Shown here: one piece after another, positions 1-64,000 of the stretch | Numbering within the stretch: position 1 is the first letter of the stretch | How the letters are laid out: the number at the start of each line of letters is the position of its first letter | NCBI GenBank assembly: GCA_026707945.1 | Contig: JAPOVV010000115.1 | Span: 1-64,000 of the forward strand | Origin: Gammaproteobacteria bacterium | GTDB taxonomy: Bacteria > Pseudomonadota > Gammaproteobacteria > Pseudomonadales > Azotimanducaceae | Direction: 5' to 3' | DNA length: 64,000 bases | Position numbers and translations under genes: made by a program | The notes under the pieces: generated by a model | Seen by the model: the letters and a program-made list of their open reading frames with translations, nothing else | Databases searched by the model: none | Told to the model about the DNA's origin: nothing

Positions 1-209
<209 letters not shown>

Positions 210-319
210 ACCTAACGGCCGGCAACTGTCGCTCGGCGATGGGATGCACGGTCCAGCTCGACGCTCATGCGTTTGAGCGTCCACACGAATGGCTCTGTTC
301 TGAATCGTCCGACAAAGTG

Positions 320-396
<77 letters not shown>

Positions 397-423
397 TATA
401 TAGCGTATTACGCTAGAGCAGAT

Positions 424-499
424 GGGGCCGTAGCTCAGCTGGGAGAGCGGTTGCTTTGCACGCAACAGGTCAGGAGTTCGATCCTCCTCGGCTCCACCA
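424..499 (+). tRNA. tRNA-Ala (TGC)
   Basis: Cloverleaf with anticodon TGC in TTTGCAC, TTCGATC T-loop, encoded CCA. Acceptor ggggccg/cggctcc pairs fully with one G-U. It is the second spacer tRNA of the rRNA operon. Confidence 0.97.
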
Positions 500-522
500 T
501 GATGTCATGACAATGAGTGATG

Positions 523-557
523 CGCGACGGAATGGTCGCGTTTTTGATCTTTAACAA
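523..557 (+). promoter_or_regulatory. rRNA antitermination site (boxB-like hairpin plus boxA)
   Basis: A small hairpin cgcgac/gtcgcg (523-528 / 535-540) is followed by tgatctttaacaa (545-557), which closely matches the E. coli rrn boxA tgctctttaacaa. In E. coli such sites in the leader and the 16S-23S spacer recruit NusB/NusE and protect rRNA transcription from Rho. Position in the spacer supports the call. Confidence 0.75.
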
Positions 558-721
558 TTCAGGAATCAAATGATTCACCGCAAATAGAAATGCCAGGAAT
601 GGTTAAATCCGCTTTTGGATTTGGCTGTTCCTCGAACCGTGCGAACGGTTCATTGGTGTCTGGCGAATAAGATCGTCGTCACGATCGAATTTACCTGGGT
701 GTTTGGCTTTGGCTGGGCATC

Positions 722-735
722 CGGTTATATGGTCA
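722..735 (+). other. 23S processing stalk, 5' strand
   Basis: The 14 bases cggttatatggtca pair perfectly with tgaccatataaccg at 4276-4289, bringing together the two ends of pre-23S rRNA. This is the expected RNase III processing stem and fixes the gene ends at about 731 and 4282. Confidence 0.9.
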
Positions 736-1188
736 AGTGACGAAGCGCATCTGGTGAATGCCTTGGCAGTTGAAGGCGATGAAGGACGTTGCAATCTGCG
801 ATAAGCCCCGGGGAGTCGATTAGCAGACTCTGATCCGGGGATTTCCGAATGGGGGAACCCAGTGTCTTAGGACACTATTACGTGCTGAAAGGAAGTGATT
901 CTCATAGGCACGTAAAGCAAACCCGGCGAATTGAAATATCTAAGTAACCGGAGGAAAAGAAATCAACCGAGATTCCCTTAGTAGTGACGAGCGAAAAGGG
1001 AGTAGCCCATCAAGCTGCGGAAGCGTTAGTGGAAGCTTTCTGGAAAGAAGCACGACAAAGGGTGACAGTCCCGTACGCGAAAACGCCTCCGTAGTGACGT
1101 CGAGTAGGGCGGGACACGTGAAATCCTGTCTGAATATAGGGGGACCATCCTCTAAGGCTAAATACTCTCAACTGACCGATAGTGGACG

Positions 1189-1220
<32 letters not shown>

Positions 1221-2644
1221 TTTAGGGGAGTGAAATAGTACCTGAAACCGGATGCGTACAAGCAGTGGGAGCGGCCGTTTCGACGGCTGTGACTGCGTAC
1301 CTTTTGTATAATGGGTCAGCGACTTACTCTTGCTGGCGAGGTTAACCGTTTAGGGGAGCCGTAGGGAAACCGAGTCTGAATAGGGCGATACAGTCTGTAG
1401 GAGTAGACCCGAAACCGGGCGATCTAACCATGGGCAGGATGAAGGTCAGGTAACACTGACTGGAGGTCCGAACCCACCTATGTGGAAAAATGGGGGGATG
1501 ACCTGTGGTTAGGAGTGAAAGGCTAATCAAGCTCGGAGATAGCTGGTTCTCCTCGAAAACTATTTAGGTAGTGCCTCTCATATCACCATCGGGGGTAGAG
1601 CACTGTTTGGGCTAGGGGGTCATCCCGACTTACCAACCCCATGCAAACTCCGAATACCGTTGAGTGCAGTGAGGGAGACAGACGGCGGGTGCTAAGGTCC
1701 GTCGTCGAAAGGGAAACAGCCCAGACCGCCAGCTAAGGTCCCCAAATTGTGATTAAGTGGGAAACGATGTGGGAAGGCACAGACAGTCAGGAGGTTGGCT
1801 TAGAAGCAGCCATCCTTTAAAGAAAGCGTAACAGCTCACTGATCGAGTCGGCCTGCGCGGAAGATGTAACGGGGCTAAATCACATACCGAAGCTGCGGAT
1901 CAACGACCTTTTCGAAGGTCGGGGGTGGTAGAGGAGCGTTCTGTAAGCCTGTGAAGGTGTGCTGCGAGGCGCGCTGGAGGTATCAGAAGTGAGAATGCTG
2001 ACATAAGTAACGATCAAGGGGGTGAGAATCCCCCTCGCCGAATGACTAAGGGTTCCTGCGCAACGATCGTCGACGCAGGGTGAGTCGGACCTAAGGCGAG
2101 GCCGAAAGGCGTAGTCGATGGACAACTGGTTAATATTCCAGTACCGGCGCGTATGGCAAATTGGGGTGACGGAGAAGGCTAGACGAGCTTGGCGTTGGTT
2201 GTCCAAGTTCAAGCAAGTAGGCTGGAACTTCAGGTAAATCCGGGTTCCTTAAGGCTGAGATGTGATAACGAACCGGCTGCGGTCGGTGAAGTCGTTGATG
2301 CCATGCTTCCAGGAAAAACCTCTTAGCGTTAATTACGCGGCGCCCGTACCCTAAACCGACACAGGTAGTCAGGTAGAGAATACCAAGGCGCGTGAGAGAA
2401 CTCAGGTGAAGGAACTAGGCAAAATGGCACCGTAACTTCGGGAGAAGGTGCGCCGCGGTTGGTGATGGACTTCGCGTCCTGAGCTGATGGCGGTCGAAGA
2501 TACCAGGTGGCTGCGACTGTTTACTAAAAACACAGCACTCTGCAAACTCGCAAGAGGACGTATAGGGTGTGACGCCTGCCCAGTGCTGGAAGGTTAATTG
2601 ATCTTGTTAGACTTCGGTCGAAGCTAGTGACAGAAGCCCCAGTT

Positions 2645-2676
<32 letters not shown>

Positions 2677-3309
2677 TAAGTAACGCTAGCCTTAGTAAAA
2701 CTGAACTAAATGCGGGAAACTCCTCGAAAATCGTTCGGTACTCGTTTGGCAAGTTCGCTTGTCATTCAGTAAAAATCCGGCGAACATGGGGACAATCCGC
2801 AGGGAAGATTTGAATGTACCAAAAACCCTCAGAGACTAATACGTTCAGGAACCTCCTATGAATCTTCATGCCGAATGGATCACAGGTTTCGTGGATGGTG
2901 AAGGATGTTTCCATGTGGGCATCAGCACGCACGGGGACATGAAAGCAGGATTCCAAGTCCTGCCGGAATTCACGGTCGTACAACACGAACGCGATGTTCA
3001 GATTCTTTACGCACTCAAGGATTACTTCGGATGCGGCGTGGTTCGCGTGAACCATGGCGACCGGATGGCCTACCGGGTGCGAAAACTCAAGAATCTAACT
3101 GAGAACATCGTTCCATTTTTCATGAAGCACCCTTTGAAGACCAAGAAGAACGTGGACTTTAGGAAGTTCAGATCGGTTCTTCTGAAGATGGAGAAGGGAG
3201 TTCATTTGACGAGCGAAGGGGTTGAAGAAATTCGCCAAATCGCGAACCAGATGAATCGAGGAAGTTCAAGATAGAGTCCGGCTCCGCTGGAAACAACGGA
3301 GAATAACCG
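2677..3309 (+). mobile_element. Group I intron at 23S position L1931 with internal endonuclease gene
   Basis: Self-splicing intron, 633 nt. The 5' exon ends ctaaggt (2670-2676) and pairs with the internal guide gccttag (2689-2695), with the expected U-G pair at the splice site (P1). Intron cgct (2684-2687) pairs with exon-2 agcg (3310-3313), giving P10. The core elements are all visible: P aaatgcgggaaac (2708-2720), Q aatccgcagg (2794-2803), R cagagactaata (2830-2841), S aagatagagtcc (3268-3279), and P9 hairpin ctccg/cggag (3282-3286/3297-3301). The intron ends in G (3309). P4 forms between tgcgg (2711-2715) and ccgca (2797-2801). The endonuclease ORF lies between R and S, that is, in the P8 region. 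L1931 is a known insertion site in some bacterial and organellar 23S genes. Confidence 0.95.
2858..3274 (+). CDS. LAGLIDADG homing endonuclease (intron-encoded)
   Basis: 138-residue protein with one LAGLIDADG motif near the N-terminus (WITGFVDGEGCF, residues ~7-18). This is the one-motif class (as I-CreI, I-CeuI), which works as a homodimer. It should cut intron-less 23S genes around the L1931 site and drive intron homing. The acidic catalytic residue is the Asp/Glu of VDGEG. A good ribosome-binding site (agga, 2847-2850) precedes ATG 2858. The stop codon (3272-3274) lies inside the intron's S element, so coding sequence and ribozyme core overlap. The reading frame is intact, suggesting recent activity. 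Exact recognition site is inferred from the insertion point. Confidence 0.93.
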   Translation: MNLHAEWITGFVDGEGCFHVGISTHGDMKAGFQVLPEFTVVQHERDVQILYALKDYFGCGVVRVNHGDRMAYRVRKLKNLTENIVPFFMKHPLKTKKNVDFRKFRSVLLKMEKGVHLTSEGVEEIRQIANQMNRGSSR

Positions 3310-3356
<47 letters not shown>

Positions 3357-3762
3357 CGATGGCCACACTGTCTCCACCCGAGACTCAGTGAAATTGAAAT
3401 CGCGGTGAAGATGCCGTGTACCCGCGGCTAGACGGTAAGACCCCGTGAACCTTTACTACAGCTTCACACTGGACTTTGACTTAGTTTGTGTAGGATAGGT
3501 GGGAGACTTTGAAGCGAGGGCGTCAGCTCTCGTGGAGTCGTCCTTGAAATACCACCCTTGCTATGTTGGGGTTCTAACTTGGGCCCATTAGCTGGGTTGA
3601 GGACAGTGTGTGGTGGGTAGTTTGACTGGGGCGGTCTCCTCCTAAAGAGTAACGGAGGAGTACGAAGGTGCACTCAGCATGGTCGGAAATCATGCAATGC
3701 GTATAAAGGCAGAAGTGTGCTTGACTGCGAGACCGACGGGTCGAGCAGGGTCGAAAGACGGT

Positions 3763-3838
<76 letters not shown>

Positions 3839-3867
3839 ACCGCCCAAGAGTTCATATCGACGGCGGT

Positions 3868-3945
<78 letters not shown>

Positions 3946-4104
3946 TGGTACGCGAGCTGGGTTTAGAACGTCGTGAGACAGTTCGGTCCCTATCTGCCGT
4001 GGGCGTTTGAGATTTGAGAGGAGCTGCTCCTAGTACGAGAGGACCGGAGTGGACGAACCTCTGGTGTTCCGGTTGTCACGCCAGTGGCATTGCCGGGTAG
4101 CTAC

Positions 4105-4147
<43 letters not shown>

Positions 4148-4431
4148 CCCTCGAGATTAGATCTCACCAAATCTTCGAGATTTCTGAAGGGCCCTCGTAG
4201 ACGACGAGGTTGATAGGCGGGGTGTGTAAGCGTCGCGAGGCGTTGAGCTAACCCGTACTAATTGCCCGTGAGGCTTGACCATATAACCGAGTCCGCGTTT
4301 GCCGGACCATGGTCGACGCAAGTCTTTGAATGATCGGTAATCGGGCGCACGATTGACTTTGGGTCGCTTCATCGAGGACGAATTGTCCAAGAGCGCTTGA
4401 CGCGAGAAAACGCGCGTTGGCGCAACGGTTC

Positions 4432-4548
4432 GCCTGACGACCATAGCGAGTCGGTACCACCTGAATCCATCCCGAACTCAGCAGTGAAACGTCTCAGCGC
4501 CGATGGTAGTGTGGGGTCTCCCCATGTGAGAGTAGGTCGTTGTCAGGT
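4432..4548 (+). rRNA. rrf: 5S ribosomal RNA
   Basis: About 117 nt. The terminal helix cctgacga/ttgtcagg closes the molecule. Conserved internal stretches GAACTCAG.AGTGAAACG and GCGCCGATGGTAGTGTGGGG match E. coli 5S. The 23S-5S spacer (4290-4431) contains no tRNA. Confidence 0.95.
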
Positions 4549-4557
4549 CTTCTTAAG

Positions 4558-4592
4558 AACCCCAGGCAGGTGATCCTGTACTGGGGTTTTTT
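4558..4592 (+). terminator. Rho-independent terminator of the rRNA operon
   Basis: Stem aaccccag (4558-4565) / ctggggtt (4581-4588), an inner loop of 15 nt, and a run of T (4587-4592). It lies 10 nt after 5S and no tRNA follows, so the operon ends here. Confidence 0.93.
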
Positions 4593-4706
4593 ATTACTAT
4601 GGACGAGCTTAGAGGAAATCTCAAGGCTGAAATCTGGTGCTAGCTGTGCGTCTTCTGTAGTGATTCTCGTGAGCTACTAAGGCGAATGGCGCGAATCACA
4701 CTACGG

Positions 4707-5147
4707 TCAGTTGCCGTCGCCCGAAAGTGATTTTCTTATTTGTGATACTAGGCCAATACACAATCCTAATGTGAATATCGCATTGACAAGAATGAACTCG
4801 AAGATGACGAATCCGGGTGCTTGATTGGTGGTATTGAATAGTGCTTGATGGTATTGGAACAATCCAAAATGAAATAACAGCCACAGACCGTAGGTAACTA
4901 GTGCTGGGGTGAAGGATCGTTTCGCAGCTGCGACCGCAGCGAGAATTAGAGCGAGATCGGAAAGAAAAAGCGCGGGCGAGAAAACAACGGCTGCTAGACT
5001 CGATACGCAGGTTATCACCACGGCTATCCAGCCGATCAAATCGCCTAATTTCATAACCTCATTTCGGGTATAGGACTTAGAGTGATCAACATATTGAACC
5101 TTGACCTGCTTGGATATCTTTCGAGCAAACCGTTTAATGTCGAACAC
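4707..5147 (-). CDS. Hypothetical four-helix membrane protein
   Basis: 146 residues from a GTG start at 5147; an alternative ATG at 5054 gives 115 residues and still covers all membrane segments. Four hydrophobic stretches are visible (about residues 38-60, 62-77, 82-98 and 110-132), joined by short loops with a basic tail. No conserved enzymatic motif was recognised. The N-terminal 31 residues are hydrophilic and basic. It is transcribed away from the PH-domain pair, so 5148-5336 is a shared divergent promoter region. The start is uncertain because neither candidate has a strong Shine-Dalgarno. The function is unknown. Confidence 0.6.
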   Translation of the reverse strand: MFDIKRFARKISKQVKVQYVDHSKSYTRNEVMKLGDLIGWIAVVITCVSSLAAVVFSPALFLSDLALILAAVAAAKRSFTPALVTYGLWLLFHFGLFQYHQALFNTTNQAPGFVIFEFILVNAIFTLGLCIGLVSQIRKSLSGDGN

Positions 5148-5336
5148 ACCGACGATTGCAGGAACATCTGAGTTAATTTTTCAGTACCTGCGATCGCAAG
5201 AAGATCTGACGGTACAGACTTTTAATACGATGATCGTAGCTTCTCCGTGGCCAAGTAATACCGCTTCGTCCCGATGCTCTTCTTTTAACGGCGCGAAGCG
5301 TTTATTTACACCTAAATACAGATTTCCAGAGTAAGT

Positions 5337-5900
5337 GTGAGTTCTGCCGAGTACAGCGGACTAGATTCTGGCGCATCAGAGTTTAGGTCGTATAGTCGAT
5401 TGTCTGACGAAGCAAGGATCGCGGAAGTTTCAATCCGCTTGCGGAATTTCTTGCTACCTTTGATTGCTTGTATTCCAATGGTTTTTGTCGATGCTCTCGC
5501 GATTGGACGAAGCGTTCTGACGGATCCGAATCCTTGGCTTGTTGTGTCGGTTTCGTTCTACCACCTGTACTTGGTGTACGCGTTCACTAGTGCAAGCGTG
5601 AAGTCAATCTTGGGGTTCTTCTATGTAAATCGGTATCGGTATCGGATCGACGATGAAGGTATCTATGTCCTGTCGGGCGTATGGATGACCTCGCACCAAA
5701 CCTTACCAAGAAATCGAATTCAAAAGGTGACACTCAACCAGACTTACGTTCAAAGATTGCTCGGGCTGACGACTCTTCACGCTGGCGCCGCTGGATCTGG
5801 TATTTCGATCGAGCATATTCCGACGAGTAGAGCTCACCACGTTCGGGAACAGATCATCGAGCAACTAAATCGGAATCGTGACGTGAGTGCCGATGATTGA
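5337..5900 (+). CDS. bPH2 (YdbS-like) membrane protein
   Basis: 187 residues, GTG start. Two membrane helices (about residues 37-55 and 67-90) are followed by a bacterial pleckstrin-homology type 2 domain (pattern YRIDDEGIYVLSGVW, then LPRNRIQKVTL and a LLGLTTLHAG strand), the architecture of the Bacillus YdbS family. Such proteins are membrane-anchored, and in Bacillus YdbST contributes to envelope stress and antimicrobial resistance. The gene overlaps the next one, which carries more PH domains, so the two probably form one membrane complex. The specific role here is not known. Confidence 0.85.
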   Translation: MSSAEYSGLDSGASEFRSYSRLSDEARIAEVSIRLRNFLLPLIACIPMVFVDALAIGRSVLTDPNPWLVVSVSFYHLYLVYAFTSASVKSILGFFYVNRYRYRIDDEGIYVLSGVWMTSHQTLPRNRIQKVTLNQTYVQRLLGLTTLHAGAAGSGISIEHIPTSRAHHVREQIIEQLNRNRDVSADD

Positions 5901-7476
5901 TCAGTCATTTCGGCATTTCCACTGGACGAGCAGTTTGCTTGCTGCCTTACCGAATTTGGCACCTTACTTAATGGGAGTCGTCGTCATAGTGTTGTTCGGA
6001 TCCTCGCGAGATGGGTATTCGTCCTGGATTTTCACCGGTTTGTCGATTATTGGGATCATCGGCGCAACGGTAAGGAAACACTACAGTGAACGTTATCGTA
6101 TCGAGGAAGACCACTTGCTTCGAAAATCTGGTTTCTATAGCACGAATCTAAAAGTTTTGCCTTTTGAACGAGTGGTGAATGTCAATACGACTCAGACCTC
6201 GTTCCAGAAGTACCTCGGATTGATGACTTTGCAGGTGCAAGCGGCTTCCGATTCCGCGATCGACCTACCAGGCGTTAAGCAAGAAGTCTATGAGGAACTG
6301 GACGATAAACTCCAATCTTTCGCTGCCAGGAGAGGACAGAAACCGGCAAACACATCGGCGGATGAGGAAGAAACTGGACTGAGATCGTCTGCGACTGACG
6401 AGGTACTGCATCGGCTGTCGTTGACTGACTGTCTCAAGCTCGGATTGATTCGCAATGTCGCGTTAGCCGCAATCTTCACATTCGTGGTCACCGTTTACAG
6501 GCATCTCGCTGAGCGCCATAGCGATTTCGTAGGATCGTTCGTAGAACGGATGACTGGTGTCGACGTGTTAGATTGGAGCTCATATATCGATATTGAATTA
6601 GCGTACACGTTTTTCCCATGGATCGCGCTACGATTTAATCATGATGTGAGTTGGATACCTCCTCTAGTTTTCTTAAGTTTTCTGTTCCTGTTGTTCGTAA
6701 CAGTTGTTGTCGCGTGCAGTTTTATTTTGATTTGGTTTCTTTACTCCGGCTTTCGAATATCAGCTTCTACAGACCATGTAGAAATCGTGACGCGCGGCTT
6801 TATTACAACCAGTCGCAAAATCCCTCGTAAGAAAATTCAATTCATTCAGAGAATTCGGACGTTACGTCATCGAATTTTGAACTCTGAATCGGCTTCGTTT
6901 TATACGACTTCGTCAAGTTATTCGGAAAGCAGCGTCGCGAACAGATTATTAGATTGGCTAGTGCCTATCGGTCGGCCTGAAACAACAATGCGAATCGTCG
7001 GAAAGGTTCTTAGTCACATTTCTTTAGACGACGGTGCGTGGTGCGGTGTAGTTGAGAGTTCCTGGCGTAGACGGTTTAAGAAGCACTTAATGGTATTGTT
7101 TCCGATCCTGTGCGTCTTAGCTTTGATTTCTCCTTATTTTCTGATCGCTGGATGCTTAGTGCTGCCGTTGCTAGTTTTCGAAGCCAAGCAATTTGTCATG
7201 GGGCTGAGATATCGATTGACCTCGGATGCGATTTTGATAGAACGTGGATGGTGGGTAAGAAAGTCCACTACGATCCCTCTACGGAAAGTTCAAGGCGTCC
7301 GTTTGAGTCAGAGTTTCTTCGATACAAGTCACGGCGTTGCAACATTGAGTATTTCGACCGCCGGAGGTAGATTGAAGTACGCAACTGCCAGCGTTCCTTA
7401 CGTCAGCTACGATAAGGCTCACAACGTGTCAAAGGAAATCGTCGAGTTCTTAATAAAGCATCGATTTGATGGATAG
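5887..7476 (+). CDS. bPH2 (YdbT-like) membrane protein with several PH domains
   Basis: 529 residues from GTG 5887; ATG 5893 two codons later is equally plausible and sits in an ATGA-type overlap with the upstream stop. Three repeats of a membrane-helix pair followed by a PH type 2 domain can be seen. The PH signatures are at about residues 70-125 (YRIEEDHLLRKSGFY, LPFERVVNVN), 300-360 (HVEIVTRGFITTSRKIPRKKIQFIQ) and 440-500 (DAILIERGWWVRKSTTIPLRKVQGV). This matches YdbT, the usual partner of YdbS. The overlap with the upstream gene indicates translational coupling. Charged central region (GQKPANTSADEEE) is probably a cytoplasmic linker. Confidence 0.87.
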   Translation: MPMIDQSFRHFHWTSSLLAALPNLAPYLMGVVVIVLFGSSRDGYSSWIFTGLSIIGIIGATVRKHYSERYRIEEDHLLRKSGFYSTNLKVLPFERVVNVNTTQTSFQKYLGLMTLQVQAASDSAIDLPGVKQEVYEELDDKLQSFAARRGQKPANTSADEEETGLRSSATDEVLHRLSLTDCLKLGLIRNVALAAIFTFVVTVYRHLAERHSDFVGSFVERMTGVDVLDWSSYIDIELAYTFFPWIALRFNHDVSWIPPLVFLSFLFLLFVTVVVACSFILIWFLYSGFRISASTDHVEIVTRGFITTSRKIPRKKIQFIQRIRTLRHRILNSESASFYTTSSSYSESSVANRLLDWLVPIGRPETTMRIVGKVLSHISLDDGAWCGVVESSWRRRFKKHLMVLFPILCVLALISPYFLIAGCLVLPLLVFEAKQFVMGLRYRLTSDAILIERGWWVRKSTTIPLRKVQGVRLSQSFFDTSHGVATLSISTAGGRLKYATASVPYVSYDKAHNVSKEIVEFLIKHRFDG

Positions 7477-7811
7477 TGCTTAATTGGTTTTTTAAGAGCG
7501 TTATCCAGTTCAGACTATCTAATAAGCATGTAGTGGTCCACTTTTATGCGCGCACGTTCATTGATACGAGCCTAACTACTTGGCGTCTTGATCAAATGCT
7601 CGATTACGACCATCTAACCGCGAAATATCGTTCGCGTTCGCTTCTTCTTCGAACGTAGTGTCGTCAGGTTCAAGGTTACGCCCGAGTAAAACAAGCGACA
7701 TGGCAAGGGTGCAACGTGATGTTAGCTCTCGTACGCGAAGTGCGGAACGAGAAGTGGCTTAGGGCTCTGACAATGCCAGAAAAGCCAAATCCGTATATTT
7801 CGTAGTGTCAC
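7477..7811. other. Intergenic region before the TonB receptor
   Basis: About 335 bp (389 bp to the preferred receptor start). Only short ORFs without recognisable similarity are present. I see no cobalamin or other riboswitch consensus. The only structure noted is a pair of CACGTG palindromes at its end. Confidence 0.5.
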
Positions 7812-7828
7812 GTGATAAAAAACACGTG
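7809..7828. repeat. Paired CACGTG palindromes
   Basis: CACGTG at 7809-7814 and again at 7823-7828, separated by ataaaaaa. Each is self-complementary and together they can form a 6-bp hairpin. It lies 38 bp upstream of the likely start of the TonB receptor and could be an operator or leader hairpin. This is inference only. Confidence 0.35.
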
Positions 7829-7865
7829 TCTTACTTCTCCATGTAACCTGCTTGGTACACAAGAC

Positions 7866-10790
7866 ATGATTCATCGCTTACTTGGCTACGGAGCTGCAAC
7901 CGCACTTACATTTTTCAGTGCTAATGCCGTTAACGCGCAAGACGAGCCTGAACAAGAAACCCGCTCGATCATCGAGGAAGTCGTCGTGACGGCTGAAAAG
8001 CGCGAAGAGTCTGAAATGACGGTGCCACTCGCAATCACGGCATTCGATTCGTTCAAGATTGAAAAGCTGAAAATCGAAAACGTGAACGATTTAGCGCTGA
8101 TGACGCCAGGTCTCGAAGTCCAGACTCACGCTACCAACAACCTCTTCACCATGCGTGGTGTCGGTACACCTTTTTCTACCGCACATTTGAACGAATCTGC
8201 CGTGGCGGTATATCAGTCCGGTCTTGCTGCGATGGCTGGACGTACGGCCGGAATCGATACCGATGGTTTTGATATCGATAGGATTGAGGTTTTGCGCGGA
8301 CCACAAAACACTATTTACGGTCGCAACGGCGTTGGCGGCACCATTAACTACGTACGAAAACGTCCTGAGTGGGAAGCTAGCGGCGAATTCCTTTCTGAAC
8401 TGGGAACCTCTGCGAATCGCAGATTCGGATTGGCGTACACCGGACCGGTCGAAGCCTTCGGACTTGGCGATTCACTTGCTTTCCGGATAACGGCTCATTC
8501 GAATCACCGCGATGGCCAACAACGTAATCTTGGTCGCACTGACCTAACTGATATTTGTGACGTGGGCTCATGCACTGGTGCAGGTCTCGATAGTGTCGAC
8601 AACTGGACCATTTCGCCACAACTCGAATGGCGTGGTGAAACGTGGAAACTGAATTTGTTGGCAGGAATGTATGAATCCGACCGTCTCATGGGGCGTAATG
8701 TGCCAGGTCAATTTCCCCCTGGCGTGCTACCAGCCGGATTGATCTTTCCGACCCACGTCAATGACGGCGTGAGCGGTAGTGGCGTGCGTCGAATGGCTTC
8801 CTTTTACGGCTGGGATGCCAAGATTCCGACCGAAGATGGCGCCGTTCAATTCAACCGCGACAATACCCACTCGGTAGAGTCAAGCAATCTCGTCCTCACC
8901 TTCGAGTGGGCGCTCTCGGATACGTTCGGACTACGTTATCAGACCGGTGCCTCCCGATACAAAGACACTCGACATCGCGATCGCGACTTAACCGACCGCA
9001 CGGGTGAACCAGGCTTCATGGATCCAGACGATCCAAGTGTGTGGCCGAAAGCCGATGACAATGGGGGTCCATTTCGCGATCGCGTTTCTACAGGGGGTGG
9101 TCATTACGACATTGACCAGCACGAGTTGACACTGACTGGGTCTTTCGGTGACAACGTCGACATGCGCTTGGGGCTTTTCACATTGAATGCATCCAGTGTC
9201 GTCCGGTTCGACCAAAAACACTATGAAAACGCGGCGTTCTATACGTCGACGCTCGAAGATTTGCGTGCGTTGCACGCAGTGGGCGGAGCACCAGATCTAG
9301 GCTCTACATTTCCGTCTGGTTCGTGCGATGACATTCTCATGGAGCAGTTCGGCCAAACGAATTTAGACGAACGGCAAGGCGCGTCAGTATTTCAGGTTTC
9401 GTCAGCAGAACCACATACGGAAGACAATCAGACGGGGTGGATTCCCGGTTATCTTATATGTGTCGACAAAGACGGCCATTCGGGTGGGATTGGTGGTCTT
9501 AACAGCGTGGGTTGGGCTGGAAGGCAAGCAATCAGTCAGGAACAGTTTTCGATCTTTGGCGAATTGGCATGGCAAGTCAGTGACAAATTTAGCGCATCCA
9601 TAGGGTTGCGTACCATCGACGACGAAAAACCAAGTTATGAATTCGTGCACCTCACTAACGCAGGGATTTTGACCGCCCGATTCAACCCCTTCGCAACGAG
9701 CGCCGACATCGGGTCACTGGTGACGGGCGATGATCGCGGTGATTGCAACGATCAAGCATTCCTCGACGATGAGGAAATCAGCCTAGAGGAATGTCTCTGG
9801 GATCAGTTTTACGAGCTGAATGATGTGGATGCGCCGCGGTGGTTGCACGTGTTGCGCAACGAACCAACCGTGCTTGAATACGGCTCAACCGTCTTTAATT
9901 TCGATTTGGAATTCACGCCGACCGAGAACGTGTTCATCTTCGGACGGGTCGCGTCTGGTTACCGCTCGGGTGGAACTAACGCGATTCCAGCAGCGGCCGA
10001 CGATTTCACTCCGTTCTTGCATTTTGATCCTGAGGAACTCCTGACGTGGGAGGCAGGCTTGAAGGTGCGCCTGCCCGACCAAGGTCTGCGCCTGATGACG
10101 TCCGCCTATTACTACAACTACGACAACTACATCGCCAACGCGGCGATCACACTGTGCCCGGACGATCCTTGGGAGTGTGCGGGCGAGCCAAATATCAATT
10201 ACGGTGATGTTCGAATCAACGGGATAGACTTTGAATTCGCATGGGACGTGCCGATGGTCGAGAATCTGACGTTATTCGGGTTCTATGCCTTGAATGACGG
10301 CGAAGTGCTTGAACCATATGTACTACCGGAATACGAATGGACTGGAAACGAAGACATCTCGCCAGATGCACAGTATGAGTACATTTCCGGTGATAGTATC
10401 ACCGGGAACAAACTTCCCAACAACCCTCGAACGAAGTGGAATCTGTCGACTGAATACACCATCCCATTCGACGGTGGGTCAAATCTTGCCATCCTCGGGG
10501 TATATTCGTGGCGTGGTGAGTTCGATGCGTATGTATCGAACAACCCAATGGAGAAAGCCGATTCTTACAACCGCGTTGACTTGAATCTGACATGGACGGC
10601 AGCCAGCCAAGATTGGTCGGTATCCGTATTTGGTCATAACATCTTCAATGATCAAGAAATCGAGCTATTTGAATACATAGATTTTGAATGGGAAGATGAA
10701 GAGACTGGCGAAGAAGTATTCGTGATCGTTGACGATCCGTTTGTGTCCGGTTGGCGCTATTGGGGCGCAGAACTTCGTTATCGGTTCTGA
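7866..10790 (+). CDS. TonB-dependent outer-membrane receptor (CirA-like)
   Basis: ATG 7866 is preferred because it begins a clean signal peptide (basic MIHR, hydrophobic core, cleavage after VNA-QD). An upstream in-frame GTG at 7812 would add 18 unsuitable residues. A TonB box-like stretch EEVVVTAEKREE follows. Then comes a plug domain (VNDLALMTPGLEV...MRGVG; DRIEVLRGPQNTIYGRNGVGGTINY), and a long beta-barrel ending in aromatic RF (RYRF), the outer-membrane sorting signal. It imports a bulky substrate using TonB energy; the substrate cannot be read from the sequence. This subfamily is common in marine gammaproteobacteria and sphingomonads that use lipids, steroids or aromatics. It is a single-gene unit with its own terminator. 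Confidence 0.93.
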   Translation: MIHRLLGYGAATALTFFSANAVNAQDEPEQETRSIIEEVVVTAEKREESEMTVPLAITAFDSFKIEKLKIENVNDLALMTPGLEVQTHATNNLFTMRGVGTPFSTAHLNESAVAVYQSGLAAMAGRTAGIDTDGFDIDRIEVLRGPQNTIYGRNGVGGTINYVRKRPEWEASGEFLSELGTSANRRFGLAYTGPVEAFGLGDSLAFRITAHSNHRDGQQRNLGRTDLTDICDVGSCTGAGLDSVDNWTISPQLEWRGETWKLNLLAGMYESDRLMGRNVPGQFPPGVLPAGLIFPTHVNDGVSGSGVRRMASFYGWDAKIPTEDGAVQFNRDNTHSVESSNLVLTFEWALSDTFGLRYQTGASRYKDTRHRDRDLTDRTGEPGFMDPDDPSVWPKADDNGGPFRDRVSTGGGHYDIDQHELTLTGSFGDNVDMRLGLFTLNASSVVRFDQKHYENAAFYTSTLEDLRALHAVGGAPDLGSTFPSGSCDDILMEQFGQTNLDERQGASVFQVSSAEPHTEDNQTGWIPGYLICVDKDGHSGGIGGLNSVGWAGRQAISQEQFSIFGELAWQVSDKFSASIGLRTIDDEKPSYEFVHLTNAGILTARFNPFATSADIGSLVTGDDRGDCNDQAFLDDEEISLEECLWDQFYELNDVDAPRWLHVLRNEPTVLEYGSTVFNFDLEFTPTENVFIFGRVASGYRSGGTNAIPAAADDFTPFLHFDPEELLTWEAGLKVRLPDQGLRLMTSAYYYNYDNYIANAAITLCPDDPWECAGEPNINYGDVRINGIDFEFAWDVPMVENLTLFGFYALNDGEVLEPYVLPEYEWTGNEDISPDAQYEYISGDSITGNKLPNNPRTKWNLSTEYTIPFDGGSNLAILGVYSWRGEFDAYVSNNPMEKADSYNRVDLNLTWTAASQDWSVSVFGHNIFNDQEIELFEYIDFEWEDEETGEEVFVIVDDPFVSGWRYWGAELRYRF

Positions 10791-10856
10791 GCGTCATTGA
10801 TTTGGGGTCGCTACTGTGGAGAAGGAGTGGCGACCTTTGAGTCACTTACACAATAA

Positions 10857-10889
10857 ACAAGCGCCGATATTCTCGGCGCTTGTTTTTTC
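10857..10889 (+). terminator. Rho-independent terminator after the TonB receptor
   Basis: 11-bp perfect stem acaagcgccga (10857-10867) / tcggcgcttgt (10873-10883), 5-nt loop, followed by six T (10883-10888). It sits between convergent genes. Confidence 0.95.
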
Positions 10890-10963
10890 ATTAATTTGTG
10901 CGACGCTTGCAGATTAGCGAACAGCCGCTTCCACAACATCTGCTCGCGAAAAATAGGTACAAA

Positions 10964-11965
10964 TCAATAGTGCAGTTCGATCGGCGCATCGTCGGGATCT
11001 TGTGTCGCGAATGCACATAGATGAAGTACTCGATCGAGATGTACCAAAGCGCCTCCGGTGATGCGGCTATCCTTGAATCGAATGTTCTGACCCAAACAAA
11101 GCCCATCGAACTGTTTAATCCATGAGTTTTCAAGTCGTTTAACGAACGCCTCCGCTGTTCTACCGATGTGTTCAGAACGAGATTTGCCTGAGGCGTCTTC
11201 GGCTTCTGCTCTCTGGCCATCGGCGTCTATCGCATCCAATGCGTAACTACGAATCAATCGTGGAAGCAGCTGTTTATGTGTTTTGGCACTTGCAAAAATC
11301 TCGAGTCCTGCTACTTCGCCATTGATAACGAAAATCGAACCGACTTGCGACGGTGTGTGAGTAAACGTGCGCAAGTAGCTATCGATCGAAGCCTTAGTGT
11401 TCACGTACATGGCATCTGACGCTGACGTTGGCGAATGAACGTTCAGCCGATCCGACTTTTGTTCGATATCGTGCCAAACGCTCGATTGGTCGCCTCGATA
11501 AGCCCTCTGTGTGTCCAGATTCATCGAGACCGCGCTGTTTTCCGATGCCCGACCCCGCGCATAGTGCATTCGATTAGCGACTTTGAACCTCTGCTGGTCC
11601 GGGTCGTGGTGTTCGTGATGCCAGCGACCGGCTTCAACGCATGACACAGGCAATATCTGTTTGCTCTTTGCTTTGGCAAGTATTGAGACGTTTAGAACAC
11701 GATTTTGCTTCGCTCCTAGAAACTCTTCCCCTTCAAACAACAGAGCGAGTTGATCGGACTTATTACGCAACAGAATATCGTTAACACTCGCGCCGTCTTC
11801 GAGTTCTTGAACTTCCAGTAGTTTAGTAGCCAACCCTTCTTCTAGAGTAATGTAGTTTAGCCTTTCGTGCTTATCTCGAAGAATCGGAACCAAAGCTAGA
11901 TTGTTATGAATATCTGGTTCGCCGAACCGCAAATCATTAAGAAAAGTTGGGATTGAAGTAGTCAT
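10964..11965 (-). CDS. ARPP-1 domain protein
   Basis: 333 residues. It fits the ARPP-1 family: N-terminal LVPILRD...YITLEEGLATKLLEVQEL, then the signature LALLFEGEEFLGAKQNRVLNVSILAKAKSKQILPVSCVEAGRW (residues ~73-115; pattern GEEFLGAKQNRV and VSCVE.GRW), followed by a longer C-terminal part with FVINGEVAGLEIF. There is no signal peptide, so it is cytosolic. ARPP-1 is named for its association with ARG/rhodanese/phosphatase-type domains; biochemical function is not established. It stands alone between convergent and divergent neighbours. Confidence 0.8.
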   Translation of the reverse strand: MTTSIPTFLNDLRFGEPDIHNNLALVPILRDKHERLNYITLEEGLATKLLEVQELEDGASVNDILLRNKSDQLALLFEGEEFLGAKQNRVLNVSILAKAKSKQILPVSCVEAGRWHHEHHDPDQQRFKVANRMHYARGRASENSAVSMNLDTQRAYRGDQSSVWHDIEQKSDRLNVHSPTSASDAMYVNTKASIDSYLRTFTHTPSQVGSIFVINGEVAGLEIFASAKTHKQLLPRLIRSYALDAIDADGQRAEAEDASGKSRSEHIGRTAEAFVKRLENSWIKQFDGLCLGQNIRFKDSRITGGALVHLDRVLHLCAFATQDPDDAPIELHY

Positions 11966-12249
11966 GAAGGATCTCCATCTAAAGGGTTAGTAACATGAAT
12001 TCGCGAATCGCTGGGTTTATCGGATTACCTCTTTTCAGTAAACGGTAGTGAATTGTGAAGGGACATGCGATAAGTTGTGTCGCAAAGTAATCTAGCGCCG
12101 AACGGAATCACCACGAGAAGGCCCCCGCATCTTTTCAATAGTGAATTTGAGCGTTTTCTTCGAATCAGCAATGTAAACGAAGGGAAGGTAGCGCGGACGA
12201 ACATCGCCACTGCATTTAGTCAACACAATGTCGCGTCATCGTATTTAAA

Positions 12250-13101
12250 TTGATAATCGTCTCGTGTTTAGGTAATTCAACGTATATTTCAGGTGTGTTA
12301 AAGGCAGTATCCAATCTACAGACCGCACTGACGGGTATCGTGAGACTCGACGCGTTCAACACGAATAGCGTTGCGACACTAATACCTAAAGGGTTTGAGC
12401 GTTACGCTCGCATCTTTCACCCTTGTTGGCGAATCGAAGGGCGTAGTCGAATCCATAAATCGACGTCGTGGCGCGAAATTACGGAGCGTACCGGCACTGT
12501 AGCTCACGCTTCAATGCAATGGGAGAAGATCTTCGTATCTAGTGTGTTCGACGATGAAATCAGGCCGCCGGATGAGGGATTGATACCACGCGTTGTTTCG
12601 GTTCCACTAAAAGAAACATTGACGCGCCATACCAATCACCGAGACTGTTGGCTCGCAGTTTGGGTCGGGTGGGGGTGGGATTATTTTGAACATGTCCCTC
12701 GAACCCAAAAGATTGGTATCCATGGAGGTTCGGGTCGGATATACGATCTATTTCGAGCACCCCTATCCATGATCGATACAAGGTTTTTTACCGTAACGGA
12801 TAAGAACGTCGTCGTATTTAAGAGCTGGGGGTGGACTGATAAGTTAGACGAGAGAATACCGGAATTCGCACCATTGTCTCGTTCCAAGACTGTAATAGAT
12901 AACACAGCGAATATCGTCTGGGCTGATGATCTTTCCTGGTGGTTGATGGTCGATATAGACCTAGATACGACCTACATTGGCGGTAATTCTCGCCTGATTG
13001 ACGAATTGTTAACGAATCCTGAATTAGAGGTATGGGAAGTGCAACCAGAAGACGGTGTAGGGATTGATTCGGACAAAGTAAATACAAGGTCGAGTGTTTG
13101 A
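12250..13101 (+). CDS. Conserved hypothetical protein of an actinobacterial-type family
   Basis: 283 residues from a TTG start; the first in-frame ATG is far inside, so TTG 12250 or GTG 12295 is likely. Features are a FERYARIFHP motif (residues ~49-58), SWREITERTG, HASMQWEKI, DCWLAVWVGWGWD (~133-145) and a C-terminal NIVWADDLSWWLMVDIDLDTTYIGG (~220-245). I recall this motif order from uncharacterised actinobacterial proteins, but cannot name a function. It has many Trp and no membrane segment. No operon partner. If the affinity is right, the gene may have been acquired from Actinobacteria. Confidence 0.7.
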   Translation: MIIVSCLGNSTYISGVLKAVSNLQTALTGIVRLDAFNTNSVATLIPKGFERYARIFHPCWRIEGRSRIHKSTSWREITERTGTVAHASMQWEKIFVSSVFDDEIRPPDEGLIPRVVSVPLKETLTRHTNHRDCWLAVWVGWGWDYFEHVPRTQKIGIHGGSGRIYDLFRAPLSMIDTRFFTVTDKNVVVFKSWGWTDKLDERIPEFAPLSRSKTVIDNTANIVWADDLSWWLMVDIDLDTTYIGGNSRLIDELLTNPELEVWEVQPEDGVGIDSDKVNTRSSV

Positions 13102-13348
13102 TCGTCGGCACTCGATCAATCTCGATAGACTCTTAAAAAGAAAATAACTGCTGATCGATTCCGTGTTTCGGCGAGTTCGTATTGTTGCCCAATCTGAATC
13201 TATCACAAGGAATATACATCGCTTACAATGAGATGCGATTAATACGTTTCTGCGGAAGAACGTTCAAGTCCTGCGTCATTGAATTGACTGTTCGACAGCT
13301 GAGCGAAGCAGTCTCCTGAACGCGCACTACTGTTTTTCGATCTCCACT

Positions 13349-14656
13349 ATGAAAGCATCTCATCGACACGATCAGTCTGAAATTCCTTCCGAGTTTCTAC
13401 CGGAAAACGTGGAAGCTCTGTCATCTGAAGAGGCTCAATTGCAGGACGCCAAATGGTTTCGCTCGGGCGAACCGTTTCGTTCGATGCACAAGAATAACCC
13501 CTGGCTGAAACCACCAGTTGGCGGGAATGGCATACGAGCGACGCGGCCGGACGGTTCGTTAACAGAACCCTTCAAATGCGAACTGTTCGAAGCAGGACGT
13601 AGCGCAGAAGGCGGTGGGCTAAACGGTACTCCGTACTACGATACAACGGTACCGCGTAAGCACAACTACTGGAAGCAGTTTGACGATCTTCCACAAGAAA
13701 CGAAAGACATCAACAAAGCACGACGCGATCTTCAGAAATACGGTTTCTGCTTGATTGAAGATGCGATGAGCGAATACCAATGCTCCTATATGCGGGATCG
13801 TCTTGAGAAGCAGGCTGCGGCAGAACGTGCTTGTGGTTTAGCAGATATGACGCCACACTTCCACATCATGTGGACGTTAGTTAACAAAGGTGAGTGTTTC
13901 GCCAAGTGCATCGAGTTCGACCCAGAATGGGTACAAGGTGGACCGGTGATCGAGCAACTCAACGAAGAATTGCTGGGTCCCGGACATTACGCATATTCAT
14001 TTGCCTCGAATATCGCTCGCCCTGGAAGCTATCCACAAAACCTTCATCAAGATTCCGGTGCGATTCATCCTATTCAAACACCGCACGCCCCAATCCTGGT
14101 AAACACGGTCTACATCATGCAGGACATGAGTGAGGTCAATGGCGGTACATTGGTCATTCCAACAAGCCATCGGATCGTTTCTAACACAAAACCAGGAGAA
14201 GAGGTAGGTCCATTACCTCCGGCAGTGAACATCGAAGCCAAAGGCGGTACGGTTGTGTTGATGGATGGCCGATTATTACACGGAACAGGCGTCAATCACA
14301 CGGATGAGTGGCGCTACATCATGACGAACTCAAACGTCAAGCCTTGGTTGAGACAACAGGAAAACTGGCAGCTTTCGATCGATCCGGACGTATTGGAGAA
14401 CGCGTCAGAAAAGCTACTGCAGCGCATGGGCTATTACTCGTCGGGACTCATCGAGATCGGTACGTATTCAGGACCGAAGACAACGGTTGCAACCAGGCTA
14501 GCCATGGAGCGTGGCCAATACAAGCGTATACCGGCGTTAGATCAACCCGTATCGGACGAGGTTAAGAATGGTCTTTGGATTTACCAGATGAAGCAGAAAA
14601 TCGACGCTGCGCGTGGTGAGAAACGTAAAGGAAACGGCGCGAAGCGGAAGGGCTAG
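13349..14656 (+). CDS. Phytanoyl-CoA dioxygenase (PhyH) family protein
   Basis: 435 residues. Fe(II)/2-oxoglutarate oxygenase fold: facial triad His233-x-Asp235 (NLHQDSG) and distal His311 (LLHGTGVNH), with Arg322 suited to bind 2-oxoglutarate. The segment GGTLVIPTSHR between them is typical of PhyH. The N-terminal ~110 residues are a hydrophilic extension of unclear role and the C-terminus is a basic tail. Cytosolic. Family members hydroxylate CoA thioesters or small lipids; the substrate here is unknown. It lies near a second PhyH-like gene (23155-24084), a MaoC-type dehydratase and two TonB receptors, suggesting lipid catabolism. Confidence 0.88.
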   Translation: MKASHRHDQSEIPSEFLPENVEALSSEEAQLQDAKWFRSGEPFRSMHKNNPWLKPPVGGNGIRATRPDGSLTEPFKCELFEAGRSAEGGGLNGTPYYDTTVPRKHNYWKQFDDLPQETKDINKARRDLQKYGFCLIEDAMSEYQCSYMRDRLEKQAAAERACGLADMTPHFHIMWTLVNKGECFAKCIEFDPEWVQGGPVIEQLNEELLGPGHYAYSFASNIARPGSYPQNLHQDSGAIHPIQTPHAPILVNTVYIMQDMSEVNGGTLVIPTSHRIVSNTKPGEEVGPLPPAVNIEAKGGTVVLMDGRLLHGTGVNHTDEWRYIMTNSNVKPWLRQQENWQLSIDPDVLENASEKLLQRMGYYSSGLIEIGTYSGPKTTVATRLAMERGQYKRIPALDQPVSDEVKNGLWIYQMKQKIDAARGEKRKGNGAKRKG

Positions 14657-14747
14657 TTCGTTGGATCTAGTTGTCGTCTAAGCGCTAGCGTAAATACAAA
14701 TCGAAGAGTTACGTCGCTTCGCAGCTTGCCTGACATAAAGCGCGTTC

Positions 14748-17399
14748 TCAGATGTGAACCGTACCTGCGTCTCCGTCGACGGTGATCATCTGTCCGTCTT
14801 GAATCTTTTCGGTCGCGTCAATAAGCCCTAGTACGGCCGGGATGCCAAACTCTCGGGCGACAATCGAACCGTGGGCAAGAATCCCGCCGATATCAGTTAC
14901 AAGACCTATGACTTGCGGGAATATCGGTGTCCATGCAGGCGTCGTGGTAGGGCAAACGAGAATGGTTCCGAAGCGAAGCTCAGCTAAGTCGTCTATTGAC
15001 CGGATGACACATGCCTCACCGGAGACCCGCCCGGGACTAACTGGTGAACCTCTAAGTACGTTTTCTGTTTTTTCATCGACGGCTGGTGAATGTAAGCGAG
15101 CCCAAGGAGGCGGTCCAGGAATCAGAAAAGGCGGTTTCAGATTCTTGCGACGCGACCGGAGCGTTCGCCGGGCTGTTGCTTTTTGCCTTAATTCAGGTAA
15201 CGCTGCCCCATCGGGGTAATGGGCTTCGCGGTGAGTCTCTGGCAAACGATCGACAGCGACGATGCTGCGAATTGCACGACCAAGTTCCTCAGAGTTCAGA
15301 TAGAAGACATCCTCCGCATCGTGTAGCGTGCCTCGATCGACCAATCGGTGACCTAACTCGAGAGCGAGCGGACGCAGCACCGTCCACGCCCTACCCAGGT
15401 GGAACATCGCCATCTCGCGATTGGGGTAGTAGTGTTTCGCAAGCCACAATCGCCACCAGAATTTCAGCTTTAGCTTGCCGCTGAAGTATCTCTCCGCTTT
15501 TTTTCGGGTGTGACGTTGCTCGCGTTTGAGTCGCTGACGATTTGCATTAGGATCGAGATCGGGTCGAAGTAAATAGTTGTGTAGGGTGTTTAGCGTGTTG
15601 AGAGGATTTTCGACTTCTAACGGTTCACAGAAATCGAGTGTACGAAGCTGATGGCCGAATCGTGCGAAATAGTCATCGATTGCGTTGGTAATGACTTTAT
15701 CGTTCGACTTCGACGTCAATATGTCGAACGTCTGGTGAGGTGAATGCGTGATCACCGAGCGGAATAGCTCGTCGTCACTTTTGATCAACTCTGCGATGCG
15801 AAACAAACTCCGTTGGGCATCGAACGCAGGAGACTTCATGCCACTCAAGAATTGACCACTCGAAAACTGATGATCGCCAAACTCGTGAAGAAAGTTCTGC
15901 AGTTGTGATTCGGTGCCGCGACTTAGCGAAAACGCGTTCCAAACGCCCCCCTTGAACCAATAGGCGGCGTCGGCTTGTGATAGTGCACGGATTCCTTTCC
16001 AGAGTTGCTCAATAGAAGCTAAGGATGGATCGAGCTGGCTCCACAGCCGAATCTGCTTCAAATAACAGGGTAACGCGACGTATCGCCACCTAGGGGTGAA
16101 CGTAAGGTAGATTCGCAGTTGAGACCAGAACCGCGCGAGGCGAAAAGAACGTTTTCGACGAGTTGGCACGGGGTTTCCCGTGCGAGGCGGTTCACCTACT
16201 TGTCGATATGCGAAACCATTTACGGTTGTCGTTAAAACAAAGCTGGCGGGCGGTTGCGTGTCCTCGAAATCGTGGTTCCCGCGTCTTGTCAGATTGCGAC
16301 CCCATGCTTCCTGCAACGAGCGACGCATGTGTAAATCTTCAAAGAGTGTGCAAACAGGATCCGGCACATGCTCGACCCACTGCGAACGTTGCAAGTACGC
16401 GCCTGGCTCCGGCGGATCCCAACGGACGTTGTCGAGTGGCTCGGGTGGCAGCCGTGTAATGGGTCTAGACTGCAGTATCCAGAGCTCACCTTCGCCAAAC
16501 GCCCATTCGATATCTTGGGGGTTATCGCGGGATAGTCGTTCGATTGCGACTGCGCGTTGACCGAGCGTCGTTAGCTGAGCAGCCGTCAAACACGCCGCGG
16601 CCGATCGAGTTGTGTCGTCAGATTGATCGCTGCCAACGTCGGCGTTGTGCTCTTTGTCTTGGTCGGACGTCGTACCCAGCCGGGTGGTTTTGACACCAAA
16701 GGTCGGACGGTCGAGTACGAATTCGTCAGGATCAACCGCGCCACTTACAACGGCTTCGCCGAAGCCATAACTCGCGTTGATGTGAATTTCATGCCGTGTA
16801 CCCGTCACGGGGTTGGCGGTGAACATGACACCTGAGACATCCGCTGAAACCAAGCGCTGAATCACGACAGCCATCGCGACAGTGGCGTTGTCGATCCCTA
16901 CTTGATACCGGTAACTAAGCGCGCATTCAGACCAAAGGGACGCCCAGCAGTCCCTTACAGCTTTGGTTAAAGCGTCGAAGCTGTTGACGTTTAGGTAGGA
17001 GGCGTGTTGGCCGGCGAACGACTGACCTGGTTGATCCTCCAATGTTGCCGACGATCGGACCGCGAGTGGTAGCTGGTTTCCTGCTAGATTTTCGTAGACG
17101 CTAGCGATCGTTTTTTCCAGCTCGCCTGACAGTGGATGGCTGTCAAACAGCCTTCTGACACGTACCTCTGCTTCACCAAATGCGACCTTACCCGACTGAA
17201 CATCGGGCAAAGCGGCTTCGAGTATCCGTTCGCGGATCGAGTGTGTGTCGACAAACGTGTCATAAGCCGTCGTGGTCAAGACTGCGCCGTTCGGAACTGG
17301 GAAGCCGCCACGACACAGACGAGATAACGACTGACCTTTGCCGCCTACGGTCGCCACTGGCGCATCATGGATCAAAGGGAGAACCATCGGCTCTGTCAT
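14748..17399 (-). CDS. Rifampicin-phosphotransferase-like PEP-utilising enzyme
   Basis: 883 residues. It has an N-terminal ATP-grasp domain (GGKGQSLSRL near residue 19; LAVRSSATLEDQPGQSFAGQ; VSGVMFTANPVTG; DIEWAFGEGELWILQSRPIT), a long helical linker, and a C-terminal swivelling His domain (GGILAHGSIVAREFGIPAV) with catalytic His843. Domain order ATP-grasp, linker, His domain at the extreme C-terminus, and the ~870-residue length, match rifampin phosphotransferase. They do not match PEP synthase, which has a further PEP-binding barrel after the His domain. RPH transfers the beta-phosphate of ATP to rifampicin, but many homologues may act on other substrates. Single gene, convergent with PhyH. 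Confidence 0.8.
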   Translation of the reverse strand: MTEPMVLPLIHDAPVATVGGKGQSLSRLCRGGFPVPNGAVLTTTAYDTFVDTHSIRERILEAALPDVQSGKVAFGEAEVRVRRLFDSHPLSGELEKTIASVYENLAGNQLPLAVRSSATLEDQPGQSFAGQHASYLNVNSFDALTKAVRDCWASLWSECALSYRYQVGIDNATVAMAVVIQRLVSADVSGVMFTANPVTGTRHEIHINASYGFGEAVVSGAVDPDEFVLDRPTFGVKTTRLGTTSDQDKEHNADVGSDQSDDTTRSAAACLTAAQLTTLGQRAVAIERLSRDNPQDIEWAFGEGELWILQSRPITRLPPEPLDNVRWDPPEPGAYLQRSQWVEHVPDPVCTLFEDLHMRRSLQEAWGRNLTRRGNHDFEDTQPPASFVLTTTVNGFAYRQVGEPPRTGNPVPTRRKRSFRLARFWSQLRIYLTFTPRWRYVALPCYLKQIRLWSQLDPSLASIEQLWKGIRALSQADAAYWFKGGVWNAFSLSRGTESQLQNFLHEFGDHQFSSGQFLSGMKSPAFDAQRSLFRIAELIKSDDELFRSVITHSPHQTFDILTSKSNDKVITNAIDDYFARFGHQLRTLDFCEPLEVENPLNTLNTLHNYLLRPDLDPNANRQRLKREQRHTRKKAERYFSGKLKLKFWWRLWLAKHYYPNREMAMFHLGRAWTVLRPLALELGHRLVDRGTLHDAEDVFYLNSEELGRAIRSIVAVDRLPETHREAHYPDGAALPELRQKATARRTLRSRRKNLKPPFLIPGPPPWARLHSPAVDEKTENVLRGSPVSPGRVSGEACVIRSIDDLAELRFGTILVCPTTTPAWTPIFPQVIGLVTDIGGILAHGSIVAREFGIPAVLGLIDATEKIQDGQMITVDGDAGTVHI

Positions 17400-17562
17400 A
17401 TCGCTAATTCGTGGCGCTACGGGTGGATTCGATTCGAGCTAAGCAGGACACTGGCTGGTTCCGTTCAATTGCCTGTCGGAACACTAGGTTGATAAGGGAA
17501 CAAGCGACGTATCGCAATTGATTAGCCGATTTGATAGGTCTGCGAATACCAAAAATTGAACG

Positions 17563-17570
17563 AAATATAG
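17563..17570. repeat. 8-bp target-site duplication, left copy
   Basis: aaatatag directly before the left inverted repeat; the same 8 bases follow the right inverted repeat at 18906-18913. Confidence 0.85.
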
Positions 17571-17593
17571 GGGACTTATAACCTCGACTACCC
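17571..17593 (+). repeat. Left terminal inverted repeat of the TnpB element
   Basis: 13 perfect bases gggacttataacc, then 2 mismatches, then gactaccc matching the right end. Confidence 0.85.
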
Positions 17594-17646
17594 CTTACGC
17601 CAATATATATGAACAAATACATAGTTATTTTCCTATACTTCTGTCC

Positions 17647-18888
17647 ATGGAACCGACGCACCGCCAGATTACCTATCGCCTGTTGCCCGTCACGCGCACC
17701 AAAGCCAAGCAACTCGAACGACTGGCGTCCACCTGTCGATTCGTCTGGAATCATTTTCTTGCCAAGCAGCTGAACGACTACCAGTTCGACCGCTGCTTCA
17801 CCGACACGTACGGCTTCAAACCGACGTCAACCAACCAGCCGACCAACTTCTTTTGGCTCGGCAAAGAATTCACCGCCCTGCGCCAGCGTACGTCATGGCT
17901 TCAAGACCACGCATTCAGTGTCGTTCGTTATACGCTGAAATACCAGGCGATTGCCTGGCGCAATTTCTTCAACGACACAACCGGCGACGTGGGCATGCCC
18001 AAGTTCAAGAGCCGCTATGCGGAGGACGATGGCTTCACGAATCCAGACCAGGTGAAAATTGTTAACGGGCAACTCTATGAACCAAAGATCGGCTGGTGCA
18101 AGCTGAGGCGTCGGGGCGGTAACCCGTATCCGGACGGCACACCGAAGCAGGCGCGGGTCATCCAACGGCATGGCAAGTGGTATGCGGTCGTCACCTACGC
18201 CGTGGCACGCGAGGTGTTGCCGGACGACGGTCGCGTCATTGGCGTTGACATGAACGTCGGTCAGGTCGCGACCAGCGAAGGGGAGTTGCTGCATCAAGCG
18301 AGGCTCGATCGTCTAAGGTATCGCAAGCGACGCTATCAGCGCATGATCGCGCGGCGTCAGAAAGGCAGCAACCGACGAGCCAGGGCGAAGCGAAAACTCA
18401 ATCGAACATGTGCGAAGATCGCCAACCAGCGACGCCGCTGGGCGCACGCGACGTCCCGGCACATTGCCGACCAAGCCCATACCGTCGCGGTGGAGGCGCT
18501 GCCGGTCAAGCGTATGAGCAAATCCGCGAAGGGCACCATAGCCCAGCCAGGGAAGCGCGTCAAGCAGAAAGCCGGACTGAATCGTTCGATCCAAGAAACG
18601 GGATGGGGTCAGCTGCGCGCGATGTTGGCGTACAAGGCGGGTCGCTTGGTGACGGTTGATCCGAAATACACCTCGCAACGATGCCACGTCTGTGGGCATG
18701 TCGACAATCGCAGTCGCAAAACACAGGCCATCTTCAAGTGTGTCCGATGCGGACACGAGTCAAACGCAGATATCAACGCTGCATTGAACATCAAGGCGTC
18801 GGCGACTGGCGCTGCTGGACGAGGGAGGATTGAACCGTTAGGTTATCCGATGATCCGTCAAAATGAACCCTGGTTATCACTTGGGTAG
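17647..18888 (+). CDS. tnpB: TnpB RNA-guided nuclease
   Basis: 413 residues, full length for TnpB. An N-terminal helical region (TCRFVWNHFLAKQL) is followed by the OrfB/RuvC-like nuclease with Asp201 (VIGVDMNVG), Glu283 (VAVEALPVKRM) and Asp375 (ESNADINAAL). The zinc ribbon lies between the last two (Cys346, Cys349, Cys365, Cys368). All catalytic residues are present, so it is probably active. TnpB cuts DNA guided by an RNA made from the right end of its element. No tnpA is adjacent. The codon use (CGC, GCG, GTC rich) looks more GC-rich than neighbours, suggesting transfer. The stop codon lies in the right inverted repeat. A TATACT -10-like box (17634-17639) just upstream would give a nearly leaderless mRNA. 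Confidence 0.93.
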   Translation: MEPTHRQITYRLLPVTRTKAKQLERLASTCRFVWNHFLAKQLNDYQFDRCFTDTYGFKPTSTNQPTNFFWLGKEFTALRQRTSWLQDHAFSVVRYTLKYQAIAWRNFFNDTTGDVGMPKFKSRYAEDDGFTNPDQVKIVNGQLYEPKIGWCKLRRRGGNPYPDGTPKQARVIQRHGKWYAVVTYAVAREVLPDDGRVIGVDMNVGQVATSEGELLHQARLDRLRYRKRRYQRMIARRQKGSNRRARAKRKLNRTCAKIANQRRRWAHATSRHIADQAHTVAVEALPVKRMSKSAKGTIAQPGKRVKQKAGLNRSIQETGWGQLRAMLAYKAGRLVTVDPKYTSQRCHVCGHVDNRSRKTQAIFKCVRCGHESNADINAALNIKASATGAAGRGRIEPLGYPMIRQNEPWLSLG

Positions 18889-18905
18889 TCAGGGTTATAA
18901 GTCCC
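18883..18905 (-). repeat. Right terminal inverted repeat of the TnpB element
   Basis: Reverse complement of the left repeat at 21 of 23 positions. It includes the tnpB stop codon (18886-18888) and one arm of a hairpin aaccctg/cagggtt (18866-18872 / 18890-18896). Confidence 0.85.
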
Positions 18906-18913
18906 AAATATAG
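18906..18913. repeat. 8-bp target-site duplication, right copy
   Basis: aaatatag directly after the right inverted repeat, identical to 17563-17570. Confidence 0.85.
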
Positions 18914-19016
18914 ACCATCGAACGACGGAAAATTAGTTTTTTATTGCTTTTTTTGTATAGTAGATTGACGCTGGTAAGGTTTTCGTCGCGTAAATGCGGC
19001 GTCGGAGGCATGACAG

Positions 19017-21872
19017 ATGTTCAAGCACTGTCCTATAACCACGTCTGACTTTCACTTTAGAAAGTTCACACTCTTCCACAAGAGTATTGCGCTCGCGCTA
19101 GTTCTGAGCGTTTCTACCGTCCAAGCTCAGCAGGAGCAGACTGCTGAAGGCGACGATCAAGACGAGTTAGCTATGGCGATCGAAGAGATTGTCGTTACCG
19201 CTGAGAAACGAGAAGAAAACGTTCTTGAAGTTCCGTTGACATTGACCGCACTCAGTGCACAGATGCTAGAGGAACTAGGACTATCTAACGCTCTCGATTT
19301 AGAGCAGCTGGTCCCTGGACTTCAATTCGGTAGCGCGGCATTGCAACAACGAAGCGATGGTCAAGGCATCACGATCCGAGGAATCGGGACACAGAGTGCG
19401 CGAGAACTTCACTCTGATTTAGCCGTCGCGGTTTATGTAGATGGCGTATACACAGTCGACACGTACGGTCTGGCACCGAATCTATTCGATGTCGAGCGTG
19501 TTGAGGTAGCGCGTGGTCCTCAAGGTACCCTAAATGGCCGAAACTCGATTGCAGGATCGATTAGCTATCACACGCGTAAACCGACTGCCGAACGAGACAC
19601 AATAGTGCTCGCAGAGATGACGGATCAAGCGACTCAGCGCATCAACGCGGCGTTTGGAGGCGCAATTACGGATTCACTGTTTTACCGCTTGCGTGGTGGC
19701 TTTCTAACGGGTGATGGTTCGCAGGAGAATGTCGGCGTTGGCAATGACTTGGGAGCGCCCGACCAACGTTCATTTGCGCCACAACTTCGTTTTAAGAACG
19801 ATGTGCTAGACGTCAATCTTGGGTATGAATACACGCGTGATCAGGGTTCAGAGGAGGCTTTAGTCCGGTTCGCCGACGTCGCGCGCAACAATCCAAGACA
19901 AGGGAATTGGTTCTTGTATGACCAACCGATGCCGTCACTCACCGAGTGCGACAATCCACCGATCACTGGGGTTCCGGGCACAAGCGTCTTTCAAACTACG
20001 CCGATTGATGCTCAAGTTCATTGTGATGATCTGCAGAACATCGTTGCCAGTAACCGGAACGGTGTACAGGACAGCGAAACGACTCGCGTAAAACTCAATA
20101 TCGATTGGGAGTTTTCCGATTCGCTTATCCTGCGATACACCTTCGGTAACGGTGAAACACACACCGCAGCAGGACAAGATGGGGATGGCACAGCGCGCGT
20201 TGGACGAACGGGCGAACCGAGCGTACCCGCGGATCTTGATACGTCAACCCAAGTCAACTGTCCGGATGTTGGTACGACCGACGAATATTCGTGTTGGACG
20301 ACATTGGCGGAATCGGGCTTGTCGTTTGAAGATACCGAGACCATTCACCGTTTTATGAACGACGAAACGTCGCATGAACTCCAGCTAATTTCGAATTTCG
20401 ATGGGCCATTCAACTATGTAACTGGAATCTATAGCTACGAAAATGAGACTTTCTGGGATCAAGGTGGTTTCAACTATGCGGCGCCATGGCGATTCGTGGA
20501 TGCAGATGAAGCTGCCGTCGCGGCCTCGCCGATTTTTGGTGCATATGAAGTAACGAGCTGTCAGTCATATCTAGACGATTTCTTCATCCCGACATTCGGT
20601 GATCCTAGTACCGGGATTGTTTTCGGCAGCTTTGGCGTTGGTTGCCCCATGGGCACTGACCATGTACGAAGCAGCTCATTCTTCAGTTCGACGGTATCCG
20701 AAACACGCGCTGCGTTCGTCAACTTGGAATACCAGCTTGATGACCAATGGAACATCTCGGGCGGTCTTAGATGGACCAAAGACGAGAAAGTCAGGACTGG
20801 TGTCGTGCCGCCCGACGTCGTGGACGTCATTGGTGATTCGCTGCCAGGCACGCTACCGAACAGTCTCTTCGTCGGGGATTTCTTTGGCACAGGCGTTCCC
20901 GTAGTGTTTACAGGGAGCGCGGGATCACCGACACCGACGTCCTGGGAGGCGGTGATTGGGCATGTCAGCCTTGAATATGTGCTAAGAGAAAATCTGATGT
21001 ATTACGGACGTCTGTCGACAGGTTATCGAGCAGGCGGATTCAATTGGCAGTACTTGGATGTCAAGAGTAGTTTCGATGAGGAAGAGCTCGTCAACTACGA
21101 GTTCGGTGTTAAAGGACTCTTCCTAGACGACAGGGTGCAGTTCACAGGTGGTGTATTCCTTCAAGACTTTGAAAACTACCAGTTGACCGCTTTGCAACCT
21201 GTAGACCCGATATTTCTTCAACCGACGGACGACACGCCCTTGCGCGAGCACACGATCAACGTTGGCGATAGCACGGTGATCTGGGGATTCGAAGGCGAGT
21301 TTTTGTATCACCTGAGTGACCGTTGGCGGTTATCGGGGTTCTACAGCCTCCTTCAATCCGAATTGGGTACGCATAGTACGGTCGTTCGAGCGGACCCGGA
21401 TCAGGAATTCGAAGACTATGTATTCACGAACCCAGGTGCAGATCCAGCGGGTCCGGATGGCGTCATAGGAACGCCTGACGATTTCCAAGATACCAATCGC
21501 GTCCCGATTCCGAGAGATCACACTGGCGATGAACTTCCGCAAATGCCGAACCATAAGTTCGCGGCTACTGCAGCGTACCTGGTCCCTCTAGCGGAAAGAG
21601 GTTCGTTGCAGTTGCTCGGGACCTGGAGTTTCACAGGCGAGCGCTGGCCCCAGCGCGCTGGCAACATTCCGAAGAACAAAATCCCGTCGTACAGTCGCCT
21701 AGACTTGCGAGCGAATTGGGATTCTGCTGACGGCGTTTGGTCAACGAGCGTATACGTTCAGAACGTATTCGACAAGATTGGAATTTCGGAATCGATATCG
21801 ATCGACCTACAGGGCTCCTTGACGGAACCTCGACAAATAGGTGCGCAATTGCGATGGCGTCCACAGCCGTAG
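19017..21872 (+). CDS. TonB-dependent outer-membrane receptor (CirA-like), second copy
   Basis: 951 residues. ATG 19017 has a good Shine-Dalgarno ggagg at 19004-19008. The signal peptide hydrophobic core (SIALALVLSVSTVQA) ends at QAQ-QE. Then come the TonB-box-like EEIVVTAEKREE, a plug domain (DLEQLVPGLQF, ITIRGIGTQ, VERVEVARGPQGTLNGRNSIAGSISY), and a beta-barrel with VYVQNVFDK near the end. The C-terminus (QLRWRPQP) lacks a terminal Phe but retains the beta strand. It is the same subfamily as the receptor at 7866 but only distantly alike, so the substrates may differ. The TnpB element sits about 100 bp upstream and may have replaced or displaced its promoter. Confidence 0.92.
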   Translation: MFKHCPITTSDFHFRKFTLFHKSIALALVLSVSTVQAQQEQTAEGDDQDELAMAIEEIVVTAEKREENVLEVPLTLTALSAQMLEELGLSNALDLEQLVPGLQFGSAALQQRSDGQGITIRGIGTQSARELHSDLAVAVYVDGVYTVDTYGLAPNLFDVERVEVARGPQGTLNGRNSIAGSISYHTRKPTAERDTIVLAEMTDQATQRINAAFGGAITDSLFYRLRGGFLTGDGSQENVGVGNDLGAPDQRSFAPQLRFKNDVLDVNLGYEYTRDQGSEEALVRFADVARNNPRQGNWFLYDQPMPSLTECDNPPITGVPGTSVFQTTPIDAQVHCDDLQNIVASNRNGVQDSETTRVKLNIDWEFSDSLILRYTFGNGETHTAAGQDGDGTARVGRTGEPSVPADLDTSTQVNCPDVGTTDEYSCWTTLAESGLSFEDTETIHRFMNDETSHELQLISNFDGPFNYVTGIYSYENETFWDQGGFNYAAPWRFVDADEAAVAASPIFGAYEVTSCQSYLDDFFIPTFGDPSTGIVFGSFGVGCPMGTDHVRSSSFFSSTVSETRAAFVNLEYQLDDQWNISGGLRWTKDEKVRTGVVPPDVVDVIGDSLPGTLPNSLFVGDFFGTGVPVVFTGSAGSPTPTSWEAVIGHVSLEYVLRENLMYYGRLSTGYRAGGFNWQYLDVKSSFDEEELVNYEFGVKGLFLDDRVQFTGGVFLQDFENYQLTALQPVDPIFLQPTDDTPLREHTINVGDSTVIWGFEGEFLYHLSDRWRLSGFYSLLQSELGTHSTVVRADPDQEFEDYVFTNPGADPAGPDGVIGTPDDFQDTNRVPIPRDHTGDELPQMPNHKFAATAAYLVPLAERGSLQLLGTWSFTGERWPQRAGNIPKNKIPSYSRLDLRANWDSADGVWSTSVYVQNVFDKIGISESISIDLQGSLTEPRQIGAQLRWRPQP

Positions 21873-22019
21873 TTGCACGGTACTTTATTTAGCTAACAGT
21901 TGGTTGTGACGTTCGGCTTCAATTTGGGGTAGGTGCGCCACCTAGACCCAGTTGTGTCTAAGTCGACGGCTCTGCCCATGCGCGCAATGAATTGAGCGTA
22001 TGCCGACGTGAACGGTTCC

Positions 22020-23111
22020 CTATACCGGACGCGTCGGTAGCGCCACAATCGCTGTAGCGTAAGCCGTAGCTAACCCAGATTGGTTCTGGTTTTCAATTGA
22101 CAACTCAACCAGATGGTCCTCGCCATCGACGAACTTTTTGCCCACTTTACCGACAACGGTATTCGTGTCGCCGACGACATTCGGATGACGAACAGACGCA
22201 TGGAGTTTCTTTAACGTGCCGTGGTCCCCCATCCAATCAGTCGCAGCTTGGGCTAACCAACAGACGCGTTGGGGGCCAAAGTCAAACTGACCAGGCATAT
22301 TGCGGCGTTTTTGGGCGTGTTCTTCATCAAAACGACCGCCGCCACCAAGATCGGTCGAACCCTCTGCTGCCAGCGATGCGCGTGTGCTGCGACCCGTACC
22401 AAGTACGCCATGAGTAAATAGAAACAGCTCCGTAACGGAATAGGTGCCTTTCTGTAAGGGATCGAGCTCATCCCCTTCAACGACATCTTCCCAAAAAAGT
22501 GTTTCGTTACCTTGCCGACTTCGCTCAAAGACTAGCGGGTCTGCAGGAACGACCTTACGTTGGCTCGGCTCCTTCGCTTCGCGGTTGTATTCGAGTGTGC
22601 CGCCAGTATTTTGATAGCGAGCCATGAGGGTTTTGATCGTGGCTACCATTTCATGGCGCTGATTGGTGAACGTGACGTGTCCCGTGTTGAAATTGATTGG
22701 TCCGATCCTTGAACTGGTCTTCCGCATCGTCTCGCCGACTGTTTCAGTTGCGGTAATCGTGTCGTCGCGCCAGATTGGACGAATGAAGTCAATCTCCGCA
22801 CCGGCGTAGTTCACAGGAAGGTACTGCGTATTTACCCGTGCTCGGTTAATAGCGCCGGTTTCGCCAGCGACAACCCCTAGAGTAACTGCGTACAGAAACG
22901 TCGGTGCTGCGACAAGATCCTCATAGCGACTGGTAGCCGCGTATTCAGGAGACCTAAATAAGGGGTTGTAGTCACCAACGCCGTCTGCATAGCGTCGTAA
23001 GTTGTCAACCGTCGCTTGTTTCGACGCACGATGTGGCAGGACGGTACCGATACCTTTTCGATACTCGTCTTGGAACTCGTCAAGCGTGGTGATCAGGTTC
23101 GGTTCAGACAT
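22020..23111 (-). CDS. FAS1-like / MaoC-type dehydratase
   Basis: 363 residues forming two hotdog domains. The N-terminal FAS1-like dehydratase domain (ATVDNLRRYADGVGDYNPLFRSPEYA, residues ~33-58, with the D.NPL signature) is followed by a MaoC-like half (LVFERSRQGNETLFWEDVVEGDELDPLQKG...). Such enzymes hydrate or dehydrate acyl-CoA intermediates. A C-terminal stretch AYATAIVALP is the last hotdog strand. Cytosolic. It is 43 bp downstream of the PhyH-like gene on the same strand, so the two probably form an operon for oxidation and hydration of an acyl chain or steroid side chain. Substrate unknown. Confidence 0.85.
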   Translation of the reverse strand: MSEPNLITTLDEFQDEYRKGIGTVLPHRASKQATVDNLRRYADGVGDYNPLFRSPEYAATSRYEDLVAAPTFLYAVTLGVVAGETGAINRARVNTQYLPVNYAGAEIDFIRPIWRDDTITATETVGETMRKTSSRIGPINFNTGHVTFTNQRHEMVATIKTLMARYQNTGGTLEYNREAKEPSQRKVVPADPLVFERSRQGNETLFWEDVVEGDELDPLQKGTYSVTELFLFTHGVLGTGRSTRASLAAEGSTDLGGGGRFDEEHAQKRRNMPGQFDFGPQRVCWLAQAATDWMGDHGTLKKLHASVRHPNVVGDTNTVVGKVGKKFVDGEDHLVELSIENQNQSGLATAYATAIVALPTRPV

Positions 23112-23154
23112 CGAACGGTCTCCGTCGTTTGTCAGTGATTCAGTAGTACCGCTT

Positions 23155-24084
23155 TCATGCCGCCTTCTTTCTTTGATCGGCTAATCGAGCGAGACGTTTT
23201 TTGTCAGCTTCAGACATGTACTTGACACCACGGGCGTAGTCTGGACCGTGTTCGTCCCACCCCATGTAATCGTCTGCACCGACTAGTCGAGCAAATTCGG
23301 GTGGATTGCGATCGATCATTTCCTGGGTAACACGCCATTGGTACGCTTCTTGTGTCTTAAGCCGCCGATGACAGTGGTAGCTGGTCACGTTGAGGCGGAG
23401 ACCTTCCGTTTTCTTTGGGAACGCGCCATGCCACGTGTTGCCATGCCAGGCGATCAAGGAACCCGCTTCTGCTTCGACAGGTACTGCTCGCTTCTCTCCT
23501 TCACCAGGGCCTGGTTGACGACAGTACAGATGACTGCCCGGTACCATAGCAATCGCGCCATTGTCCAGCGTGTAGTCGGTGAGACAGTACGCTGCGTTTG
23601 CGACGTCTGAGCATGCGGGTAGATGCCCATCCCGATCGGGGGGCGAGTCGCTGTGCAAACCTAGAGATTCCCGTTCGCCTTTCCATTTGACGAATGAGGT
23701 CATGCTTGAAAGTTGCTGCTGACCGCGCATTAGATAATCGATGAGTGCATAGAGAGTGGGATTCATCACCCACTCTTCGAAGACACGATCCGCCATAAGT
23801 AGGTAAAACAAGAGGAATTGGCCATCTGTTTGTGGCTGTGCCTTGTACTCACCGAATTCGCCGTTGCTATCAAGCGAAAAATCCACGCCAGTACGCTCCT
23901 TACAGAGACGAAGTACGGTATCGCGAATGCGTTCAAAAAACGCCTTGTCTGCCACTTTTTCTGGTGGCACGACCGTAAAGCCGTATGTGTCGAGTTCGTA
24001 GATATTCGTTTCCAGTCCGAGCGATTTGACACGATTGAACGTCTTGTTGAGAGCGTCGGTTGATTTGAACTTTCCGAATTCCAT
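23155..24084 (-). CDS. Phytanoyl-CoA dioxygenase (PhyH) family protein
   Basis: 309 residues. Fe(II) ligands are His144-x-Asp146 (LGLHSDSPPD) and distal His219 (GNTWHGAF), with Arg230 positioned for 2-oxoglutarate. NGAIAMVPGSH between them is a PhyH signature. Its start is supported by an aaagg Shine-Dalgarno about 8 nt upstream. It shows little resemblance to the other PhyH protein in this window outside the active site. The first gene of a probable two-gene operon with the dehydratase. The reaction is likely hydroxylation of a small lipid or acyl compound. Confidence 0.88.
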   Translation of the reverse strand: MEFGKFKSTDALNKTFNRVKSLGLETNIYELDTYGFTVVPPEKVADKAFFERIRDTVLRLCKERTGVDFSLDSNGEFGEYKAQPQTDGQFLLFYLLMADRVFEEWVMNPTLYALIDYLMRGQQQLSSMTSFVKWKGERESLGLHSDSPPDRDGHLPACSDVANAAYCLTDYTLDNGAIAMVPGSHLYCRQPGPGEGEKRAVPVEAEAGSLIAWHGNTWHGAFPKKTEGLRLNVTSYHCHRRLKTQEAYQWRVTQEMIDRNPPEFARLVGADDYMGWDEHGPDYARGVKYMSEADKKRLARLADQRKKAA

Positions 24085-24213
24085 ATGAGTACCTTTCAGA
24101 AAATACGATCTGACGTCGCATAGAACGTCTATCGGAAGGTAAGTGTAGTGATACGCTTCGTCGAGTCATTGCCGATCTCGGGTGGACTAGCGAGAAATGG
24201 GTGAAAGCACAAA

Positions 24214-25143
24214 ATGGACCTAGAAGACGTGTTTGAGGCACTAGCAAGTGGGAGACAATTGAAAGAGGCTGCCTTAGACCCGTCAGTACAGTCGCAGCTT
24301 GCTGAATACGGCGTCTTTGCTACAGAAGGTGTCCTGTCACTTCAACGAAATGAACTCTTAGACTCCGCAACCATCGAGTCCGAGTTGAATGAAGCCACGC
24401 GAATGTGGCTACGACGATTGGATGTGTTGCCCTGGACCGAGAGCACAAATAGTGACTTATTGGAGCTGTCGCACGATCGTGACATCGATGGCTGGGTCCG
24501 CACCGCGGAGGTGCAAACGAGTGGTCGAGGTCGTCGCGGACGACAGTGGGTATCGCCATTCGCGAAAAATGTAGCGCTAAGCGTTGGTATCTCGATCGAT
24601 CGTTCAACGGCTGAAATCGGTGCTATTAGTCTTGCGATTGGTTTGATGACGTCTAGTGTGCTTGATGCTCTCGAAATCGAAGATGTAAAACTGAAATGGC
24701 CGAATGACGTATTAATCGCTCAATGCAAGGTCGGCGGCATCCTTATCGAATTGGCGGATGCACAACGTCCGGCGTCACTGGTTGTAGGTATTGGCATGAA
24801 CGTTAACGATGCACCAGGCATCGACGTCACCGGTGATTATCGAGCGACTCGCGTCGTCGACCATTTGGCGTCCTGTTCGCGCAACATACTTGTAGCACGA
24901 CTAATTAACGGGATACACGAAACGGTTCGAGGGTTTGAAGAATTCGGTTTTGGTGCGTTTAAAAACCGATGGGCACTGCACGACGTGCTTCTCGGACGGC
25001 AAGTCGTTTTGTCAGGCGTAGAACCCCCCATCACGGGCATTGGAGCAGGAATTGATGATGAAGGCGCGTATTTGATCGAGACCGATACTGGGCTCCAACG
25101 CGCGATCGGCGGCGAATTGAGTCTAAGAATTTCCGACGACTGA
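24214..25143 (+). CDS. birA: Biotin-[acetyl-CoA-carboxylase] ligase
   Basis: 309 residues. The catalytic domain is clear: ESTNSDLLEL, the biotin-adenylate loop GRGRRGRQW (104-112), KWPNDVLI...KVGGILIE and VVGIGMNVND, followed by a C-terminal SH3-like domain (DVLLGRQVVLSG...). The enzyme makes biotinyl-AMP and attaches biotin to AccB. The N-terminal ~65 residues are in the position of the DNA-binding domain of BirA. They look only weakly helix-turn-helix-like, so repressor function is doubtful. A genuinely conserved housekeeping enzyme in an otherwise accessory region. Confidence 0.92.
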   Translation: MDLEDVFEALASGRQLKEAALDPSVQSQLAEYGVFATEGVLSLQRNELLDSATIESELNEATRMWLRRLDVLPWTESTNSDLLELSHDRDIDGWVRTAEVQTSGRGRRGRQWVSPFAKNVALSVGISIDRSTAEIGAISLAIGLMTSSVLDALEIEDVKLKWPNDVLIAQCKVGGILIELADAQRPASLVVGIGMNVNDAPGIDVTGDYRATRVVDHLASCSRNILVARLINGIHETVRGFEEFGFGAFKNRWALHDVLLGRQVVLSGVEPPITGIGAGIDDEGAYLIETDTGLQRAIGGELSLRISDD

Positions 25144-25187
25144 TCGCTGAGAACGGAGAGAAGACCAGCGACTGCCGATCGGTCGTA

Positions 25188-25243
25188 TCGCTAATAATTA
25201 GCGAAGGTGGGAAAAACGTGCTAAAAAAGAACCAAAATTAGCA
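25188..25243. promoter_or_regulatory. Putative operator with four GCTAA/TTAGC half-sites
   Basis: tcgctaa-taa-ttagcga (25188-25204) is a perfect inverted repeat. A second pair tgctaa (25219-25224) / ttagca (25238-25243) uses the same half-site with wider spacing. They lie just upstream of a possible -35 box and the Rieske-P450 operon. This looks like a dimeric repressor site (for example TetR- or MarR-like), but no regulator gene is adjacent. Confidence 0.5.
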
Positions 25244-25245
25244 AG

Positions 25246-25274
25246 TTGGACTGGAATCTATCGTATTGGACAAT
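25246..25274 (+). promoter_or_regulatory. Possible sigma-70 promoter of the Rieske-P450 operon
   Basis: ttggac (25246-25251), 17-bp spacer, gacaat (25269-25274): 5/6 and 4/6 matches to the consensus. Immediately downstream of the inverted repeats. Confidence 0.4.
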
Positions 25275-25327
25275 GAGAGAGATCGCGTAATGGCGGTCCG
25301 GCTATACGCGCTCTCTGGTAACACGGT

Positions 25328-26368
25328 TTGACTGAGCGCATAGAAGCCATGGAAGGCACAAATACATCGGATGATTGCGAGCCTTTAAGGGAAGACGCAC
25401 TCTACCCGTTCCCTGAAGGCTGGTACGTGGTGGAGGAGAGTCGCGAACTAGCTTACGGCGAACTGAAAGAACGCAAGTGGCTCGGACACTCAATCGTGTA
25501 CTGGCGAGACCTAAATGGCGACGTGTGCGTCGCTGACGGAACATGCCCTCACCTTGGATCGTATTTGGGTCCTGCGGCCGGTGGGAAATTGAAAAACGGA
25601 CACTTAGTTTGTCCGTTCCACGGGTTTGAATACGATGTCAACGGGACATGCGTGCGCGCACGTGATGTCAAACCCCCACGCTCGGCACGTTTAAAACGTT
25701 TCGCCGTGGCTGAAACAAATGGATTGATATTTGCGTACTTCGGTGGAGATGGAGGCAATCCACGTTGGCGAACGCCGGTTTTCCCTACGGACACTGTGGC
25801 ACGTGGAATCCGTCGCATGAAATTCAGAGCTCATCCACAAACAACGAGCGAAAATTCTGTAGACATGCATCATTTAGAGGAAGTCCACGGCTACACAGAA
25901 TTAACGAAGCTCCGCGAAACTGAAGTTTGTGGTCCTTTTCTATTTTCTTCCTACTCTTTTACTCGCAACATGCTGACGTTTGGTTTGCGCAGACTTAAAC
26001 TCGCGGTAGAAATTTCGATCGGCGTGTGGGGGCTTGGTGTGTCGACCGTTAACGTCGCCACTGAATACGGTATCCTCGCACGGCAGTGGGTTTTGTCGAC
26101 TCCGATTGATGGCGAGATGATTGAAATGTGGTTGATTGTTGATATACGGAGACTGCCTAACTGGTGGTGGCTGAGAAGCCGCCTTCGAAGTCCTGCAGCG
26201 AAGTTGGCGGCGAAGTTAGCAGTGAACGATCTTGAATGGGAAGTAACGAAAGATGCGGTGATTTGGGACAAACAAAGTTACCGTTCACGACCGGCGTATT
26301 CCGCGTTGGATCGGGACATCTCTTTGTTTCGCCGATATTGTGAGCAGTTTTATTCGAAGGTTGTGTAG
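25328..26368 (+). CDS. Rieske non-heme iron oxygenase (sterol/steroid-type)
   Basis: 346 residues from TTG 25328; ATG 25349 is an alternative. The Rieske [2Fe-2S] motif is Cys73-Pro-His75 ... Cys95-x2-His98 (CPHLG/CPFHG). The mononuclear iron site is Asp179, His182, His187 (NSVDMHHLEEVH). The layout resembles steroid- or sterol-active oxygenases such as KshA, cholesterol 7-desaturase (DAF-36/Neverland) and the bacterial C-4 demethylation oxygenase SdmA. I cannot tell which from the sequence alone. The TAG stop shares its G with the GTG start of the downstream GPP34-P450 gene, so the two are translationally coupled and likely act in one pathway. Electron donor genes are not in the window. Confidence 0.87.
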   Translation: MTERIEAMEGTNTSDDCEPLREDALYPFPEGWYVVEESRELAYGELKERKWLGHSIVYWRDLNGDVCVADGTCPHLGSYLGPAAGGKLKNGHLVCPFHGFEYDVNGTCVRARDVKPPRSARLKRFAVAETNGLIFAYFGGDGGNPRWRTPVFPTDTVARGIRRMKFRAHPQTTSENSVDMHHLEEVHGYTELTKLRETEVCGPFLFSSYSFTRNMLTFGLRRLKLAVEISIGVWGLGVSTVNVATEYGILARQWVLSTPIDGEMIEMWLIVDIRRLPNWWWLRSRLRSPAAKLAAKLAVNDLEWEVTKDAVIWDKQSYRSRPAYSALDRDISLFRRYCEQFYSKVV

Positions 26369-28428
26369 TGACAGAAGAAGTACTCGAGTCAGAATCAGAA
26401 GAATCGTCAGAGTCTCATCGGCTTACGATCGCGGAAGAGCTGGTCTTGCTGATGTTGAAGGACGACCTAGGTTTCGTGGCAGCACCGACTTCAGACTGGC
26501 GGATGTGGTGTGGATTTGCCGGAGCCGTCATACTAGATCTTTCGTTCCGAAACCGTGTTGATGCCGATCTTGAACACCTAGTTGTGATCGATCCGACGCC
26601 CATCGGTGATGTAGTCTTGGATCCCGCGCTTGAGATCATCGCTTATGAGCAAACGCCGCGCACCCCCCAGTATTGGGTTGAGTACTTTGCGCCGAACGCG
26701 GACGTATTCATCGAGTTCGTACTGCAAAGACTCGTCAATTTAGGCATCCTCGTGCATGACACGGGTGGCTACTGGCAGCTGAGCAACAAGGTCTTACGCA
26801 CGGGTCAATATATTGGACCCGGGTTAGAACAACAGGAAGAGGTTAAGGCGCGAATTCGTCGTGCCTTATTTGACGAGGAAATACCAGACCCACATGATGT
26901 GACGTTAATCGGATTGCTTTTGGTCTGCGACGGTTTCCGGTCCATGCTAGACGCCGACGAGTTCGAGATGGCACAGGAACGCATCCAGCTCCTCGCGAGC
27001 ATGGATCTGTTCGGGCAGGCGATCCGATCGGCAGTAGGTGATTCGGACCCCGCATCGGCTCAACCGGATCGGCCGAAGAGGCTACCTGTACCGAAGGTGA
27101 AGCTAAGCGCTTATTTGAAATCTAAATCGCTCCGACGAAAGGACATGTGTCGTTTTCTCTCCGAAATGTACGAAGAGTACGGTCCTGTCTTCAGGCTCGC
27201 CCTGTTTGGAAAAGGCAATGTGGTGTTAGCGGGCGCCGACATGAACCAATGGGTGGCTCGACGTGGACGACTGTATCTAAGAACGCGCGACTACCTCGAA
27301 GATTTTCAGACCGCATGGGGTACAGCTCGATCGATCGCTAGCATGGACGGCGCGGATCATTTTCGAATGCGCAAGATTTATCGTGCGGGCACTGCTCGTG
27401 CGGTAGTGGAGGATCGGCTTGGTGACGTATTCCGAATTGGTCGAGAGCGCATCGGAACGTGGTTAGACGGCGATGTGATACCGGGTGAAATGGAATGCCA
27501 GCGTCTCACCGGTTGCCAAATTGCTCAGCTCACTACAAGTATCGACCCGGCCATTGGCGTGCTCGACGGTCTTCTTGAGTATGAGTTTCGCGCCTTGAAG
27601 GTGCACGTGATGGGAGTGATGCCGAAGATCATGCTTCAGACACCACGTATGAAACGATATCTCAAAGATGTACTGGAAGTTTATCGTCAAATCCACGTAA
27701 GTCATACGGAGGAAGAACGGGCTGGAAAACCACGCGATTTCGTCGACGATTTGCTGACACTTCACAAATCGGATCCTCAGTTTCTACCGCAAACCGATCT
27801 CGAATTTGCGTTTCTGGCAACGTTGATTGCCGGCCACTACTTAGGTAGTCAAATGAGCTTCGCGCTGTACGAAATGATGAAGCATCCAGATTGTTACGAC
27901 AGAGTCGCCGCGGAAGCGGATGCGCTTTTCGAGGGCGGCGATCCTACGAAGGATGAAGTCACGATGGACAGCATAGATTTCACCCATCGTTTCATCATGG
28001 AGGTGATGCGCTTACATCCTGTCATACCAGTCCATAGCCGAATGGCGATGAACGAATTTGAAGTAGACGACTACCTCGTACCTGCACGAAGTAGCATCTT
28101 AGTGGCCTTTACCGCAACCCAATATTTGGAAGAACACTTTAAAGAAGCGGATAAGTTTGACCCCGATAGGTTCGGTCCGGATCGGGAAGAACATCGAAAA
28201 CGCGGAGCTTTCTATCCATTCGGGTTAGGTACCCACACGTGTTTAGGATCGCGCTTCACCGAATTGCACTTGGTATCGAATTTGTTGCTCGTCGCACACC
28301 ATTGCGAACTTGAGATGATTCCGAAAGACTATGAACTGAAATTGAGTCCATTGCCAAAATTTAGTCCAAACAAGAGCTTTAAATTTAAAGTGAAGAGCCT
28401 TCGCAATCCGTTGCCGACAGCTGCATAA
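26368..28428 (+). CDS. GPP34 (GOLPH3) domain fused to cytochrome P450
   Basis: 686 residues, GTG start overlapping the Rieske stop. Residues ~17-215 are a GPP34 domain: LTIAEELVLLMLKDD, FAGAVILDLSFRNRV, VVIDPTPIGDVVLDPAL, FVLQRLVNLGIL, VKARIRRALF. In eukaryotes GOLPH3 binds phosphatidylinositol-4-phosphate. The remainder (~235-686) is a P450. It has the heme-Cys motif FGLGTHTCLG with Cys625, ExxR in FIMEVMRLHP, and I-helix IAGHYLGSQ, where the usual acid is His, as in CYP51. No transmembrane anchor is evident, so the GPP34 part may dock the enzyme on membrane. No frameshift or stop separates the two domains. The fusion is unusual to my knowledge. Substrate is unproven; a sterol is suggested by context. 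Confidence 0.92.
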   Translation: MTEEVLESESEESSESHRLTIAEELVLLMLKDDLGFVAAPTSDWRMWCGFAGAVILDLSFRNRVDADLEHLVVIDPTPIGDVVLDPALEIIAYEQTPRTPQYWVEYFAPNADVFIEFVLQRLVNLGILVHDTGGYWQLSNKVLRTGQYIGPGLEQQEEVKARIRRALFDEEIPDPHDVTLIGLLLVCDGFRSMLDADEFEMAQERIQLLASMDLFGQAIRSAVGDSDPASAQPDRPKRLPVPKVKLSAYLKSKSLRRKDMCRFLSEMYEEYGPVFRLALFGKGNVVLAGADMNQWVARRGRLYLRTRDYLEDFQTAWGTARSIASMDGADHFRMRKIYRAGTARAVVEDRLGDVFRIGRERIGTWLDGDVIPGEMECQRLTGCQIAQLTTSIDPAIGVLDGLLEYEFRALKVHVMGVMPKIMLQTPRMKRYLKDVLEVYRQIHVSHTEEERAGKPRDFVDDLLTLHKSDPQFLPQTDLEFAFLATLIAGHYLGSQMSFALYEMMKHPDCYDRVAAEADALFEGGDPTKDEVTMDSIDFTHRFIMEVMRLHPVIPVHSRMAMNEFEVDDYLVPARSSILVAFTATQYLEEHFKEADKFDPDRFGPDREEHRKRGAFYPFGLGTHTCLGSRFTELHLVSNLLLVAHHCELEMIPKDYELKLSPLPKFSPNKSFKFKVKSLRNPLPTAA

Positions 28429-28495
28429 CGAATAGGAAGCGTCAACGAGAACTCCGTCTGTTCGGTGCTGTTCTGCGTAACTTAGCTTCGGTAGG

Positions 28496-31400
28496 TTAGT
28501 CGGGGTAGACGTCGGTACGCGGCGTACCACCCACTGGCAAGGCGCCTCGGATTCGCTTAAGCCACTTTGTGCCCGTTTCTACGACGGCAACCGGGAGAAT
28601 TAACAACGCCGGTGTTACCACGAGAGTGAGGATGGTCGCGAACGAGAGACCGAATGCAATCGCTTGGGCGAGTGGCACCCAATAGGTTGAGAGATTACCT
28701 CCTGACGTCCACGTACGATTGATGAAATCTATGGACTGATGGCTTGCAAGCGGCAACAGACCTATCATCGTCGTGACAGTAGTCAGTATGACGGGTCGTA
28801 GTCTCTGTAAACCCGTTAAGGTCACGAGTCGTACCAGATCAAATTCCGGATGTTCTTTACGGCCTTGGTTGAACGTATCTATCAGGACAATACTGTTGTT
28901 TACGACGATACCTGCCAACGCGATGATCCCCACGCCACTCAGGATAGCACTAAAAGGTGAATTGGTGATCACCAAGCCGAGGAACACACCCGCTGTCGAT
29001 AGCACGATCGCAAAAATCGTAACGAACGACTGATAGATACTGTTGTACTGTGTCACGAGTAGAACGAACATCAAGAGCAACGCGAAGGAAAACGCCTTCG
29101 CAACGAAATCAATCGATTCGGCTTGATCTTCTGCCGTACCTCTAAAGCGAATGCCAACATCCGGGTCGAACGCTTGCTCATCCAACCAAGCTTGGATTTC
29201 ATTGATTTTCGCATCAGCCAGAACTCCCGGCATGACGTCTGCTTGGATCACGTGGATATCGCGTTGATCCCGACGCTGTATTGCGTCTTGACGCTTGACA
29301 GCACGACGTGTTACGAAATTTGAAATCGGCACTAACCCTTCATTTGTAGCGATTTGCAGTTCATCGAGCTGATCAATACTGCGACTGGTGGCTGAGAATC
29401 GAAGCCGAATATCGAGGGCTTCATCGGCGTCGTTTGGACGGTATTCACCGAGCTTGGCACCGTCGGTTATTAGTTGTGCGGCGAGTCCGACTGTAGTTAC
29501 ATCGACACCGAATAGCGCGGCCTTCGCACGATCCACGTCCAGCTGCCATTCGAAGCCGGGAAGTGGGAGCGTGTCTTCGAGGTTTCGGAGGCCGGACACG
29601 TCATTGATCAGATGTTCCCGTACTCTCTCGACGATAGGCGCAAGTTTTTCCCTTTCGCGGGCGGAAAACTGAATGAAAATCGGCTTACCGGCAAGAAGTT
29701 GACCTTCAAACGGCTTGAGATCTACGACGATGCCACCTATTTGAGCTGATTTGTCTCGGATTTCCTCGCCAATTTCGATGCCATTTCGAGTGCGTTGATT
29801 CGCTTCGTGTAGTTCGACCCATATGGTCCCGATGACATCGGCTGCTGAGCCACCTCTATACGTCTGGCGCTGGCCTTCGCCTCGTTCGAAGCCGCTACTG
29901 ATAAATGTACTTGTTTCCTTTACTCCGTCAGTCTCGACGATGGCTCGTTCTACCTCTTTGACGAGCGCATGCGCCTCTTCAATATTCAGATTGCCCCGCG
30001 CACGTACAAAAGCTTGGGAGTAAACCGGATCGTTTTCGTTGAAGAATATGACGCCAAGATCACGCACGTTATAAAGAGAAAAAATCCCGTATACAGTTAA
30101 CACGATCGCCACGAGCGTGAAAAAGGTGTGACGCGCCGCAGATGAAATGAGTTTAGCGTACAAACGCGAAAAGCCTTTGAGCTGGTCAATATCTCGTTCC
30201 CAAGGGCTGGTCTCGCGTGAGGTCACTTCGCGTTCGATGATGTGCCTTGAAAGCGTGGCACCTACGCTTGGCACAAAGATCAATGTGTAGACGAGAGATC
30301 CGACCAAAACTGCGAGTACCGTGAGGGGTAGGTAGCGCATGTATTCGCCTGGTACGCCAGGCCAAAACAGCAACGGTAGAAACGCAGCGAGCGTCGTCGC
30401 TGTCGACGCGGTTACCGGTGTAAACATCCGGCGTGCGGCCTCAGCATAGCCTCGTTCGCCGGAAGCGCCAGCTTCCATGCGACGTTCGGCATCCTCGGTC
30501 ACGATGATGGCACCATCGATCAACATGCCAAGTGCCATCAACATCCCGAACATAACCATAAAGTTGAACGAGTGGCCGAACAACCATAAGAAGACTAGCG
30601 CGAACAGGAAAGAGACGGGAATCGAAAGGGCAACGATAACGCTACTGCGCAGACCGATAGACGGGAGAACGACGGCAAGCACAAGGAATAACGCGGTAAC
30701 GATATTTCCTTCTAACTCCGTTACTTGCTGCATATCGAAGGCCGATGCGTCGCGCGTTATGAATAACTCGATGTTGTCTGGCATCGTCGGTTGAAGCTCG
30801 TCAATTACTTCACGTATGGCTCGCGTCGTGTCGATTGAATTGGCACCGACTTGCCGATAGGGAAACAGCGAAACTGCCTGCTTGCCGTTAGCACGAACAT
30901 AGTGCGTTCGATCCTTGAATGTACGCCGTACCGTCGCAACGTCCGCTAACGTCACAACAGTTTCGCCGTCCGTAAAGAGAGGCAGATCAATAAGATCCTT
31001 TGCCTCTTCGACGACACTCGGTATCTTGAGGGCTATGCTGCCTTTCCCGGAGTCCAACGAACCTGCCGGTATCAATTGATTGTTCCGCGTGAGCGCGAAG
31101 ATCAGTTGCTCGACGGTAATCCCATTTGCGAGCAAGCGCGCCGGTTCAACGGTAATTTCCAGCACTTCGTCACGTTGGCCTTGAATCACGACCGAACGAA
31201 TACCTGGTACTGTTTCAATTCGGTCACGCAGACTCCGTGCAATATCCAACACAAGACGCTCAGACGCGTTTTCACTAACTAGATTGATCTGAACGATTGG
31301 AAAGTCAGTACTTGCGGTCTCCGTGACAACCGGCTCTTCGGCGGTAACAGGTAGCTCAGGTTTGGCGCGGTCGACGGCTTCGCGTACGTCAGCCATTGCG

Positions 31401-31714
31401 ACATCGATATCCATGGAGGCATCAAACTCGACGGATATGTAGGCAATGTGTTCTGCACCGGTGCCCGTAATCTCCTTGACGTTGTCGAGTGCCTTCAGTT
31501 CAAGTTCGATCGGGCGGATAAGTAATCGCGTCGCGTCTTCCGGTGAAATGCCTTCATGTACCACAGTGATCACGAAATAGGGTATCTCAACGCGTGGCTC
31601 GCTCTCAGTCGGGATCGACAAGCGCGCGACGACGCCAAATATCACGATACCGACCATGATCAAGATCATGGAGCGTTTCCGCTCCATTGCAATCTCAATG
31701 AGTTTTTCTTTCAT
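28496..31714 (-). CDS. RND multidrug/lipid efflux permease
   Basis: 1072 residues, the size and plan of an AcrB/HAE-1-type pump: first helix at residues ~15-30, large periplasmic loop, helices 2-6 at ~335-480, a second loop, and a C-terminal helix bundle. TM4 reads GMLMALGMLIDGAIIVTED, so the usual Asp-Asp proton-relay pair is Asp-Gly. It extrudes substrates by proton antiport. It lies 49 bp downstream of its adaptor gene on the same strand. No outer-membrane channel gene is nearby. Position between the P450 and methyltransferase genes suggests a possible lipid or sterol export role, which is speculative. Confidence 0.93.
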   Translation of the reverse strand: MKEKLIEIAMERKRSMILIMVGIVIFGVVARLSIPTESEPRVEIPYFVITVVHEGISPEDATRLLIRPIELELKALDNVKEITGTGAEHIAYISVEFDASMDIDVAMADVREAVDRAKPELPVTAEEPVVTETASTDFPIVQINLVSENASERLVLDIARSLRDRIETVPGIRSVVIQGQRDEVLEITVEPARLLANGITVEQLIFALTRNNQLIPAGSLDSGKGSIALKIPSVVEEAKDLIDLPLFTDGETVVTLADVATVRRTFKDRTHYVRANGKQAVSLFPYRQVGANSIDTTRAIREVIDELQPTMPDNIELFITRDASAFDMQQVTELEGNIVTALFLVLAVVLPSIGLRSSVIVALSIPVSFLFALVFLWLFGHSFNFMVMFGMLMALGMLIDGAIIVTEDAERRMEAGASGERGYAEAARRMFTPVTASTATTLAAFLPLLFWPGVPGEYMRYLPLTVLAVLVGSLVYTLIFVPSVGATLSRHIIEREVTSRETSPWERDIDQLKGFSRLYAKLISSAARHTFFTLVAIVLTVYGIFSLYNVRDLGVIFFNENDPVYSQAFVRARGNLNIEEAHALVKEVERAIVETDGVKETSTFISSGFERGEGQRQTYRGGSAADVIGTIWVELHEANQRTRNGIEIGEEIRDKSAQIGGIVVDLKPFEGQLLAGKPIFIQFSAREREKLAPIVERVREHLINDVSGLRNLEDTLPLPGFEWQLDVDRAKAALFGVDVTTVGLAAQLITDGAKLGEYRPNDADEALDIRLRFSATSRSIDQLDELQIATNEGLVPISNFVTRRAVKRQDAIQRRDQRDIHVIQADVMPGVLADAKINEIQAWLDEQAFDPDVGIRFRGTAEDQAESIDFVAKAFSFALLLMFVLLVTQYNSIYQSFVTIFAIVLSTAGVFLGLVITNSPFSAILSGVGIIALAGIVVNNSIVLIDTFNQGRKEHPEFDLVRLVTLTGLQRLRPVILTTVTTMIGLLPLASHQSIDFINRTWTSGGNLSTYWVPLAQAIAFGLSFATILTLVVTPALLILPVAVVETGTKWLKRIRGALPVGGTPRTDVYPD

Positions 31715-31763
31715 CTAGTAGTAGTTCAGCAAAACCGACGGGTAGTACTCGTGTGTGGGGAGG

Positions 31764-32870
31764 TCAACCGGAGACCCACTGGACATCAACCCGTTGACCC
31801 GGTGAGACAAGATCTTGGCCGACTGTGATGATGACGACGTTAGTCGATAAACCACTAACCCAAAGACCATCGCTGTCCTCGGTAACTATCTCGACCTCGT
31901 GAAACTCGACTAAAGAGTTGTTTACTGTGTGGATGCCGAGGGTGCCGTCATCTCCTAACACTAATATCGCGGATGACACCTGATGTGCCATATGCGGCAT
32001 TAACGGCAAACCGACTTCTGCTGTTACTCCTGACCTGATTTCGTAGCCTTCGTTTGGCACCGCGACTTCCACACGAAAAGTACGTGAACTGTCAGCAGCT
32101 TGTTTGCCTATGAACGACACTTCGCCTGCTACGACACGTCCTGTCGCAAGAGTTGCACTAACCTCGGAACCTAACGTTATTTGATCGACAAACTGCTCAG
32201 GAATGTGGACGACAGCGTAAATCGGGTCTAGGTCTAGGATGGTCGCGCAGGGTGAACCAGGAACGAAAAAGTCTCCGACAGTTGCGTGAACACGCTCAAC
32301 GAAACCTGAAATCGGTGCACGAACGACAATATTGGCAAGTGCTTCTTCCGCGAGTACCAACGCATGTTGCATAGCGCTTAGGTTAGCTTTTGCCGCAACA
32401 ACCTCGGACTCGCGCTGGTAGTCGTTCTCGCGTAGTCGCAATGCACCCTCATGTTCAAGTCGGGCGAGTGTCACGGCATCATTGGCGGCTTTTACCCGAG
32501 CATCTCGGTCGTTGACTTCAACGGTACAGATCGGGTCGCCTTTTCTTACGGTAGCTCCGTCATCCGCGTTCCGCTTAATGACTTGACCGGTCGTTTCCGA
32601 TTGCACCGAAGCAACATGTTTAACTTCTGTTTTGCCGTTGAGAGCTAACACACGCGCTTTTTCCGAAGCTACGCTACGTCGCGCTCGCACTGTGACCGGC
32701 TTTCGGGCATTCGCCCGTTCAGCAGCGGCATCGTTAAGCTGCGCGAGACTCGGCTGAATTTCTGTTTCGTCTGCGGCTAATACACCGGACAGCAGCCAAA
32801 TCAGCGCGAGAGCGAATACGGTCGCTGTAGCGGTCGCCCGCCACGCTAGGTCAGACGAGAGGCTGAACAT
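31764..32870 (-). CDS. RND efflux periplasmic adaptor (membrane fusion protein)
   Basis: 368 residues. An N-terminal hydrophobic segment (residues ~10-32, ending LLSGVLAAD) serves as signal or anchor. Then come a lipoyl half-motif (ETTGQVIKRNADDGATVRKGDPICTV), a helical hairpin, and the second lipoyl half (IVVRAPISGFVERVHATVGDFFVPGSPCATILDLDPIYA), a beta-barrel domain and a C-terminal membrane-proximal domain. It connects the RND permease to an outer-membrane channel. First gene of a two-gene operon with the permease. Confidence 0.92.
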   Translation of the reverse strand: MFSLSSDLAWRATATATVFALALIWLLSGVLAADETEIQPSLAQLNDAAAERANARKPVTVRARRSVASEKARVLALNGKTEVKHVASVQSETTGQVIKRNADDGATVRKGDPICTVEVNDRDARVKAANDAVTLARLEHEGALRLRENDYQRESEVVAAKANLSAMQHALVLAEEALANIVVRAPISGFVERVHATVGDFFVPGSPCATILDLDPIYAVVHIPEQFVDQITLGSEVSATLATGRVVAGEVSFIGKQAADSSRTFRVEVAVPNEGYEIRSGVTAEVGLPLMPHMAHQVSSAILVLGDDGTLGIHTVNNSLVEFHEVEIVTEDSDGLWVSGLSTNVVIITVGQDLVSPGQRVDVQWVSG

Positions 32871-33259
32871 TAACGACTCCCCGACAAAATTTCACGTCGA
32901 ACTATACATAGTTTCGAACGTTCTCTGCCTTATTACGAAGTACGTTCCAGATAGATTCGAACGAGAGTTTGTTGAACAGCCATCTGCAATGCAAGTCTCT
33001 ATTGGAAAATGCGTCGGCGAAGCGTGGCTGTGCTAACTCCGATGACCTAGTCGCAGACCGAGTGCAAACGACGAAGTTGCTGTACAGTGGACACTTGAGA
33101 CGTGCATTCATTTGCACTTTAGCAGAAATTGACGACCGATCGATACTTTGATGGTAGATAGAGAGAATCGCGATTCTGAACTACAATGCGCCCGCAAAGG
33201 GGAGGCTGTATCCGTCGGCTCTTACCTTTCTAATTGACCCGTGCTTCATAGGTAGAGAC
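32871..33259. other. Intergenic region between the divergent adaptor and methyltransferase genes
   Basis: About 389 bp between start codons pointing away from each other, so it should hold both promoters. I see no gene, RNA or clear inverted repeat here. Short ORFs inside it lack recognisable motifs. Confidence 0.5.
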
Positions 33260-34300
33260 TTGCCGAGCGACATTAAATTTTTCAGTCTTATTCGCCGGAT
33301 GCGCAGCGCCTATGCGCATTGGTCTGCAGATAGCCGATTAAGTCGACTCGAAAGTCGATCTGATAAGCGATTACGCGGTGAAATAAAGGATGAGGACTAC
33401 GATCACGCGGAAATCGTCAACGATTATTACGATCTATGCCACGAATTTATGGAATACGGTTGGGGGGACTCGCTCCACTTCGCACCAATCGCATCTAATG
33501 AGTCGTTAGAAGAAGCTGTCGTACGACACCAGCGATTGATGATTGAGAAACTTCAGTTAAAAGAGTCGTCGCAGGTGATTGATGTGGGCTGCGGTGTAGG
33601 CGGGCCGATGCGGCGTGTGGCGAAGGAAGCTGGTGTCAAGGTCTTTTGTATCAACAACAATGAATATCAACTGTCTCAAGCGAAACTAAAAAATGAGGCT
33701 GCGAAACTGGACCATCTAGCGGAATACGTGAAATGCAATTTCATGGATATGAGTGCATTGCAACCGAACATGTTCGATGCTGGATACGCGATTGAGTCAA
33801 CGTGTCACGCCCCCGACAAGCGGCGTGCTTTTGCAGAGATTTTTCGTGTGCTAAAACCCGGTGCAAGGTTGTGGGGTCAAGAAATGTGTTTGACGAACGC
33901 CTTTGAACCAGCAAACCAACGCCATCAGACATTGAAGAAAGAATTGATGCGCGGGATCGCACTGAAAGACATTGCGTCGTTTCAGGAGGTAAATCGCACG
34001 TTGGAGGCCGTCGGATTTGAGGTTTTAGAGGCTAATGACCTGGCGGAAGAATCGAGTACACCTTGGTATAACCCGATGGTAAGCCAGAGTGGTTCGTTAG
34101 GAAATTTCTTTCGCCGAACACCGATCGGTCGAGGTGTAATGCAGTGGACGATTCGACTTACCGAATTCGTAGGGTTGTTCCCACCGCACGCTCACAAAGT
34201 CGTGAAGATGATGGATCGAACGGCGGAGGCATACGTAAATGGTGGAAAAGAGGGTGTTTTTACGCCCTTATATTGTTTTGTAGCACAGAAACCGATCTAA
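33260..34300 (+). CDS. Erg6-like sterol C24-methyltransferase
   Basis: 346 residues from TTG 33260 (ATG 33299 possible). It is collinear with yeast Erg6 over almost its whole length. Region I is MEYGWGDSLHFAP (64-76), the SAM site is VIDVGCGVGGP (106-116), then INNNEYQL (131-138) and AIESTCHAPDK (177-187). The C-terminal sterol-methyltransferase domain has STPWYNPM (266-273), FFRRTPIGRG (283-292) and GGKEGVFTPLY..VAQKP. This level of match goes well beyond generic SAM methyltransferases such as tocopherol or cyclopropane enzymes. Such enzymes alkylate the sterol side chain at C-24. Bacterial homologues are known from only a few uncultured lineages. No squalene monooxygenase or oxidosqualene cyclase is in the window, so substrate may be made elsewhere or taken up. 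No other gene overlaps it. Confidence 0.92.
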   Translation: MPSDIKFFSLIRRMRSAYAHWSADSRLSRLESRSDKRLRGEIKDEDYDHAEIVNDYYDLCHEFMEYGWGDSLHFAPIASNESLEEAVVRHQRLMIEKLQLKESSQVIDVGCGVGGPMRRVAKEAGVKVFCINNNEYQLSQAKLKNEAAKLDHLAEYVKCNFMDMSALQPNMFDAGYAIESTCHAPDKRRAFAEIFRVLKPGARLWGQEMCLTNAFEPANQRHQTLKKELMRGIALKDIASFQEVNRTLEAVGFEVLEANDLAEESSTPWYNPMVSQSGSLGNFFRRTPIGRGVMQWTIRLTEFVGLFPPHAHKVVKMMDRTAEAYVNGGKEGVFTPLYCFVAQKPI

Positions 34301-34480
34301 CGTTTAGCAATTTGTACAGTTGATCTCTGATTGATCGAATCACCGCATTTAAAAGAAAAACCGACGATACATTAACTGAAATCGCTCGCGCATCGTCCGC
34401 TACATACTGAGAGGGTCGAGAGCTTCAATTTCAATAACGATTAATGTATACTCCCGTGACACGCTCCATTTGGGTATCCG

Positions 34481-36199
34481 ATGTCGTTTCGAGTCGCGGG
34501 GCGTATCCTGGGCTTTCTGACGCTCAGTGCGCTCCTAATGTCGTGTGGAGGCGGGGGCTCTTCTTCAAGCGGTCCAACTACCTCACCAGTAAGCCCTCCA
34601 GCTCCACCGCCACCACCACCAGAACCACCCGGTCCCAACAATGCTGAGCTGAAAGCGGCGTCAGCCTTTGCAAGTAAAGCGACGTTCGGCATGCCGTATG
34701 AGGACATTGTTGACATCGCTGAGATGGGCCATGAGGCGTGGTTGGACGAACAGCTCGAACTCGAGCCAACGTCTCATCTTGAATTTGCGGACGAGCTGGT
34801 TCGGCGCCGGGATGCAGGCGAATTCAAACCTGCAGATGACGGCATCTTATTAACGATCACGTTTTGGCGAGGTACGTGGTGGAATCGTGCGATGACTGCG
34901 CCAGATCAGGTTCAGCAGCGTGTCGCGTACGCATTGAGTCAGATATTTGTCGTCTCCGACATCGATATTCTGCGCGACAATCCTCCTGCGCTCACGAGCT
35001 ACATGGATGTGTTGCTTGAGGGTTCAACGGGGAACTTCCGGGATTTGCTGCTTAACGTGTCGCTGCATCCGGCGATGGGTATTTATCTAAGCCACGTGAA
35101 CAACCGCAAAGCCGATCCGGAAAACAACATTTTTCCAGATGAAAATTTCGCTCGAGAAGTTATGCAGTTGTTCAGTATTGGACTTTTCGAACTAAATGAC
35201 GACGCTACCCATAAACGTGACGATGATGGCAATTTGATTCCTACCTATGACAGTGAGGACATTCGCGAATACGCCAAGATTTTTACCGGGCTATCGTATA
35301 GCGGTCCAAATGCCTGGTTTGGTCGATGGCGCCCGTATTTTCGCGAATCGATGCAGATGTTTGAGGGTCAGCATTCTCCTGGTCCGAAGCACTTGTTAGG
35401 AGGCGTCGTGGTGCCCGAAGGTCAGTCTGGCATGGACGATATCGCGATGGCGATTGACAGTTTGTTCAACCATCCGAATGTTGGACCATTCATTGGCCGT
35501 CAACTCATCCAGCGCATGACGACCTCGAACCCATCGCCAGCGTATATCCAACGAGTTACTGACGCGTTCAATGGCAAGACCACTGGTGAGCGCGGTGATA
35601 TGAAGGCTGTGATTAAGGCCATTCTGCTCGATCCCGAAGTTACCAACCCCACAATTCCAAATGCATTTGGCAAGATGCGCGAACCAGTCTTAAGGCTGGC
35701 AGCGTTGGCGCGACAGTTCAACGCAGAATGCGAGGATGGCTTGTTCTACAACAACGGCTATACGATGAACTATCACGGACAGCAGCATCCATTGAATGCT
35801 CCGAGTGTGTTCAACTTCTATTCGCCGTTCCACTCCCCGGCCGGCACGATGGCAGAGAACAATCTCGTAGCACCCGAATTGCAGATTACGACGGCGACCA
35901 CAGTGATCAATATGGTCAACTTGATCGATCTAGGGGTGTTTCACGAAGATAGATTGTTCTCACCTAGTGAGCCGTTTAAGCCGACGAATATCAAAATTGA
36001 CGAATATGTGGATATTGCGGACGACGCTGATGCGTTAATCGATCGTTTGGATGTCGTGATGACGGCTGGTAGTCTTGACGCAGCGACGCGGCTACGAATC
36101 AAGTTAGGTATTGAAAGCGTCGGCACCAACAAGCTAGATCGTGCGCGACATGCGATTTATCTCTTCGCAATGTCGCCAAACTATGTGGTGGAGGGATAA
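34481..36199 (+). CDS. DUF1800 lipoprotein
   Basis: 572 residues. Lipoprotein signal with lipobox LLMSC and lipidated Cys22, followed by a Gly/Ser and Pro-rich linker (SGPTTSPVSPPAPPPPPP) that spaces the domain from the membrane. The DUF1800 domain begins with ASAFASKATFGMPYEDI and includes WWNRAMTAPDQVQQRVAYALSQIFV, FAREVMQLFSIGLFELN and FNFYSPF. Family function is unknown; it is exported and nearly always next to a DUF1501 gene, as here (2-bp gap). Likely acts outside the cytoplasm as a pair. Confidence 0.9.
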   Translation: MSFRVAGRILGFLTLSALLMSCGGGGSSSSGPTTSPVSPPAPPPPPPEPPGPNNAELKAASAFASKATFGMPYEDIVDIAEMGHEAWLDEQLELEPTSHLEFADELVRRRDAGEFKPADDGILLTITFWRGTWWNRAMTAPDQVQQRVAYALSQIFVVSDIDILRDNPPALTSYMDVLLEGSTGNFRDLLLNVSLHPAMGIYLSHVNNRKADPENNIFPDENFAREVMQLFSIGLFELNDDATHKRDDDGNLIPTYDSEDIREYAKIFTGLSYSGPNAWFGRWRPYFRESMQMFEGQHSPGPKHLLGGVVVPEGQSGMDDIAMAIDSLFNHPNVGPFIGRQLIQRMTTSNPSPAYIQRVTDAFNGKTTGERGDMKAVIKAILLDPEVTNPTIPNAFGKMREPVLRLAALARQFNAECEDGLFYNNGYTMNYHGQQHPLNAPSVFNFYSPFHSPAGTMAENNLVAPELQITTATTVINMVNLIDLGVFHEDRLFSPSEPFKPTNIKIDEYVDIADDADALIDRLDVVMTAGSLDAATRLRIKLGIESVGTNKLDRARHAIYLFAMSPNYVVEG

Positions 36200-36201
36200 C
36201 C

Positions 36202-37581
36202 ATGGCATCACGTAGAACCTTTCTATCTCATTCTTGTGGACTTGGTGTCGCGGCTGCCACGTCCACAAGCACACTGCTCTCGTTAGGCTTCGCCCGGCAA
36301 GCTGCAGCACACCATCACGGTGGCGACTATAAAGCTCTCGTGTGCATCATGTTGGCGGGTGGAAATGACACGTACAACTTGCTAGCGCCGTACGATCAAG
36401 ACCAGTATGACGAGTATCGTACGTTCCGAACCGATCTCGCGCTATCTCGCGATGACCTGCTGCCGTTACCCGAGAACGAGGAAGGGCGTACGTATGGTCT
36501 GCACTCCGGTATGGCGGATGTTGAGCAACTCTATCGAGAAGGCGAGGTCGCGATTGTCAATAACGTTGGCACATTGCTTGAGCCAATTGATCCAGTGGCT
36601 TTGCAGGCGGGTCGTGCTCGCGTCCCAATAGGCCTCTACTCACATTCCGACCAACAAATGCAATGGCAAACCGCCGTCAGCTATAGTCGAAGCGCGACGC
36701 AAGGGTGGGCTGGGCGTATTGCTGACCTACAAGGACCTGAATTGGCGAATGGCATCTCGATGAATATTTCGCTCAATGGGACCAACGTATTTCAAAGCGG
36801 CGAGCGTGCAGTACCGTACAACATCCACAGGACCGGGGACGGTGCGCAGACCATTTGGTCATATGGTGACGGTGGCTACAACGGCAAACGCAAACAGATG
36901 ATCGACGACGTCTTCAGCGTGACGCACGACAACCTACTTCGCAATGAATACGCTAGCAGAATGCGGAAGGCGATCAATAACGCGGACACCTTCATCGACG
37001 CAATTCGACAAGCTCCGGAACTTCAAACCATTTTTGTCAATCAGCAGCTTTCAGACGCAATGCGCCAGATTGTTCGTGTGATTTCGGTGCGAGAGATTCT
37101 CGGTGCATCTCGTCAGACATTTTTTGTTCAGATAGGTGGCTGGGACCATCACGACGAGGTGTTGAACAATCAAGCGCGAATGTTTCCTTACGTTAGTTAC
37201 GCGATGAGTAGGTTTAGGGATGCGTTGCGCGAAATCGGTGTGTACGACAAGGTGACGACATTCACGATTTCCGACTTTGGTCGTACGATGACGTCAAACG
37301 GTAAGGGATCTGATCACGGTTGGGGTGCACATCACCTTGTTATGGGTGGTGCCGTCAACGGTGGAAAGATGTATGGGACGTACCCGACGCTTCATCAAAA
37401 TCACCCGATGGATACCGGACGCGGTGTGTTCATGCCAACGACAAGTACTGAGGAGTATTTCGCCGAGTTGGCTTTGTGGTTCGGCGTGGCGCCAAGCGAT
37501 TTAGATCGAGTTTTGCCGAACGTCCGTAACTTCTACTCACCCGGTTCTGAAGCTTCGCCGTTAGGCTACATGATGAGCTAG
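36202..37581 (+). CDS. DUF1501 exported protein
   Basis: 459 residues. Twin-arginine-like signal SRRTFLSHSCGLGVAAA, cleavage after QAAAHH. The mature protein is a DUF1501 domain, related to the alkaline phosphatase/sulfatase superfamily: LVCIMLAGGNDTYNLLAPYD near the N-terminus, IGGWDHHDE, TFTISDFGRTMTSNGKGSDHGWGAHHLVMGG. The Asp/His-rich stretches resemble metal-binding sites of that superfamily. It is paired with the DUF1800 gene 2 bp upstream and is most likely cotranscribed and exported folded, via Tat. Substrate unknown. Confidence 0.9.
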   Translation: MASRRTFLSHSCGLGVAAATSTSTLLSLGFARQAAAHHHGGDYKALVCIMLAGGNDTYNLLAPYDQDQYDEYRTFRTDLALSRDDLLPLPENEEGRTYGLHSGMADVEQLYREGEVAIVNNVGTLLEPIDPVALQAGRARVPIGLYSHSDQQMQWQTAVSYSRSATQGWAGRIADLQGPELANGISMNISLNGTNVFQSGERAVPYNIHRTGDGAQTIWSYGDGGYNGKRKQMIDDVFSVTHDNLLRNEYASRMRKAINNADTFIDAIRQAPELQTIFVNQQLSDAMRQIVRVISVREILGASRQTFFVQIGGWDHHDEVLNNQARMFPYVSYAMSRFRDALREIGVYDKVTTFTISDFGRTMTSNGKGSDHGWGAHHLVMGGAVNGGKMYGTYPTLHQNHPMDTGRGVFMPTTSTEEYFAELALWFGVAPSDLDRVLPNVRNFYSPGSEASPLGYMMS

Positions 37582-37812
37582 ACGCTTAGAACCAGACCTA
37601 AAGTCGCTTGTCTTGAACGTCTAATCGTCGCAGCTAAGTCGTCTAGCTTTCATCTTATTTACGTCCTCTAGGAAATAGCTATCTCACAGATTACGAAACC
37701 GGATCAGTTTATCGTTCTACCGGATAAACACTTCTCTTTAAGCAAACGTTCGACGCGACAGTCCAGCTTCGCACTCCCAAAGTCTGATGCGCAGAAACAG
37801 CTGAAAGAGATC

Positions 37813-38565
37813 GTGGGTCGATTTGCGGAACTCCAACATCGTTTATTCGCTGAGAATTCACGTGCATTGCTCATTGTTTTTCAGGGAATGGATGCGTCAG
37901 GAAAGGACAGCATGATCCGACATGTAACGACTGGATTGAATCCAGCCGGCGTGCGTGTTCATGCCTACGGGGTGCCGACGCAGGATGATTTAGACCAATC
38001 CTATTTCCAACGTCACTGGCGCGACTTACCATCTCAAGGTTACATCGGCGTGCACAATCGCTCGCATTATGAAGAAGTCGTCGTCACGCGAGTTCACCCA
38101 TCCTTACTAAAACTTCGTGGATTCGATGTCGCACATATCGACGATTCGTTCTGGCAGGATCGCTTTGAAGATATCAAGAGTTTTGAACGACACTTAACGC
38201 GACAAGGACATACGACGATATTGAAGTTCTTTCTGCACGTATCAAGGGAGGAGCAGCTCAAGCGCCTAGTCCAACGTCTTGATGATCCGGAAAAGAACTG
38301 GAAATTCGAAATGAGCGATGTGCGAGAACGGCTATATTGGGACGACTATCAATTTGCGTATGAGCAAGCGATCGCGGCGACATCCACGGAAGCTGCGCCT
38401 TGGTTCGTGATTCCTGCTGATCAGAAACGATTCGCACGTTTAGCCGTTGCAGAAATTGTTGTGGATCGACTAGAACAAATGGATCCCCGTTTTCCTGATG
38501 CGGAGCTGAATCTCGAGAAAGCGAGGCATGCCTTACTAAGGACAGCGGGTCGACAAAAAACATAG
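37813..38565 (+). CDS. ppk2: Polyphosphate kinase 2 family protein
   Basis: 250 residues from the first canonical start, GTG 37813. Walker A GMDASGKDS (25-33) and the Walker B/lid region HNRSHYEEVVVTRVHP mark PPK2, which uses polyphosphate to phosphorylate nucleotides. The frame stays open upstream to a TAG at 37669-37671. Its translation (KPDQFIVLPDKHFSL...QKQLKEI) looks like the normal PPK2 N-terminus, so the true start is probably upstream at a non-canonical codon such as ATC 37681, with aggaa six nt before it. Cytosolic. Single-gene unit. Confidence 0.88.
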   Translation: MGRFAELQHRLFAENSRALLIVFQGMDASGKDSMIRHVTTGLNPAGVRVHAYGVPTQDDLDQSYFQRHWRDLPSQGYIGVHNRSHYEEVVVTRVHPSLLKLRGFDVAHIDDSFWQDRFEDIKSFERHLTRQGHTTILKFFLHVSREEQLKRLVQRLDDPEKNWKFEMSDVRERLYWDDYQFAYEQAIAATSTEAAPWFVIPADQKRFARLAVAEIVVDRLEQMDPRFPDAELNLEKARHALLRTAGRQKT

Positions 38566-38638
38566 CGAGTCGGCGCGGATGACCTTAGAATTCCGCGCTC
38601 GCTGTTCCCCAAACATCATCGGCGCACGCGTGCATAGT

Positions 38639-38714
38639 GCCGCCATAGCTCAGCCGGTAGAGCAGCTCACTTGTAATGAGAAGGTCCAGGGTTCAATTCC
38701 TTGTGGCGGCACCA
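38639..38714 (+). tRNA. tRNA-Thr (TGT)
   Basis: Acceptor gccgcca/tggcggc perfect. Anticodon TGT in CTTGTAA. Encoded CCA. First of a Thr-Tyr-Gly-Thr-Trp cluster equivalent to E. coli thrU-tyrU-glyT-thrT. Confidence 0.96.
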
Positions 38715-38805
38715 TATTCCTTCTAGGATTACACCCTTTGCGGATGGATCGTTTGACATCGAGGGGTCGGATGACGAAAATGTCCCGCCTACATTTGCAC
38801 GTGCA

Positions 38806-38890
38806 GGAGGGGTTCCCGAGCGGCCAAAGGGACCAGACTGTAAATCTGACGGCTCAGCCTTCGTAGGTTCGAATCCTACCCCCTCCACCA
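38806..38890 (+). tRNA. tRNA-Tyr (GTA)
   Basis: Type II tRNA with a long variable arm. Acceptor ggagggg/cccctcc, anticodon GTA in CTGTAAA, T-loop TTCGAAT, encoded CCA. Confidence 0.96.
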
Positions 38891-38927
38891 ATCAGGACCG
38901 TGGGCTTGTTAGGGTGAGCCGGACGTG

Positions 38928-39001
38928 GCGGGTATTGTTCAGTGGCAGAACCTCAGCCTTCCAAGCTGATGGCGCGGGTTCGATTCCCGCTACCCGCACC
39001 A
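38928..39001 (+). tRNA. tRNA-Gly (TCC)
   Basis: Acceptor gcgggta/tacccgc, anticodon TCC in CTTCCAA, T-loop TTCGATT, encoded CCA. Confidence 0.96.
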
Positions 39002-39039
39002 GTATGCGAGTGGTGGGTCATGTCACGACACGTAACAGG

Positions 39040-39115
<76 letters not shown>

Positions 39116-39214
39116 TCCGCCTTTTTGACGCTGCTCAAGTCGGCGCCGGGGGAGCGTCGCACGTTGAGAGCTTGCCCATGGCGCATGATGGAACAATTTA
39201 GCAAATGAGAGTGA

Positions 39215-39290
39215 AGGCCAGTAGCTCAGTTGGCAGAGCGAGGGTCTCCAAAACCCTAGGTCGGGGGTTCGAGACCCTCCTGGCCTGCCA
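39215..39290 (+). tRNA. tRNA-Trp (CCA)
   Basis: Acceptor aggccag/ctggcct, anticodon CCA in CTCCAAA, T-loop TTCGAGA, encoded CCA. In E. coli tufB sits at this junction; here the tRNA leads directly to secE, 37 bp on. Confidence 0.96.
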
Positions 39291-39327
39291 GCTCTCAAAT
39301 TAACTGAACTGCGACGAAACGAATAAA

Positions 39328-39708
39328 GTGGCAACAACGAAAACCACAGACAGAACTGAGGGCTTTGATCTACTCGACCGCGTCAAGTGGTTGGGTGTAT
39401 TCGCATTGCTCATAGCTGGCGTCGTCGGCAATTGGTATTTCGGCGAAACGTCGCTGTTGTTGCGGGCGCTTGTATTGGTGGGACTGGCGCTCTTAGCTGC
39501 CTACCTGCTATACCTAACAAAGCGCGGCAAGCAATTATGGGAACTAGCCAACCTGTCGCGTGCGGAGATACGACGCGTGGTTTGGCCGACCCGTGAGGTC
39601 ACGCTACAGACGACGTTGATTGTGATTGCGTTGATTTTGGTGGTGGCGTTGATCCTTTGGGGATTGGACTCGGCACTGTCTTGGGGAGTGAAACAAGCCA
39701 TTGGATAA
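39328..39708 (+). CDS. secE: Preprotein translocase subunit SecE
   Basis: 126 residues, GTG start. Three transmembrane segments (about residues 21-38, 44-62 and 95-114), the three-TM form of enteric SecE, and the conserved amphipathic WELANLSRAEIRRVVWPTREVTLQTT before the last helix. Essential clamp of the SecYEG channel. Follows tRNA-Trp and overlaps nusG by 8 nt. Confidence 0.96.
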   Translation: MATTKTTDRTEGFDLLDRVKWLGVFALLIAGVVGNWYFGETSLLLRALVLVGLALLAAYLLYLTKRGKQLWELANLSRAEIRRVVWPTREVTLQTTLIVIALILVVALILWGLDSALSWGVKQAIG

Positions 39709-40417
39709 AGAACCGACAACGCCGAGTGACTCAACGGAGGCGGCGAATCAAACGGTTGGACAAGTCGCTGTTGAGGAAGCTGTCACAACCGACGAGGAAA
39801 CCACCGTCGCTGACCTCGCGTCTGACACTTCAGATACGCAACCGATCGAGGAATCACAATTCGATCGTGCTGTGCTCGACGATCCTAACAAGAAGTGGTA
39901 TGTCGTAAGCGCTCAAGCTGGTCAAGAGAAACGCGCGGCTGCTACGCTTGAAGAACGCGTAAAGTACTCGAATATGGCTGACAAATTCGGCGCGATTCTG
40001 GTGCCCAGTGAAGAAGTCGTCGAGCTACGAGCCGGTAAGCGACGACGGAGCGAACGTCGGTTTTACCCAGGTTATATCTTCATCAACATGGAGTTGGACG
40101 AAACGACGTGGGAGCTAGTTACAAAGACGACACGTATTTCTGGTTTCGTTGGCGGTACAATTGCCAAGCCCACGCCGCTCCCGAAAGCTGAAATCCAGCT
40201 CATTTTGGATCGGATCGATCAAGGCGGAGAAAAGGTCACGCCTAAGACCGTATTTGAGCCAGGCGAGCTCATCCGCATCATCGACGGGCCGTTTAACGAA
40301 TTCAGCGGGACCGTCGAGGAAGTTAACTACAAGAAACAGCAACTGGTGGTTGCTGTCACCATTTTTGGCAGGTCTACGCCTGTCGAATTGGATTTTTCCC
40401 AAGTCGAGAAAGGTTGA
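39701..40417 (+). CDS. nusG: Transcription antitermination protein NusG
   Basis: 238 residues from TTG 39701, overlapping the end of secE; a ggggag Shine-Dalgarno lies ~10 nt before it. NGN domain (KKWYVVSAQAGQEKRAAATLEERV..., RRFYPGYIFINMELDE, RISGFVGG), linker, and C-terminal KOW domain (FEPGELIRIIDGPFNEFSGTVEEVNYKKQQLVVAV). The N-terminus carries about 60 extra, strongly acidic residues relative to E. coli's 181. Binds RNA polymerase and Rho/S10. Next gene rplK, 53 bp away. Confidence 0.95.
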   Translation: MDKEPTTPSDSTEAANQTVGQVAVEEAVTTDEETTVADLASDTSDTQPIEESQFDRAVLDDPNKKWYVVSAQAGQEKRAAATLEERVKYSNMADKFGAILVPSEEVVELRAGKRRRSERRFYPGYIFINMELDETTWELVTKTTRISGFVGGTIAKPTPLPKAEIQLILDRIDQGGEKVTPKTVFEPGELIRIIDGPFNEFSGTVEEVNYKKQQLVVAVTIFGRSTPVELDFSQVEKG

Positions 40418-40470
40418 TAACTGGGTTATCAGCTGGGATCGCTTCATCTACTTGGAACGCTTGACCATAT

Positions 40471-40902
40471 ATGGCTAAACAGATCGACTCTTATCTGAAG
40501 ATGCAGGTACCGGCAGGTCAGGCTAATCCTGCGCCTCCGGTTGGCCCAGCGTTGGGTCAAGCCGGATTGAACATTATGGAATTCTGCAAGGCGTTTAACG
40601 CGCAGACGCAAGGCATAGAACCCGGTGTGCCAGTTCCTACAGTGATCACCATTTATGCCGACCGCAGTTTCACGTTCGTTACGAAATCGCCACCTGCGGC
40701 TTATCTGATCAAGCGAGCTGCGAACATTGAAAAAGGAAGCGGTACACCCAATACGGAGAAAGTCGGCACGGTATCTCGGGCACAGCTTGAAGAAATTGCG
40801 AAGACAAAGGATGCGGAATTGACAGCAGCGGACATGGATGCTGCGGTCAAGACACTAGCTGGCACCGCGCGCAGTGCGGGGATTGAAGTAGAAGGTCTCT
40901 AA
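40471..40902 (+). CDS. rplK: 50S ribosomal protein L11
   Basis: 143 residues, normal length. N-terminal [42 protein letters not shown] is diagnostic, and [17 protein letters not shown] follows. Binds the 23S GTPase centre (thiostrepton site). TAATG overlap with rplA (stop and start share one A). Confidence 0.97.
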
Positions 40903-41603
40903 TGGGTAAACGACTAACTAAGCGCAAGGCCGCATCACAAGAACGGGTAGAACCTGGTAAGACCTATGAGATCGATGAAGCGATCAAGATACTGAGTGAA
41001 TTACCTACAGGGAAATTCAAAGAATCGGTCGATCTTGCGGTGAACCTCGGTGTTGATCCTCGTCAAGCGGATCAGAACGTACGTGGTGCAATCGTGCTGC
41101 CACATGGAACGGGTAAAGAAATTCGAGTCGCGGTTTTCGCGCAAGGTGCTAATGCAGATGCTGCTAAAGAAGCGGGTGCAGATGTCGTTGGGCTCGATGA
41201 TCTTGCCGAACAGGTCAAAGCCGGTAATTTCGACTTTGATGTTGTCATTGCCGCACCCGATTGCATGCGTGTCGTTGGTTCGCTCGGCAGGATTTTGGGA
41301 CCACGCGGATTGATGCCAAATCCGAAAAGTGGCACCGTAACGCCGGATGTTGCAGACGCCGTCAAAAATGCAAAATCAGGGCAGGTTCAGTATCGAGCTG
41401 ATCGTACAGGCATCATCCACGGTTCGATCGGTCAGGTGGGTCAGAGCGAGACTCAACTTAAAGAAAACGTCGAAGCGTTGATCAGTGAATTGCGGAAATC
41501 GAAACCGCCTTCGGCAAAAGGAACCTATATCAAAAAGGTCACGATTTCCACCACCATGGGACCTGGTATTCCCGTGGAAGAATCAAGTATCGGAGCGGTG
41601 TAG
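40902..41603 (+). CDS. rplA: 50S ribosomal protein L1
   Basis: 233 residues. Typical L1 stretches [30 protein letters not shown] and [19 protein letters not shown]. Binds the L1 stalk and autoregulates the rplKA mRNA in E. coli. Only 2 nt separate it from rplJ. Confidence 0.97.
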
Positions 41604-41605
41604 CG

Positions 41606-42139
41606 ATGCCTCTCAGTCTAGCTGGTAAAGAAGCCATAGTAACCGAAGCACACGAAGTCGCACAAGCGGCGACTGCCACGGTTGTTGCTGACTATCGAGG
41701 AATGACAGTCGCGGAACTCACCGAGTTACGAAAGCAAGCAAGAGCGCAGGGCGTGAAAGTGACCGTTATCCGCAACACGCTTGCAAAACGTGCGTTTGAA
41801 GGGACCGATTACGCGTGTCTTGATGATGTGTTGCGCGGCCCTACGATGCTTGGTTTTAGTTATGAAGATCCAGGAGCGAGTGCAAGGTTATTCCGAGACT
41901 ACAGTCGTGAGTGTCCTGCACTCGAGGTCAAAGCGCTATCGCTGAACGGCGAGCTATACGGCGCGGAAAACCTCGCGAAAGTAGCTGCGCTGCCGACTAA
42001 GGAAGAAGCGCTCGCGCAACTACTATCAGTGATGAAAGCGCCGGTAGCCAAGTTGGCACAGACGCTTCAAGCCGTTCCCACAAAGCTAGTTCGTACGTTG
42101 GTCGCAGTTAGGGACCAGAAAAGCACGAACGAGTCGTAA
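41606..42139 (+). CDS. rplJ: 50S ribosomal protein L10
   Basis: 177 residues. VADYRGMTVAELTELRKQARAQGV..VIRNTLAKRAFEGTDY identifies L10, the base of the L7/L12 stalk. The C-terminus carries the L12-binding helix. With just 2 nt before it, the rplA-rplJ gap cannot hold the E. coli-type L10 leader. Confidence 0.97.
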   Translation: MPLSLAGKEAIVTEAHEVAQAATATVVADYRGMTVAELTELRKQARAQGVKVTVIRNTLAKRAFEGTDYACLDDVLRGPTMLGFSYEDPGASARLFRDYSRECPALEVKALSLNGELYGAENLAKVAALPTKEEALAQLLSVMKAPVAKLAQTLQAVPTKLVRTLVAVRDQKSTNES

Positions 42140-42177
42140 CCACCCATCCCATCAACCCATCTCATTTGGAGTAAGCA

Positions 42178-42567
42178 GTGAGTCTTTCCAACGAAGAAAT
42201 CATTGATGCCATAGGCGAAAAATCTGTTATGGAGATCGTCGAGCTTGTCGAAGCGATGGAAGAGAAGTTTGGCGTACAAGCCGCAGCCGCAGTCGCCGTG
42301 GCAGCTCCGGCAGCCGGTGCTGGCGATGCTGGTGGCGCTGAAGCCGAAGAAGAAAAGTCAACCTTTGATATCGAGCTAGCGAGCTTCGGTGACAACAAGA
42401 TTAAAGTCATCAAGGCCGTTCGAGAGTTAACCGGTCTCGGTCTCAAGGAGGCGAAAGCGCTCGTCGAATCGGCTCCTACTAACGTTCGAGAGGGCGTAGC
42501 GAAGGACGAAGCCGAAGAAGTAAAAGCCACCCTGGAGGCCGAGGGCGCAACGGTCGAGCTTAAGTAA
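42178..42567 (+). CDS. rplL: 50S ribosomal protein L7/L12
   Basis: 129 residues from GTG 42178 with ggag Shine-Dalgarno. N-terminal dimerisation domain, Ala-rich hinge ([24 protein letters not shown]) and the CTD with [26 protein letters not shown]. Multi-copy stalk protein that recruits translational GTPases. Confidence 0.97.
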
Positions 42568-42627
42568 CCCGCGGCTCTACCTCCCACGCTTTTTCAATCC
42601 ATACCCTCAAACGCGCGACTGGCGTCG

Positions 42628-42643
42628 CGTGCGCATGCGCACG
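42628..42643. promoter_or_regulatory. Palindrome in the rplL-rpoB intergenic region
   Basis: cgtgcgcatgcgcacg is a perfect 16-bp palindrome in a GC-rich 111-nt gap. In E. coli this gap contains an attenuator and RNase III site that set the rpoB/rplL ratio; this may be the counterpart. Confidence 0.5.
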
Positions 42644-42678
42644 TCACGTCATTGCGCGTCGTTAACACGGAGCGTTGA

Positions 42679-45600
42679 ATGCCTTACAGCTTCACTGAAA
42701 AGAAACGGATTCGTAAGGACTTCGGTCGATTAGCAGAACCGTTGGAATTTCCAAACCTGCTAGCAATCCAAACTGAGTCATACAGCAAATTCTTACAGGC
42801 TGACGTACCGCAATCAGAGCGGGTCGATATCGGCTTGCAAGCCGCCTTCAATTCGGTTTTCCCGATCAATGCGATTAATCAAGCCGCATCACTGCACTAT
42901 GTTGGGTACGAGCTTGAGGACCCAGTATTTGACGTGAAAGAGTGCGTCGTTAGGGGCGTGACCTACTGTGCACCTCTCCACGTGACCCTTCAGCTTGTAT
43001 TTTGGGACAACAGCAAGGATCCGACGAGTCCGGATCCGCGCAAGGTAATTGAGCAGACGGTATACCTCGGAAACGTTCCTCTAATGACTGATACGGGTAC
43101 GTTCGTTATTAACGGGATCGAACGCGTTGTCGTATCGCAAATCCACAGAAGTCCGGGCGTGATCTTTATTGACGATGGCGGAAAAGTGCACTCGTCGGGA
43201 CGAAAACTCTACTCAGCTCGCGTGATACCTGCACGAGGCGTTTGGGTCGACTTCGAATTTGGCATGGAGCCACGTGAAACGACTGAGCTGATCTACGTTC
43301 GGATCGATAGAAAGAAGAAGATTCATATCACGCATTTGTTGCGTGCGATGGAATTCAGCGACGAAGATATTCTGAATATCTTCTATGACGTCAACACGTT
43401 CAAAATCCAAAAGAACGGCAAGATCGTTCTCGATCTCTATCCCGAGCGTTTGCTAGGTGAGACCTCGAGCATCGAGATCAAGGACTCAGACGGCAATGTC
43501 CTCGTGAATGAAGGGGACCGCATATCAGAACGCCACGTTAAGCGTATGTTAGATGCGAAGCTGACGCGGCTCGAAGTGCCACGTCGATACCTTGTCGATC
43601 AAGTTACGGCGACCAGCTATATGGATGCGTCGACGGGTGAGGCGTTCTTGCACTGTAACCACGTACTCACCGAGAAAGACGTTGATGCGTTGATCGAGGC
43701 GGGCGTCGATGTATTAGAAACACTGCAAGTGAACGAGCTGAACAAAGGTTCGTACATCGCTGATACGATCCGGCGCGAACCAGACCATGAGCGAAATAAC
43801 GGGCGAATCCGATCGCTTGTGGAAATCTACAACGTTATGCGACCGGGCGAACCTGTTAGCGCGGAATCGGCAACACAATTGTTCATGAATTCGTTCTTCA
43901 ATGCCGAACGCTACGACTTGTCTCCTGTCGGTCGCATGAAGATTAATCGTCAGTTGGAATGGCGTAATCATGAGTGTCTGATCGGACAGGTACTCAACGA
44001 GAGTATTAAGGATTCGCAGACTCGTCGTGTCCTCTTCAAGAAAGGCACGGAAATTGATCTCGCAGTTGCAGAACGTTTAGTTGCAGATGGCGTGTCGACG
44101 ATTCGCATCGCGACGCCCGAGTTCGCCGACCACTATTACCACGGTCTCGTGCTTTCGACTGATTTACTTGACCAGAACGGCAAAGCGCTGTTTCCGAAAG
44201 GACGATTTCTCGGTACCGAAGAGATCGATGAGCTCCACGAACAAGGCATCGATGAAATCGAGATCGATGTTCCGAATCCAAACTCACGTGTACTGACCCA
44301 TGCGGACTTGGTACAGGTACTTCGCAAGCTCGTTGGGACGCGCGATGGTCAGCGCGAAACGGATGATGTCGACAATCTCAGTAACCGTCGGGTAAGGTCG
44401 GTTGGGGAGACGGCGGAAACTGCATTCCGATCTGGTCTTATGCGCGTCCAGCGTGTCGTGCGGGATCGTCTGGCAATCGCCGAAACTGACGGTCTGATGC
44501 CGCAAGACATGATCAACGCTAAACCCATTGCGGCGGCCATCAACGAGTTCTTTGGTTCCTATGAACTTTCGCAGTACATGGAACACAACAACCCGCTATC
44601 AGAAGTCACGCATAAACGAAAGATCTCTGCGCTCGGGCCTGGTGGTCTAAATCGGGAAAACGCTGGCTTCGAAGTGCGCGACGTGCACCCAACGCACTAT
44701 GGTCGAGTCTGCCCAATCGAAACACCGGAAGGTGGCAACATTGGCTTGATCAACAGCCTAGCGACTTATGCGAAGATCAACGAGTATGGCTTTATCGAAA
44801 CACCGTATCGAGAGGTTCGCAACGGTAAGGTCACCAATAAGGTCGTTTATCTCTCGTCCATCGCTGAGGAGCAGTTCTATATCGCGCAAGCGAACGCGTT
44901 GTTGAACGAAAGCAACGAGCTGACAGAACTTCGTGTTAACTGCCGTTATCGCGGTGAGTTTTTGCAGACGACGCCTGAGAATATTCAATACATGGACGTG
45001 TCACCGAAGCAAATCGTTTCCATCACGTCGGCGTTAATCCCCTTCTTGGAGCACGTGGAAGCCAACCGCGGTCTGATGGGTTCAAACCAACAGCGTCAAG
45101 CGGTACCGAACGTCAAACCCGAAGCGCCGTTGGTGGGGACGGGAATGGAACGGGTGATCGCCCGTGACTCTGGCGTTTGCTTGATTGCGAAGCGCGACGG
45201 CGTCGTCGAGATGGTTGACGGCACACGCATTGTGGTACGAGCAACAGCACGTTCGAAAGACGTGATCGAAGACGATGTTGATATATACGCCCTACAAAAG
45301 TTCACGCGCTCGAACAACAGTACGTGTATCAATCAAAAACCGACGGTGAAGTTGCATGACCGGGTGAAAGCGGGAGACATCTTGGCCGATGGTCCTGCAG
45401 TGGACTTAGGCGAACTCGCACTTGGTCACAACATTCGTGTCGCGTTCATGCCGTGGAACGGCTACAACTACGAAGACTCCATTCTTGTTTCGGAGCGAGT
45501 CGTCGAAGAGGATCTCTTTACAACGATTCACATTCAGAAATTCGACTGCACTGCGCGCGAAACCAAAATGGGACCGGAAGAGATTACCGCCGATATACCT

Positions 45601-47097
45601 GGCATCGGTGAATCTCCACTGACAAAGTTGGACGGTAATGGCATCGTCACGATTGGCGCAGAAGTCAAAGGTGATGACATCCTCGTCGGCAAAGTCACAC
45701 CAAAAGGTGAGACACAACTGACGCCGGAAGAAAAGCTGCTTCGTGCAATTTTTGGGGAAAAGGCATCCGACGTAAAAGATACATCGCTACGGCTACCGAA
45801 GGGTGTCAGCGGAACCGTTGTGGACGTTCAGGTCTTCACCCGTGAGGACGTTGAAAAAGATGACCGCGCGAAAGCGATCCGCGACGAAGAACTGAGCAGC
45901 TTCAAGAAGGACCTGGCGGACCAGTACGAGATTGTCAAGAACGCGAAGTTTGACCGCGTCGCAACGATGCTAAAAAGTCTGAAGGCGACGGTTGCGCCCG
46001 GACTGAAAAAAGGTGACAAGATCACGACCGCATACCTGAACGATCTTGATCGAACGGCTTGGCTAGGTATCCGTACTGCGGACGACGACGTCAATAAAGT
46101 GCTGGATCGCGTTTCATCGGATTTGGCCGATCTAGAGACGAAGCACGAAAAGGAAATCAAGGACAAACGGAAGAAACTTGAGCGAGGCGACGATTTACGA
46201 CCAAGCGTGCTCAAGGAAGTCCACGTCTACATTGCGACGAAACGTCGCATCCAAGCAGGGGACAAGATGGCCGGTAGGCATGGCAACAAAGGTGTGATTT
46301 CCGTGATCATGCCGGTCGAAGACATGCCATTTGATGAACACGGGGAACCGGTCGACATCGTTCTAAATCCCTTAGGCGTACCGTCTCGTATGAACGTCGG
46401 GCAGCTGCTTGAGGCGCATATCGGATGGGCTGCGAAAGGTATTGGCTTAGAGATCGGCCGCTTGCTCGATCAGAGCAAAGCGGTTAAGGAAGTACGTGAA
46501 TATCTCGAAAAAGCGTACAACACCGTCGGTGATAAGCCTGTTGATGTCGCGAGTTTGAACGACAAAGAACTGATGGAGCTAGCAGGGAATCTGCGCAATG
46601 GCATACCGGTTGCGACACCAGTCTTCGATGGCGCGCGCGAGCTTGATATCAAGGCAATGTTAGAACTAGCAGGACTGCCGACTTCAGGTCAGACCACTCT
46701 CTACGACGGACGAACCGGTGAAGCGTTTGATCGCCCAGTTACTCTGGGTTATCTATATCTGTTAAAGCTCAATCACTTGGTTGACGACAAGATGCATGCG
46801 CGATCAACTGGTTCATACAGTATGGTCACGCAGCAGCCTCTGGGCGGTAAAGCGCAATTCGGAGGCCAGCGCTTCGGCGAAATGGAAGTATGGGCGTTAG
46901 AAGCCTATGGTGCTGCGTACGCGTTGCAGGAGATGCTCACCGTCAAATCGGATGATGTCGAGGGAAGAGGTCGCATGTACCAAGACATTGTGAACGGTAA
47001 TTACGGTATGAAGCCGAACATTCCAGAATCGTTCAACGTCATCCGAAAAGAGATTCGGTCATTGGCGTTGGACGTGGATTTCGGTACGGACGTCTAG
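42679..47097 (+). CDS. rpoB: DNA-directed RNA polymerase subunit beta
   Basis: 1472 residues, about 130 longer than E. coli. Core motifs are intact: [12 protein letters not shown], the rifampicin region [60 protein letters not shown], and the C-terminal clamp [33 protein letters not shown]. Most of the added length is an insertion at about residues 426-537 (43954-44290), after GRMKINRQL. The fork/rif region differs at several drug contacts (Tyr at 514, Glu at 516, Lys at 529, E. coli numbering). Catalytic core of transcription; cotranscribed with rpoC 13 nt later. Confidence 0.97.
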
Positions 47098-47110
47098 AGA
47101 GGAGAAAGTC

Positions 47111-50100
47111 ATGGTTGCATCTACATTCAATCCAACGGCGCCAGGATTCTCTCGGGCACGAGTTAGCTCGATGTTTGCGCCGCCGCCTGGTCGTTCGCCG
47201 CAGAGTGAAGACGACTTCAACATGCTGCAGATCAGTCTGGCATCTCCAGAGATGATTCGGAGTTGGTCACACGGCGAGGTCAAGAAGCCGGAGACCATTA
47301 ACTATCGCACACTCAAGCCAGAGCGAGATGGGTTGTTCTGTGCGAAGATTTTTGGACCGATCAAAGATTTTGAATGCTTGTGTGGTAAATACAAGCGTCA
47401 AAAGCACAAGGGCGTCGTGTGCGAGAAATGTGGCGTCGAAGTCACGACTAGCAAGGTGCGCCGTGAGCGCATGGGTCACATCGAACTCGCGTGTCCAGTT
47501 GCTCATATTTGGTTCTTCAAATCGATGCCTTCACGCATCGCGACGTTACTCGATATCACCGTAAAGCACTTGGAACGGGTGCTTTATTTCGATTCCTTTA
47601 TCGTGGTAGAGAGCGATGTCCCGGAAGACGTCAAAATTGGTACGGTCCTCACTCAGGAGGAACTTGAAGCTGCGCAGGATCTGCATGGCGAAGACGCGCT
47701 CGAAGTGGAGATGGGCGCAGCCGCAATCGAACGTATTCTCGAGGACATGGATCTTGAATACGAAGCGGAGTTATTGCGCGAGGAACTTGATGCCACGCGG
47801 TCAGAAGCGAAAAGCAAGAAGATCACGAAGCGGCTCAAGTTGATTGAGGCGTTCATTAAAACGAACAACAAACCAAACTGGATGATTCTGCGGACGTTGC
47901 CGGTGTTACCGCCGGAGCTACGCCCATTGGTTCCTCTGGAAGGCGGGCAGTTTGCGACCTCGGACTTGAACGATCTTTATCGCCGCGTCATTAACCGCAA
48001 CAATCGATTGAATCGGCTCATCGAGCAGAGCGCACCAGAGATCATCCAGCGCAACGAGAAGCGAATGTTGCAGGAATCGATCGATGCGTTGCTTGACAAT
48101 GGACGCCGTGGGCGCGCGGTTGTCGGTCGAAACAAGAATCCGCTGAAATCGCTTTCCGCCATGATTCAAGGAAAGCAAGGGCGGTTCCGACAAAACCTCC
48201 TTGGTAAACGAGTGGACTACTCCGGTCGATCCGTCATCGTTGTCGGACCAACCCTCAAACTGCATCAGTGCGGCTTGCCGAAGAAAATGGCATTGGAGCT
48301 ATTCAAGCCTTTCATATTCGGCGAAATTATGCGGCGGAATCCCGCCGAGATGACCATCCGTCAGGCAAAGACGCAGGTCGAGAACGAAACGCCTGAAGTC
48401 TGGGACATTCTCGATGATGTGATTCGCGAGCACCCCGTGTTGCTGAACCGCGCACCGACGCTGCACCGTTTGAGCGTACAAGCGTTTGAACCTGTGTTGA
48501 TCGAAGGGAAAGCGATCCAGTTGCACCCCTTGGTGTGCGTTGCTTTCAATGCTGACTTTGATGGCGACCAAATGGCCGTTCACGTGCCGCTGACGCTTGA
48601 AGCGCAGTTGGAGTGTCGCGCGCTGATGATGTCAACTAACAACATCCTCTCGCCGGCAAATGGCGAACCGATCATCGTGCCGAACCAAGACGTTGTTTTG
48701 GGGCTTTACTACATGACCCTCGAAAAGGTCAATGTTCCGGGTGAGGGTTCAATCTTTCGAGACGTTGCAGAAGTCCAACGCGCCTACCAGTCAAAGGTTG
48801 TAGATCTTCATGCGAAGATCAAAGTGCGCATTGATGACTACCAAGCGGATGGCACGCCGTACACACACACGGTCGATACCACGGTTGGTCGTACGCTACT
48901 GCGGGATTTACTCCCGCCACCGATGAGTTTCGACCTGGTTAACCGGGTTCTCAACCGTAGCGCGATCTCCAATCTGGTTAACGTCTGTTATCGGCGCGTT
49001 GGTCTGAAAGAGACCGTGGTGTTTGCTGACCAGCTGATGTATACCGGCTTTCACTACTCGACGATTTCTGGTTGTTCGATTTGTATCGAAGACTTCGTCA
49101 TTCCAGATAGTAAGGCGAAGATCATCGATGAATCGATGCAGGAAGTCCAAACGATCGAGCAGCAAGCAATGGCGATGTTGGTATCGGAAAACGAGCGATA
49201 CAACAAAATCGTTGACGCATGGACGGCGGCCGAGACGCAAGTTAAGAAAGACATGATGGATGGTTTGGAAACCATCACCGTTCGAGATCGCGAGGGCGAA
49301 GACGTTCAACAACACTCGTTCAATTCGGTCTTCATCTATTGCGACTCGTCCGCACGTGGTTCGCCGGAACAGATTCGGCAGGTGGCGGGTATGCGTGGTT
49401 GCTTGTCGCGTCCCGATGGAACGATCATCGAGACTCCGATCATCGCGAATTTCCGTGAAGGTCTTACGGTCAATGAGTACTTCATCTCTACCCACGGTGC
49501 GCGTAAGGGGTTGTCTGATACCGCGTTGAAGACCGCGAACGCGGGTTATCTAACTCGTCGCTTGGTCGACATTTCCCAAGACTTGGTCATCACGGAATCA
49601 GACTGCGGAACGACTGAAGGTCTGCGTGTTACGGCTTTGATCAACAAGAAGGAAGGGGATGTCTCGCTGTCCGTATTCGAACGGGTACTTGGCCGAGTGA
49701 CTTCGAAAGCAGTCGAAGATCCGGTCACCGGAGCCGTCGTGTTGGACGCGAACGAGCTCATTACGGAAGAGCACGAAGAGCTGATCGAGAACATCGACGA
49801 GATCTGGGTACGGTCGCCGATCACGTGTGAGACACGTTATGGCGTGTGTGCACATTGTTATGGACGCGACTTGGCTCGCGGTCATCTTGTGAACGAGGGC
49901 GAAGCAGTTGGTGTTATTGCCGCGCAGAGCATCGGTGAACCTGGTACACAGCTGACCTTGCGGACGTTCCATATGGGTGGTGCCGCTTCCAGAACGTCGG
50001 TTGACGATCGTGTCATTGTCAAGAGCGCGGGAACCGTTCGACTACGCGATGCGCGGTTGTTGAAGTTAGAAGACGGCCAAGCGATCGTGGTGTCGCGGTC

Positions 50101-51400
50101 TGCCGAAATCGTTATCGCGGATGAGCACGGGCGCGAACGTGAACGATATCGCGTACCGTACGGAGCACGGCTCTCGCCATCAGCGGCACAAGAGGAACAC
50201 GTTGAAGTTCGTGAAACCGTCGCCGAATGGGATGTTCACAGCCACCCGATCATCAGCGAGAAAAATGGCATCATCGCCTTCGAGGACATTGTTGAAGGTT
50301 CAAGCGTCGAACGCGTAATGGACGAGTTGACCGGTATCGAGTCGATAACGGTCATTGCGGAATCTGATCGTACAGACGTTATCGATGAGGAAACGGGTAA
50401 GTTACGCAAGCTTCGCCCGACCCTCAAGCTCTACAAGAAGGGACGGGCTAAGACCGACACCAATCTGATCAACTCGTTCCGATTGAGCGACGGTGCGTCG
50501 ATTGACGTGAAAGACGGCGACGAGGTGCACGAAGGTGCGACGGTCGCGACCGTACCAACGACGGCGGTACGAATGTCGACGGACATCGTCGGCGGTCTGC
50601 CACGTGTCGTTGACCTTTTCGAAGCACGGCAGCGTAAAGGGGGTGCGATTCTCGCAGAAGCGTCGGGAGACGTGAGTTTCGGGACCGAAACCATGACGAA
50701 GCACCGTCTGGTGATTACCAATGAAGACGGTAATGCACATGAAAAACTAATCCCGAAAACGCGTCAGATCGAGGTTTACCCTGGCGAGAAGATCCAGCGC
50801 GGCGACGTTGTCTGCGATGGCGTACTCGACCCGAAGGACATCCTGCGTTATCGTGGCATCGGTGCTTTACGCGAATACATCGTGGACAACATCCAGGAGG
50901 TATTTCAAGCCCAAGGCGTGTTGCTGAACGACAAGCACATTGAGATCATCATTCGGCAGATGCTTCGCAAGGTCGATATCACGGAAGCGGGTGATTCGGA
51001 CTTTGTTAAAGGCGAACGTGTCGAATACGTGTCCGCGCTAAGTGCAAACGAAGAACTCGCAAGCGCAGGTAAACAGCCTGCTCAATTCGATCGAGTACTT
51101 CTCGGTATCACCCGCGGTTCACTTGCAACCGATTCGTTTATCTCGGCGGCGTCATTCCAGGAAACTACAAAAATCCTGACTGATGCAGCGGTCAATAGTC
51201 GTAAGGACATGTTGCGTGGACTGAAGGAAAACGTGATCGTCGGTCGATTGATTCCGGCGGGTACGGGCTTGGCGCATCAACGCAAGATGAAGCAGGAACG
51301 TGAAGCCAGGAAGATCATCGACGAGCACATTCGCGAAGGGTTACCCGAGGACGAAACGGAACAAAAGCTCGAAACACTTGAAACGGGTGACGCGAGTTGA
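47111..51400 (+). CDS. rpoC: DNA-directed RNA polymerase subunit beta'
   Basis: 1429 residues (E. coli 1407). ATG 47111 has gagaggagaaag upstream. The zinc-binding site near the N-terminus is [15 protein letters not shown], the catalytic motif NADFDGDQM holds the three Mg-binding Asp, and the second zinc site is [19 protein letters not shown]. Trigger loop region [22 protein letters not shown] is conserved. A hairpin (51429-51475) separates it from rpsL. Confidence 0.97.
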
Positions 51401-51428
51401 ATCTGACGAGTTCAGTCACTAGAATTGC

Positions 51429-51480
51429 GCAGCCTGTAGCACGGGAGCAGAAACTCAAAGCGTGCTACCGGCTGCATTTT
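51429..51480 (+). terminator. Terminator or attenuator between rpoC and rpsL
   Basis: 15-bp stem with one mismatch: gcagcctgtagcacg (51429-51443) / cgtgctaccggctgc (51461-51475), 17-nt loop, followed by only four T (atttt). Separates the rpoBC and str operons; the short T run suggests partial readthrough. Confidence 0.7.
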
Positions 51481-51498
51481 CGATGTTGGAGTTGATGC

Positions 51499-51870
51499 TT
51501 GGCAACCATTAATCAGCTGGTTCGCAAACCGCGAAAGCGCAAGCAGACCAAGAGCAAAGTACCCGCGCTAGAAGCGGCGCCGCAAAAGCGGGGCGTATGC
51601 ATGCGCGTGTATACGACGACGCCGCGGAAACCGAATTCTGCGATGCGTAAGGTGTGTCGCGTACGGCTCAACAATGGCTACGAAGTCAACTCTTACATAG
51701 GTGGTGAAGGTCATAACTTGCAGGAACACTCATCGGTGCTTATTCGCGGTGGAAGAGTGAAGGATCTGCCTGGGGTGCGTTACCACACGGTGCGCGGTGT
51801 AGGTGATCTCGCCGGCGTTGAAGAGCGCAAGCAAGGTCGTTCCAAGTACGGCTCTAAGAAACCGAAGTAG
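51499..51870 (+). CDS. rpsL: 30S ribosomal protein S12
   Basis: 123 residues from TTG 51499. Clearly S12: [70 protein letters not shown]. Position 43 is Arg instead of the usual Lys, equivalent to the K43R streptomycin-resistance allele; Lys88 is unchanged. Part of the decoding centre. Followed by rpsG. Confidence 0.97.
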
Positions 51871-51879
51871 GGTCAGACT

Positions 51880-52356
51880 ATGTCAAGACGTCGCCGAGCC
51901 GAGAAGCGTGTCATCCTTCCGGATCCAAAGTACCACAATGAGACGCTCGCCAAATTCATCAATCACGTGATGGAGAGCGGCAAGAAAGCAGTCGCCGAGA
52001 GAATCGTGTATGGAGCTTTATCGATCATCGAGACGCGCCAGAAGTCCGACCCGGTTGATGTCTTCTTGAAGGCGCTAGAAAACGTCTCGCCAGCGACGGA
52101 AGTCAAATCCCGTCGCGTCGGTGGTGCGACGTATCAGGTGCCAATCGAAGTACGACCTTCGCGTCGGGAGGCGTTGGCGATGCGTTGGCTGGTGGAAAAC
52201 GCGCGGAAGCGCAGTGAAAAGTCGATGGACGCACGTCTTGCAAGCGAACTTGCGGACGCAGCAGCAAATAGCGCAAATTCCGCTTCGATAAAGAAACGGG
52301 ATGACACTCATCGCATGGCAGAGGCGAATCGTGCCTTCGCTCACTTCAGGTATTGA
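51880..52356 (+). CDS. rpsG: 30S ribosomal protein S7
   Basis: 158 residues. [31 protein letters not shown] and [26 protein letters not shown] are diagnostic. Binds the 16S 3' major domain and regulates the str operon in E. coli. 9 nt after rpsL. Confidence 0.97.
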
Positions 52357-52436
52357 ACGGTCTTGACAGCGTTTACGACTTCCTGACGCCGCTCTCACCT
52401 TAACAACTCAATCTCACAAACTCATTCGGAGCAAAG

Positions 52437-54527
52437 ATGCCTCGTAGCACGCCAATAGGCCGCTACAGAAATATCGGTATTGTCGCGCACGTTGATGCGG
52501 GCAAGACCACAACCACAGAACGCGTTCTGTTCTATGCCGGTATCTCCTATAAGATCGGCGAAGTCCACGATGGTGCTGCCGTCATGGATTGGATGGAACA
52601 GGAACAAGAGCGCGGAATTACGATCACATCCGCTGCCACGACTTGCTTCTGGCGCGGAACTGACCAGCAGTTTCAAGAACATCGCGTCAATATCATCGAT
52701 ACACCGGGTCACGTGGACTTTACGATTGAAGTTGAACGTAGTCTGCGCGTCCTCGACGGCGCGGTCGTCGTATTTTGCGGTGCAGCAGGTGTGGAGCCCC
52801 AGTCGGAAACTGTGTGGCGACAGGCGGACCGGTACCAAGTACCTCGTATCGTGTTCGTCAACAAAATGGATCGCGCAGGCGCTAATTTCGAACGAGTTGT
52901 TGAACAGATCGAAAGTCGCCTTGGCGCAAAACCAGTTCCGGTTCAACTCGCGATTGGCGCAGAAGAGACGTTCAAAGGTGTTGTTGATCTGATCGAGATG
53001 CAGGCTCTGTATTTCAACGAGGAGGATCAGGGACTCTCTGTTACGAGAACCGATATACCAGAAGAACTGTTAGCTGATGCGGAAGGTATGCGAGAACGCC
53101 TGATCGAAGAAGCCGCAGACGCGAATGAAGAGCTCACCGAAAAATACCTAGAAGGCGTCGAACTAACAAGTGAAGAAATCAAAGCAGGTTTGCGGCAGCG
53201 CACGATCGCAAATCAGATCGTACCGGCGCTTTGTGGTTCGGCGTTTAAGAACAAAGGCGTACAACCTGTGTTGGATGCCGTCATTGACTTTCTACCTGCA
53301 CCAACCGAAGTCAAAGCGATTGAAGGAACCGAGCGCGACGGCCAGTCAACTCAACGTCATTCTGATGACGATGAACCATTCGCAGCGCTGGCGTTCAAGA
53401 TTGCGACTGACCCATACGTTGGAACGCTCACGTTCTTTCGGGTTTATTCGGGCGTATTGAAGACAGGCGATCGAGTGTTCAACTCTGTGCGAGAAAAGCG
53501 CGAGCGGGTTGGGCGTATGGTGCAAATGCACTCCAATGAGCGTAACGAGATTAATGAGGTCCGAGCGGGCGACATAGCCGCAGCGATCGGATTGAAAGAT
53601 GTCACGACGGGTGACACGTTTTGTGACGAGCAGCACTTTGTGCAGCTGGAGCGCATGGACTTTCCTGAACCCGTCATACACGTTGCAGTTGAACCGAAAT
53701 CCGTCGCCGATCAAGACAAGATGTCTATCGCACTCTCCAAGTTAGCACAAGAAGATCCGTCATTTCGCGTCTCGACGGATGCGGAATCGGGACAGACCAT
53801 CATCGCTGGTATGGGCGAATTGCATCTCGACATCATCGTTGATCGTATGAAGCGCGAGTTCAGCGTGGAAGCGAATATAGGTAAACCACAGGTTGCATAT
53901 CGAGAAACGATTCGAAAATCTGTCGATTCCGAGGCGAAATTCGTTCGTCAATCTGGTGGTCGAGGTCAATATGGTCACGTTTTTGTTCGTCTTGAACCGC
54001 TCGTACACAGTGAAGGGACGTACGAATTCGCCGATGAAATCGTGGGCGGTGCCGTACCAAGAGAATACATACCTGCCGTCGACAGAGGCATCCGCGAGCA
54101 GATGGACAACGGCGTTATTGCCGGATTCCCTCTGATAAACGTGAAGGCGACGCTATTCGATGGTTCGTATCACGAAGTGGATTCAAGCGAAGTCGCTTTT
54201 AAAATTGCCGGTTCAACTGCGCTGCGTGATGGCGCAGCGAAAGCGGATCCGGTGCTATTAGAGCCGCTCATGTCGGTTGAAGTCGTCACCCCCGAGGACT
54301 ATATGGGTGCGGTGGTTGGTGACTTGAATCGAAGGCGCGGCATGATCGAAGGCATGGACGAGAACTTTGCCGGCAAGATCGTGCGTGCGAAGGTCCCACT
54401 CGGCGAGATGTTCGGTTACGCAACGGACCTGAGATCATCAACACAAGGACGTGCAACGTTCACGATGGAATTTGCGGAATACGCTGAGGTTCCTGACACC
54501 ATCGCCGAAGCAATAAAGGCGCGATAG
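52437..54527 (+). CDS. fusA: Elongation factor G
   Basis: 696 residues. GTPase motifs [11 protein letters not shown] (G1), RGITI (G2), DTPGHVDF (G3) and NKMDRAG (G4) are intact, followed by domains II-V (C-terminal [24 protein letters not shown]). Catalyses translocation and, with RRF, ribosome recycling. Third gene of the str operon. Confidence 0.97.
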
Positions 54528-54570
54528 CAATGCAGCTCAATCGTCTTGCCGAATAACGGAGGAATTCAAA

Positions 54571-55770
<1,200 letters not shown>

Positions 55771-55785
55771 AAACAGCGGTAGTGG

Positions 55786-55818
55786 ATGGCAGCGTAAGTA
55801 AAATTCGCTGCCATTTTT
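55786..55818 (+). terminator. Rho-independent terminator after tuf
   Basis: 9-bp stem atggcagcg (55786-55794) / cgctgccat (55806-55814), 11-nt loop, then TTTTT (55814-55818). Confidence 0.85.
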
Positions 55819-55844
55819 ACGCCCCTAGTAATGGGTAGGGGCGT
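55819..55844 (+). promoter_or_regulatory. Leader hairpin before rpsJ
   Basis: acgcccct (55819-55826) / aggggcgt (55837-55844), 8 perfect bp, 10-nt loop, directly after the tuf terminator and 29 nt before rpsJ. It may be part of the S10 operon leader. Confidence 0.5.
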
Positions 55845-55872
55845 GTATGTGCATTGATCCTTTGGAAGGTAC

Positions 55873-56187
55873 GTGGCAACAAACCAACACATTCGCATTC
55901 AGCTGAAGGCTTTTGACCATAAATTGCTGGATGCAACCACCGCCGATCTTGTCGACTCGATCAAGCGATCGGGTGCACGACTCGTCGGCCCGATTCCGTT
56001 GCCGACGCGCACGGAACGGTGGACGGTGTTGATTTCGCCTCACGTCGACAAGGACGCGCGCGATCAGTATGAGATTCGAACGCACAAGCGCCTAATCGAC
56101 ATTGTTGACTACACAGACAAAACAGTCGATGCACTCAGTAAACACGATGTGGCTGCAGGAGTCGATATCGAAGTAAGCGTCACTTAA
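55873..56187 (+). CDS. rpsJ: 30S ribosomal protein S10
   Basis: 104 residues from GTG 55873. [14 protein letters not shown] and [39 protein letters not shown] define S10 (NusE). Head of the S10 operon. Ahead of rplC is a 126-nt gap. Confidence 0.97.
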
Positions 56188-56235
56188 AGAACTTCAGGTT
56201 GATGCGAGCATCTTGATCGCTCGCAGCCGAAATTG

Positions 56236-56273
56236 AATCGGTTCACTGTTAAGAACGGTGCGCCGATTTTTTT
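56236..56273 (+). promoter_or_regulatory. Possible attenuator between rpsJ and rplC
   Basis: Stem aatcgg (56236-56241) / ccgatt (56263-56268) followed by TTTTTTT (56267-56273). The stem is short with a large loop, so this may be partial attenuation, not a real terminator. Confidence 0.4.
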
Positions 56274-56313
56274 ACCGTTGTCCCACTGAAGTTAACGACG
56301 CTAAGAGAACGCA

Positions 56314-57003
56314 ATGACTATAGGAATCGTAGGTACCAAAGGAGGTATGACCCGTCTCTTCGATGACGCAGGTCGTGCAATTCCGGTAACGGTAATTGAA
56401 GCGAAACCCAACCGCGTGGTGCGGGTTAAGAACACTGAGACGGATTCTTATGCTGCGCTTCAGGTAGCGTGTGGCACGCAGAAACCGGAGCGCATAAGTC
56501 AGCCAATACTCGGACATTACCGCGCAAGTTTTGCCGCTGCCGAAGGTGAGGTGGATGACACACCTGGACGACGTCTCTACGAACTTCGAACCGACGATGT
56601 AGATGTCGATGAACTCCCCGCAGTCGGCGGAGCGCTAACGGTTTCACAGTTCGAACCGGGTCAGACCGTTGATGTACGAGGCACTTCAAAAGGCAAGGGA
56701 TTTGCTGGCGCAGTTAAACGTTGGAATTTCTCTACTCAAGACATGTCGCACGGCAACTCTATCTCACACCGTGCGCTAGGTTCGGTTGGCCAGTGTCAGA
56801 CACCTGGAAAGGTGTTTAAAGGTAAGAAAATGGCGGGTCAGCTAGGTAATCGAAGGGTCACGATTCAGAACTTGAAAATCGTTGCCGTAGACGAGGAGAA
56901 CGATCTCCTACTCATCAAAGGCGCGGTACCAGGTCCAACGGGCGGTGATGTGTTTGTGTGTCCTGCGATCAAGGACCACGGTGACGCAGGATCTGGGAAC
57001 TAG
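56314..57003 (+). CDS. rplC: 50S ribosomal protein L3
   Basis: 229 residues (E. coli 209). [35 protein letters not shown] and [21 protein letters not shown] are diagnostic. The loop near the peptidyl-transferase centre reads GQCQTPG, with Cys at the position of E. coli Asn149. Next gene rplD, 2 nt away. Confidence 0.97.
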
Positions 57004-57005
57004 CC

Positions 57006-57611
57006 ATGAACGTAACGCTTCGCGACACCACAGAGAATATTGAAATCAGTGACGGTGTGTTCGGAAGCGAATACCGAGAAGCGCTCGTTCATCAAGTCCT
57101 CGAGACATTTATTCGTCGCGGGCATACCGGACTGCGAAAACAGAAGAATCGATCAGAAGTTCGCGGTGGCGGTGCGAAACCTTGGCGTCAGAAAGGAACG
57201 GGACGTGCGCGTGCGGGATCCCGCAATAGTCCCATATGGCAAGGTGGTGGCGTTACCTTCGCAGCACGCGCCGTGAAACGAGCAGTGAAGCTCAATCGAA
57301 AGATGTATCGCGGCGCTATGCGCTGTTTACTATCGGAACTATTACGACAACAACGTCTTACTGCTGTTGATAAATTACCTACACCAGATTCCAAAACGAA
57401 AAATTTAGTCGACGCACTTGAAAAACTCGAACTGAACAACGTCCTAATCGTCGATGCCGCAAACAATGAATCGCTTGAACGTGCTGCACGCAACTTAAAT
57501 CACGTCGAAGTAACGAGCGTAGCGCAGCTCAACCCCATCAGCCTGATGAAATGCGACCACGTGCTCTTTTCTGTCGATGGAATCCGCCGCTGTGAGGAAA
57601 CGTTGGCATGA
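57006..57611 (+). CDS. rplD: 50S ribosomal protein L4
   Basis: 201 residues. RGGGAKPWRQKGTGRARAGSRNSPIWQGGGVTFAAR is the macrolide-tunnel loop, intact and conventional. Autoregulates the S10 operon in E. coli. Overlaps rplW by 4 nt. Confidence 0.97.
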   Translation: MNVTLRDTTENIEISDGVFGSEYREALVHQVLETFIRRGHTGLRKQKNRSEVRGGGAKPWRQKGTGRARAGSRNSPIWQGGGVTFAARAVKRAVKLNRKMYRGAMRCLLSELLRQQRLTAVDKLPTPDSKTKNLVDALEKLELNNVLIVDAANNESLERAARNLNHVEVTSVAQLNPISLMKCDHVLFSVDGIRRCEETLA

Positions 57612-57913
57612 ACGACGACCGACTGTACAACGTGATCGTCGAGCCGCATGTCACGGAAAAGGCGACGAACATCGGTGATCAGGGAAATCAATACACCTTC
57701 AAAGTACAGAAAGATGCGACGAAACACGAGATCAAACACGCTGTCGAGAAACTGTTCGATGTAAGTGTTCTGAAGGTTTCGACCGTGAACGTCAAAGGAA
57801 AAGTCAAGCAGCGCATGCTCCGGCGGGGCAGTGTAAGTCGCTTTAAGTCGTGGAAAAAGGCCTACGTACGTCTCGCTGAAGGCGACGACATCGACTTTAC
57901 AAGGGAATTCTGA
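57608..57913 (+). CDS. rplW: 50S ribosomal protein L23
   Basis: 101 residues. [40 protein letters not shown] is typical. Docking site for trigger factor and SRP at the exit tunnel. Stop TGA shares its A with the ATG of rplB. Confidence 0.97.
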
Positions 57914-58740
57914 TGGCGGTAATTCAAACCAAACCCACATCTCCCGGTCGACGGTTTGTCACGAAGGTCGTTCACCCGGATCTCCATAAGGGGTCGCCGT
58001 ACAAGCCGTTATTGGAGAGCCAGCACGGTCACGGTGGGCGTAACAACGCCGGTCGGATTACCACTCGACACCGTGGTGGCGCTCATAAGCAACACTACCG
58101 CAAGATTGACTTCAAACGCACGAAAGACAACGTATCTGCGACTGTTGAACGATTGGAATACGATCCGAATCGATCCGCAAATATCGCGCTTTTGAAGTAC
58201 CAGGATGGCGAGCGACGTTACATCATTGCACCTAACGGTTTAAAGGCGGGCGCTACCGTGCGCTCTGGCTCGTCGGCGCCGATTAGTGTAGGAAACGCCA
58301 TGCCGCTTCGAAATCTGCCGTTGGGAAGCGTGGTGCACTGTATCGAACTTAAACCCGGTAAAGGTGCTCAATTGGCTCGTAGCGCAGGGACATCAGCGCA
58401 GCTGGTGGCGCGCGAAGGCACGTACGCGACATTGCGCCTCCGCTCGGGTGAAATGCGACGCGTGTTGGCCGAATGTCGAGCGGTCCTCGGCGAGGTAAGC
58501 AATCCAGAACATAACCTCCGATCTCTCGGCAAAGCTGGCGCGAAACGCTGGCGTGGCATACGCCCCACGGTAAGGGGTGTGGCAATGAACCCAGTCGATC
58601 ATCCTCTTGGTGGCGGTGAAGGCAAATCTTCAGGTGGGCGAGACCCGGTATCGCCTACAGGCAAACCTACGAAAGGATTTAAAACCCGGCGCAACAAACG
58701 TACCAATCATCTCATCGTTCGTCGAAGAGGAAGGAGATAG
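57913..58740 (+). CDS. rplB: 50S ribosomal protein L2
   Basis: 275 residues, as usual. Features [26 protein letters not shown] and [35 protein letters not shown] near the C-terminus, including the conserved His near the peptidyl-transferase centre. 3 nt before rpsS. Confidence 0.97.
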
Positions 58741-58743
58741 CAC

Positions 58744-59019
58744 ATGCCTCGTTCGCTTCGTAAGGGTCCATTCGTAGATCTTCATCTGATGAAGAAGGTC
58801 GAGCGTGCCCAAGAGACCAACGATCGGCGACCAATTCGTACGTGGTCTCGTCGCTCTATGATCGTGCCGCAAATGGTGGGGTTGACGATTCAAGTTCACA
58901 ACGGCCGGGCGCACGTACCGGTGTTTATCACCGAGGAACTGGTAGGTCACAAACTCGGAGAGTTTGCACCGACGCGGACGTTCCGCGGTCATGCAGCTGA
59001 CCGGAAGGTGAGGGTATAG
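58744..59019 (+). CDS. rpsS: 30S ribosomal protein S19
   Basis: 91 residues. [37 protein letters not shown] and [19 protein letters not shown] are typical. Located in the 30S head. Confidence 0.97.
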
Positions 59020-59025
59020 GTAAGC

Positions 59026-59370
59026 ATGAGGGCGACAGCAACTGCTAATCGACTGCGCGTATCGCCGCAGAAGGCTCGATTGGTGATCGATCAGATTCGT
59101 GGAATGCCGGTAACGACGGCGCTCGATGTTTTGCGCTTTGACGTGCAAAAGAGCTCGCGTCACGTCAGCCGACTCTTGGAATCAGCCGTTGCGAATGCGG
59201 AGAACAAGAATGCTGCCGTCGATGACTTGTGGATATCGGAAGCGTACGTGAACGAAGGTCTTACGCTAAAACGGTTGCGTTTCCATGGGCGGGGTCGAAC
59301 AGGACGCGTATTCAAACGCACCTGCCATATCACGCTCGCCGTGAGCGACGAGAACCAAGGAGCACGTTAG
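59026..59370 (+). CDS. rplV: 50S ribosomal protein L22
   Basis: 114 residues. [19 protein letters not shown] and the tunnel hairpin [30 protein letters not shown]. Lines the exit tunnel. Only 1 nt separates it from rpsC. Confidence 0.97.
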
Positions 59371-59371
59371 G

Positions 59372-60031
59372 ATGGGTCAGAAAGTCAATCCCAATGGTAT
59401 GCGGCTTGGCATCGTCAAAGAGCACACTTCGATTTGGTACGCCGATAAACGCAACTACGCAAGTTACTTGCTAAATGATCTTGAGGTACGCGAGTATCTC
59501 ATGAACCGGCTTCGTGATGCTTACGTTAGCCGGATTGAGATTAAGCGCCCGCGAAGTGATATTCACGTTCTGATTCATAGCGCGCGACCGGGGATGGTGA
59601 TTGGAACCAAAGGTGCGGATATCGAGAAGTTACGTGCTGAGTTATCGATCATGATGAATCAGCCGGTCAAGCTCGATGTCGAAGAGATTCGCAAGCCTGA
59701 GATTGATGCGTATTTGGCAGCGCAGAACGTCGCGCAGCAACTTGAGAAGCGCGTTGCGTTTCGGCGAGCGGTACGTCGCGTCATGACGAACGCAATCCGG
59801 ATGGGAGCCGAGGGTATTAAGGTGCGCGTCGCAGGTCGATTGAATGGGGTTGAGATCGCCCGCGCCGAGACATTTGCGGAAGGTCGGGTGCCACTCCACA
59901 CATTGAGGGCAGATATCGACTACGCGGTCGTCGAAGCGATGACAACCTACGGCACGTTGGGTGTGAAAGTCTGGATCTTCAAAGGCGAAATCATCGGCGA
60001 TGGCGATCGAGAAGGGCGCGGAGCTGCATAA
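59372..60031 (+). CDS. rpsC: 30S ribosomal protein S3
   Basis: 219 residues. [20 protein letters not shown]-domain motif [14 protein letters not shown] and [23 protein letters not shown]. Forms the mRNA entry helicase with S4 and S5. Confidence 0.97.
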
Positions 60032-60034
60032 ACG

Positions 60035-60451
60035 ATGCTACAGCCAACGCGGACCAAATACCGCAAACAACAAAAAGGCCGTAATCGCGGTATGGCGCTT
60101 CGCGGCAGTCGCGTCGCATTCGGTGAGTACGGTTTGAAAGCGACTGGACGAGGTCGTTTGACGGCTCGCCAGATCGAGGCGGGACGACGTGCGATGACTC
60201 GATATGTGCGTCGAGGTGGCAAGGTATGGATTCGCGTATTCCCAGATAAGCCGATTACCAAAAAACCGCTTGAAGTTCGTCAAGGGAAAGGTAAAGGTAG
60301 CGTCGAATATTGGGTTGCACAGATCCAACCTGGACGCGTCTTGTACGAAATGGAGGGCGTGACGGAGGATACGGCACGCGAGGCGTTTCGTCTGGCGTCT
60401 TCTAAGTTGCCATTTAAGACGACACTGGTACGTCGAGGTGGTTCGTCTTGA
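60035..60451 (+). CDS. rplP: 50S ribosomal protein L16
   Basis: 138 residues. [24 protein letters not shown] and [32 protein letters not shown] are typical. Located near the A-site tRNA. Its TGA overlaps the TTG start of rpmC. Confidence 0.97.
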
Positions 60452-60639
60452 AAGCTGAAGAACTACGGGACTTGACCCTCGATGAACTCAAAGCAGAGCA
60501 CGTACGTCTGTTAAAGGAGAGATTCAATCTTCGTATCAAGAGATCGATGGATCAGCTCCCCCAATCGCACCTTATGAAGCAGACCCGACGCGATATCGCA
60601 CGAGTAAAAACCATCATGCGGGAGAAAACGGATGGCTGA
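60448..60639 (+). CDS. rpmC: 50S ribosomal protein L29
   Basis: 63 residues from TTG 60448. Two-helix protein ([26 protein letters not shown], then [20 protein letters not shown]). Exit-tunnel rim. Overlaps the start of rpsQ by 8 nt. Confidence 0.96.
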
Positions 60640-60895
60640 AGTAAAGATCCCGCGAACAATTCGTGGTGAAGTCGTTTCAATCGGCGCAGATAAGACTGCG
60701 ACTCTTCGAGTGGACCGGCGCGTAAAGCATCCCGTCTACGGTAAGTACATCAAGAAATCGTCGAAATTCCACATTCATGATGAGAACAACGAATGTGGCC
60801 TCGGCGATCTCGTGAGTGCGATCGAGTGTCGGCCAATATCCAAGACGAAATCCTTCAAACTGAAGTCGATTGATGTCAAGTCAACGCGGGGATAG
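60632..60895 (+). CDS. rpsQ: 30S ribosomal protein S17
   Basis: 87 residues. [48 protein letters not shown] is typical; OB-fold 16S-binding protein. Confidence 0.97.
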
Positions 60896-60901
60896 GTCGT
60901 C

Positions 60902-61267
60902 ATGATTCAAGCGGAAACGATGCTCGAAGTCGCAGACAACAGCGGGGCACGTAGGGTAAAGTGCATCAAGGTACTTGGCGGATCGCGTCGGCGCTATGCG
61001 CGCATCGGCGACGTGATAAAGATAACGGTTAAGGAAGCCACGCCGAATGGGCGGGTTCGTAAAGGACAGGTGATGAACGCAGTCGTTGTCCGGACGCGTA
61101 AAGGCATGCGACGTTCAGACGGGTCGCTTATCAAATTCGACCAAAACGCAGCGGTGCTCCTGCAGGGCGATGAACCGATTGGCACCCGCATTTTTGGACC
61201 CGTGACGCGGGAATTACGGACGAGCAACTTCATGCGTATCGTCTCGTTAGCGCCGGAGGTCCTTTAG
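60902..61267 (+). CDS. rplN: 50S ribosomal protein L14
   Basis: 121 residues. [27 protein letters not shown] and [25 protein letters not shown] are diagnostic. Start of the spc-type block; 6 nt after rpsQ, so the S10 and spc genes are continuous. Confidence 0.97.
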
Positions 61268-61272
61268 CGGCG

Positions 61273-61584
61273 ATGAAGCGACGAATACGGGTCGATGACC
61301 AGGTCATCGTGATTGCTGGGCGCGACAAAGGCCGAATCGGCTACGTGGTTCGATTTGTAGGCGTTGATCGCGTCGTGATTGGCAGTGTCAACATGGTCAA
61401 GCGGCACGTGAAGGCTCAACGTGAAGGGGACCAAAGTGGCATTCTTGAACAAGAAGCGCCGTTGCACATCTCAAACGTTGCCATCTATAACCCAGATACG
61501 CAAAAACGCGATAAAGTGACATTGATCGAAGAGGATGGTGAGAAAGTTCGCGCATTCAAGTCGAGCGGTGAGAGGATCGTGTAG
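61273..61584 (+). CDS. rplX: 50S ribosomal protein L24
   Basis: 103 residues. KOW motif [18 protein letters not shown] and [35 protein letters not shown]. Assembly initiator protein. Confidence 0.97.
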
Positions 61585-61586
61585 CC

Positions 61587-62138
61587 ATGGCGAATCTATT
61601 GAACGAGTACCAGGAAGCCATTCGACCGCAGTTGTTAGAAGAGTTTGGGTATTCCTCGGTTATGGCAGTGCCGCGTTTGTCGAAAGTGACACTCAACATG
61701 GGTGTCGGCGGCGCGATAGTTGATGGCAAAGTTGACGCAAAGATTCTCGATGCCGCGGTAGACGATCTATCGTTGATTACCGGGCAAAAGCCGAAATTGA
61801 CTACTGCGCGTAAGTCGGAAGCGGCATTCAAGATTCGGGCTGGCTGGACAGTGGGTTGCATGGTCACGTTGAGACGAGCGCGCATGTACGAGTTTGTCGA
61901 GCGCCTCATTGGAATCGCGATCCCCCGGATACGAGATTTTCGAGGCTTGAACCCCCGTTCTTTTGATGGGCGAGGGAACTTTTCTATGGGTTTAACGGAG
62001 CAGATCGTGTTCCCTGAAATCGACTACGACAAAATCGATCGGATTCGTGGTATGAACATCACCGTTACGACCACCGCGAAATCGGACGACGAAGGTTTGG
62101 CATTACTACGAGCCTTCGGATTTCCATTTAGGAGCTAA
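61587..62138 (+). CDS. rplE: 50S ribosomal protein L5
   Basis: 183 residues. [52 protein letters not shown] and [33 protein letters not shown]. Binds 5S rRNA. Confidence 0.97.
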
Positions 62139-62145
62139 GAACCAA

Positions 62146-62451
62146 ATGGCGAAGAAATCGATGCTTGCGCGAGAAGTAAAACGGGCAAAGATCTGTGCGA
62201 AGTACGCGGAAAAGCGAAGCGAATTGAAAGCTATTGTGAACGATCGTTCCGCTGACTACGAGACACGGTTGGCAGCGCAGCATGCGTTGCAGCGCCTCCC
62301 ACGTAACGCCAATCCGATACGACAGCAACGACGCTGTGGCATCTCCGGTCGACCTCGCGGAGTGTATCGAAAATTTGGTCTGGGACGCAATAAGCTGCGC
62401 GAAGCAGCGATGCGTGGCGATGTACCAGGTTTGGTCAAGGCGAGCTGGTAA
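62146..62451 (+). CDS. rpsN: 30S ribosomal protein S14
   Basis: 101 residues. The long, zinc-free form (no CxxC pairs), common in gammaproteobacteria. C-terminal [34 protein letters not shown] is diagnostic. Confidence 0.97.
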
Positions 62452-62457
62452 ATCACC

Positions 62458-62853
62458 ATGACGATGCAAGATCCCGTAGCAGACATGTTAACGCGCATCC
62501 GTAACGCACAAATGGTGCGCATGAAAACTGTCGCGATGCCGAACTCAAAGCTGAAGCGCGCCATTTGCAATGTTCTAGCGGAAGAAGGTTACATCGAGAG
62601 TTACGAAACTTCTGAAGACATCAAACCAGTATTGACTATCACGCTCAAGTATCTGGATGACGGTGCCCCGGTGATTGAATCGATCGACCGAGCAAGCCGC
62701 CCTGGTTTGCGACGTTATGTCGGTGCGGCCGACCTACCGAGAGTGCGCGGCGGCTTAGGTACGGCGATTTTGTCTACCAATCAGGGAGTTATCACAGAGA
62801 AAGCGGCTCGCCGGCTTGGCGTAGGCGGCGAAGTTCTCTGTACGGTTTTCTAG
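62458..62853 (+). CDS. rpsH: 30S ribosomal protein S8
   Basis: 131 residues. [31 protein letters not shown] and [33 protein letters not shown]. Translational repressor of the spc operon in E. coli. Confidence 0.97.
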
Positions 62854-62862
62854 GATTAGACG

Positions 62863-63396
62863 ATGGCCAAATCGAGCAATAGAACCGTTCCCGTACCTGA
62901 AGGTGTGGATGTTGCGCTACATGCTTCGACTGTCACAGTCAAAGGTAAACACGGTGAACTGACCCTTGATTTGAAGGGCGGGATAGATGTTTCACAGGAA
63001 AACGGTGACCTAGCGATCACGCCGCGGTCGTCGGCACGAAATGAGTTTGCATTAGCGGGTACTTATCAAGCGCTGTTGCGCAACATGGTACATGGTGTAA
63101 CCGAACGTTGGGAGAAGCAACTCGAGATCCAAGGTACTGGTTATCGCGCACGGGCTGAAAAAAGCAACTTAAACTTGATGCTGGGATACTCACAACCCAT
63201 TGACTTCCCTATTCCCGACGGCATTGAGATCACAACGCCGACCCAGACGTCGATCGTAGTCTCAGGCATTGATCGTCAGCAAGTGGGTCAAGTAGCCGCG
63301 GAAATTCGTAGTCTGCGCCCCCCAGAACCGTATAAGGGCAAGGGAGTGCGATACCTGAACGAGTACGTAAGGCGCAAAGAAGGCAAGAAGAAATAG
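62863..63396 (+). CDS. rplF: 50S ribosomal protein L6
   Basis: 177 residues. [37 protein letters not shown] and [27 protein letters not shown] are typical. Near the sarcin-ricin loop. Confidence 0.97.
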
Positions 63397-63400
63397 AACG

Positions 63401-63751
63401 ATGAACCGAAAGAGAGTGACACGATTACGTCGTGCCCGACGGGTGCGGTTGAAGTCGCGCGAACTAGGTACGACGCGACTCTGCGTTCATCGCACCTCGC
63501 AGCACATGTACGCACAAGTGATCGACGGTCAAGGAGATAGGGTCGTAGCGCACGCGTCGACGCTAGAAGCCTCGTTGCGAGAAGGACAAACGGGCAATAA
63601 AGCTGCGGCAGCGGCGGTCGGGACGCTCGTAGCGAAACGGGCTATTGAAGCGGGTGTTAAGCAAGTCGCGTTTGATCGTGCTGGGTACAAGTACCACGGT
63701 CGCGTAAAGAGTCTCGCAGATGCAGCTCGAGAAGAAGGATTGGTGTTCTAG
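63401..63751 (+). CDS. rplR: 50S ribosomal protein L18
   Basis: 116 residues. [39 protein letters not shown] and [27 protein letters not shown] are typical. Binds 5S rRNA. Confidence 0.97.
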
Positions 63752-63753
63752 CT

Positions 63754-64000
63754 ATGGCTTATACCGAAGAAAGTCGCGAAGAAGGCTTAATCGAAAAACT
63801 GGTCGACTTCAAACGAGTTAACAAGACCGTTAAAGGTGGCCGGATCGTTACTCATAAGGCGCTCACCGTGGTTGGCAACGGCAATGGTCGCGTCGGGTTT
63901 GGACATGGTCGCGCGCGTGAATTAGCGACTGCGATCACGAAATCGGGTGAAGCGGCACGCCGCAACATGTTTGACATTGAACTAAACGGGACGACGTTGT
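63754..64000 (+). CDS. rpsE: 30S ribosomal protein S5 (partial, cut by window end)
   Basis: ATG 63754, 2 nt after rplR. The first 82 codons read [16 protein letters not shown], then [36 protein letters not shown] and [15 protein letters not shown], matching S5. The gene continues past the right edge. Confidence 0.95.

Follow-up and report, generated by a model that had tools for sequence, protein, structure and literature searches.

The gene at 33260..34300 of the window (the whole stretch of DNA analysed, 64,000 nucleotides) encodes a genuine member of the sterol methyltransferase (SMT) family, yet no ordinary Erg6. It belongs to a clade separate from the canonical SMTs, has replaced residues in regions I and IV, is linked to the same companion genes across phyla, and frequently occurs in genomes in which an oxidosqualene cyclase (OSC) was not detected. 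The reading favored here, at a probability of roughly 0.66, is that of a SAM-dependent C-methyltransferase of the SMT family, rebuilt at its presumed substrate site and lying in a conserved sterol-tailoring and transport cassette. The window holds the complete set, in the order Rieske oxygenase, GPP34-P450, opposite-strand RND pair, and SMT:

25328..26368, + strand: Rieske oxygenase (KshA_C, 47.7 bits; cut-off 23.3)
26368..28428, + strand: GPP34 (Golgi phosphoprotein 3-like)-cytochrome P450 fusion, by domain matches, with the heme cysteine and ExxR kept
28496..31714, - strand: AcrB-type RND transporter permease (ACR_tran, 504.8 bits)
31764..32870, - strand: HlyD-type membrane-fusion protein, beside the RND permease on the same strand
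33260..34300, + strand: SMT-family methyltransferase of the divergent clade (M81, W221, Q223, and M225 in Erg6 numbering)

Family membership of the window SMT

The reading frame is open throughout and yields 346 amino acids counted from the TTG at 33260, in agreement with the preliminary description of an intact gene; the true start is uncertain because an in-frame ATG at residue 14 is available besides the TTG. The translation contains the motifs quoted in that description, and Pfam matches to Methyltransf_11 (63.6 bits; cut-off 21.2) and Sterol_MT_C (61.9 bits; cut-off 21.7) both exceed the curated cut-offs. Compared with reference sequences, the protein was 42% identical to Arabidopsis SMT1 (E = 3e-87, 255 bits), 35% to yeast Erg6 (E = 6e-69), and 34% to SMT2, versus 23% to the tocopherol methyltransferase VTE4 (E = 3e-16, 66.6 bits). 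By these bit scores it lies nearer the SMTs than the tocopherol-type methyltransferases. An AlphaFold2 model reached a mean pLDDT of 89.9 and a pTM of 0.89. The Pfam domains, the reference identities, and this model rule out a chance or misread frame. The nearest solved structures by sequence and fold are small-molecule enzymes (e.g., MitM, RebM, and AtmM), none of the PDB matches listed is named a sterol methyltransferase, and geranyl and farnesyl diphosphate methyltransferases appear among the Foldseek neighbors of the model only from rank 31 onward. A tocopherol or other small-molecule methyltransferase was ruled out on scores, despite these nearest structures.

Among 398 genomes sampled across the phylum, a Sterol_MT_C match was found in one, the source genome itself. 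Within the genus of the window, an SMT was present in 17 of 18 genomes, with up to three in each, compared with one of the 40 other relatives searched. The public records of the close relatives are titled Gammaproteobacteria or Pseudomonadales, in keeping with the gammaproteobacterial context originally proposed. Carriage by phage or plasmid was ruled out, with plasmids lacking a match at an E limit of 1e-30; viral contigs gave nothing with a single-sequence query and 28 weak partial relatives (21–35% identity) with an alignment query. Elsewhere in the window, a group I intron (2644-3300; Rfam, 66 bits) sits inside a 23S rRNA gene (731-4282) and contains an ORF for a LAGLIDADG endonuclease (2858-3274; Pfam, 93.6 bits), and an IS605 OrfB / TnpB-type gene with OrfB_IS605 and Cas12f1-like TNB domains occupies 17647-18888.

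A divergent clade found in eight named phyla

The claim that the protein resembles Erg6 in its sterol-specific parts holds for the motifs and for Sterol_MT_C and fails in two places. Region I reads F-M-E-Y-G-W, compared with F-Y-E-Y-G-W in Erg6, such that M81 replaces the first aromatic of the Erg6 Y81-E-Y-G-W-G while Y83 and W85 are kept. Region IV reads G-Q-E-M, compared with V-Y-E-W in Erg6, where the Y-E-W standard is that of the reference sequences and several canonical-group SMTs deviate from it too (e.g., I-D-W). The preliminary description had proposed a phylogeny with eukaryotic SMTs as a check on its Erg6-like label; in an unrooted tree, 15 divergent representatives including the window SMT were split at 100/100 from 37 canonical sequences (three eukaryotic), and the window SMT does not group with the known 24-SMTs. 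In a larger tree, 97 divergent-clade sequences fell together at SH-aLRT 100. Identical sequences and four SMT pieces <250 aa (one from L044, an edge piece from L083, and two from L028) were dropped before the trees were built.

Relative to Erg6, the divergent clade carries the substitutions Y81 to M (89/97), Y223 to Q (97/97), and W225 to M (90/97), together with W221 (97/97), while W85 and H90 are retained throughout (97/97) and position 83 is mostly aromatic. The region I aromatics are described as ‘required for 24-SMT catalysis’, and a ring (C4)-methylating nematode 4-SMT is described without them (PMC6997595), which speaks against the C24 specificity assigned in the preliminary description. 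Residues were further classified for the 30 SMT matches that were given as loci from 49 carrier genomes: the pattern was absent from 27 canonical-type SMTs, all from genomes that also bear the divergent clade, and present in three, which belong to the clade of the window. The plainly Erg6-like enzyme of the source genome is a different gene, on another contig (C114, L013:10167-11168).

An alignment scan of named genomes recovered at least 80 divergent-SMT loci, and in all of the best 80 the SMT was nearer to the window protein (52–86% identity) than to four references. Among the matches listed, the clade occurs in MAGs of eight named phyla, with records titled Gammaproteobacteria, Alphaproteobacteria, Chloroflexota/Dehalococcoidia/SAR202, Gemmatimonadota, Acidobacteriota, Nitrospirota, Nitrospinota, Acidimicrobiia, and Dadabacteria, and a few only ‘bacterium’. 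Sample codes indicate a sponge origin for at least 35 of the best 80 loci; these include the jk18x code of Ircinia MAGs (13/80; the code appears in PMC9531527) and the codes COS, RHO, IRC, and APA (22/80), read here as the sponges in the species list of PMC8163846. On the divergent-clade tree, the labels of the eight named phyla required 12 changes against a minimum of seven, therefore some transfer between phyla has occurred, though mixing is not free. Two SMT frames, measured from stop to stop (L076:8309-10996, 896 aa; L105:8786-11014, 743 aa), may possess an extra N-terminal part. An apparent gene family at eight loci (representative L054:10001-11125, minus strand) is antisense to the SMT gene and was rejected as spurious.

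Companion genes of the divergent SMT

Neighborhoods were counted at the 76 of the best 80 loci that extend over at least 8 kb, with shorter loci left out. Clustering of ORFs recovered the P450 at 54 loci and the Rieske oxygenase at 36, each spanning six named phyla, and the RND permease at 29, from three named phyla; a flavin amine oxidase appeared at 22 loci, an MMPL transporter at 16 (Chloroflexota alone), and a GH116-like protein at 13. Direct BLAST with the window proteins found the P450 in 57, the Rieske enzyme in 49, and the RND permease in 29. In 51 of 54 loci, no more than 5 kb separates the P450 from the SMT (median gap, 156 bases), and a BLAST match to GPP34 occurs in 54 of 55 locus P450s, the 55th being a 360-aa frame at a contig start. 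The adjoining oxygenases, which the preliminary description had noted beside the methyltransferase, are thus recurrent partners around loci of the divergent clade. Exceptions include the 22 of 76 loci that lack the P450 and the 13 of 76 that lack P450, Rieske, and RND alike (several of these stretches are short), as well as a genus member (G006) with SMT and P450 on separate contigs. In two genomes that gave no SMT match, the loci L246 (G029) and L248 (G013, 77% complete) combine the GPP34-P450 and RND permease with a membrane-fusion protein and an outer-membrane channel.

Domain assignments were made on a single representative for most families, along with the window proteins themselves. The Rieske representative contains a KshA_C domain, as does the window enzyme, in which the C/H ligands and the mononuclear-iron D/H/H motif are present and the stop overlaps the start of the GPP34-P450 gene by one base. 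The heme cysteine and ExxR are conserved in 56 of 56 GPP34-P450s (window included), while the usual acid/alcohol pair of the I-helix is missing. All 56 have Y where the CYP51 of the source genome has H, with no threonine among the residues listed at the next position, and for this reason the chemistry of the fusion may be unusual. Many RND pumps export multiple drugs, and the window permease itself best matches multidrug subfamilies. Two MMPL family representatives matched the sterol-sensing domain (47.7 and 23.5 bits; cut-off 22.3) and, weakly, the BstA model (36 and 41 bits; cut-off 1400); in Methylococcus, candidates for bacterial sterol transport have been described (PMC10942540). At L093:6464-8953 and 15 more Chloroflexota loci, the MMPL pump replaces the AcrB-type RND beside the divergent SMT, and the L093 representative has both sterol-sensing and Patched domain matches. 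Upstream of the window cassette lie two PhyH-family dioxygenase genes and a MaoC/FAS1-dehydratase-like gene (13349-14656, 22020-23111, and 23155-24084), some or all of which are kept in near relatives (L053, L063, and L245) and are seldom found by the SMT in other carriers.

As a control, 29 canonical-SMT regions were inspected, four of which are cut by contig ends or one-sided. The P450 fusion was present in the five regions that contain a divergent SMT as well and absent from all of the remaining 24, compared with its presence at 54 of 76 divergent-clade loci (Fisher p ~1e-10, with related loci and a few short control regions). An OSC was found near the canonical SMT in 10 of 29 regions (two of which hold both kinds of SMT) versus one of 76 divergent-clade loci. 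SMT distances correlated with those of the partners (Mantel r = 0.65, 0.75, and 0.50; 0/999 permutations as high), and because the loci behind these linkage and correlation figures are related, shared genome ancestry could inflate them. Across the 398 phylum-wide genomes the P450 fusion was present only in the source genome, and among relatives it was present in 20 of 58, including all 18 that bear an SMT (17 of the 18 from one genus). The Rieske neighbor is not unique to the divergent clade because canonical SMTs also have KshA-type Rieske neighbors (L013, L236, and L237), which belong to a different subfamily and are 27% identical to the window enzyme. In titles and the opening parts of abstracts in the open literature, a cassette of SMT, GPP34-P450, Rieske, and RND/MMPL is not described, and matches for GPP34 with cytochrome P450 in bacteria all concern insects by title; as far as found in the open literature, the conserved cassette is undescribed.

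Sterol synthesis genes in the source genome and other carriers

The window corresponds to contig C37 of a 3.80-Mb genome that is 96% complete. DCTAE is a motif of OSCs and DxDDTA of squalene-hopene cyclases. The genome has two OSCs, both with DCTAE: a fused squalene epoxidase-OSC of 1131 aa on contig C31 (L011:9613-13008) and a free OSC on contig C114 (L012:9297-11246) that is 53% identical to the fused one, compared with one OSC copy each, or pieces at contig ends, in the 10 remaining genomes of the genus that bear an OSC. It also encodes three ERG4/ERG24-type reductases and, on C114, the canonical SMT paralogue (46.6% identical to SMT1) with an FA_hydroxylase-family protein ~5 kb away. Contig C31 additionally holds a P450 (taken as CYP51), a Rieske oxygenase, an HSD-type dehydrogenase, and a squalene/phytoene synthase. 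Because of the OSCs, reductases, FA_hydroxylase, C31 genes, and canonical SMT, de novo sterol synthesis in this genome is likely. Two membrane-like proteins without a Pfam match (L011:13060-13728, beside the squalene synthase, and L013:15228-15902, beside the FA_hydroxylase) are candidates for a missing sterol step, and relatives of the former recur by OSC clusters in carriers.

The OSC search covered 49 carrier genomes reached from 50 of the best 80 loci (L126 left out), which partly overlap the set of relatives, with G016 and G058 giving the same places. An OSC was present in 14 of the 49, all with DCTAE; another 14 had only weak cyclase matches (12 with DxDDTA and two without the motif), and 21 had no match whatsoever to the cyclase query. 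An OSC was therefore not detected in 35 of 49 carriers, some of which may be incomplete genomes. Incompleteness is unlikely to be the whole reason because four chromosome-titled records (OX638346, OX638325, OX638327, and OX638332) lack a detected OSC as well. With OSC often undetected in its carriers, the divergent SMT would frequently be INDEPENDENCE from sterol synthesis. The sole SMT match belonged to the divergent clade in 17 of the 49 carriers, each without a detected OSC, and 13 of the 14 OSC-bearing carriers had two or more SMTs. Against a simple split, additional SMT matches, including several canonical ones, turned up in 18 carriers with no detected OSC. In the genus of the window, OSC was found in 11 of 18 genomes and the P450 fusion in all 18. 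Open frames of 1132–1484 aa recur around the OSC in 13 of the 14 OSC-bearing carriers.

Proposed function and alternatives

Because of the company of the cassette and the frequently undetected OSC, the divergent clade most likely tailors and moves sterols that are often acquired. For the order of steps, the role of GPP34, and the direction of transport, we infer the following. The sterol would be made by the cell, as is probable for the source genome, or, for the many carriers in which no OSC was detected, would be obtained from a eukaryotic host; the divergent SMT would methylate it and the Rieske enzyme and P450 would oxidize it, with the GPP34 domain possibly anchoring the P450 at the membrane and the pump carrying the product across the envelope. 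That the substrate of the divergent SMT is a sterol is considered quite probable. The side chain of an already alkylated sterol is the preferred site of methylation, at slightly less than even odds, while C26 and ring C4, taken together, are somewhat unlikely. A broader scenario, in which a phylum-mobile cassette allows sponge symbionts that do not make sterols to methylate and oxidize those of the host, and in which the SMT with its changed site would be the missing enzyme behind unconventional sponge sterols (e.g., the C26-methylated ones underlying the 26-methylstigmastane biomarker), is improbable and offered as speculation.

It is unlikely that the enzyme is an ordinary C24 SMT like those characterized by Brown et al. 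(2023), one whose regions I and IV have drifted harmlessly and whose neighborhood reflects only gene islands shared among symbionts. Family membership and the invariant W85 and H90 are consistent with such an enzyme, as is a largely complete de novo sterol pathway in the source genome; the window SMT would also pass the filter of that study (Erg6 BLAST of ≥30% identity and E up to 1e-50), in which 20 of 24 metagenomic SMTs were active (PMC10070321). Set against this, the replacements are fixed or nearly so across the clade and absent from the 27 canonical-type SMTs, and the OSC accompanies canonical rather than divergent genes. The C24 reaction is uncertain because the residues thought to stabilize the C24 cation are gone, and the loss of these aromatics weighs most heavily against plain C24 methylation.

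A variant of the main reading that differs in the site of action, also judged unlikely, is a ring or terminal-carbon methyltransferase that acts on C4 of 3-oxo sterols, as the nematode 4-SMT does, or on C26/C27 to give 26-methyl sterols. DAF-36 is a Rieske enzyme, and the cassette likewise pairs an SMT relative with a Rieske oxygenase. The 4-SMT, which acts in a pathway with the DAF-36 desaturase and without the region I aromatics, has minimal identity to 24-SMTs (PMC6997595), whereas the window SMT is 34–42% identical to them. C26-methylating enzymes remain undiscovered, and aplysterol is the main sterol of Aplysina aerophoba (PMC10070321). The clade, however, keeps W85 and a mostly aromatic position 83, and the families present in at least five loci (one representative each scanned) include no known dehydrogenase or oxidase that forms 3-oxo sterols. 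Methylation of a non-sterol prenyl lipid, with a product processed by the P450 and exported, is distinctly unlikely. Botryococcus has squalene and botryococcene methyltransferases and some dictyoceratid sponges are rich in sesterterpenes; the 21 carriers unmatched by the cyclase query and the prenyl diphosphate methyltransferases among the Foldseek neighbors would fit such a substrate. Sterol_MT_C is nevertheless kept and the nearest references in sequence are sterol enzymes, and the sterol character of the SMT, the KshA-type Rieske enzyme, and some transporters (those matching the sterol-sensing domain model) is the strongest evidence against it.

Significance and comparison with known systems

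Alkylated sterols preserved in ancient rocks serve as evidence for early eukaryotes and sponges. Bacterial side-chain alkylation has been demonstrated (PMC10070321), but the enzymes behind some sponge-type sterols have yet to be identified. An SMT clade with two oxygenases and a pump, in eight named phyla among the matches listed and with many carriers lacking a detected OSC, points to symbiont modification of host sterols on a wide scale, and the cassette supplies a short list of enzymes for direct assay.

Bacterial SMTs and clustered sterol genes are both published (PMC10070321, PMC9531527), and a bacterial SMT is no longer the surprise that the preliminary description took it to be. Brown et al. 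(2023) assayed 24 metagenomic SMTs and observed side-chain alkylation of sterols with 20 of them (8/10 and 12/14; PMC10070321); these enzymes share with the window enzyme the SMT family, an origin in uncultured bacteria, several of them sponge symbionts, and in some cases sterol gene clusters, and a fused SMO/OSC like that of the source genome is also mentioned. Their clusters differ in being named by erg and sdm genes, with no P450, Rieske, GPP34, or RND in the main text, and some of the enzymes tested may belong to the divergent clade. Erg6, SMT1, and SMT2 share the SAM motifs, W85, H90, and the C-terminal Sterol_MT_C but have Y81, Y223, and W225 where the divergent clade has M, Q, and M, and the two fall on opposite sides of the 100/100 split. 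Nematode STRM-1 is another SMT relative without the 24-SMT region I aromatics in a pathway with DAF-36, but it is eukaryotic and distant in sequence (PMC6997595). ERG24-CYP51-LSS clusters with ERG6 are reported from Ircinia symbionts of 10 phyla (PMC9531527). The cassette differs from these in lying on another contig of the source genome and in often being present without a detected OSC, and neither Rieske nor RND is mentioned in the main text of that study. The same kind of host is nonetheless shared, with the jk18x code on the 13 loci noted above; SMT1/ERG6 or FDFT1 flank the core genes of the Ircinia clusters (PMC9531527), as in 10 of the 29 canonical regions here, and the C31 cluster of the source genome is alike.
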